Shown here: piece after piece, positions 1-39,090 of the stretch
How positions within the stretch are numbered: position 1 is the first letter of the stretch
Layout of the letters: every line of letters starts with the position of its first letter
Source: Candidatus Methylomirabilota bacterium
Lineage (GTDB): Bacteria > Methylomirabilota > Methylomirabilia > Rokubacteriales > CSP1-6
Direction of reading: 5' to 3'
DNA length: 39,090 nucleotides
Assembly: GCA_035936835.1 (NCBI GenBank)
Contig: DASYVT010000150.1
Span: forward strand, 1-39,090
Made by a program: the position numbers and the translations under genes
Notes under the pieces: generated by a model
Databases searched by the model: none
Told to the model about the DNA's origin: nothing
Seen by the model: only the letters and a program-made list of their open reading frames with translations

Positions 1-1
1 G

Positions 2-502
2 GGCCGGTCCCTGCCGCGGTTGTCCACGCAGGACGTCGAGGCGGCGGCGGCCCGCATCGTCCTACCCCTCGGGCGCGGCGAGGGCGAGGGGCTCTACGCG
101 CTCCAGCAGCGGCTGCGCGACGTCATGTGGGAGCAGGTGGGCCTCGTGCGTCAGGCCTCGGGCCTCAAGGCGGCGCTCCGCGAGATCGAGGACATCGGCC
201 AGCGCGCCCCGACCGCGGCCGTGCCGGGCGGGACGATCTACAACCTCGCGTGGCAGGACTGGCTCAACCTCCAGAACCAGGTCGTAGCCGCCTGGCTCAT
301 CACGCGTAGCGCGCTCGAGCGTGCGGAGAGCCGCGGCTCGCACTTCCGGCGCGACTACCCGGAGACCGGCGCCGAGTTGTACAACATCCACGTCGCCGGC
401 GGCGACGCGGCGGGCTTGCGCGTCTGGAAAGAGCCCACGCGGCTCACGCGTCTCGCGCCCGACGGCGCGCGCCAGCCGACAGGCGTCGAGGTCGGGGATT
501 GA
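2..502 (+). CDS. sdhA: Succinate dehydrogenase/fumarate reductase flavoprotein subunit, C-terminal part
   Basis: Only the last ~166 residues are present; the reading frame is open to the left edge, so the true start lies outside the window. The sequence matches the helical and C-terminal domains of complex-II flavoproteins: a helix-rich stretch including LRDVMWEQVGLVR, then SALERAESRGSHFRRDYPE, the conserved segment near the capping arginine. In the holoenzyme this subunit carries FAD and oxidises succinate. It is followed directly by a membrane anchor and an iron-sulfur subunit, which makes the assignment firm. Whether it works as SDH or fumarate reductase cannot be read from this fragment. 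Confidence 0.85.
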   Translation, partial: GRSLPRLSTQDVEAAAARIVLPLGRGEGEGLYALQQRLRDVMWEQVGLVRQASGLKAALREIEDIGQRAPTAAVPGGTIYNLAWQDWLNLQNQVVAAWLITRSALERAESRGSHFRRDYPETGAELYNIHVAGGDAAGLRVWKEPTRLTRLAPDGARQPTGVEVGD

Positions 503-846
503 GCGCGCGGCGCGCCGAGCCGTTCCGTGGCCGGAAGATGCTCACGCGCCGCATGGGCTCCGGCGAGGCGTGGCGGGACACCAAGGTGGGCATGTGGGCG
601 TGGCTGCTCCAGCGCGTCGCGGCGATCGGCCTCGTGGCGGTGATCGCGGCGCACCTGAAGAACCCCTTCGCGCGCCCCGTCCAGGCGGCGCTCCTCGCCC
701 TGGTGCTCTTCCACGGCCTGCTCGGCGTGCGCACCATCCTCCTCGACTTCGGCCTGCCGGCGCGCTGGCACCGGCTCCTCTTCCTGCTGGCGCTCCTGGT
801 CGGCGTGGCGGCCTTCGCGGCCTTCTGGAGGTGGCGATGGTACTGA
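499..846 (+). CDS. Succinate dehydrogenase membrane anchor subunit
   Basis: A small protein of about 100-115 residues with three hydrophobic helices, lying between the flavoprotein and iron-sulfur genes, the position of a complex-II anchor. The motif FHGLLGVRTILLDFG resembles the second helix of SdhD/SdhC proteins, where a histidine ligates haem b and an Asp follows; another histidine is in the first helix (AAHLKN). A TTG at 499 overlaps the upstream stop (TTGA) and has a weak GAGG before it; an in-frame ATG at 538 is an alternative start. Only one anchor is seen here; a second could lie upstream of the flavoprotein, outside the window. Family assignment is by pattern and context. Confidence 0.75.
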   Translation: MSARRAEPFRGRKMLTRRMGSGEAWRDTKVGMWAWLLQRVAAIGLVAVIAAHLKNPFARPVQAALLALVLFHGLLGVRTILLDFGLPARWHRLLFLLALLVGVAAFAAFWRWRWY

Positions 847-1553
847 AGGTCTTCCGCTGGAGCCCGGGCTCGCGCGAGCGCCTGCAGAAGTACTGGGTCA
901 AGGCCCGCCAGGGTATGACGGTCCTCGACGCGCTGGTCGAGCTCCAGCGAAACTCCGATGCGACGCTCGCCTTTCGCTACGCCTGCCGCGTGGGCATGTG
1001 CGGCTCCTGCGCCATGGTCGTCAACGGCCGCGAGCGCTGGGCCTGCCGAACCTTGCTCTCAAATCTCGCGCGCGGGCCGGTGACCGTCCGGCCGCTGTAC
1101 CAGTTCCCCTTGATCCGCGACCTCGTCGTCGACATGGCGCCGATCAAGAACAAGATGCTGGAGATGAAGGCGGTCTTCGTCCCCGGCCGCCGGGCGATGG
1201 ACGGCGACGGGTTCGCCCAGATCGGCTCGCGCACGCGCGAGCGGCGCGCCATCGACGCCGCGATCGAGTGCATCGGCTGCGGCATGTGCGTCTCGGCCTG
1301 CACCATGGTCAGCCACGACCCGAATTTCCCCGGGCCCGCGGCCCTGAACCGCGTCTTCACGCTCCAGCGCGACAGCCGCGACGGGGCTCATGCCGACCGC
1401 AGCCAGGCGGTCCTCGCCGAGGACGTGTTGACGCGCTGTCACGGCCAGGCCAACTGCACCGCCGTTTGTCCCATGGAGATCTCGCCCACGGACTCCATCC
1501 TGGCGCTCAGGCGCCGTGCCGTGCTCCGACTCTTCGGTATCGGCCCCCGCTGA
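837..1553 (+). CDS. sdhB: Succinate dehydrogenase/fumarate reductase iron-sulfur subunit
   Basis: A 238-residue protein with the complete complex-II iron-sulfur layout. The N-terminal ferredoxin domain has CRVGMCGSC plus a downstream Cys (WACRTL) for [2Fe-2S]. The C-terminal domain has CIGCGMCVSAC and CHGQANCTAVCP for the [4Fe-4S] and [3Fe-4S] clusters. It passes electrons from the flavoprotein to the membrane quinone. The ATG at 837 was chosen because a GGAGG lies about 6 nt upstream and homology begins at the first residues; it overlaps the anchor gene by 10 bp. The gene order flavoprotein, anchor, iron-sulfur differs from the second complex-II operon at 9538-12798, and the two iron-sulfur proteins are clearly diverged. 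Confidence 0.92.
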   Translation: MVLKVFRWSPGSRERLQKYWVKARQGMTVLDALVELQRNSDATLAFRYACRVGMCGSCAMVVNGRERWACRTLLSNLARGPVTVRPLYQFPLIRDLVVDMAPIKNKMLEMKAVFVPGRRAMDGDGFAQIGSRTRERRAIDAAIECIGCGMCVSACTMVSHDPNFPGPAALNRVFTLQRDSRDGAHADRSQAVLAEDVLTRCHGQANCTAVCPMEISPTDSILALRRRAVLRLFGIGPR

Positions 1554-1568
1554 CCGCTCACGCAGGGG

Positions 1569-1648
1569 CGGGTAGTGGGTCAGTTTGGCCTTGAATCGTC
1601 GGGCCGCTTGACAGAGAATGCTACGAGTCAAACTGGCCCAGTACCCCG
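1569..1648. repeat. Short inverted-repeat element (left repeat of hydrolase island)
   Basis: CGGGTAGTGGGTCAGTTT at 1569-1586 is repeated in inverted, slightly degenerate form at 1630-1648 (AAACTGGCCCAGTACCCCG). It is also repeated inverted with one mismatch in 18 beyond the hydrolase gene at 2930-2947. A direct repeat CCGCTTGACAG occurs at 1604-1614 and 1646-1656. The arrangement looks like a MITE or insertion-sequence end; no transposase is present. The element's family is not identified. Confidence 0.6.
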
Positions 1649-1649
1649 C

Positions 1650-1677
1650 TTGACAGCGCGTTTGTCGACGCTGTATC
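1650..1677 (+). promoter_or_regulatory. Possible sigma-70 promoter for the hydrolase gene
   Basis: TTGACA at 1650-1655, a 16-bp spacer and TGTATC at 1672-1677 lie about 130 nt before the hydrolase start. The -35 is perfect but the -10 is weak, so this is tentative. The -35 falls in the second copy of the CCGCTTGACAG direct repeat. Confidence 0.35.
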
Positions 1678-1811
1678 GGATGCAAGCGTGGGTCGCTGCA
1701 CCACCTTGGACCGAGGCCGGTGGGACCAGGGCAGTGGAAGCCGTTTGGCCTGAGGAGCGCTTGTGTCTTCCGCGCGCCGGAACCACGTTGTATCGAGAGG
1801 AGAAAACGCAA

Positions 1812-2876
1812 ATGCGAACTAGACAAGGTCGGATCCTCACCGGTCTGATCGCGTCAGTCATTCTCACCGCGGCACCACAGGCGTACTCCGCCGAAGCGAA
1901 GGCGCCTGAGATTGTCATGGAAGAATTCATGGTCCCCGCAGTGGATCCGGGCATCCAGCTCTACGTCAGGAACAAGCGTCCGCAGGGCGTCGAAAAGTTC
2001 GGTGCGGACAAGATCCTGCTGTTCGTTCACGGCTCGACCTATGCGGCCGAAACGACCTTCGATCTCAGGCTCGGCGGCGTCTCCTGGATGGAATACATCG
2101 CCCAGCACGGCTATGATGTGTATCTCGTCGATGTGCGCGGGTATGGTAAGTCCATGCGGCCGCCCGAAATGGATCAGCCCGCAGAGCAGAACCCGCCTAT
2201 CGTGCGTACCGAGACGGCAGTGAAGGATGTTGGCGCGGCGGTCGATTTCATCCTGAAGCGCCGTGGTGTATCCAAGCTCAATCTAATGGGCTGGTCGTGG
2301 GGCACGACCATCATGGGATGGTACACCGCGCAGAACAACGACAAGGTCAACAAGCTGGTGCTTTATGCCCCACGCTGGCTGAGCAACACGCCTTCGCTCA
2401 TCGACAAGGGGGACAAGCTCGGTGCCTACCGCGCGGCGTCAATGGAGTCGGCGAAAGACCGCTGGCTCAAGGGAGTGCCGGAGGACAAGAAGGCGGAACT
2501 TATTCCACAGGGATGGTTCGAGGCGTGGGCAGCCGCCGCGCTAGCGAGCGACCCGGTCGGTTCCAAACGGAACCCGCCAGTGGTCCGCGCGCCCAACGGC
2601 ACGTTGCAGGACACGCGCGAGTACTGGGCCGCGGGCAAGCCGCTCTACGACCCGGCGGAAATTCGCGTGCCGACCTTCCTGATCCACGCGGAATGGGATC
2701 AGGACTTACCGAGCTACATGCTGTACGCCTACTTCGCCAAACTCACGAATGCGCCGTACAAGCGCTATGTGGAGATTGGCGAGGGCACACACACGGTGAT
2801 GCTGGAAAAGAACCGCATGCAGCTGTTCCTCGAAGTGCAGCTGTTTTTGGATGAGCGGTTCAAGCCCGCGGAATGA
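1812..2876 (+). CDS. Exported alpha/beta-hydrolase fold protein
   Basis: A 354-residue protein with a Sec signal peptide (MRTRQGR, a hydrophobic run, then a likely cleavage after AYSA). The alpha/beta-hydrolase core is intact: oxyanion region LLFVHGS, nucleophile elbow GWSWG with Ser162, acid in the EWDQDLPS segment (Asp296 or Asp298) and His327 in GTHTVML. The substrate is unknown. ATG 1812 is preceded by AGGAG at good spacing. The gene interrupts the TCA cluster, is bracketed by inverted repeats at 1569-1586 and 2930-2947, and looks less GC-biased in third positions than its neighbours. Acquisition by insertion is therefore likely but not proven. Confidence 0.88.
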   Translation: MRTRQGRILTGLIASVILTAAPQAYSAEAKAPEIVMEEFMVPAVDPGIQLYVRNKRPQGVEKFGADKILLFVHGSTYAAETTFDLRLGGVSWMEYIAQHGYDVYLVDVRGYGKSMRPPEMDQPAEQNPPIVRTETAVKDVGAAVDFILKRRGVSKLNLMGWSWGTTIMGWYTAQNNDKVNKLVLYAPRWLSNTPSLIDKGDKLGAYRAASMESAKDRWLKGVPEDKKAELIPQGWFEAWAAAALASDPVGSKRNPPVVRAPNGTLQDTREYWAAGKPLYDPAEIRVPTFLIHAEWDQDLPSYMLYAYFAKLTNAPYKRYVEIGEGTHTVMLEKNRMQLFLEVQLFLDERFKPAE

Positions 2877-2929
2877 AGGGGGCGCCGTGCGAGGGGCTCG
2901 CGGGCGGCCCGGAATGAGGGGCAGGGGTA

Positions 2930-2947
2930 AAACTGACCCGCTACCCG
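2930..2947. repeat. Right inverted repeat flanking the hydrolase gene
   Basis: AAACTGACCCGCTACCCG is the reverse complement, with one mismatch in 18, of the copy at 1569-1586. Together they bracket a 1379-bp segment containing only the hydrolase gene. CGCAG occurs just outside both ends (1561-1565 and 2952-2956), a possible but unconvincing target duplication because it does not directly abut the repeats. Confidence 0.6.
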
Positions 2948-2960
2948 GTGGCGCAGTCCC

Positions 2961-2989
2961 TTGACCTGTCAGGAGCGCCATGTTACGTT
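2961..2989 (+). promoter_or_regulatory. Probable promoter of the aconitase operon
   Basis: TTGACC at 2961-2966, a 17-bp spacer and an extended -10 (TG at 2981-2982, then TACGTT at 2984-2989) lie about 100 nt before the aconitase start. The same extended -10 form TGnTACGTT occurs before the HtrA gene at 25742-25750. No other promoter was noticed before 9538, so acn, icd, mdh and fumarase may be one transcript. Confidence 0.5.
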
Positions 2990-3091
2990 TCGTGTGAACT
3001 GAACCCGTCGCCTCCTGCCTCGAATGGGTGGGAGGCGATACGTCTGTGTACGCTCGTCATTTCGGATACTTGACCGTCGAGGAGGCCCGCC

Positions 3092-5338
3092 ATGGCGGTT
3101 GACCAGATCAAGCGCCTCTATGCATCCATGCCGGCCACGCTGGACAAGGCGAGGAAACGCTTCGGGCGGGCGCTCACTCTCGCCGAGAAGATCCTGGTCG
3201 CCCACGCCGACAACTTCGACACGCAGGAGTGGAGCCGCGGCAAGGCCCAGCTCCGCCTGCGCGTCGATCGCGTCTCGCTGCAGGACGCCACCGGACAGAT
3301 GGCGCTGCTCCAGTTTATGCAGGCGGGGAAGAAGCAGGTGGCGGTGCCGAGCACGGTGCACTGCGACCACCTGATCCGGGCGCAGAGCGGCGCCTCGGAG
3401 GACACGAAGCGCGCTGTCACGGAGAACAACGAGGTCTACGAGTTCCTCCACTCCGCCTCGCGGAAGTACGGCATCGGCTTCTGGAAGCCCGGCGCCGGCA
3501 TCATCCACCAGGTGGTCCTCGAGAACTACGCCTTCCCGGGCGGCCTCATGATCGGCGCGGACTCCCACACGCCCAATGGCGGCGGCCTCGGCATGGTCGC
3601 CATCGGGGTCGGGGGCGCCGACTGCGGCGAGGCGATGGCGGGTCTCGCGTGGGAGGTGCTCGACCCGAAGCTGATCGGCGTGCGCCTGACCGGTAAGCTC
3701 TCGGGCTGGACGTCGGCCAAGGACGTGATCACGCACCTCCTGGGCGTGCTCACCGTCAAGGGCGGCACCAACAAGATCGTCGAATACTTCGGCCCCGGGG
3801 CCGAATCCATCAGCGCGACCGGCAAGGGCACCATCTGCAACATGGGGGCCGAGCTGGGGGCAACCACCTCGCTCTTCCAGTTCGACGACCGGATGGCCGC
3901 GTACCTCCGCGCCACCGACCGAGCGGACATCGCGAAGCTCGCCGAGCAGCACCGGGCGCATCTCGTCGCCGACCCCGAGGTGCTCGCGGATCCCAAGAAG
4001 CACTACGACGAGATCGTCGAGATCGATCTCTCCGAGCTCGAGCCCACCATCGTGGGACCGCACTCGCCCGACCGCGCGCGGCCCGTCTCGAAGCTCGCGG
4101 CGGAGGTCAAGAAGGAGGGGTGGCCCGTGCAGATCAAGGCCGCCCTCATCGGCTCCTGCACCAACTCCTCCTACGAGGACATGAAGCGCGCGGCGCACGT
4201 CGCCATGCAGGCCTCCAAGGCGGGGCTCAAGGCCAAGACGCCCTTCCTCGTCACGCCGGGGTCGGAGCGCATCTACCAGACCATCAAGCGCGACGGCATC
4301 ATGGCGACCTTCGAGCAGGTCGGCGGCACCGTGCTGGCCAATGCGTGCGGCCCGTGCATCGGCCAGTGGAAGCGCGCCGACGTGGGCAAGGACGAGACGA
4401 ATGTGATCGTCTCCTCGTTCAACCGAAACTTCCCCGGGCGAAACGACGGCAGCGCGGCGACGCTCTCCTTCCTGACCAGTCCCGAGATCGTCACGGCGAT
4501 GGCCTTTGCGGGCACGCTCGAGTTCGACCCGGTGCACGGGACCATCCCCGGGCCCGACGGCAAGGCGTTCCGCTTCACGGCGCCGGAGAGCGAAGAGCTT
4601 CCGAAGGCCGGCTTCGCCAAGGGCGAAGAAGGCTACGAGGCGCCGGCCGCCGACGGCGACAGCGTCGTGGTCGCGGTGGCGCCCAACAGCGAGCGGATCC
4701 AACTCCTCCAGCCCTTCCCGCTCTGGGACGGCAACGACTTCGACGCTCTGCCGATCCTGGTCAAGACGAAGGGCAAGACCACGACCGACCACATTTCTCC
4801 GGCGGGCGCCTGGCTCCTGGTCCGCGGTCACCTCGACAGGATCAGCGACAACATGTTCCTGGGCGCCGTCAACGCCTTCACCGGAGAGACGGGCAGGGGC
4901 GCGAATCCCCTCACGGGGGAGAAGGGCCAGAACTTCTCGAAGATCGCGCGCGAGCTCAAGGCCAAGGGCATGGGTTGGGCCGTGATCGGCGACGAGAACT
5001 ACGGCGAGGGTTCGAGCCGCGAGCACGCCGCGATGTCGCCGCGCTACCTGGGCTGCAAGGTCGTCATCGTCCGGAGCTTCGCCAGGATCGCCGAGACCAA
5101 TCTCAAGAAGCAGGGCATCCTGCCCCTGACCTTCTCGAAGACTTCCGACTACGACCTCATCGACCAGGACGACCGCGTGAGCGTCACGGGGCTCGCGCAT
5201 CTCGCCCCCGGCAAGCCCGTCACGGTCGCCATCACGAAGCCCGGCGGCAAGAGCGTCACCATCCAGTGCCTGCACAGCCTGACCGACGAGCAGATCGGGT
5301 GGTTCAAGGCGGGTTCCGCCCTGAACGCGCTCAGATAA
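3092..5338 (+). CDS. acn: Aconitate hydratase (mitochondrial-type)
   Basis: A 748-residue aconitase that interconverts citrate and isocitrate in the TCA cycle. The [4Fe-4S] ligands are visible: Cys356 in GSCTNSS and Cys419/Cys422 in [10 protein letters not shown]. Further signatures are the substrate-binding Arg in [12 protein letters not shown], the catalytic Ser in EGSSREHAA of the C-terminal swivel domain, and HCDHLI and [10 protein letters not shown] near the N terminus. The length and the '[14 protein letters not shown]' start resemble mitochondrial-type aconitases more than the ~890-residue AcnA or AcnB. ATG 3092 has GAGGAGG 6 nt upstream. The isocitrate dehydrogenase gene follows 22 bp later. 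Confidence 0.96.
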
Positions 5339-5360
5339 CTTCCCGCAAGGAGACGAGAGC

Positions 5361-7572
<2,212 letters not shown>

Positions 7573-7586
7573 ACGAGGAGAAGGTC

Positions 7587-8129
7587 ATGGCGAAGTCCAA
7601 GGCGCGGAAGAAGGCACCCCGACCGGCCAAGGCGCCGACAAAGGCCGCACGGCGCATCAAGGCCATCCCCGATGGCTACCACACACTCACCCCGGGCTTT
7701 TGTGTCCGCGGCGCCGTCCAGGCGGCCGACTTCTACAAGCGGGCCTTCGGCGCCAAGGAACGGATGCGGTTGATGAAGCCGGACGGGACCACCCTCGCGC
7801 ACGCCGAGCTCATGATCGGCGATTCGGTGTTCATGCTCGGCGAGGAGGATCCCGCCATGGGCGCCCGGTCGGCGCAGACCATCGGCGGCTCGCCCGTGAA
7901 TTTTTACGTCTACGTTCCGAACGTGGACGCCGCGGTCCAGCGGGCGCTGACGGCCGGCGCGAAGGCCGTCATGCCCGTGACCGACATGTTCTGGGGTGAC
8001 AGGATCGGCGGTGTCGAGGACCCGTACGGCCAGAAGTGGACGCTGGCGACCCACAAGGAGGACGTCGCGCCACGCGAGATGCAGAAGCGGTCGCAGGCCT
8101 TCTACGCGCAGGCCGCCGGCTCACACTGA
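7587..8129 (+). CDS. VOC-family (PhnB/glyoxalase-like) protein
   Basis: A 180-residue protein. Residues ~1-27 are a Lys/Ala/Pro-rich basic tail (AKSKARKKAPRPAKAPTKAA). The rest is a vicinal-oxygen-chelate fold of the PhnB type: 'TPGFCVRGAVQAADFYKRAFGAKE', FMLGEEDP, FYVYVPNVDAAVQRA, and WGDRIGGVEDPYGQKWTLATH. Start ATG 7587 follows GAGGAGAAGG. It sits between malate dehydrogenase (14-bp gap) and fumarase (10-bp gap) in the same direction, so it is cotranscribed with TCA genes. A role in the cycle is not evident; substrate and metal are unknown. Confidence 0.88.
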   Translation: MAKSKARKKAPRPAKAPTKAARRIKAIPDGYHTLTPGFCVRGAVQAADFYKRAFGAKERMRLMKPDGTTLAHAELMIGDSVFMLGEEDPAMGARSAQTIGGSPVNFYVYVPNVDAAVQRALTAGAKAVMPVTDMFWGDRIGGVEDPYGQKWTLATHKEDVAPREMQKRSQAFYAQAAGSH

Positions 8130-8139
8130 CGAAGGGCCC

Positions 8140-8982
8140 ATGCGCGAGATCCACGCATCCGCCATCACCGACGCGGTCAAGAAGCTCTGCATCGAGGCGA
8201 ACTACGCCCTCGAGCCCGACATGCTCCGCGCCTTCGACCGGGCGCTCGGGACCGAGCGCTCGCCGGCCGGCAAGCACGTGCTTCAGATCCTGAAGGACAA
8301 CGCCGAGCTGGCGCGGACCAAGAAGATCCCCTACTGCCAGGACACCGGCACCGCCATCTGCTTCGTCGAGCTGGGGCAGGACGTGCACGTGACGGGCGGC
8401 GGCCTTGCGGACGCGATCAACGAGGGAGTCAGGCGGGGCTACACCGAAGGCTATCTCCGCGCCTCGATCGTCCGCTCGCCGTTCGACCGCGTCAACACCG
8501 GGGACAACACGCCGGCGGTTCTCCACGTCGAGGTCGTGGCGGGCGCGACGATGAAAATTCAGATCATGGCCAAGGGCGGCGGGTGCGAGAACCGCTCCAA
8601 GTTCAAGATGCTCACCCCCGCCGATGGCGTGGACGGCGTCAAGGAATGGATCCTCGAGTGCATCAAGACGGCGGGGCCCGACGCATGCCCGCCGCTCATC
8701 GCCGGTGTCGGCGTGGGCGGCAGCTTCGAGAAGGCGGCGATCCTGTCCAAGAAGGCCCTCTTCCGCGAGCTCGGCACTGCCAACCCCGACCCGGTCGTGG
8801 ACGCGATCGAGAAGGACGTGCTCGAGCGGGCCAACAGGCTCGGCATCGGCCCGCAGGGCTATGGCGGCGACACCACGGCCTTCGGCGTCCACATCCTGAC
8901 GTATCCCTGCCACATCACGAGCCTTCCCGTCGCCGTGACGATCGAATGCCACGCCCACCGCCACAAAGAGGTGACGCTGTGA
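8140..8982 (+). CDS. fumA: Fumarate hydratase class I, alpha subunit
   Basis: A 280-residue N-terminal half of a two-subunit, [4Fe-4S] class I fumarase, which hydrates fumarate to malate. Cluster-ligand candidates are the Cys in IPYCQDTGTA, the Cys in KGGGCENRSKF and the Cys in TIECHAHRH. GVGVGGSFEKAA and GPQGYGGDTTAFGVH are family signatures. The ATG at 8140 was chosen because homology starts at REIHASAITDAV. The stop overlaps the beta-subunit GTG start by 4 bp (GTGA), implying translational coupling. L(+)-tartrate dehydratase is a related alternative, but the TCA context favours fumarase. Confidence 0.93.
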   Translation: MREIHASAITDAVKKLCIEANYALEPDMLRAFDRALGTERSPAGKHVLQILKDNAELARTKKIPYCQDTGTAICFVELGQDVHVTGGGLADAINEGVRRGYTEGYLRASIVRSPFDRVNTGDNTPAVLHVEVVAGATMKIQIMAKGGGCENRSKFKMLTPADGVDGVKEWILECIKTAGPDACPPLIAGVGVGGSFEKAAILSKKALFRELGTANPDPVVDAIEKDVLERANRLGIGPQGYGGDTTAFGVHILTYPCHITSLPVAVTIECHAHRHKEVTL

Positions 8983-9548
8983 TCTCGACGGCGCTCGACG
9001 GGGTCAAGGAGGTCACGCCGCCGCTCAGCGCCGCCGACGTCGAGTTGCTCAAGGCCGGCGACCGCGTCCGGATCACCGGAGTGCTCTACACGGCGCGCGA
9101 CGCTGCTCACGGGCGTCTGCTGCCGCTCATGGACGCGGGCAAGCCGCTGCCGTTCGACGTCAAGGGGCAGATCATCTACTACACGGGCCCGTCGCCGGCG
9201 CGGCCGGGCCACGTCGTCGGCTCCATCGGGCCGACCACCGGCGGCCGCATGGACAAGTACACGCCCAAGCTCCTGGCGCTGGGGCTCAAGGGGACCATCG
9301 GCAAGGGCGCGCGCTCCCAGCCGGTCAAGGACGCCCTCCGCCAGCACAAGGGGGTGTACTTCGGCGCCATCGGCGGCGCGGGTGCGGTACTATCCGCCTT
9401 CGTGAAGAAGCTCGAGGTCGTGGCCTACGAGGACCTCGGTACCGAGGCCATCCGGCGACTCGAGGTCGAGAGCTTCCCCGTCATCGTCGTCAACGACTGC
9501 CACGGCGGCGACCTCTACGAGGAAGGAATGACGCAATATGCCCGGTAA
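8979..9548 (+). CDS. fumB: Fumarate hydratase class I, beta subunit
   Basis: A 189-residue C-terminal half of class I fumarase. Recognisable segments are [44 protein letters not shown] with the GRMD motif, GTIGKG, and FGAIGGAGA followed by the terminal [10 protein letters not shown]. It starts at GTG 8979 within GTGA, overlapping the alpha-subunit stop. Its 3' end overlaps the next gene's ATG by 11 bp, so fumarase and the FrdABCD-like genes are translationally linked. Alpha and beta subunits together form one active site around the iron-sulfur cluster. Confidence 0.93.
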
Positions 9549-11280
9549 CGACGCGTACCAACACGACGTGCTGGTGATCGGGGGGGGCGGGGCCGGGCTC
9601 CGGGCGGCCATCGCCGCGGCGGAGGAGTCGGGGCGGCTCTCCATCGCGGTCCTCTCGAAGGTGTATCCGATGCGGAGCCACACCGTGTCCGCCGAGGGCG
9701 GGACCGCGGCAGTCATGCGCGAGAACGACAGCCTCGACATGCACGCGAAGGACACGATCTTCGGGAGCGATTTCCTGGCCGACCAGGACGTCGTGGAGGC
9801 CTTCGTGAAGGAGGCGCCGGGCGAAGTGATCCAGCTCGAGCACTGGGGCTGCCCGTGGAGCCGTGACCCCGACGGCCGCGTCAGCGTCCGCCCCTTCGGC
9901 GGCATGACCGTGAACCGGACCCTCTACGCAGCCGACAAGACCGGGTTCCATATGCTCCATGCGCTGTTCCAAACATCCCTCAAGTACGACAAGATCGTGC
10001 GCTACGACGAGTGGTTCGCTACCTCGCTGCTCGTGGAAGACGGCCGGGTGTGCGGGGTTGTGGCTCTCAACGTCCACGACGGCACGGTCAGGGCCATCAC
10101 GGCCAAGGCGGTCATCATCTGCACCGGCGGCGCGGGGCGCATCTTTTCCTTCACCACCAACGCCGCGATCAAGACGGGCGACGGCATGGCGCTCGCCTAC
10201 CGGGCCGGCGCCCCGCTGAAGGACATGGAGTTCATGCAGTACCATCCGACAGGGCTTCCCGGCACCGGCATCCTCATCACCGAGGCGTCCCGCGGCGAGG
10301 GCGGCCACCTGAAGAACAAGGACGGCTATCGGTATCTTCAGGACTACGGGCTGGGTCCCCCGACCGACAAGCCGGTCCACCGCAAGATGGAACTGGGGCC
10401 CCGCGATATCCTGTCCCGCTGCCACATCCAGGAGCACCAGAAGGGGCGGACCTTCGAGGGTCCCTACGGGCACTACGTCCACCTGGACCTCCGGCACCTC
10501 GGAGAGAAGCTGATCGACAAGAATCTCCCCTTCGTCCGCGAGCTGGTGAAGGATTACGTGGGGATCGATCCCGTCTACGAGCCGATCCCCGTCCGCCCGG
10601 TGATCCACTACACCATGGGCGGGATTTCGACCGACATCGACGCCAAGACGCGGCTGGAGGGTCTCTACGCGGCCGGGGAGGCGGCGTGCGTCTCCATGAA
10701 CGGCGCCAACCGGCTCGGCTCCAACTCGCTGACCGAGTTGCTCGTGTTCGGCGCTCGCGCCGGCCGGGCGGCCGCCCGGCACGCGCTGGAGCGGCCGGCC
10801 GTCAGCTCGAATCCCGTTGCGCACCTGGTGAGCGACGAACGGAAGCGTCTCGATACGCGGTTCCTGAGAGCCGACGGGCGAGAGCGGATCGCCGACATCC
10901 GGGACGAGATGCGGAAGGCCATGGAGGACGGCTGCGGTATCTACCGCGAAAAGGCGACGATGGCGCAGACCTGCGACACCTTGCGCCGGCTCCGCGAGCG
11001 CTTCGGCCGCATCGGCCTCATGGACCGCGACGCGGTCTTCAACACCGAGCTGATCGCGGCGCTGGAGCTCGAGTGCATGCTGGACGTGGCCGCGGCGGTC
11101 GCCCACTCGGCGCTGGCGCGCGAGGAGTCGAGGGGAGCGCATACCCGCACCGACTTCCCCAAGCGCGACGACGCGCGCTTTCTCAAGCACTCGCTCGCCT
11201 ACCGGACGCCCGACGGCCCGCGCGTCGAGTACCTGCCGGTCACGATCACCCGGTGGCCCCCCGAGGAACGGAAGTATTAA
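9538..11280 (+). CDS. frdA: Fumarate reductase/succinate dehydrogenase flavoprotein subunit (second copy)
   Basis: A complete 580-residue complex-II flavoprotein. The FAD dinucleotide fold is [17 protein letters not shown]. The His for covalent 8-alpha-histidyl FAD is in [10 protein letters not shown]. The catalytic Arg lies in [10 protein letters not shown], and further active-site motifs are [17 protein letters not shown] and [10 protein letters not shown]. It converts fumarate and succinate. It heads an A-B-C-D gene order like E. coli frdABCD and overlaps the fumarase beta gene by 11 bp. Direction of function in vivo cannot be decided from sequence, but the neighbouring anchors are of fumarate-reductase type. 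Confidence 0.94.
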
Positions 11281-11290
11281 AGGAGGAGCG

Positions 11291-12040
11291 ATGAGAGAGG
11301 AGACCATCACGCTGGAAGTCACCCGCTACCGGCCCGGCCACGACAGCGAGCCGCGCACCGAGTCCTTCGCGGTGCCGTACCAGAAGGACTGGGTGGTCCT
11401 CGATGCGCTGAACCACATCAAGGACCAGCTGGATGGGACGCTCACGTACCGCTGGTCCTGTCGCATGGGGGTGTGCGGGAGCTGCGGGATGATGGTGAAC
11501 GGCGTCCCCAAGCTCACATGCTCCGCGTTCCTGCGGGACTATTACCCAGGGCCGATTCGGGTGGAGCCCCTGGCCAACTTCCCGGTGATCCGGGATCTGG
11601 TGGTCTCCCTCGATGACTTCATGGAGAAGCTCCGCCGGGTCAAGCCCTGGCTGATCCGCGCCGTGGAGAAGCCCGTGTCGGAGGGCGAGTACCGCCAGAC
11701 CCCGGCCCAGCTCGAGGACTACAAGCAGTTCAGCATGTGCATCAACTGCATGCTCTGCTATGCGGCCTGCCCGGTGTACGGGCTGGCGCCGGCCTTCGTC
11801 GGCCCCGCCGCCATCGCGCTGGCGTACCGCTACAACATGGACTCCCGGGACGAGGGGTATAAGCTCCGAGAGCCGATCCTGAGCGAGAGCGTCGGCGTGT
11901 GGGAGTGCACCTTCGTCGGCGAATGCTCGGTCGTCTGCCCGAAGGGCGTCGATCCCGCGGCCGCCATTCAGCGCTCCAAGGTGGCCGGCGCCAAGGACTG
12001 GGCCATGGCCATGCTCATGCCCTGGGGCGGCCGTCGATGA
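11291..12040 (+). CDS. frdB: Fumarate reductase/succinate dehydrogenase iron-sulfur subunit (second copy)
   Basis: A 249-residue iron-sulfur subunit. The [2Fe-2S] ligands are in [15 protein letters not shown] with a later Cys in KLTCSAF. The C-terminal domain has [14 protein letters not shown] and [17 protein letters not shown] for the [4Fe-4S] and [3Fe-4S] clusters. AGGAG precedes the ATG and the flavoprotein stop is 10 bp upstream. The stop overlaps the next start (ATGA). It differs from the first-locus subunit in both cluster motifs and in length, so the two complexes are distinct paralogues, not a recent duplication. Confidence 0.94.
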
Positions 12041-12447
12041 CCGTCCCGCAGTCCGCGCGCCCCGGCCTCTACTACCCGAAGATGCCGCTCGGCTGGTGGC
12101 TCAGGCGTCCCAATTACATCCGCTTTATGATCCGGGAAGTGACCAGCGTCTTCATCGCGATCTTCCTCGTGGTTCTTCTCATCGAGGTCCACATGGTAGC
12201 GCAGGGGCCGGAGGCGTACGCGGCCGTGGTAGCGAAGCTGCGATCGCCGGGCTGGATCGTCTTCAACGTCGTGGCCCTGGCCTTCGCCCTCTATCACACG
12301 GTCACGTGGTTCAAGCTCACGGGCGTCGTGCAGGTGGTCCACTTGGGCGAGCGCCGGGTGCCGCCCGGGCTGGTGGTCGCCGGCGCCTTCGTCGCCTGGG
12401 GGGTCGTGTCGCTGTTCATCCTGTACTGGCTGCTGGTGAGGAGCTGA
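12037..12447 (+). CDS. frdC: Fumarate reductase membrane anchor subunit C
   Basis: A 136-residue protein with three transmembrane helices. The N-terminal [20 protein letters not shown] matches the characteristic FrdC opening (aromatic and basic residues, then 'RE.T'). The third part, [13 protein letters not shown], is also FrdC-like. It anchors the catalytic subunits and helps form the quinone site. It starts at ATG 12037 in an ATGA overlap with frdB and is followed 3 bp later by frdD. Paired with FrdD it implies a type D, haem-free complex II. Confidence 0.88.
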
Positions 12448-12450
12448 GCC

Positions 12451-12798
12451 ATGGCCCCAGGCAAGACGATCGAGCCATTCTGGTGGAGCCTCTTCTCGGT
12501 CGGAGGCGTGGTGGCGGCTTTCCTGGTGCCCGTCCACCTCTTCCTCCACGGCCTCGCCATTCCGCTCGGGTGGGTGTCGGTGACCCACGCGCGGCTGCTG
12601 GCGTTCGTCGGGCAGCCTCTCATCAAGGTCTATCTGTTCGTGCTCATCGCGCTGCCGCTCTACCACTGTTTCCACCGCCTCCGCTTCGTCCTGGAGGACC
12701 TGGGACTCCACAGGTTCCGGGCGCCGATCGCCGTCCTCTGCTACGGCTGCGCCGTGGCGGGCACGGTGGCCACGCTGTGGGTCCTGATCCGGGTGTGA
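12451..12798 (+). CDS. frdD: Fumarate reductase membrane anchor subunit D
   Basis: A 115-residue protein with three transmembrane helices. [20 protein letters not shown] and the helix [18 protein letters not shown] match FrdD, where a conserved His lies near the quinone. It is the last gene of the frdABCD set; sucC starts 40 bp later. With FrdC it forms the four-subunit membrane complex. Confidence 0.88.
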
Positions 12799-12838
12799 GC
12801 CCCAGCCCCTCCGTTTCGAGCCCGAGCCGAGACCGCCG

Positions 12839-14005
12839 ATGAAGATCCACGAGTACCAGGGCAAGGCGATCCTGCGCGAGTTCGGCGTGCCGGTCCCGAA
12901 CGGCGACGTTGCCGAGACGCCGGCCCAGGCGCGGGCCATCGCCCAGAAGCTCGGCGGCCGCGTCGTTGTGAAGGCCCAGGTGCATGCCGGAGGCCGCGGC
13001 AAGGCGGGCGGCGTGAAGCTGGCCGACGACCCCGCGGCGGCTGAGGCCGCGGCGAAACAGATCCTCGGCATGATGCTGAAGACGCCGCAGACCCCTCCCG
13101 AAGGCATCAAGGTCCTCAAGGTGCTCGTCGAAGAGGCCTCGCCCATCGCCGCCGAGCTCTACCTCTCGATAACGCTCGACCGCGGCAAGGGCACGCACGT
13201 CGTCATGGCCTCCCAGGCAGGAGGCATGGAGATCGAGGAGGTCGCCGCCACCCATCCTACGAGCATCGTCCGCGAGTGGACCGACCCGGCGCTGGGGCTC
13301 CAGCCCTTCCAGGCGCGCAATCTTGCGTTCGTCCTGGGGCTCAGCGGCGACCAGTTCAAGGCGGGCGTGGCGCTGATCCTCAACCTCTTCCGCGCGTACC
13401 TCGAGAAGGACTGCTCGCTGGCGGAGATCAACCCGCTCGTGGTGACGCGCGACGGGCGGGTGATGGCGCTCGACGCCAAGCTCAACTTCGACGACAATGC
13501 GCTCTACCGCCACAAGGAGATCGTGGCGCTGCGCGATATCAACGAAGAGACGCCGCTCGACGTCGAGGCGTCCAAGTACGGCCTCAACTACATCAAGCTG
13601 GACGGGAGCGTCGGTTGCATGGTCAACGGCGCCGGCCTCGCGATGGCGACCATGGACATCATCAAGCTCGCGGGCGGCGAGCCCGCCAACTTCCTCGACG
13701 TGGGAGGCGGCGCCTCACCGGAGCAGATCGAGAACGCCTTCCGCATCCTGTCCTCGGATCCTTCCGTCAAGGCGGTCTTCATCAACGTCTTCGGTGGGAT
13801 CCTCCGCGTCGACCGGCTCGCCGAGGGCATCATTGCGGCGGTCAACAAGTTAGGCCTGAAGCTGCCGGTGGTGCTGCGCGCCGAGGGCACCAATGTCGAG
13901 CAGGGCAAGAAGATGCTCGCCGAGTCCGGGCTCGCCCTCGTGATGGTCGACGACATGGGCGAGGGCGCCAAGAAGGTGGTCGAGCTGGCGAAGGCGGCCC
14001 GATGA
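12839..14005 (+). CDS. sucC: Succinyl-CoA synthetase (ADP-forming) beta subunit
   Basis: A 388-residue beta subunit, the usual length for SucC. It opens with the ATP-grasp domain ([40 protein letters not shown]). The Mg-nucleotide region is AEINPLVV plus [12 protein letters not shown], and the CoA-ligase domain has [28 protein letters not shown] and NVFGGILR. The enzyme couples succinyl-CoA hydrolysis to nucleotide phosphorylation, or the reverse. It partners with sucD 65 bp downstream. ADP versus GDP use is not decided. Confidence 0.96.
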
Positions 14006-14070
14006 GCGCTTGCGCGAAGAGGCCCAACTGCTATCCGGTATCCTCCACAGTCAGACTAGTTGGATAGCGC

Positions 14071-14946
14071 ATGAGCATTCTGGTCGACAAAGCGACGAAG
14101 GTTCTGGTGCAGGGGATCACCGGCAAGGAAGGCACCTTCCACGCGCTGCGCTGCAAGGAGTACGGGACGCAGGTCGTGGGAGGCGTGACGCCCGGCAAGG
14201 GCGGGACGACGCACGAGGGTTTCCCGGTCTGGAACACGGTCGTGGAGGGTGTGAAGGCCTCGGGCGCCGACTGCGCGCTCATCTTCGTGCCGCCGCCGGC
14301 TGCCGCCGACGCGATCATGGAGGCCGCGGACGCCGGCGTGCCGCTGGTCGTCTGCATCACCGAGGGCGTGCCCGTCTGCGACATGGTGCGCGTCAAGGCC
14401 TTCCTCGGGCGCAGGCGGAGCCGGCTCATCGGGCCGAACTGCCCGGGCCTCATCTCCCCCGGCAAGGCCAAGATCGGGATCATGCCCGGCCACATCCACA
14501 AGGAAGGGCCGATCGGCGTCGTCTCGCGCAGCGGGACGCTGACCTACGAGGTCGTGCACCAGCTGACCCTCCGCGGCCTCGGCCAGTCCTCCTGCGTCGG
14601 CATCGGCGGCGATCCGGTCAACGGCACGAGCTTCATCGACGTGCTCCGCCTCTTCCAGGACGACCCGCAGACGGAAGCGATCATGATGATCGGCGAGATC
14701 GGTGGCACGGCCGAGGAAGAGGCCGCGGCGTTCATCAAGGCCCATGTCCGGAAGCCGGTCATCGGCTTCATCTGCGGGCAGACGGCGCCGCCGGGGCGCC
14801 GCATGGGTCACGCCGGCGCCATCATCGCCGGAGGTAAAGGCACCGCGGCGGAGAAGATGAAGGCTCTCGAGGCCGCCGGTGTGACGACGGTCAAGAGCCC
14901 CGCCGAGATGGGTGCCACCGTCCAGCGCGTGGTCGGAAAGCGCTGA
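14071..14946 (+). CDS. sucD: Succinyl-CoA synthetase alpha subunit
   Basis: A 291-residue alpha subunit. The CoA-binding Rossmann domain begins [15 protein letters not shown] and has GGVTPGKGG. The phosphohistidine is in [15 protein letters not shown], and [10 protein letters not shown] and [10 protein letters not shown] are family signatures. It forms the active enzyme with SucC. The 65-bp gap before it holds GCTATCC and GGATAGC half-sites that could form only a weak hairpin. The next gene, ndk, starts 2 bp after its stop. Confidence 0.96.
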
Positions 14947-14948
14947 CC

Positions 14949-15374
14949 ATGGCCATCGAGCGCACGCTGACCATCATCAAGCCCGACGCCGTCGCCAAGA
15001 ACGTCTCGGGCCATATCATCGCCCGCTTCGAGCAGGCCGGCCTCAGGGTCCTGGCCGCCAAGCTGGTGCACCTGACGCCGGCCCAGGCCGCCGGCTTCTA
15101 CATCGTCCACAAGGAGCGGCCCTTCTACGGAAGCCTCTGCGCCTTCATGACGCAGGGGCCGTGCATGCCGATCGTGCTGGAAGGGGAGGGCGCCATCGCG
15201 CGCCTGCGGGAGCTGATGGGCGCGACGGATCCCGCCAAGGCCGCGCCGGGGACGATCCGGAAGGACTTCGCCTCGTCCATCGAGGCCAACGCCGTGCACG
15301 GCTCGGACTCTCCGCAGTCGGCGGCCTTCGAGATCCCGTACTTCTTCGGCGCGCTGGAGATCTGCCCGCGCTGA
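14949..15374 (+). CDS. ndk: Nucleoside diphosphate kinase
   Basis: A 141-residue NDP kinase of standard length. It shows [15 protein letters not shown] at the N terminus and the active-site NAVHGSDSP with the phosphorylated His. [13 protein letters not shown] closes the protein. It transfers gamma-phosphate between nucleotides and thus spreads the high-energy phosphate made by SucCD, which starts just upstream. The 2-bp spacing from sucD makes cotranscription very likely. Confidence 0.96.
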
Positions 15375-15895
15375 CCCACGCGGCCGCCGACTTCTATCCG
15401 GCCGTCCTCGGCCGCCGCCAGCGCCTGATCGCCGGGATCGTGGGGCTGGGGCTCGGCTTCGGCGTTCCGTTCGTCCTCTCGGTCGCGATGGTCGCCACCT
15501 CCGGCGATGTGAGCCTGCTCATCCTGCCGCTGCCTTTCCTCCTCGGTCTCTGGGTCGTGCAGGGGCTCGCTCCCGCCGGCTTCGCGCTGGAGGCGGATGG
15601 CGTCAGGATCGAGCGGCGCTGGCTCTCGCGGCTCATCCCGTACGCTCTCATCCGCTCAGTGGACCGCAAGCCTCGCTCGGTAGGCGGCGTCGGCGCCGTC
15701 GGACTCAACGTCCTCTTCGGCTCCCAGGGGTCCCGGTGGAACCGGCGGACGGGCTGGCACTATCTCGCCATCACCAACACCACCGATCTCGTGTACCTCC
15801 ACACCGCGGGAGGCCTCGTGGTACTCTCGCCGAGCCGTCCCGATGAGTTCGCCGTCCGTCTCGGCCGGCGGCTTTCCAAGGAGGTCGGAACGTGA
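15371..15895 (+). CDS. Membrane protein with bacterial PH-like domain
   Basis: A protein of about 174 residues with two hydrophobic helices near the N terminus ([20 protein letters not shown] and [15 protein letters not shown]). A beta-rich soluble part follows, of the bacterial PH type: '[29 protein letters not shown]', then [16 protein letters not shown]. Function is unknown. The start is uncertain: no ATG is available; CTG 15371 overlaps the ndk stop (CTGA), and GTG 15440 is a shorter alternative. The stop overlaps the next GTG start (GTGA), suggesting coupling to the LLM oxidoreductase. Confidence 0.62.
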
Positions 15896-16815
15896 CGAGC
15901 CGCATCGACCTGGCCGTGTCCATCCCTCAGACCTTCCCCGGCCGTCCGGTGGATCCGGGCTTCATTCGAACGTATCTGGCGCGGGCCGAAGCGCTGGGCT
16001 TTCACAGCGCCTGGGTGGTCGAGCAGATCGTTGGCGCGATCCCGAGCCTCGAGCCGATCGAGCTGCTGACCTACGCCGCGGCCGTCACCACGCGGATGAG
16101 GCTCGGCTCGGCCGTGCTGCTCACCGGGCTGCGCGATCCAGTGCACACGGCCAAGAGCCTGACCACTCTCGATCACCTGAGCGGCGGCCGGCTCATGGTC
16201 GGCGTGGGGCTGGGCGGCCAGCCCGCTCTCTATCCGGCCTACGGCCTCAATCTCGAGCGCCGCGCCGCGCGCTTCGCCGAGGGCATCGAGGTGATGAAGC
16301 GGCTCTGGACCGAGCCGCGCGTCACCTTCGAGGGCCAGTTCTTCAGGCTCAACAACCTGCCCCAGGAGCCGAAGCCCGTGCAGAAGCCGTACCCGCCGCT
16401 CTGGTTCGGCGCCCACCATCCCAATGCGCTCAAGCGCGCAGTCGCGCTGGGCGACGGCTTCATGGGCGCGGGCTCACTCTCGACGGCCAAGTTCGCCGAC
16501 GAGGTGAAGCTCCTGCGCGGGCTCCTGTCCGAGGCCAAGCGCGAACCGGCGGCGTTCCCCGTGGCCAAGCGCGTCTACATCGCCGTGGATCGCGACAAGG
16601 CGCGGGCGGGGAAGCGGCTCACCGAGTGGTTCGGCGCCTTCTACGGCCGGCCCCAGATGGCCGAAGAGGTCTCGATTTGGGGGACGCCCTGGGAGTGCGT
16701 GGACGGGCTCGCGCGGGTGGCGGCCGCCGGCGCGGGCATGCTCATGCTCAATCCCGTCTTCGACGAGATGGAGCACCTGGAGGTCTTCGCCTCGGAGATC
16801 GCCCCGAAGCTCTAG
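15892..16815 (+). CDS. LLM-class flavin-dependent oxidoreductase
   Basis: A 307-residue luciferase-like (beta/alpha)8 protein. Family features are AEALGFHSAWVVEQ, a 'RMRLGSAVLLTGLRDPVHTAKSLTTLD' region, then LSGGRLMVGVGLGGQP and PPLWFGAHHPNALKRA. The cofactor could be FMN or F420; the substrate is unknown. It starts at GTG 15892 overlapping the previous stop. Its stop lies in CTAG at 16812-16815, which also supplies the stop of the convergent glycosyltransferase gene, so there is no room for an intergenic terminator. Confidence 0.88.
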   Translation: MTSRIDLAVSIPQTFPGRPVDPGFIRTYLARAEALGFHSAWVVEQIVGAIPSLEPIELLTYAAAVTTRMRLGSAVLLTGLRDPVHTAKSLTTLDHLSGGRLMVGVGLGGQPALYPAYGLNLERRAARFAEGIEVMKRLWTEPRVTFEGQFFRLNNLPQEPKPVQKPYPPLWFGAHHPNALKRAVALGDGFMGAGSLSTAKFADEVKLLRGLLSEAKREPAAFPVAKRVYIAVDRDKARAGKRLTEWFGAFYGRPQMAEEVSIWGTPWECVDGLARVAAAGAGMLMLNPVFDEMEHLEVFASEIAPKL

Positions 16816-18551
16816 CGAGCGCTGTCGCGCGGTCCCTCGATGATGACGAGGCGCTGAACGAGGAGGTCGAAGCGGCGTCCCAGCACGAGCTCCCATACCT
16901 CGGTGAATGCGAGGCCGATACGGAGGTCGAGTCGCTCGGCGTAGACCGTGTGCCCCGCCGGGGGCGCGGCATCGGGGGCGATCGGGAGCGCCATCAGCCG
17001 GCCCTGGGCGATGAGCGTCGCGGTGGCGACGGGATCCCGCGGGTCGAACGGCGCCACCTGCGAACCCGGCACGTCGAACCGGTGCCGCTCGTGGCGCTCG
17101 GGCCACGCCAAGGGAAAGAGGATTGTCCGGCCCCGGAGCGCCTCGAGCCCCGGGCCGCCCGGAGAGGGGAGAAACGGGCCGTCGAAGGGCGAGAGCGCGA
17201 GGCCGAGGGCGAGCCACGTCCCGGCGACCGCCGCGGGGAGCCGCCACCGCACGCCGGCCCCCGTTCCCACGACCGCTGACAGGGCCAGCATGAGCAGCGC
17301 CCCGATCCCGACGAGCTGCCACGCGGCGTAGATGACGTCGGGGACGGCGTGCGGCAGGCCGCGGATCAGCCAGGCGAGCGCGCCGATGAAGATGACGGCC
17401 GCGGCGCCAGAGAGGCGGAGGAACCACGCCGGGATCCGCTCCCACCGGAGCGCGAGCAGCACAGAGAGCGCCGCCACAGTGGGGAGGATGTAGTTCTCCT
17501 GCCGCTGGTATGGCGCGGTGTAGCTGATGAGGAACGCGACGACGTAGCACCACAGGTCCCGCTCGGCGCCGGTGAGCGGGCCATCAGCATCCGCCAGCGG
17601 TGCCGTCCCGAAAGAGTCGCCCGCGCCGACCCCCCCGCCGGCGCTCCCCTTCCGCCACCGGAGCAGCGTCATCACCACGAGGCCCAGGAGGGCGAAGGCC
17701 AGGAACCCGAAATTGGTGAAGTCGCCGAGCCAGATCGCGGTGATCGCGGAATATTTGCCGCTCACGAGGCCCTTGAGATAGCCCGTATGCCGGAACTTGT
17801 TGATGTTCTCCCGGCCGATAAAGTCGTGGACGATGGCGCCGGGGTAGGGATCGAACGCGAGCCAGAGCGCGAACAGGGCGAGTCCGATCCCGGCCATCGC
17901 GGCGAGGCGGCCGGCGTCCTGGCGGAGGACTTGGAGCGGGTTCCACCGGTGGTGGCGCCACTGGATGAGGCCGACGGCGGCGGTGACGGGGACGACCAGG
18001 AAGAACGACTTATAGAGCGCGCCCATGCCCAGGCAGAGCCCGGAGACGACCGCCACCGGCCAGGAGAGCTCGCCGACCAGAAGCAGAATAACGACCGGCG
18101 CGAACAGCCAGAAGGTCTCGGGCGAGTTGGTGAGGAACGGGCGGCCGTGCTGGACAGTGGAGAGCGCCGCGGTGAAGAGAAGGGCGGCAAGCCACGCCTT
18201 CCTCCAGTCGCGGGCGAGTCGTCCGGCGAGGAGCGCCACGAGGAGCGCAGTCGCGGCCGTGTAGAGCACGCTGGGGAGCCTCAGGGCCCAGAGGGTCCAG
18301 GCCCTGGCCCAGGAGGTCGAGGCGATCCCTTGCCAGAAGAGCAGCGGCGGCTTGTCGTTGCAGATGCCCCGTTCACAGACGAGCGGGAGGAGCTTCCCCT
18401 GTTCGGCCGTCATGCGTGCGATCTGCACGTAGAATCCCTCGTCCGGGCTCTTGAGAATGTTGCGGCCGTCGAGGTGATAGAGGTAGCTGAACAGGGTGAT
18501 GGCGAGCGCGAGGGCGAGCCAGAGCCCCTGGCGGGTTGCGGGACGCCTCAT
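16812..18551 (-). CDS. ArnT/PMT-type membrane glycosyltransferase
   Basis: A 579-residue polytopic membrane protein with about 11-12 hydrophobic helices. The first periplasmic loop has SPDEGFYVQIARMT, the acidic motif of GT-C enzymes of the PMT/ArnT family, and later NDKPPLLFW, like the DKPPL-type motif of ArnT-like proteins. Such enzymes move a sugar from polyprenyl phosphate to a lipid or protein acceptor outside the inner membrane. It overlaps the DPM1-like gene by 4 bp (ATGA) and is the last gene of the minus-strand operon. Acceptor and sugar are unknown. Confidence 0.85.
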   Translation of the reverse strand: MRRPATRQGLWLALALAITLFSYLYHLDGRNILKSPDEGFYVQIARMTAEQGKLLPLVCERGICNDKPPLLFWQGIASTSWARAWTLWALRLPSVLYTAATALLVALLAGRLARDWRKAWLAALLFTAALSTVQHGRPFLTNSPETFWLFAPVVILLLVGELSWPVAVVSGLCLGMGALYKSFFLVVPVTAAVGLIQWRHHRWNPLQVLRQDAGRLAAMAGIGLALFALWLAFDPYPGAIVHDFIGRENINKFRHTGYLKGLVSGKYSAITAIWLGDFTNFGFLAFALLGLVVMTLLRWRKGSAGGGVGAGDSFGTAPLADADGPLTGAERDLWCYVVAFLISYTAPYQRQENYILPTVAALSVLLALRWERIPAWFLRLSGAAAVIFIGALAWLIRGLPHAVPDVIYAAWQLVGIGALLMLALSAVVGTGAGVRWRLPAAVAGTWLALGLALSPFDGPFLPSPGGPGLEALRGRTILFPLAWPERHERHRFDVPGSQVAPFDPRDPVATATLIAQGRLMALPIAPDAAPPAGHTVYAERLDLRIGLAFTEVWELVLGRRFDLLVQRLVIIEGPRDSAR

Positions 18552-19327
18552 GGTTTCTCCCGATCACCGCCTCTCCTCGGCGGCCACTCGTAGAGAAAGG
18601 CGGGGCGCGTCTGCCGCGGCTCCGGATGTCTCCAGGAGCTATACCGGAGCCTCGCGATCTCGTAGAGGTACCGGCAGCCCGTCCTGACCAATGCCGTCTT
18701 ACTCGCGCCACCCAACCGGCGTCCGTACACGACCGGCATCTCCACGATTCTCAACGGGACACGGAGCGCGAAGAACAGGAGACGGAAGAAGTAGTCCCCG
18801 TACCCCCAGAAGATTCGATCGTACGGAAGCTTCTGAAGCCCTTCGCGGCGGATCGCGAACAAACCGCTCAGGTTGTCCTGGATCCGCGTTCTCAGAATCA
18901 ACCGGACGACCGCATTCAGCCCTGCGCTGCCCCACTGTCGAATCGGCTCCTGCATGCCGCCGTTGGACGCGAAGCGTGAGCCCACCACGAGATCGAACAC
19001 GTCGAGGAGCCGGACCAGGTACGGGATCAGGCGCGGGTCATGGTTGAAATCCGCGTCCATCACTACCACGACGCTCCCCTTCGAGCGCTCAAGCCCTTCC
19101 CGGACCGACACCCCCAGGCCGCGCCCGCCCGCCCGCTCGATGATCCGGACCATCTCGCACCCCGCGAACTCCTCCGCCACGATCTTGCCCGTGCCGTCCG
19201 GGCTCCGGTCGTCGAGGACCAGGATCTCGCAGGCCTGCCCGAGGAAGCCCACGGACGCGATCACTTCCCGGAGGAACTCACGGATGGTCTCGGCTTCGTT
19301 GTACGTCGGCAGGACGATGGACACCAT
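18548..19327 (-). CDS. GT2 glycosyltransferase, DPM1/polyprenol-phosphate-sugar synthase type
   Basis: A 259-residue GT-A fold enzyme. VSIVLPTYNEAETI, LDDRSPDGTG and VVVMDADFNHDP (the metal-binding DxD) are typical of polyprenyl-phosphate mannose/glucose synthases. It lacks the two C-terminal membrane helices of ArnC or GtrB. It would load a nucleotide-activated sugar onto polyprenyl phosphate for the neighbouring membrane transferases. It is 6 bp from the aminotransferase and overlaps the ArnT-type gene by 4 bp. Confidence 0.87.
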   Translation of the reverse strand: MVSIVLPTYNEAETIREFLREVIASVGFLGQACEILVLDDRSPDGTGKIVAEEFAGCEMVRIIERAGGRGLGVSVREGLERSKGSVVVVMDADFNHDPRLIPYLVRLLDVFDLVVGSRFASNGGMQEPIRQWGSAGLNAVVRLILRTRIQDNLSGLFAIRREGLQKLPYDRIFWGYGDYFFRLLFFALRVPLRIVEMPVVYGRRLGGASKTALVRTGCRYLYEIARLRYSSWRHPEPRQTRPAFLYEWPPRRGGDREKP

Positions 19328-19333
19328 CGCGGT

Positions 19334-20425
19334 CTAGACGAGCCGTCGAAGGATGCCACAGATGGCGGTCACGTCCGGCTCCCGTAGCCCGACGAAGGTC
19401 GGTAGGCTGATGCCTTCGTCGGAGATGCGCTGGGCGTTCGGCAGCGTCGGCCCCGCGTACATCGGCAGGCTCCGCATGGGTCTGAGGGCCGGCCGGCTGT
19501 CCACGCCCTGCTCCCGGAGTCGCGCGATGATCCAGTCACGCCGCTCGCGGGTGCAGCCCGCGATCCGGCACGTGAAGAGCCAGCAGACCGGCTCGGACCC
19601 GGCGGGCCCGTGTTGGAAGACCACGCCGCGGGCGCCGGACAGCTCCCGTCGGTACCAGCGCTCGATCTTCCCGCGCTCGTCGAGGAAGCTCCCGAGCCGC
19701 TCCACCTGCGCGAGCCCGATGGCGGCTTGCACGGCCGTCAGCCGGTAGTTGAACCCGACTTCGTCGTGGTGGTACCGGTGCTCGGCAGACATCGCGTGGT
19801 CCCGCAGGTGTCGCAGCCGCTGGTCCAGGCGCGCGCTCGCGGCGATGACCATGCCCCCCTCGCCGGTGGTGACGATCTTGTTCCCGTAGAACGAGAAGCA
19901 CCCGGCGTCGCCGGCGGTCCCCACGAGCCGGCCTTCGTCTCGAGCGCCGAGGGCTTCGGCGGCGTCCTCGACGAGCGCGATGCCCCGACCCGTCGCGAGG
20001 GCCCGCAGCGTGCGCATCCGCGCCGGCATGCCGTAGAGGTGGACGGCGACCACCGCCCGAGTCCGCTCCGTGATGGCTCGGGCCACCTGGTCCACGTCGA
20101 TGGTCCAGCTCGCCGGGTCCACGTCCACGATGACCGGGGTGGCGCCCGTGTACGCGACCGCGTTCGCCGTCGCCACGAAGGTCAGATCGGGGACGATCAC
20201 CTCGTCGCCCGGTCCGAGGCCCAGGGCGTGCAGGGCCAGGTGTAACGCCGCAGTCCCGTTGGACACCGCCACCGCCCACGGGATCCGATGAAACGCCGCA
20301 AACGCCCGTTCGAACTCCCCGACGTGGCGCCCCAGCGAGGAGATGGTGTTCTCGCGGAGGGCCTGCAGGACGTACTCCTCTTCCCGTCCGTTGAGATCGG
20401 GTCTACTGACCGGATAGCCCGTCAT
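19334..20425 (-). CDS. DegT/DnrJ/EryC1/StrS sugar aminotransferase
   Basis: A 363-residue PLP-dependent fold-I aminotransferase of the ArnB/DegT family. Lys183 in FYGNKIVTTGEGG binds PLP, Asp154 in LVEDAAEALGA contacts the pyridine nitrogen, and AVSNGTAALHLAL is the phosphate-binding region. Such enzymes aminate a 4-keto (or 3-keto) nucleotide sugar. With the DPM1-like and ArnT-like genes next to it, the set resembles ArnB-ArnC-ArnT. No sugar dehydrogenase, decarboxylase or formyltransferase is present here. Confidence 0.9.
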   Translation of the reverse strand: MTGYPVSRPDLNGREEEYVLQALRENTISSLGRHVGEFERAFAAFHRIPWAVAVSNGTAALHLALHALGLGPGDEVIVPDLTFVATANAVAYTGATPVIVDVDPASWTIDVDQVARAITERTRAVVAVHLYGMPARMRTLRALATGRGIALVEDAAEALGARDEGRLVGTAGDAGCFSFYGNKIVTTGEGGMVIAASARLDQRLRHLRDHAMSAEHRYHHDEVGFNYRLTAVQAAIGLAQVERLGSFLDERGKIERWYRRELSGARGVVFQHGPAGSEPVCWLFTCRIAGCTRERRDWIIARLREQGVDSRPALRPMRSLPMYAGPTLPNAQRISDEGISLPTFVGLREPDVTAICGILRRLV

Positions 20426-20449
20426 GTCGTCGTATCCATCGGGGCGCGC

Positions 20450-22057
20450 TCAGCCGTAGGGCTGCGGGTAAGGAGTCGTGAGGGTCTCGCCGCGGTAGAG
20501 GTTGAGCGTGGCCTCCGAGCGGCCGGCCCGCCCAACGTCAACCTCACCCAGGGGGCTGATGCGGACGAAGTAGCGGCCGTAGCGGTCTCTGACCTCCGCC
20601 AGCGTCTTCGTGGTGACGAAGATGCCGTCCTTGCCGAGCCAGCGCTCGGAGCGGTCGAAGAAGGCGAAGGCCCGCGGGTTGCCGCCGCGCGTGAAAGCAA
20701 GCACGGGCAGCTTGCCCTTGAGGGCATAGTCGACCTTGCCCGCCAGGAACCACCAATCCGTGAAGACGAAGATGTCCTTCCGATCGAGGAGCCCGCGCTC
20801 GGCGAAGGCGCGCTCAAGACCCGTGAAGTCGACACATTCGAAGGTGGGATCGGTGGGATCGGTGGGATCCTCGATACCTGGAAGGAGCTTGGCGAGCCCC
20901 GGTAGATCCTTGAGCCAGCCCGTTCCGGTATGCGTCGTGAGCACGGCCATGGCGACGAGCGAGACGACGGCGGTGACCCGGAGCGACCAGCGGTAGGCAG
21001 CGCTCCCGCGGGTGAGGCCGCGGTACAGCGTGTCGCCCAGGGGCAGGAAGAGCAGGAGGTAGCCCGGCGCCGGCCAGTGGAAGTGACGCTGGCTCACGCT
21101 CGCATAGGCGGCGACCCCGGTGAAGAGCACGATCGGCGTCACCGCCAGCCACGCGATGAATCGTCGCTCGGGCTGCGGCGGCCGGCGCCCGAACGAGGTG
21201 ATCAGCTCGATCACGAGCGCGGCCCAGAGCCAGGGCAGGAGCGCGAGCGACTGCCCGGCGATATTGACGAGCAGCCAGTCCAGGCGGATCCCGGAGTAGG
21301 TCTGGAGCCCTCGGGTGCTCTGGAAGATGAAGGAGATCCACTCGTGCTGCGCGTTCCACACCAGCACCGGGGTGAAGAACAGTAAGGCGACGGCGAGGGC
21401 GAGATAGGGTCCCGGATGGGCGAGCCAACGGCGCTGCTCACGGTGGGTCAGCACGTAAAGCCCGGCACCGGCCACGAGGAGCACGGCCGCGTACTTGCTC
21501 AGCATGGCGAGGCCCAGCATGGCGCCGGCGGCCGCCCACCACGCGAGCGGCCGGCGCGGCGGCGGCCCCACGAGGAGATGCGTCAGGCACCAGACGCAGG
21601 CGAGCGAGAAGAACATCAACGGCCCTTCGGGCTGCAAGAAGATGCCGACGCTCAACGAGAAGACGGGAGCGAGGTTGAGGAGGAGCGCGGCATAGAAGCC
21701 GGGCCACGGTCCGAACAGCCGCCGTCCCAACAGGAACATGAGCGAGGTGGTCCCGGCGAACAGGACGATGAACGGCCAGCGCAGGACGAGGCGTCCCACC
21801 TCGCCGCTCAAGAGGAGGCTCAGGGTGCCGAGGAGCATGGAGAGAGGAGGGTGATCGTGGTAAGAAAGGCTCGGGTGGAGCGCGCACGAGAAGTAGTAGG
21901 ACTCGCCGAAGCAGAGCCCGTCGCCCCATGCGACGACGAGCCGCAAGAGTCCGCTGACGACGATCAGCCAGGTGACGGCCGCCCGCGGAGAGATGCGACC
22001 GGGGCCGGTGGAGGTTGCAGCAGCGGGGGCGAGGCTCAATCGCGCCTCCGTTGCCAT
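20450..22057 (-). CDS. GT39/PMT_2-family membrane glycosyltransferase
   Basis: A protein of about 535 residues with many membrane helices. GESYYFSCALHPSLSYHDHPPL contains the acidic/His-Pro motif region of dolichyl-phosphate-mannose-type transferases (the exact run is at residues ~58-79). The ATG at 22057 is preferred: the upstream in-frame part is a low-complexity Arg/Gly/His-rich stretch typical of GC-rich noncoding frames. A triple GGTGGGATC repeat at 20843-20869 encodes Pro-Thr-Asp repeats before the C-terminal soluble domain. It is the first gene of the four-gene minus-strand operon, 24 bp before the aminotransferase. Confidence 0.8.
   Translation of the reverse strand: MATEARLSLAPAAATSTGPGRISPRAAVTWLIVVSGLLRLVVAWGDGLCFGESYYFSCALHPSLSYHDHPPLSMLLGTLSLLLSGEVGRLVLRWPFIVLFAGTTSLMFLLGRRLFGPWPGFYAALLLNLAPVFSLSVGIFLQPEGPLMFFSLACVWCLTHLLVGPPPRRPLAWWAAAGAMLGLAMLSKYAAVLLVAGAGLYVLTHREQRRWLAHPGPYLALAVALLFFTPVLVWNAQHEWISFIFQSTRGLQTYSGIRLDWLLVNIAGQSLALLPWLWAALVIELITSFGRRPPQPERRFIAWLAVTPIVLFTGVAAYASVSQRHFHWPAPGYLLLFLPLGDTLYRGLTRGSAAYRWSLRVTAVVSLVAMAVLTTHTGTGWLKDLPGLAKLLPGIEDPTDPTDPTFECVDFTGLERAFAERGLLDRKDIFVFTDWWFLAGKVDYALKGKLPVLAFTRGGNPRAFAFFDRSERWLGKDGIFVTTKTLAEVRDRYGRYFVRISPLGEVDVGRAGRSEATLNLYRGETLTTPYPQPYG
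20843..20869. repeat. Three perfect copies of a 9-bp tandem repeat in a coding region
   Basis: GGTGGGATC is repeated three times in a row. On the minus strand it encodes Asp-Pro-Thr units inside the PMT_2 transferase. Nine-base units keep frame, so copy number can vary without disrupting the protein. Confidence 0.8.
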
Positions 22058-22896
22058 GCGAGGAGCAAGAGCGTCGCCAGCGCGGACCGCCACATCGAGC
22101 AGGCGGCCGGTCTGCCAGGGATCGCGGGGCGCTCGGCGCCCATCACAATCACGCCCGCGTCCTCGCGCTCGAGGGTCCATGCGAAGGTGGTGGTGCAGGC
22201 CGAGCCGAGGCCGAGCTTGCGGTCGCGGCGGATGAAGCGTCTCGCATCGTGCGTCGATCCTGCCAGAGTGCCCGGGAGAGGTCAATCCTGAGCGCCCAAA
22301 GAGCCGGGGGCGCCGGCACCGCTGACGCCGCGTGCTGCGAAGGTGTGCTACCCGTGACTACGCACCTCAGAGACACCCCCACCGGGTCCGTTTTGCTCCC
22401 GTCTCACCCCCCTTGGGGCCTGCGATCATGTGGGGTGCCACACGAGTCGCTCGATGTTGGCCCGAAAGCGGTGGCGGGAGAGCCGGGTCCAGTGGGTGGC
22501 TTCCTTACCCTTCTTGATCCACTACTCCGCCGTCCCGCGCTGGTTGTAGAAATGGACGACGGCGCGGTTCGTCCCGGCCTGATACTGGAAGCTCCGGTGA
22601 GCGTAGGAAACATTAACGCCAGTTCGCATCACGCGGCCCCATACAGCGGGCCTCCAAGACCCCCTGAAAGACCCCAGCGTCGTCGAGCCGCCGGCCCCGG
22701 AGGCCTCCCTGGAGCCGAGACCGCCCGGCTCTGATCCGGCTCCTGCGGCGCTCCGGCTCCCGGGACAGGGGCGTCGTCAAGGGAAGCGCGAGCCCCTGCC
22801 GCGTGAGCGGCCGGAGAAGCAGACGACAGCGATCCAACGAGGCGCGAGGCGGGCTTCACGCGGGCGGCCGCCCTCGCCCGCGCCCCGGGGCGCTCC
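22058..22896. other. Gene-poor stretch between glycosylation operon and DedA gene
   Basis: About 840 bp without an intact gene. Its middle holds the transposase remnant at 22426-22623. The part 22058-22425 should contain the promoter of the minus-strand operon; no clear -35/-10 pair was recognised. In 22641-22896 open frames exist on both strands but have the composition of GC-rich noncoding frames and show no family I recognise. Confidence 0.5.
22426..22623 (-). pseudogene. IS1380-type transposase remnant, C-terminal region
   Basis: Translating the minus strand gives VVHFYNQRGTAE, a TAG stop at 22522-22524, then WIKKGKEATHWTRLSRHRF and RANIERL before a TGA at 22426-22428. IS1380-family transposases carry the motif FYNxRGTAEQWIKEGKNAxxWTRLSCxRF near the C terminus, so the TAG replaces the conserved Gln codon (CAG to TAG). 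The N-terminal two thirds are absent, and the reading is lost after the ERL segment. This is a decayed insertion-sequence fragment; its outer limits are approximate. Confidence 0.75.
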
Positions 22897-23547
22897 TCAG
22901 ATGTCGCGTGCGTCACCGCGACCGGCGGGCCGGGCGGCTCGCCGGTCGCGGGCCCACGCCATCGCGATGAAAGCCAGTGCCGCCACGGCCAGGATCGCAG
23001 CGAACAGCGCGGCGTCTTCCTTTAACCCCACCGCGCGGCGCAGCCGTTCGACCCAGTCGCCGAGGCCGTAGCCCACGCCGTAGCCCACGAGCACGGGCCA
23101 CGGGACGTAGCAGATGGCGCCCAGGAGGTTGGCGGCGAAGAATCGGAGTGGCGGGAGCCCGCCCGCGCCCGCGAGTGGTCCCGCGACGGTGCGCAGACCC
23201 GGCACGAAGCGCGCCACGAATACGGCTCGCGCGCCGTAGCGCGCGATGAGCGCCTGGGCCTGCGCCACTCGCGCGGGCGGCAGCGGCAGGCGCGCGACGG
23301 CCCGCCGGCCGTAGTGCCGCCCCGCCCAGAAGCCCAGGTTGTCGCCGAGGCTTGCGCTCACCACGCCCACGAGGATCACGAGGGGCAGGTGGAGGTGCCC
23401 GTGCCACGCGAGGTAGCCGGCCAGGACGAGGACGGACTCCTCGGGCGCGGGCACGCCCGCGTTGCCCAAGAGGACGATCACGAGGATCGCGGCGTAGCCG
23501 AGGTGCTGGAAGAGGTGGCTCGGGTCGAGCACGGCGGGCGCGAGCAT
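22897..23547 (-). CDS. DedA/SNARE-associated (VTT-domain) membrane protein
   Basis: A 216-residue DedA-family protein with about five hydrophobic segments. NAGVPAPEESVLVLAGYLA carries the conserved acidic residue, SLGDNLGFWAGRHYG follows, and ARFVPGLRTVAGPLAG is the arginine-containing amphipathic motif. DedA proteins support membrane lipid homeostasis, with undecaprenyl-phosphate recycling shown for some members. That would fit the polyprenyl-linked sugar operon nearby, but the link is only positional. It is divergent from the response regulator gene, 59 bp away. Confidence 0.9.
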   Translation of the reverse strand: MLAPAVLDPSHLFQHLGYAAILVIVLLGNAGVPAPEESVLVLAGYLAWHGHLHLPLVILVGVVSASLGDNLGFWAGRHYGRRAVARLPLPPARVAQAQALIARYGARAVFVARFVPGLRTVAGPLAGAGGLPPLRFFAANLLGAICYVPWPVLVGYGVGYGLGDWVERLRRAVGLKEDAALFAAILAVAALAFIAMAWARDRRAARPAGRGDARDI

Positions 23548-23606
23548 AGCACGACGTCCGCGGCGGCATTGACAGGGCGCGGCGCGTGGGCGACAACTGG
23601 TCGGGT

Positions 23607-24284
23607 ATGCGCATCCTGGTGGTCGAGGACGACAGAAAGGTCGCGAGCTTCATCCGGAAGGGCCTCGAGGAGGAAGGGCACGCGGTCGAGGTCGCCGGCG
23701 ACGGCGCCGCCGCGGTCGAGCGCGCCACCGACGGCGCGCCCTGGGACCTCGTGGTCCTCGACGTCATGCTGCCCAAGGGCGACGGGTTCGGCGTGCTCAA
23801 GGCGCTCCGCCAGGAGGGCCTCCGCATGCCGGTCTTGATGCTCACGGCCCGCGATGCTGTCAGCGACAGGGTCACGGGCCTCGATCTCGGCGCCGACGAC
23901 TACCTGAGCAAGCCCTTCGCCTTCGAGGAATTCCTGGCCCGGGTGCGCGCGCTCCTGCGCCGGGGCGGCGGCGGGCCCGCGCCCGTGCTCCGGCTGGCCG
24001 ACCTCACTCTCGACCCGGCCACTCGGGAGGTCCGGCGCGGCGCTCGCCGCGTCGAGCTGACGGCCCGCGAGCACACGCTGCTCGAGTACTTCCTGCGCAA
24101 CGCCGGCCGCGTGCTGACCCGGCCCATGCTGGCCCAGCACGTCTGGGGCCTCGACTTCGACCCCGAGAGCAACGTGGTCGACGTCTACGTCGGCTACCTC
24201 CGTAGGCGGATCGAGGGGCCGGGCGAGCGGCGGCTCCTGCACACCGTGCGGGGCGTCGGGTACGTGCTCAAGGACGAGCCGTGA
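23607..24284 (+). CDS. OmpR/PhoB-family response regulator
   Basis: A 225-residue two-domain regulator. The receiver has MRILVVEDDRKVASF, phospho-acceptor Asp52 in VVLDVMLPKGDG, Thr in MLTARDA and Lys in LSKPF. The C-terminal winged helix ends with VDVYVGYLRRRIE and TVRGVGYVLKDE, typical of OmpR-type DNA-binding domains. ATG 23607 is the natural domain start; a GTG at 23586 is possible. The stop overlaps the kinase GTG by 4 bp (GTGA). Likely targets include the HtrA promoter downstream, which has 11-bp-spaced repeats. Confidence 0.93.
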   Translation: MRILVVEDDRKVASFIRKGLEEEGHAVEVAGDGAAAVERATDGAPWDLVVLDVMLPKGDGFGVLKALRQEGLRMPVLMLTARDAVSDRVTGLDLGADDYLSKPFAFEEFLARVRALLRRGGGGPAPVLRLADLTLDPATREVRRGARRVELTAREHTLLEYFLRNAGRVLTRPMLAQHVWGLDFDPESNVVDVYVGYLRRRIEGPGERRLLHTVRGVGYVLKDEP

Positions 24285-25681
24285 GGCCGCTGTCGATCCG
24301 CGCGCGGCTCACGATCTGGTACGCGGCAGCGCTGCTTGCCATCCTGGCCGTGGTGAGCGCGCTGTCCTACTCCGCCCTCCGCTGGAGCCTGCTCCAGCAG
24401 GTGGACGCCTCGCTCGCGACCGTGGCGCAGATCGTCCGCGAGACCGACGAGCGCGGCGCCGGCGGTTCGGAGGTCGAGCGGGCGATCCGCGAGCTGCTCG
24501 GCCCGGGCTTCTCCGACCAGTTCTTCCAGTTCCTCGACCCCGAGGGGCGCTCGCGCTTCCGCTCGGGGCCTCCGCCCGCCGCCGCCCTCCCGCTGTCGCC
24601 CGAAGCGCGGGAGAACGCCGCGCGCGGGCAGCGCACCTTCGAGACGCTCGAGGATCCGCGGGGCGGGCCGGTTCGGCTTCTGACCGTGCCGGTGCTCCGC
24701 TCCGGCCGGTCGGTGGAGATCATCCAGGTCTCCGCGCCTCTCGCGCGCACGCGCGAGGCGCTCGCTCGCTACCTGACGACGCTCCTGGCGCTGGTGCCGG
24801 TGGCGGTCGGCCTCGGGGCGGCCGGCGGCGCCGTTCTCGCCGGCCGTGCGCTGTCTCCGGTGCGCGGGATGTCGGAGGCGGCGCGCCAGATCACGGCCGA
24901 GGATCTGCATCAGCGGCTTGCTCGGCGGGGTGCCGATGACGAGATCGACCACCTGGCCGACACCCTCAACACCATGCTGGCCGGGCTCGAGGCGGCCTTC
25001 GCCCAGGCCAAGCGCTTCTCGGCGGACGCCGCCCACGAGCTGCGCACGCCGCTGACGGCGCTCAAGGGCGAGATGGAGGTGGCGCTTCGCGCGGCGCGCT
25101 CGCCCGAGGAGTACCGCCGGGTGCTCCAGTCGGGCCTCGAGGAGGTCGAGCACCTGATCCGCCTCGTCGAGGACCTCCTGCTCTTCTCGCGCTCCGCCGC
25201 GGCGCTCGGGCCGCCGCCGGCGCGGGTCGAGCTGGAGCCGCTCGTCCTGGAGGCGCTCGAGGCCGGCGCTCGCCGCGCCCAGGGCGCGGGCGTCACGGTT
25301 CGCGCAGATGCGCTCGAGCCGGCGGCGGTGCTGGGCGACGCGGGGGCGCTTCGCCGGGCGCTCGGCAACCTCGTGGACAATGCCATCAAGTACACGCCCG
25401 CCGGCGGCAAGGTCGAGCTCTCCCTGCTGGCGGGGGAGGGGCAGGCTCGCATCGTGGTCCGCGACACCGGCATCGGCATCGATCCCGCCGACGCCGCGCG
25501 CATCTTCGACCCCTTTGTGCGGCTCGACGCGGCCAGAAGCCGCGACGCGGGCGGCGCGGGGCTGGGGCTTGCCCTGGTGCGGGCCATCGTGGATGCCCAC
25601 GGCGGCGCCATCGCCGTGGACAGCACGCCGGGCGCCGGCAGCCGCTTTACGATCAGCCTGCCGCTCGCGCCACCAGCCTGA
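24281..25681 (+). CDS. Sensor histidine kinase
   Basis: A 466-residue membrane kinase. Order: TM1 (IWYAAALLAILAVVSALSYS), a periplasmic sensor of ~115 residues with no recognised domain, TM2 near residues 162-187, a HAMP linker (PVRGMSEAARQITAEDLHQR), then the H-box FSADAAHELRTPL with His252. The ATPase domain has the N-box LVDNAIKYTP, G1 VRDTGIGID, F-box IFDPFVRLD and G2 GAGLGLALV. It is translationally coupled to the response regulator and would phosphorylate its Asp52. The signal is unknown; the downstream protease suggests envelope stress. Confidence 0.93.
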   Translation: MRPLSIRARLTIWYAAALLAILAVVSALSYSALRWSLLQQVDASLATVAQIVRETDERGAGGSEVERAIRELLGPGFSDQFFQFLDPEGRSRFRSGPPPAAALPLSPEARENAARGQRTFETLEDPRGGPVRLLTVPVLRSGRSVEIIQVSAPLARTREALARYLTTLLALVPVAVGLGAAGGAVLAGRALSPVRGMSEAARQITAEDLHQRLARRGADDEIDHLADTLNTMLAGLEAAFAQAKRFSADAAHELRTPLTALKGEMEVALRAARSPEEYRRVLQSGLEEVEHLIRLVEDLLLFSRSAAALGPPPARVELEPLVLEALEAGARRAQGAGVTVRADALEPAAVLGDAGALRRALGNLVDNAIKYTPAGGKVELSLLAGEGQARIVVRDTGIGIDPADAARIFDPFVRLDAARSRDAGGAGLGLALVRAIVDAHGGAIAVDSTPGAGSRFTISLPLAPPA

Positions 25682-25706
25682 GAAGCGTTTGGGCGCCTGA
25701 GAAGCT

Positions 25707-25750
25707 TCTCATCCCGGTCTCATCCTCCTCTCACGAGCGCCTGCTACGTT
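25707..25750 (+). promoter_or_regulatory. Putative OmpR-type operator and promoter of htrA
   Basis: TCTCA occurs at 25707, 25718 and 25729, exactly 11 bp apart; the first two copies extend to TCTCATCC. Direct repeats spaced 11 bp are the classic layout for tandem OmpR/PhoB-family binding. They occupy the -35 region of an extended -10 (TG at 25742-25743, TACGTT at 25745-25750), with no good -35 hexamer, which fits an activated promoter. A perfect palindrome TGAGAAGCTTCTCA at 25698-25711 overlaps the first repeat. Confidence 0.6.
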
Positions 25751-25797
25751 TGCTTGCGGCAGGAACTCAGCGCACTTCACTCACGAGGAGGATGACC

Positions 25798-27264
25798 ATG
25801 AAGACGTTTCTCAGAGACACGAAGTGGGGCTGGCCCGCGCTGGCCCTCGTCGCCGCACTGGCCGTGGGCGGCGTCACGACGGGCTTCGGCCTGACCAATG
25901 GCGCGCAGCCGCCGCTGTGGACGGAACAGTCCGCCATCACGGCGGCCGCGCCGACCGTGCAGGCGCCCGACTGGGTCAAGATCGGCCGGGAGCTCAAGCC
26001 GGCCGTCGTCAACGTCAGCGCCAAGCGTGCTGAGACGGCGATGCCGGAGATGCAGGGCCCGTCCGGCGAGGAGACCCCGTTCGATCGGTACTTCAAGGAC
26101 TTCTTCGGCAGCCGCCCAAAGCGCCACGCGCGCAGCATGGGCTCGGGCTTCATCATCAACCAGAACGGTTACATCGTGACCAACAACCACGTCGTCGAGG
26201 GCGCGAGCCAGGTGCAGGTCAAGCTCTCCGACGGTCGTGAGCTGCCCGCCAAGGTCATCGGGCGCGACTCCAAGACCGACATCGCGCTCCTCAAGGTCGA
26301 GGCGAGCGGCCTCAGCGTCATCCCGCTCGGCGACTCGTCCGCCAGCCAGGTCGGCGAGCCCGTCATGGCCATCGGCAATCCCTTCGGCCTCGAGCAGACG
26401 GTGACCACCGGCATCGTGAGCGCCACCGGGCGCGCCATCGGCGCCGGGCCGTACGACGACTTCATCCAGACCGATGCCTCGATCAACCCCGGCAACAGCG
26501 GCGGGCCGCTCATCAACGCGCGCGGCCAGGCCATCGGCATCAATACGGCGATCTTCTCGCAAAGCGGCGGGTCGGTGGGCATCGGCTTCGCCATCCCGAT
26601 GACGCTCGCGAAGTCCGTCGTGACCCAACTTGCGGACTCGGGCAAGGTGACGCGCGGCTGGCTCGGCGTCGGCATCCAGTCGGTGACGTCCGACCTCGCG
26701 AAGAGCTTCGGCAGGGCCGAGACCACCGGCGTGCTGGTGTCCTCCGTGTCCGAGGGCTCGCCGGCCGAGCGGGCGGGTCTCAAGTCCGGTGACATCATCA
26801 CGGAGTACGACGGGCGCAAGGTGGAGCGCGCCGCCGACCTGCCGCGCGGCGTCGCCGGCACGCCGGTCGGGCGCGAGGTGCGGCTGTCCGTCGTGCGCGA
26901 CGGTATGCCGATGACACTGACGGCCAAGATCGCGGCGCTCGACGCGAAGGAGCCCGGTCAGGCCGACAGCGGTGAGAAGACCAAGCCCGCGCTGGGCCTG
27001 GCGGTGCAGCCGCTGACGCCGGCCCTCGCCCAGCAGCTGGGCGTGCGCGCGACCCAGGGCTTGGTGGTCCAGAACGTCCAGGAGGGCAGCCCCGCCGCCG
27101 AGGCAGGCTTCGAGCGCGGCGACGTGATCGTGGAAGTGGACAAGAAGCCCATCAAGAGCGTAGCCGAGCTCCGCGAGTCCGTGGACAAGCGCGCCAAGGG
27201 CAAGCCGATGCTCTTCCGGATCCAGCGTCAGGACGCAAGCCTCTTCCTCACCGTCACCGTCTAG
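25798..27264 (+). CDS. degP: DegP/HtrA-family periplasmic serine protease
   Basis: A 488-residue Do-type protease with an N-terminal hydrophobic signal or anchor (residues ~12-32). The trypsin-like domain carries the triad His131 (TNNHVVEG), Asp161 (KTDIALLKV) and Ser234 (GNSGGPLIN). Two PDZ domains follow (from about residues 280 and 395; SPAERAGLKSGDIITEYDG and SPAAEAGFERGDVIVEVDKK). It degrades or refolds damaged envelope proteins. ATG 25798 was preferred to ATG 25792 because GAGGAGG (25785-25791) is correctly spaced only for it. It follows the two-component pair and has a terminator behind it. Confidence 0.95.
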   Translation: MKTFLRDTKWGWPALALVAALAVGGVTTGFGLTNGAQPPLWTEQSAITAAAPTVQAPDWVKIGRELKPAVVNVSAKRAETAMPEMQGPSGEETPFDRYFKDFFGSRPKRHARSMGSGFIINQNGYIVTNNHVVEGASQVQVKLSDGRELPAKVIGRDSKTDIALLKVEASGLSVIPLGDSSASQVGEPVMAIGNPFGLEQTVTTGIVSATGRAIGAGPYDDFIQTDASINPGNSGGPLINARGQAIGINTAIFSQSGGSVGIGFAIPMTLAKSVVTQLADSGKVTRGWLGVGIQSVTSDLAKSFGRAETTGVLVSSVSEGSPAERAGLKSGDIITEYDGRKVERAADLPRGVAGTPVGREVRLSVVRDGMPMTLTAKIAALDAKEPGQADSGEKTKPALGLAVQPLTPALAQQLGVRATQGLVVQNVQEGSPAAEAGFERGDVIVEVDKKPIKSVAELRESVDKRAKGKPMLFRIQRQDASLFLTVTV

Positions 27265-27281
27265 CAGTCCATCTCAGCGAA

Positions 27282-27316
27282 CCCGCCGGCGCCCCCAAAG
27301 CGCCGGCGGGCTTTCC
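27282..27316 (+). terminator. Intrinsic terminator after htrA
   Basis: A perfect 11-bp stem CCCGCCGGCGC / GCGCCGGCGGG (27282-27292 and 27300-27310) with loop CCCCAAA is followed by CTTTCC. The stem is very stable; the T tract is short. It sits 18 bp after the protease stop. Confidence 0.8.
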
Positions 27317-27321
27317 GGCGG

Positions 27322-27365
27322 TTGACACCCGGCGCCTCCCACGGTATCGTTGCTCAGAATTCTGA
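27322..27365 (+). promoter_or_regulatory. Promoter and palindromic operator of the toxin-antitoxin pair
   Basis: TTGACA (27322-27327), a 17-bp spacer and TATCGT (27345-27350) form a good sigma-70 promoter. A perfect 12-bp palindrome TCAGAATTCTGA (27354-27365) sits where transcription should start, about 20 bp before the antitoxin ATG. Phd/YefM antitoxins bind palindromes at their own promoters, so this is a strong candidate autorepression site. Confidence 0.7.
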
Positions 27366-27385
27366 CCACAAGGGAGGAGAAGGGG

Positions 27386-27649
27386 ATGAAGACCCTGCCA
27401 TTTGCCGAGGCCCGAGCGAAGCTCAGCCTCCTCGTGGATCGCGTGGCGGCGATGGACGAGGAGATTCTCATCACCCGCAACGGCCGGCCGGCGGCAGTCC
27501 TGGTGAGCCCGGACGAGTACGAGGGATGGAAGGAGACGCGTGCGATCCAATCGGATCGCGAGCTCATGGCGGAGATCCGGCGGGGGCTGCGAGGACTCAG
27601 AAAGAAGGGGAGAATCTACACCCTGAAGGAGCTGATTCCGGACGAGTAG
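27386..27649 (+). CDS. Type II antitoxin, Phd/YefM family
   Basis: An 87-residue protein with the Phd/YefM N-terminal DNA-binding and dimer domain: LPFAEARAKLSLLVDRVAA, then EEILITRNGRPAAVLVSPDEYEG (residues ~25-47). A flexible, charged C-terminal tail (RGLRKKGRIYTLKELIPDE) would wrap the toxin. ATG 27386 follows GGGAGGAGAAGGGG. The toxin gene starts 6 bp after its stop. The promoter and palindrome just upstream fit autorepression by the antitoxin-toxin complex. Confidence 0.88.
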   Translation: MKTLPFAEARAKLSLLVDRVAAMDEEILITRNGRPAAVLVSPDEYEGWKETRAIQSDRELMAEIRRGLRGLRKKGRIYTLKELIPDE

Positions 27650-27655
27650 TATGCC

Positions 27656-27949
27656 GTGACGCCCCCCAGTCGTCTCCGGGTCCCAACCCGCCTCCAGGAA
27701 CTGATCCGCGGCCTCCATCCCGATCTCAAGCGCAAGGTTCGCGCGGCCCTCGACGTTATCCGCGCTGACCCGTCGGCAGGGAAGGAGCTCCGTGATGACC
27801 TCACCGGGCTCCGGAGCTTTCGGCTCGGCCGGTTCCGGATCATCTACCGGTTCGGCCCGCGGCGCCTGATCGACCTGATAGCCATCGGCCCCCGTCGAGT
27901 CATCTACGAAGAGACGCTGCGCCTGCTACGCCGCGCCCGCAGGCCGTGA
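27656..27949 (+). CDS. RelE/ParE-superfamily toxin
   Basis: A 97-residue basic protein starting at GTG. The pattern LHPDLKRKVRAALDVIRADPSAG, then KELRDDLTGLRSFRLGRFRIIYRF and LIDLIAIGPRRVIYEET (helix-rich N part, then a beta sheet with Arg-rich strands) is typical of RelE-type mRNA interferases. Its place 6 bp after a Phd/YefM antitoxin supports this. The family also includes ParE gyrase inhibitors, so the target is not certain. Confidence 0.87.
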   Translation: MTPPSRLRVPTRLQELIRGLHPDLKRKVRAALDVIRADPSAGKELRDDLTGLRSFRLGRFRIIYRFGPRRLIDLIAIGPRRVIYEETLRLLRRARRP

Positions 27950-27954
27950 AGGGC

Positions 27955-28050
27955 GGGGTCAGGTCTTGCAATCCGACATCGGGCCTCAGGAGATGGTCGC
28001 TCGCGGCGGCGGAGCCGAGGAAGAAATGTATGATTGCAAGACCTGACCCC
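27955..28050. repeat. 96-bp element bounded by perfect 19-bp inverted repeats
   Basis: GGGGTCAGGTCTTGCAATC at 27955-27973 is repeated exactly in inverted orientation at 28032-28050, with a 58-bp interior and no gene. This class of 'GGTCAGGTCTTGCA' hairpin resembles REP/REPIN or MITE sequences mobilised by Y1-type transposases. That relation is from memory of similar sequences and is unverified. It lies between the convergent toxin gene and the GNAT fusion gene and could also act as a bidirectional terminator. Confidence 0.75.
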
Positions 28051-28055
28051 CCTGC

Positions 28056-29570
28056 CTACGGCGACGCGTTCATCGCTTGCACGACGTAGGCGAACAGCTC
28101 CTTGCCGAAGTCCGACGCGAGCTGCACCGAGTCGAGATCGGCCTCGACCTCATTGAGGTATTGAAGGCGCAGGACGTCGTCACCGACAAGCTCGGGGATG
28201 ACCCCGGCGAAGAAGAAGCCGAGCGCCTCGATCGGCGCGCAGAGCTGCTGGGCGCCGGGATGGGACAGCGGCAGGTCGAGGCTGATCCAGTCGATGCGGC
28301 GGAAGCGTAGCTCGCGCAGCCGGAATCGCACGAGGTCGGCCAGGTCCGCGCCGTAGGCGGTGACGTGGAGAGAGGCCTCGCTCCACTTGGGGAACACCTC
28401 GACGCTGAGCTGCGCCGCGCTGGGGAATGCGGCGGGCTCCGGCCCCGCCTCGAAGTGACGCTCGAAGCGCCCGCGCTCGTAGATGCGCTGGATCATCGCC
28501 CGGTGATGCGTCGGCGGATACACCGCGCGCCGCGAGTCTTCATTCGTCTTGAGGAAGCTGAGCACGGTGGCCGTGCGCTTCGGCGCCGCGGCGCCGTCGA
28601 TCTGCTTGAAGACGACGGTCGGCGCCTCGTCGGCGAGCTGTATCCCGGTTTCCGTGAAGCCGAGGGCGAGATTGCTCTTCTGCGAGAATGGGTGCACGGT
28701 CACGGCCTCGGCATAAAGCCCGAGCATGCCCTGTTCGGCCGTGCGGTGCTGGACGAACGCGAGCATCTGCTCGAGGAGGCGGTGGCCCCGGAAGCGGGGA
28801 TCGACCATGCCCTCGCCCAGATAGCCGACAGGCGCACCGGGTCGAGCGACTTCCCGCGTCAGGCAGCTCACGATCTCGCCATCGGGCGTCGCGCCGACGC
28901 AGACCTCGAGCAGGCCGCCCTGCAGCATCTCCCGTATGCGGTCGGGGAAATAGAGGTAGTCGTCGGGCACGGTATAGCCGTAGACGGCATACGTGCAGCG
29001 CGCCACGGCGATGGCGTCGTCGGGCGTCATCGAGCGCACGGTCACTGGAGCGGTGGACGGCTCGGTCGACGCGGCCACCGGCGCCGCGCCCTTCCCGGCG
29101 ATGTAGGACTCAATGTGGTCGAAGGGCAGGCGCTTGACGATCTCCACGCGGTTGCCCCGGGTGCCCAGGTTCACGAACCGCACGTCGTCGATGCCGGCCG
29201 TGAGCGAGGGGGCGGCCAGGGCCGAGCCCGTGCCCGCCTCCAGGCGGCTCCAGTCGAACGGTAGGCCCCGATCCTCCACGGCCACGACGAGCTGCCCAGG
29301 TCGTCGCAGGATCACCACGTCGAAGCTCGCGGGCTGCCCCGGCTCGAAGCCGTGCTCGATGACGTTCAGGCACACGTCCTCGACGGCGCGCGCGAGCCCC
29401 GCGACGTCGCGCGTGCCCAGACCGACGTGGCCCGCGACCTCGCGGACGAAGCCGAGGGCGGCGGTGAGGTAGTCGCGCTCGGCGGCCAGGCCGATGCGGG
29501 CGATCTGCCGTTCCGACGCGGGTTCTGCGCCTTCGACGTTCATCGCCTGGGCCTCATCTCGGACGCTCAC
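28056..29570 (-). CDS. RsbW-like HATPase fused to GNAT acetyltransferase domain
   Basis: A protein of about 504 residues. Residues ~20-150 are an anti-sigma-kinase-type HATPase: N-box EDVCLNVIEHGF (Asn69), G1 VEDRGLPFD and a G2-like NLGTRGNRVEIVKRL. Residues ~175-325 are a GNAT acetyltransferase with an acetyl-CoA loop VDPRFRGHRLLEQM. The last ~180 residues form a conserved-looking alpha/beta region I cannot assign. GTG 29570 overlaps the upstream gene's stop (GTGA); ATG 29543 is an alternative start. Such fusions probably link sigma-factor partner switching or protein phosphorylation to acetylation; the target is unknown. Confidence 0.75.
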   Translation of the reverse strand: MSVRDEAQAMNVEGAEPASERQIARIGLAAERDYLTAALGFVREVAGHVGLGTRDVAGLARAVEDVCLNVIEHGFEPGQPASFDVVILRRPGQLVVAVEDRGLPFDWSRLEAGTGSALAAPSLTAGIDDVRFVNLGTRGNRVEIVKRLPFDHIESYIAGKGAAPVAASTEPSTAPVTVRSMTPDDAIAVARCTYAVYGYTVPDDYLYFPDRIREMLQGGLLEVCVGATPDGEIVSCLTREVARPGAPVGYLGEGMVDPRFRGHRLLEQMLAFVQHRTAEQGMLGLYAEAVTVHPFSQKSNLALGFTETGIQLADEAPTVVFKQIDGAAAPKRTATVLSFLKTNEDSRRAVYPPTHHRAMIQRIYERGRFERHFEAGPEPAAFPSAAQLSVEVFPKWSEASLHVTAYGADLADLVRFRLRELRFRRIDWISLDLPLSHPGAQQLCAPIEALGFFFAGVIPELVGDDVLRLQYLNEVEADLDSVQLASDFGKELFAYVVQAMNASP

Positions 29571-30427
29571 CAGGCATCGTGCACGGTAGCCAGGACCGAG
29601 GGCAGGGCCGCCAGCACGTCCCGGAGGCACTGGCGAACACGGGCGATGTTCTCTTCCGCCTTCTCGGGGAGTCCCCCTCGCGACACGTGGGCGATGAATT
29701 CCTCGCGGGTCGTTGTGGTCAACAGGGACGCGTTGATCTCCAGCTGGAGGGCGTGGACGCGCCGGGTCCTGGGTTGGCCGAACGTGGCCACGATGTTGCC
29801 GCCGGTATAACCGCTGACGTTTTCGTGCACCTCGAAGCCGTGGCGGGTGAAGATCGCGGCCACGGTCGCCACGAGCTGCGGGGCGCAGGTAGCCTCGTGG
29901 CGCGTGCCGATGATCACCTGGTGGTCCTTCATCCGGCGCGGGCTGCCGGTGTGGCCATCGAGGAGCATCGCGTAGCCGTGGGCGTCACGGATCTGGGCGA
30001 GCAGGCGCTCCAGGGTCGAGTAGTAGGGGTCGTAGAGCGTCTGTAGCCGGTGTTCGAGGTCGGCAAGCCCGAGCGGGCGCGCGAAGATGGGCACGTCGCG
30101 CATGGTATGGGTGCGGACCACCCCACGTCGGGAGCGCACCTCGCCGTCGTGGCGCTCGAAGTCATCGCGGCGGCGATTAACGTCGACGAACATGCGCGAA
30201 AAGGGCGTCGCGAGGACGGTGGCACCGTGCTCGTGCAGGTCGCCGTAGAGATCGCCCGCAAAGGTATCGGCGAATCCGTAGGCGAAGGTCTCAAACCAGG
30301 GCTCGCCATAGTCGTCGCGGGTGATATGCGGCAGCGGCTGCGTGCCATAGTGCGGCACGCTCACCAGAACCGGCGTGCGCGTCCCCGGCAGCGGGTGTCT
30401 GACGATTGGGAATGACTGCTCGACCAC
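29567..30427 (-). CDS. N-formylglutamate amidohydrolase-family protein
   Basis: A 286-residue HutG-type amidohydrolase. VLVSVPHYGTQPLPHI carries the first metal ligand region, and RMFVDVNRRRDDFE and AMLLDGHTGSPRR match the family's Arg/Asn-rich and His motifs; IIGTRHEA and LQLEINASLL follow. The family hydrolyses N-formyl-glutamate in histidine degradation, but no hut genes are near, so another N-acyl substrate is possible. Its stop overlaps the GTG of the GNAT fusion by 4 bp, implying coupled translation and perhaps a shared process. Confidence 0.85.
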   Translation of the reverse strand: MVEQSFPIVRHPLPGTRTPVLVSVPHYGTQPLPHITRDDYGEPWFETFAYGFADTFAGDLYGDLHEHGATVLATPFSRMFVDVNRRRDDFERHDGEVRSRRGVVRTHTMRDVPIFARPLGLADLEHRLQTLYDPYYSTLERLLAQIRDAHGYAMLLDGHTGSPRRMKDHQVIIGTRHEATCAPQLVATVAAIFTRHGFEVHENVSGYTGGNIVATFGQPRTRRVHALQLEINASLLTTTTREEFIAHVSRGGLPEKAEENIARVRQCLRDVLAALPSVLATVHDAW

Positions 30428-30447
30428 GTGATCGATGTCTCAGGACA

Positions 30448-30945
30448 CTAGAACGACGCGGTGATTTTCGCGCCCTTGGAAGTCTGGCACTCGCCCGTGC
30501 CGCCGCCGCCCATGCCGGCTCCTCCGGCGTCGAGATTGAAGCGACAGAGCATGGTCGTGCCGCGGTCGCCCTTGAGCGTGGCGACGGCCTTGTTCTCATA
30601 CGTTTTGATGAAGGTCATGGCGTCCCGCCCGGCCCCCCACATGCTGTCGTCGATCTGCCCCTGGTTCTCTCCCGGCTCGTCTCCGGTCCAGGCCGGCTCG
30701 AGCGAGCTGCGCGTTATGCCGGGGCTCACGACCGTGTACTTCCCGGAAAACCGCTCGCCGTCGGGCATGACGGCCGACATCTTCCCGCTCTCGCCGAAGA
30801 GCCCCGAGTTCCACGTCATGGTGAGCGGCGACGCCTGCTGACCCGCCAGACTGACACGCCCGCTCACGGCCCCCGAGGCGCAGCCCAGGAGCGCCGCCGC
30901 CGACAGCGCGATCATCACGGCCCGCCCTGAATCTCTTCGAGGCAT
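30448..30945 (-). CDS. Small secreted lipoprotein of unknown function
   Basis: A 165-residue protein with a lipoprotein signal: MPRRDSGR, hydrophobic IALSAAALLGC with the lipobox Cys, then Ala-Ser. The mature part is beta-strand-like with SGKYTVV, KAVATLKGDRGTTMLCRFNLD and a Gly-rich segment GGAGMGGGGTGECQT close to the C terminus. This layout resembles small outer-membrane or periplasmic lipoproteins; no family was recognised. ATG 30945 was chosen because only it gives a proper signal peptide. It is divergent from the ABC operon and ends 20 bp before the amidohydrolase start. Confidence 0.75.
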   Translation of the reverse strand: MPRRDSGRAVMIALSAAALLGCASGAVSGRVSLAGQQASPLTMTWNSGLFGESGKMSAVMPDGERFSGKYTVVSPGITRSSLEPAWTGDEPGENQGQIDDSMWGAGRDAMTFIKTYENKAVATLKGDRGTTMLCRFNLDAGGAGMGGGGTGECQTSKGAKITASF

Positions 30946-30991
30946 GCTCGGTCTCCCGGGATATAGAGGAAAGGTTCGTTGGCCGCCGGGC

Positions 30992-31028
30992 GATGATACC
31001 AGGCGATGATACCAGCCGATGATAAATG
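30992..31028. repeat. 13-bp direct repeats in a divergent promoter region
   Basis: GATGATACCAGGC (30992-31004) and GATGATACCAGCC (31005-31017) are adjacent, followed by a partial third copy, GATGATAAATG (31018-31028). They lie between the lipoprotein gene (minus) and the ABC transporter (plus), where an operator would be expected. Confidence 0.7.
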
Positions 31029-31061
31029 ACGGCCGCGGTCGAGGCAAGCCGGGGCCCATGC

Positions 31062-31070
31062 TGGTATGCT
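31062..31070 (+). promoter_or_regulatory. Possible extended -10 of the ABC transporter operon
   Basis: TGGTATGCT at 31062-31070 reads as an extended -10 (TGn plus TATGCT), 15 bp before the ATPase ATG. No -35 is recognisable. The 13-bp repeats lie 34 bp upstream and could bind an activator. Tentative. Confidence 0.35.
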
Positions 31071-31085
31071 GTGGCGGGTTTCGCC

Positions 31086-31868
31086 ATGCGCGTCATCGTG
31101 GACCGGCTGTCCAAGACCTATCGCGACCGGAGCGGCCAGCAGCTGGCCGCCCTCGAGGACATCGCCCTCAGGGTCGAGCCGGAGGAGTTCGTGGCCGTCC
31201 TCGGCCCCTCCGGCTGCGGCAAGTCCACGCTCCTCGGCATCATGGCCGGGCTCCTGCCGGCGACGGCGGGCGAGGTCTTCTTCGAAGGCGAGCGCCGGGA
31301 CGGCCAGCCGCTGACGGCCACGGTCTTCCAGGAGTTCGCCCTGTTCCCCTGGCGGACTGTGCGGGGCAACGTCGAGTTCGGCCTCGAGGAGCTGGGGGCG
31401 GCGCCTGAGGAACGGAAGGAGCGCGTGGCGCGTTTCATCGCCATGACGGGGCTCGAGGGCTTCGAGGACAGGTTTCCCCACCAGCTCTCGGGCGGGATGC
31501 GGCAGCGGGTCGGCATCGCGCGGGCGCTGGCGGTGGATCCGGCCGTGCTGCTCATGGACGAGCCCTTCTCGGCCCTCGACGCCCAGACGCGCACGCTCAT
31601 GATGGAAGAGCTGCTCGGCATCTGGGAGCGGGCGCGCACGAGCATCGTCTACGTCACGCACAACATCCAGGAGGCCGTCTACATGGCCGACCGCGTCGTC
31701 GTGCTTTCGCGGCGGCCGGGACGGGTGCTCGACGTCGTGCCTATCGAGCTCAAGCGGCCGCGGCACGAGGGCCAGATGGGCGAGCCCGCCTTCGTCCACG
31801 CGCAAGAGCGCATCTGGGGGCTGATCAAGACGCAGGCCCAGGCGGCGCTGCGAGAGGGGCGCGCGTGA
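31086..31868 (+). CDS. NitT/TauT-family ABC transporter ATP-binding protein
   Basis: A 260-residue ABC ATPase. Walker A is GPSGCGKST, the Q-loop is VFQEFALFPW, the signature is LSGGMRQRV, Walker B is AVLLMDEPFSALD, and the H-loop is YVTHNIQEA. The VFQE..LFPW Q-loop and the length match SsuB/TauB/NrtD-type ATPases. It energises import by the permease encoded 4 bp into its own 3' end. No good ribosome-binding site precedes the ATG, which lies close to a possible -10, so the message may have a very short leader. Confidence 0.93.
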   Translation: MRVIVDRLSKTYRDRSGQQLAALEDIALRVEPEEFVAVLGPSGCGKSTLLGIMAGLLPATAGEVFFEGERRDGQPLTATVFQEFALFPWRTVRGNVEFGLEELGAAPEERKERVARFIAMTGLEGFEDRFPHQLSGGMRQRVGIARALAVDPAVLLMDEPFSALDAQTRTLMMEELLGIWERARTSIVYVTHNIQEAVYMADRVVVLSRRPGRVLDVVPIELKRPRHEGQMGEPAFVHAQERIWGLIKTQAQAALREGRA

Positions 31869-32665
31869 GCGGCCCGTCGCGCGTGGCCGTCCAGGACCGC
31901 GCGGCCTTCCTGCGCCGCCCCGAGCACCGGCTGCTCCGCGTCGCCGCGCTCGCCGGGCTCCTCGTTCTCTGGGAGGCGCTGACGCGCGTCGGCTGGATCC
32001 CGGCGCTCTTCCTGCCATCGCCGGTCGGTGTGCTGAGGGAGCTGGGCGAGATGGCGGCCTCGGGCCAGCTCTTCGTGCACGTCGGCGCGAGCCTGCGCCG
32101 GCTCCTGCTTGGCTTTGCCGCGGGCGGCGCCGCCGGCGTCGCCGTCGGGATCTTAACCGGGTTCTTCTCGCTGGCAGATGCCGTGGGCCAGCCGCTCATC
32201 GCCGCGACCTTCCCCATCCCGAAGATCGCGCTACTGCCGCTCCTGATCCTCTGGCTCGGCATCGGCGAGCCGTCCAAGGTCGCCGTCATCGCGCTGGGCG
32301 TCTTCTTCCCGATGGCGATCAACACGTACGCCGGAGTGCGTGAAGCGGACCCGTTGCTCGTGCGCGCAGCTGTCGCGTTCGGCGCGGGCAGGTGGAGCGT
32401 GATCCGGAAGGTCATCCTGCCTTCGGCCCTGCCGATGATCTTCGCGGGGCTCAAGCTGGGGGCGGGCACGGCGCTGCTCCTCCTGGTCGCGGCCGAGATG
32501 ATCGCCGCCGACTCCGGCATCGGCTTCCTCGTGCTCCACGCGGGCAACATCATGGACACCACCAAGCTCATGGTGGGGATCGTGGTGCTGTCTCTCCTCG
32601 GCCTGCTCTCACACTGGGCGCTCGCTCGCTGCGAGCGGCTGGCGGTGCCGTGGCGATTTACCTAG
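31865..32665 (+). CDS. NitT/TauT-family ABC transporter permease
   Basis: A 266-residue inner-membrane permease with about six helices. The EAA-type loop that contacts the ATPase is visible in VRAAVAFGAGRWSVIRKVILP, just before SALPMIFAGLKLGAGTALLLLV, the SsuC/TauC signature. It starts at GTG 31865 overlapping the ATPase stop (GTGA). The next gene overlaps its end by 16 bp, so ATPase, permease and binding protein are a compact operon. Confidence 0.92.
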   Translation: MSGPSRVAVQDRAAFLRRPEHRLLRVAALAGLLVLWEALTRVGWIPALFLPSPVGVLRELGEMAASGQLFVHVGASLRRLLLGFAAGGAAGVAVGILTGFFSLADAVGQPLIAATFPIPKIALLPLLILWLGIGEPSKVAVIALGVFFPMAINTYAGVREADPLLVRAAVAFGAGRWSVIRKVILPSALPMIFAGLKLGAGTALLLLVAAEMIAADSGIGFLVLHAGNIMDTTKLMVGIVVLSLLGLLSHWALARCERLAVPWRFT

Positions 32666-33699
32666 GACCAGAACCGCGCCGGATCACGGCACTCGTCCTG
32701 GCGGTCTGCGCTGCCGCAGTCCTTTCGGGCACAGCGCCCGCGCAGGGCCAGCAGAAGGTCAAGATCGGCGCGCTCAAGCTGACCTCGTCGGCGCCGCTCT
32801 TCATCGGCGTCGAGAAGGGTTACTTCAAGGAGTTCGGCATCGAGCCCGAGCTGGTGTTCTTCCAGGCTGCCGCGCCCATCGCCACGGCGCTGGCGACGGG
32901 GCAGCTGGACGTCGGCGCCACCGGCGTCACGGCGGCCCTCTACAACATCGTGCTCGGAGGCGAGCAGATGTGGATCGTGGCCGACAAGGGACGCGAGTGG
33001 CCGGGCTACCCGCTCACAGGCATCGTGGTCCAGCGGGAGCTGTACGACGGCGGCCTGCGCGGGATCGGGGACCTCAAGGGCAAGCGCATCGGCATCACCA
33101 CGCTGGGCTCGACCTTCCACTACCACCTCGGCAACGTCCTCGAGAAGGCCGGGCTCACGCTGGCGGATGTCCGCGTGGTGCCGCTGCAGACGATGCCGGC
33201 GGCCATGGAGGCGCTCAAGGGCAAGCAGGTGGACGCGATCCTCCTGCCTCAGCCCTTTCCGGGCGTGGCGGAGTCCCAGGGCTTCGGCAAGATCCTCTTC
33301 TGGGCCGGCGACCTCTACCCGTGGCAGGTGGCCACCGTCTTTTACTCGAAGAAATTCTCGGCCGACCGCACGCGGGCGGTCGATTTCATGAAGGGCTACG
33401 TCAAGGCCTCGCGCTACTATTACGACGCGGTGCTGGTCCAGAGGGCCGGCAAGCCGTCGCCCGGCGCCGACTACGACGAGGTGGTCCGCATCACGGCGAA
33501 GTACACGGAGGCGCGGCCCGAGGTCATTCGCCTCGGCTTTCCCTTCCAGGACCGGAACGGCCGCCTGCTCGTCACCGACATCGAGAGGCAGATGCAGTGG
33601 TGGACGCAGAACGGTTTCATGAAGCGCACGATCCCGCTCAGGAGTATTGTGGACACCTCGTTCGTGGAGGAGGCCGTAAAGGCCGTCCCCGAGAAGTGA
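32650..33699 (+). CDS. NitT/TauT-type (NMT1/SsuA-like) substrate-binding protein
   Basis: A 349-residue periplasmic binding protein. The N terminus is basic (PRRIT) then hydrophobic (ALVLAVCAAAVLSG) with likely cleavage after APAQG. The fold signature is SSAPLFIGVEKGYFKEFGIE, then TALATGQLDVGATGVTAA and LKGKRIGITTLGST, typical of aliphatic-sulfonate, nitrate or thiamine-precursor binders. The ligand is unknown. GTG 32650 gives the complete signal peptide and overlaps the permease. The selenoprotein gene pair begins 23 bp after its stop. Confidence 0.9.
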   Translation: MAIYLGPEPRRITALVLAVCAAAVLSGTAPAQGQQKVKIGALKLTSSAPLFIGVEKGYFKEFGIEPELVFFQAAAPIATALATGQLDVGATGVTAALYNIVLGGEQMWIVADKGREWPGYPLTGIVVQRELYDGGLRGIGDLKGKRIGITTLGSTFHYHLGNVLEKAGLTLADVRVVPLQTMPAAMEALKGKQVDAILLPQPFPGVAESQGFGKILFWAGDLYPWQVATVFYSKKFSADRTRAVDFMKGYVKASRYYYDAVLVQRAGKPSPGADYDEVVRITAKYTEARPEVIRLGFPFQDRNGRLLVTDIERQMQWWTQNGFMKRTIPLRSIVDTSFVEEAVKAVPEK

Positions 33700-33722
33700 A
33701 CCCACTACGCAAGGAGTGCTCT

Positions 33723-34265
33723 ATGCGCATGCGCCCGCTCGTGCTCGCAGGCGCCCTGTTGAGTCTCGTCCTGGCCGGGCCCGCCGCCGCCCTCGATGTC
33801 GGACAGAAGGCGCCCGACTTCACCATCGCTGGGACCGGAGGCAAGCCGGTCAAGCTGTCGGAGATGCTCGGCAAGGGGCCGATCGTCATCTATACCTTCA
33901 TCCAGGCCTTCACCGGGACCTGAACCAAGGAGATCCTCGGCATCGACGGGGTCATGCCCCAGTTCGAAGCCGCGGGCGCCCAGGTTCTGGGCGTGAGCGC
34001 CGACCACGCGGCGACGCTCGACGCGTGGGTCAAGCAGAACCCGCTCAAGCACTCGCTTGCCTCAGACTTCCGCCGTACCATGCTGCCGGGCTATGGCGCC
34101 ATGGTGACGGACGAGAAGAGCCCCATCTTCCGCTACGCCAAGCGCGCCTACATCGTCATCGACCGGCAGGGCGTAGTCCGCTACGTCAAGGTGATGGACA
34201 ACCCGCTCGACCTGCTCCAGCCCGACGACCTGCTCAAGGCGCTCAAGGAGTCGGGAGCGTCATGA
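33723..34265 (+). CDS. Periplasmic peroxiredoxin-like selenoprotein (in-frame TGA read as Sec)
   Basis: Read through one TGA at 33921-33923, this is a 180-residue secreted redoxin: signal peptide, then ALDVGQKAPDFTIAGTGG and IVIYTFIQAFTGT, the TGA as residue 67, then TKEILGIDGVMPQFEAAG, GVSADHAATLDAWVKQ and YIVIDRQGVVRYV. In AhpC/TSA peroxiredoxins the peroxidatic Cys lies exactly there (AFTxxC). Protein similarity continues in the same frame on both sides of the stop. AAGGAG precedes the ATG. A hairpin lies 8-30 nt after the TGA. Its end overlaps the Sec-thioredoxin start by 4 bp (ATGA). A nonsense mutation is the alternative, but the second gene argues against it. Confidence 0.88.
33932..33958 (+). 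promoter_or_regulatory. Candidate bacterial SECIS hairpin in the peroxiredoxin gene
   Basis: Two overlapping hairpins are possible just after the TGA: GATCCT/GGGGTC (33932-33937 with 33948-33953, loop CGGCATCGAC, including U-G pairs) and GGCAT/ATGCC (33939-33943 with 33954-33958, loop CGACGGGGTC). Both put an apical loop with a G in its first two bases about 15-20 nt after the TGA, as bacterial SECIS elements require. Which forms is not decided. Confidence 0.5.
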
Positions 34266-34795
34266 TGCGCCTTGCGGCGGCGGTCGGAGTCCTGCTGCTC
34301 GCGGCGCAGACGGCCGCCGCCGCCCCGAACTGGGCCGCGCTCGAGGCGCAGCCCTACGAGCCACCGAAGCCGGCGCCCGCGTTCGAGCTGCCGGACCCCG
34401 ACGGCAAGGTGACGCGCCTCGAAGATCTGCGCGGAAAGGTGGTGCTGCTCTTCTTCTGGGCGACCTGGTGACCGACGTGCCGGGAGGAGTTGCCTCCCGT
34501 CAACAGGCTCTACACGGAGCTCCGGTCGAAAGGGCTCGAGGTCAGGCTCGTGAGCTTCCGCGAGGACCCGGCGCTGGTCAAGCGCACGGCCGCCGAGCGC
34601 GGCTACACGGCGCCCGTCCTCGTTGACCGCAAGGGCGACGTCACGGGGCTCGGTTACGGTGTCTTCGGCCCACCGACGGCCTATCTCATAGACCGGCAGG
34701 GGCGGCTCGTCGCGCGCATCGTAGGCGAGCGGGACTGGAGCACGCGGGCGGTGAAAGGCCTGCTCCTCGAGATCCTGAAGCAGCCCGCCAAATAG
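34262..34795 (+). CDS. Periplasmic TlpA/ResA-like thioredoxin selenoprotein (in-frame TGA read as Sec)
   Basis: Read through one TGA at 34469-34471, this is a 177-residue secreted thioredoxin-fold protein: signal peptide (MMRLAAAVGVLLLAAQTAAA), FELPDPDGKVTRLEDLRGKV, then FFWATW, the TGA as residue 70, and PTCREELPPVNRLY. The active site would be Sec-Pro-Thr-Cys in place of CxxC. The cis-Pro loop FGPPTAYLIDRQG is intact. It starts in an ATGA overlap with the peroxiredoxin gene. A perfect 7-bp hairpin lies 9 nt after the TGA. Similarity in one frame on both sides and the exact catalytic position make selenocysteine the best explanation. Confidence 0.9.
34481..34499 (+). promoter_or_regulatory. 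Candidate bacterial SECIS hairpin in the thioredoxin gene
   Basis: CGGGAGG (34481-34487), loop AGTTG (34488-34492) and CCTCCCG (34493-34499) form a perfect 7-bp stem. The apical loop begins 17 nt after the last base of the TGA, and its second base is G, both in line with the bacterial SECIS consensus recognised by SelB. Confidence 0.7.
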
Positions 34796-34808
34796 TCCCG
34801 GCGCGTCG

Positions 34809-34837
34809 TTGCCCCGTTGCGGCGGGCCTGCTATCAT
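34809..34837 (+). promoter_or_regulatory. Promoter of the biotin carboxylase gene (near-leaderless)
   Basis: TTGCCC (34809-34814), a 17-bp spacer and TATCAT (34832-34837) form a good sigma-70 promoter. The -10 ends only 10 bp before the GTG start at 34848, and no Shine-Dalgarno is present, so the transcript would have almost no leader. Confidence 0.6.
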
Positions 34838-34847
34838 TTCCCCCGCC

Positions 34848-36353
34848 GTGACGCCCCCCTTCACGAAGGTCCTGATCGCCAATCGCGGTGAAATCGCGGT
34901 GCGGGTCATCCGCGCCTGCCGCGAGATGGGCATCGGCACCGTCGCCGTCTTTTCGGAGGCCGACCGCGAGGCTCTGCACGTGCTCCAGGCCGACGAAGCG
35001 GTGGCCATCGGCCCCGCGCCCGCCGCGGAGAGCTACCTCAACCAGGACACGATCATCGCGGCCGCCCGCGCCACGGGCGCCCAGGCGATCCACCCGGGCT
35101 ACGGTTTCCTCGCCGAGAATGCCGCCTTCGCCGAGGCGTGCGCCGCGGCCGGGCTGGTCTTCATCGGTCCGCCGCCCGCCGCCGTGCGCTCCATGGGAGA
35201 CAAGATGGCCGCGCGCCGCGTGGCGGCCAAGCTGGGCGTGCCGCTCGTGCCCGGCACCTCCGAGCCTCTCGCCGACGGGGCGGAAGCCGCGCGGGTGGCG
35301 AGAGAGATCGGCTATCCGGTGATGATCAAGGCGGCCATGGGCGGCGGCGGCAAGGGTATGCGCCTCGTGCACGCCTACGCCGAGCTTGAAGGCGCCCTGC
35401 GTGCCGCGCGCTCCGAGGCGGGCTCGGCCTTCGGCGACGCGTCCGTGTACATCGAGCGGTACATTACCGAGCCGCGCCACATCGAGATCCAAATCCTGGC
35501 CGACGCCCACGGCACCGTCGTCCACCTGGGTGAGCGCGAGTGCTCCATCCAGCGCCGGCACCAGAAGCTCGTCGAGGAGAGCCCGGCTCCATGCGTGGAC
35601 GCGGCCATGAGGCGGGCGATGGGCGAGGCCGCCTGCAAGATCGCGGCGGTGGCGGGCTACGTGAATGCCGGCACCGTCGAGTTCCTCGTGGACCGCGACC
35701 GCAACTTCTACTTCCTCGAGATGAACGCGCGGCTGCAGGTCGAGCACCCGGTGACCGAGTTCGTCACCGGGCGCGACCTGGTGCGCGAGCAGATCAGGAT
35801 CGCCGCGGGGGAGAAGCTCGGCTACACGCAGGAGGACATCGTCTTCAACGGCCACGCCATCGAATGCCGGATCAACGCCGAAGACCCCGACGCCAACTTC
35901 ATGCCCTCGCCGGGGAAGATCCTGGGACTGCGCGCGCCGGGCGGCCCCTGGGTGCGCGACGACTCGGGCGTCTACGAGGGCTACACGGTGCCGCGCTACT
36001 ACGACACGCTGATGGCCAAGCTCATCGTCTGGGCGCCGGACCGCGAGGCCGCGATCGCCCGTATGGATCGTGCGCTCGCCGAATACCACGTGAGCGGCGT
36101 GCGGACCACACTGCCCGTCCTGCGCCGCATCATCCGGCATCCGGACTTCGCCGCGGGCAAGCTCGACACGCACTTCATGGAGCGCCTGCCGGGCGGCCAC
36201 GGCAGCGGCTCGCGCCGCACCGTGGCGCTCATCGCCGCCGTGCTCGAGGCCTACGAGCGCGCGGGACGCCAGGCGGCGCCGCAAGCGGCGCAGGGGCCGG
36301 GCCCCTGGGCGCGGTCAGGGCGGCCCGGCGGTTCTAAGTGGCGGGCGCGGTGA
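34848..36353 (+). CDS. Biotin carboxylase subunit of an acyl-CoA or pyruvate carboxylase
   Basis: A 501-residue biotin carboxylase. It starts FTKVLIANRGEIAVRVIRAC and has the ATP-grasp glycine loop KAAMGGGGKGMR, ERECSIQRRHQKLVEE, EMNARLQVEHPVTE and the C-terminal RINAEDPDANFMPSPG. It uses ATP and bicarbonate to carboxylate biotin. GTG 34848 was chosen because the conserved N terminus begins just after it. It overlaps the biotin carrier gene by 16 bp. No carboxyltransferase gene is in the window, so acetyl-CoA, propionyl-CoA, methylcrotonyl-CoA or pyruvate remain possible substrates. Confidence 0.94.
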   Translation: MTPPFTKVLIANRGEIAVRVIRACREMGIGTVAVFSEADREALHVLQADEAVAIGPAPAAESYLNQDTIIAAARATGAQAIHPGYGFLAENAAFAEACAAAGLVFIGPPPAAVRSMGDKMAARRVAAKLGVPLVPGTSEPLADGAEAARVAREIGYPVMIKAAMGGGGKGMRLVHAYAELEGALRAARSEAGSAFGDASVYIERYITEPRHIEIQILADAHGTVVHLGERECSIQRRHQKLVEESPAPCVDAAMRRAMGEAACKIAAVAGYVNAGTVEFLVDRDRNFYFLEMNARLQVEHPVTEFVTGRDLVREQIRIAAGEKLGYTQEDIVFNGHAIECRINAEDPDANFMPSPGKILGLRAPGGPWVRDDSGVYEGYTVPRYYDTLMAKLIVWAPDREAAIARMDRALAEYHVSGVRTTLPVLRRIIRHPDFAAGKLDTHFMERLPGGHGSGSRRTVALIAAVLEAYERAGRQAAPQAAQGPGPWARSGRPGGSKWRAR

Positions 36354-36847
36354 AGTTCGAGGCCCAGCTCGACGGCGACGTCATCCCCGTGGACGTCACC
36401 GGCTCGGGCGGCCGCTACCGCTTGGCGCTGGGCGAGGAAGTCCTTCACGTGGACGCGCGGCCGACGGGCGGCGGCGGCTGGTCGCTGCTGCTGGGCCAGG
36501 CGTCGACGGCGGCGGACGTCACCGAAGAGGACGGGTGCTTCGTCGTCCACGTCGAGGGCGAGGCTTACGCGATCCGCGTGGAGGAAGAGACGCGCTACAT
36601 CATCCGCACGCGCGGCGGCGCCGCAACGGCCGGGGGGCAGGTGCTCAAGGCGCCCATGCCGGGCCGCGTGGTGCTCGTCGAGGTCGCCGTCGGCCAGGTG
36701 GTCAAGCCGGGCGACGGTCTGGTCATTCTGGAGGCCATGAAGATGGAGAACGAGTTCAAGGCTGGCGTTACGGGTACAGTTAAAGAAATCCGCGTCGAGG
36801 CCGGCCAGGCCGTGAACCCGGGCGACGTCCTCCTCGTGATCGAGTAG
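36338..36847 (+). CDS. Biotin carboxyl carrier protein
   Basis: A 169-residue protein ending in a biotinyl domain (residues ~100-169): APMPGRVVLVEVAVGQVVKPG, then EAMKMENEF with Lys135 as the biotin site, and VNPGDVLLVIE. The N-terminal ~100 residues look like the beta-rich linker domain of the BT type seen in acyl-CoA carboxylase alpha subunits. So the carboxylase and carrier together equal a split alpha subunit. It starts at GTG inside the end of the carboxylase gene. The ABC ATPase starts 3 bp after its stop. Confidence 0.93.
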   Translation: MAGAVKFEAQLDGDVIPVDVTGSGGRYRLALGEEVLHVDARPTGGGGWSLLLGQASTAADVTEEDGCFVVHVEGEAYAIRVEEETRYIIRTRGGAATAGGQVLKAPMPGRVVLVEVAVGQVVKPGDGLVILEAMKMENEFKAGVTGTVKEIRVEAGQAVNPGDVLLVIE

Positions 36848-36850
36848 CCC

Positions 36851-37591
36851 GTGGCAGTTCCCGCGATCAGGTACAGGCAGGTCAACAAGTGGTTCGGCCC
36901 GCTCCACGTGCTGAAGGACGTCACGCTCGACGTCGCGCCCGGCGAGGTGGTCGTGGTCTGCGGCCCGTCGGGCTCGGGTAAGAGCACGCTCATCCGCTGT
37001 GTCAACCGCCTCGAGCCCATCCAGCAGGGGGAGATCTGGGTCTACGGCGAGCCGATCAGCGGTAATGGCGTCAACCTCTCGAAGCTCCGCGCCGAAGTCG
37101 GCATGGTCTTCCAGTCCTTCAACCTCTTCCCCCACATGACCGCGATCGAGAACATCATGCTCGCGCCGATGAAGGTCAAGGGCCTCTCCCGGGCCGAGGG
37201 GGAGAAGATCGCCCGCGACCTCCTGGCGCGCGTCCGCATCCCGGACAAAGCCGACAAGCACCCGGCCAATCTCTCGGGCGGCCAGCAGCAGCGGGTCGCG
37301 ATCGCGCGCGCGCTCGCCATGCAGCCGCGCATCATGCTCTTCGACGAGCCGACCTCCGCGCTGGATCCCGAGATGATCAACGAGGTGCTCGACGTCATGA
37401 CCGACCTCGCCAAGGAGGGCATGACCATGATGGTGGTGACGCACGAGATGGGCTTCGCCCGCCGCGTCGCCCACCGCGTGACCTTCATGGACGAGGGCCA
37501 GATCGTCGAGGCCGCGACACCGCAGGACTTCTTCTCGGCTCCGAAGTCCGACCGCGCCAAGGACTTCCTCTCCAAGATCCTGTCCCACTAA
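36851..37591 (+). CDS. Polar amino-acid ABC transporter ATP-binding protein (GlnQ-type)
   Basis: A 246-residue ABC ATPase. Walker A is GPSGSGKST, followed by [16 protein letters not shown], the hallmark of the GlnQ/HisP group. The Q-loop is [13 protein letters not shown], the signature LSGGQQQRV, Walker [16 protein letters not shown], and the H-loop VTHEMGFA. It starts at GTG 3 bp after the biotin carrier stop. It is followed by its likely binding protein 17 bp later; the expected permease gene is absent from the window. Confidence 0.94.
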
Positions 37592-37608
37592 CCTTAAGGA
37601 GGTAGCGC

Positions 37609-38472
37609 ATGAAAAGGGTTTTGGCTCTTGTCGCGGCGCTGGCCGTGCTCGCGTCCTCGGTGACGCCGGCCTTGGCCCAGGCCCAAGGCACGCTCGAGAA
37701 GATCAACCAGTCCGGTACGCTCACGATCGGCACGCGGACGGGCTCGCCGCCCTTCGCCTACGTCAACAGCAAGAACGAATGGGTCGGCTTCACCATCGAC
37801 CTCGTGGACGAGCTGATCAAGCCCGCGCTCGAGAAGAAGCTCGGTAAGCCGATCAAGGTCGAGAAGAAGGAGTCCACGCCGCCCACGCGCATCGCGCTGC
37901 TCAGCTCCAACGCCGTGGATCTTGTCGCCGGCACGATGACGGACACCCGAACGCGGCGCGACAGCGTGGACTTTTCTATCACGTTCTTCGTGACGGGCGC
38001 CCAGTTCCTGGTCAAGAAGGGCAGCAAGATCCGCAGCATCAAGGACATCGACGGCAAGCGCATTGCGGCCCAGCAGGGCTCGACCAACGCCAAGATCATC
38101 CGGGAGAAGGCGCCCAAGGCCCAGCTGCGCGAGTTCCCTGACCAGCCGGCGGCCTTCCAGGCCCTCTTGCAGGGGCAGGTGGACGCCTTCACCAACGACG
38201 GCATCCAGCTGGCCGGCATCAAGGCCAAGGCGCCCAACCCGGCGCAGTGGGAGATCGTGGGCGACTTCTACTCCTACGAGCCGTACGGCATGGCCATGCG
38301 GAAGAACGACGCGGATTTCCGCAACGTGGTCAACGGCGCGCTGATGGACGGCATCGAGTCCGGCAAGTACTTCGAGATCTACGACAAGTGGTTCGGGCCC
38401 AAGGGCGAGCTGCCGTATCCGATGTCCGCCGGAGTCCGCACCTTCATGCTCTACCAGGCCGTCCCCAAGTAG
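37609..38472 (+). CDS. Amino-acid ABC transporter substrate-binding protein (family 3)
   Basis: A 287-residue periplasmic binding protein with a signal peptide ending ALAQAQG. Family-3 features are LTIGTRTGSPPFAYVNSKNE, WVGFTIDLVDELIK, VDLVAGTMTDTRTRRDSVDF, and KRIAAQQGSTNAKII. The GSPPF and VDFS-type positions bind amino-acid carboxylate and amino groups in this family. The ligand is likely a polar amino acid; which one is not decided. AAGGAGG precedes the ATG. Confidence 0.93.
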   Translation: MKRVLALVAALAVLASSVTPALAQAQGTLEKINQSGTLTIGTRTGSPPFAYVNSKNEWVGFTIDLVDELIKPALEKKLGKPIKVEKKESTPPTRIALLSSNAVDLVAGTMTDTRTRRDSVDFSITFFVTGAQFLVKKGSKIRSIKDIDGKRIAAQQGSTNAKIIREKAPKAQLREFPDQPAAFQALLQGQVDAFTNDGIQLAGIKAKAPNPAQWEIVGDFYSYEPYGMAMRKNDADFRNVVNGALMDGIESGKYFEIYDKWFGPKGELPYPMSAGVRTFMLYQAVPK

Positions 38473-38495
38473 GCGTCGATTTCTCTCCATTCCCT

Positions 38496-38518
38496 CCCTC
38501 TCCCCTCAGGGGAGAGGG
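38496..38518. repeat. Near-perfect CCCTCTCCCC palindrome (hairpin element)
   Basis: CCCTCTCCCCT and AGGGGAGAGGG face each other around C38507, an 11-bp perfect match, 23 bp after the binding-protein stop. There is no T tract, so it is better seen as a repetitive intergenic hairpin or a transcript-end stabiliser than as a classical terminator. Confidence 0.6.
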
Positions 38519-38534
38519 TGAGGGGGCCGAGGCC

Positions 38535-39090
38535 ATGAGACGCAGAGTGCTGAGGTTCCTCCTGATAGTTGCCGTCGCTCTCTGCTCGGCGCCTTCCGTT
38601 TCGAGCGCGCAGCAGGCGAGCAAGGTCTACCGGGTAGGCTTTCTGAGCTATGGAGGGTGTCCGATTCGTCCTGACATCATGGGCCCATTCCGCCAAGGGC
38701 TGCGCGAGCTCGCTTACGTCGAGGGCCAGAACATCATCATTGAATGCCGAGGTGCACCAGGGGCGGCCGACCGACTCTCCGGCTTCGCAGCCGAGTTGGT
38801 TCGTCTCAAGGTAGATGTCCTCGTTACTCAGAACACGGCAACGGCCCTGGCGGCCAAGCAGGCGACGAAGACGATCCCGATCGTCATGGTTAACGTCGGC
38901 GATCCCGTCGGGAGCGGGCTCGTGACCAGCCTGGCGCGACCTGGAGGCAACGTCACGGGCTTGTCTTTCCTCGCCCCCGACCTAGTCCCCAAAGCTCTCG
39001 AGTTCCTCAAGGCGGCTGCTCCCTCGGTGTCTCGGGTGGCGGTATGGATGGACCCGACGAATCCTGGCCAGACGTTGACTGATAAGCAGA
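38535..39090 (+). CDS. ABC_sub_bind-family periplasmic substrate-binding protein, N-terminal part
   Basis: The reading frame from ATG 38535 is open to the right edge (185 residues visible). A signal peptide (MRRRVLRFLLIVAVALCSAP and SVSSAQQ) is followed by YRVGFLSYGG, FRQGLRELAYVEGQNIIIECR, VDVLVTQNTATALAAKQATK and IPIVMVNVGDPVGSGLV, then ARPGGNVTGLSF. This is the pattern of the ABC_sub_bind (PF04392-type) family, related to tryptophan and other small-molecule binders. The ligand is unknown. Codon usage looks slightly less GC-biased than in neighbours. The C terminus lies outside the window. Confidence 0.88.
   Translation, partial: MRRRVLRFLLIVAVALCSAPSVSSAQQASKVYRVGFLSYGGCPIRPDIMGPFRQGLRELAYVEGQNIIIECRGAPGAADRLSGFAAELVRLKVDVLVTQNTATALAAKQATKTIPIVMVNVGDPVGSGLVTSLARPGGNVTGLSFLAPDLVPKALEFLKAAAPSVSRVAVWMDPTNPGQTLTDKQ

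Follow-up and report, generated by a model that had tools for sequence, protein, structure and literature searches.

A hydrolase gene between sdhB and acn is the probable passenger of a transposase-less insertion cassette with IS1-family-like ends

The alpha/beta hydrolase gene between sdhB and acn in the window (the whole 39,090-nucleotide stretch that was analyzed) is best explained as the passenger of a mobile insertion cassette at 1571-2945. The cassette has IS1-family-like ends, contains no transposase, and would have been mobilized in trans in an old insertion event (probability about 0.75). The features are as follows:

840-1553, + strand: sdhB, left neighbor of the cassette
1563-1570, + strand: left octamer CAGGGGCG of the putative target-site duplication, 6/8 identity with 2946-2953
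1571-1587, + strand: left terminal inverted repeat GGTAGTGGGTCAGTTTG, identical to the termini of IS1-like elements that encode a transposase
1571-2945, + strand: probable mobile insertion cassette, 1375 bp, 61% GC, without transposase
1629-1645, − strand: inner degenerate end copy GGTACTGGGCCAGTTTG, close to a variant of the short MITEs of the genus
1812-2876, + strand: passenger gene for an exported-looking alpha/beta hydrolase of 354 aa (Pfam Abhydrolase_1, 9.2e-23)
2929-2945, − strand: right terminal inverted repeat GGTAGCGGGTCAGTTTT, 2 differences
2946-2953, + strand: right octamer CGGTGGCG of the putative target-site duplication, pairing with the left octamer
3092-5338, + strand: acn (aconitase), right neighbor of the cassette

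The 18-mer CGGGTAGTGGGTCAGTTT is located at 1569-1586 (+ strand), its inverse copy at 2930-2947 differs by one mismatch, and a degenerate copy at 1630-1647 (− strand) has three mismatches. With up to three mismatches allowed, these three matches in the window compare with 0.01 expected in shuffled sequence. A chance origin of the repeats was ruled out by the shuffles, together with a reversed-pattern control across the class. ORF and domain annotation placed a single gene between the outer repeats, with sdhB on one side and aconitase on the other. A sequence-only reading of this DNA had described near-identical 18-bp inverted repeats around one gene at this place and a third, degenerate copy near 1630, and all of this was borne out. 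Further downstream, at 11312-11968, the window contains another frame, SdhB/FrdB-like but divergent (34% identity to the first SdhB).

Because other copies of the element start and end at GGTAG..., the element is correctly delimited at 1571 and 2945; the outer CG of each 18-mer is part of the flanking octamer and lies outside the element. The octamers flanking this pair, CAGGGGCG and CGGTGGCG, agree at 6/8 positions, which is imperfect for a target duplication. The same agreement is found in about 1% of random octamer pairs window-wide and in 0.5% of those from local intergenic sequence.

The ends were then located across the class. Among 95 genomes, 14 contained the sequence GGTAGYGGGTCAGTTT, with 38 matches in total versus one for the reversed control; many of the occurrences formed inverted pairs. 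Three of the elements between such ends carry a transposase: one in genome G045 (2.87 kb) and two in G033 (5.67 and 5.19 kb). Each encodes an IS1-like transposase of ~278 aa at one end, plus cargo, and all three begin with GGTAG and are flanked by identical octamers. Outside the window, 16 pairs of the GGTAGTGGG type were compared, with octamers identical at 8/8 positions in 13 pairs, at 7/8 in one, and at 3/8 in two; their sizes include MITEs of 125-329 bp and a near-palindrome of 32 bp. In two loci, the insertions consist of nearly just the two inverted ends (L056 1485-1516, 32 bp; L057 1481-1516, 36 bp), and the 32-bp insertion is flanked by octamers identical at 8/8 positions, GGCGCCGG. 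Genomes G000-G004 additionally contain, on many contigs and with copy numbers per genome ranging from a few to dozens, MITEs of ~120-245 bp with GGTACTGGGCCAATTTG-type ends, which are related in sequence to the transposon ends.

The ends of IS1 elements begin with GGT. The related full elements resemble this family in their GGT ends and in a DDE transposase with the IS1 C-terminal motif. The transposase of the G045 element matched Pfam DDE_Tnp_IS1 with 24.9 bits, narrowly over the curated cutoff of 24.1; its residues D66, D138, and E202 are conserved among relatives, and plasmid proteins 60% identical to it are annotated as "IS1 family transposase." Target duplications of IS1 are 8-10 bp long (PMC3031569), and the exact 8-bp duplications of the two G033 elements and the G045 element fall in this range. 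Unlike IS1, the full elements encode their transposase in one long frame, whose product matches the NCBIfam IS1 model weakly (48 bits for the G045 protein, under the cutoff of 100), and they carry multigene cargo. These features would make the full elements distant members of the IS1 family.

The repeat does occur elsewhere in the same genome, with another full match at C178:36236. This single end borders a low-GC gene for an ABC substrate-binding protein (L010 3237-4531), and no partner for it was found at ≤5 mismatches or via its octamer. A transposase associated with the same ends, also raised by the sequence-only reading, was found in G033 and G045; the own draft genome yielded no intact cognate transposase, only one remnant of 123 residues with a stop (contig C86). 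The cassette is therefore probably stranded now, with the caveat that repeated elements are often lost from draft assemblies.

When the own genome was searched with the related transposase, there was no match inside 1571-2945. This bears on the possibility that the cassette is a decayed autonomous transposon, with its own transposase once located beside the hydrolase gene and later lost through internal deletion. The transposase-bearing relatives do have cargo beside the transposase within the same ends. However, 1571-2945 contains no transposase remnant, C86 was the only contig matched, and the noncoding stretches on either side of the hydrolase gene are short, so that we regard such a decay as quite unlikely. 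The noncoding parts of the cassette had no homology to any sequence retrieved for comparison.

The sdhB-acn junction was compared in relatives. The two genes are separated by 1538 bp in the window and by far less in G004 (~160 bp) and G003 (170 bp). An empty site, with sdhB next to acn, was present as a clean junction in G004. With the cassette removed and one octamer kept, the window reads ...GCAGGGGCGCAGTCCCTTGACC, close to the ...GCGGGGCGCTTCCTTGACC of G004 (aligned by eye). In G002, this point is occupied by a 217-bp MITE with GGTACTGGG-type ends. In the closest relative, G001, a MITE follows sdhB, and acn, which is on a different contig, is immediately preceded by another MITE end; the MITE-flanking octamers CGTCGTCC and CGCCGTCC agree at 7/8 positions (by eye). 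This suggests a MITE insertion in G001 that was later split by rearrangement of the core TCA junction. The sdhB and acn genes of this genome are on separate contigs, C81 and C25 (L016/L081 and L120), each next to an end of this MITE type. The G003 junction retains AAGTACC (7 bp), probably the scar of the same MITE. Since MITEs (G001 and G002) and an apparent MITE scar (G003) are found at the point where the cassette is located, the sdhB-acn junction has been hit repeatedly.

The hydrolase frame is intact, with ATG at 1812 and the stop codon at 2874-2876. The catalytic residues Ser162, Asp296/298, and His327 are conserved among homologs, and the N terminus resembles a signal peptide (judged by eye). 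Among solved structures, no close one was found, the sole match being a weak one to gastric lipase; no promoter consensus was found upstream of the gene. The gene is missing from all four other genomes of the genus. Its closest homolog (75% identity) comes from a soil betaproteobacterial MAG, in which the surrounding genes look proteobacterial (by eye). Three more genera from the same family have homologs with 58-63% identity, which group in a clade of their own that excludes the window gene; the tree resolves neither the branch placing the latter nor the donor. We found no convincing cassette-type ends around homologs in other bacteria and no second copy of the window hydrolase between such ends. 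GC content drops from ~70% to 60% across the cassette span, and GC3 is 78% in the hydrolase gene versus 93-94% in sdhB, acn, and the gene after acn. By composition, the hydrolase gene is foreign passenger DNA, and its homologs point to a probably proteobacterial source.

These data speak to the idea that the hydrolase is an ordinary resident of the TCA cluster and that the repeats are due to chance or have a regulatory role. An intact frame and a plausible ribosome site are all that fits a resident gene. Its absence from the four congeners, the deviating GC and GC3, and the tie of the ends to a transposase and to target duplications stand against it, making this explanation hardly credible.

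The left part of the cassette is more complex. The left end (1571-1587) and the inner copy (1629-1645) form a 75-bp hairpin, 1571-1645 (MFE z = −3.3). The octamers flanking this pair agree at only 2/8 positions, i.e., a target duplication is absent. An exact 11-bp direct repeat, CCGCTTGACAG, is located at 1604-1614 and again at 1646-1656, where it immediately follows the inner end copy. The inner copy may be a nested remnant, and the repeat could be the target duplication of this tiny remnant or a simple local duplication; the inner copy shows that the left end has had a more complex history. An independent MITE insertion at 1571-1645 was considered and found unsupported by the 2/8 flanks. As for the proposal that the left end looks like a MITE, the hairpin with its inverted ends is real and the target duplication is missing.

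The hairpin also allows for two separate events, in which a MITE inserted at 1571-1645, the hydrolase gene arrived by another route (for instance, homologous or illegitimate recombination at MITEs), and the end at 2929-2945 stands alone, so that the pair never moved as a unit. The MITE-like fold, the related MITEs that G001 and G002 have at this junction, and the MITE ends adjoining the separate sdhB and acn contigs of G001, which suggest a MITE-associated rearrangement, are all compatible with such a history. It is nevertheless unlikely, given the flanks (2/8 for 1571/1645 versus 6/8 for 1571/2945) and the outer ends, which are nearer to each other and to the GGTAG transposon type than the inner copy is. 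Because the octamers agree at 6/8 positions for the whole span and at 2/8 for the left hairpin, we favor one cassette with the gene inside. The earlier proposal of mobile DNA thus stands with respect to the transposon ends, the foreign passenger, and the empty site; its placement of the hydrolase between two separate bracketing elements does not.

For the single cassette, we infer mobilization in trans and insertion as one unit. The transposase of a full element would recognize both inverted ends, cut at GGTAG.../...CTACC, and insert the cassette between sdhB and acn, which would duplicate 8 bp of target. With it, the hydrolase gene would arrive as the passenger, and drift would follow. The insertion appears to be old, because the duplication has drifted to a 6/8 agreement, two positions of the right end have changed, and the transposase of the own genome is a broken remnant.

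Judged by its sequence features and the definitions in PMC3129680, the cassette is best read as a mobile insertion cassette (MIC), with a duplication that is suggestive and imperfect. As in MICs such as MIC231, there are IS-type ends and a passenger gene, and the transposase is absent. The left end is identical to those of the G033 and G045 elements, the right end differs from them at two positions, and the sole gene is the alpha/beta hydrolase. By analogy, a related IS would presumably supply the activating transposase. MIC231 goes with IS231 (De Palmenaer 2004, as cited in PMC3129680); in contrast, the ends in the window belong to an IS1-family-like type of element that makes 8-bp duplications. 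The term tIS is used in PMC3129680 (citing Siguier 2009, on the IS1595 family) for ISs with passenger genes at the borderline between IS and transposon. The window element shares ends plus a passenger with tIS, and the G033 and G045 elements, with their transposase, fit this description; unlike tIS, the window copy has no transposase, and the related transposase matches IS1 rather than IS1595 models. IS-derived MITEs (reviewed in PMC10969869) have counterparts in the class, where short elements of 134 down to 32 bp have the same ends and 8-bp duplications. MITEs are defined as small (~50-500 bp), noncoding, bounded by terminal inverted repeats, and flanked by a target duplication, whereas the whole window element is 1375 bp long and contains a full gene.

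Other cargo is bounded by the same ends. Among the genes of the G033 elements are those for MunI-type and SfiI-type restriction enzymes, for methyltransferases, and for XRE/ImmA-IrrE-type proteins (RmrA in PADLOC). These two IS1-like transposons of 5.7 and 5.2 kb (G033:C1; L076 632-6302 and L077 777-5963) have exact 8-bp duplications and type II restriction-modification genes; one of them also has a SocA/Panacea-like antitoxin. In two Rokubacteria-like genomes, single ends border low-GC gene pairs (both judged by eye), one in G003 with ImmA/IrrE-like and PIN-like members and one in G013 resembling VapBC.

We tentatively propose that Rokubacteria and Methylomirabilis (names inferred from the character of the genomes) may share an undescribed lineage of cargo transposons based on the IS1 family. 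Its ends would move single genes, toxin-antitoxin-like units, and type II restriction-modification units, with the transposase encoded or not, and would thereby reshape core loci such as sdhB-acn. A related genus has restriction-modification transposons with these very ends, so a single simple end sequence can serve to find mobile cargo phylum-wide. For uncultured Rokubacteria-like bacteria, this would be a concrete route to gain single metabolic genes beside core operons, recognizable by its ends and the 8-bp duplication rule.
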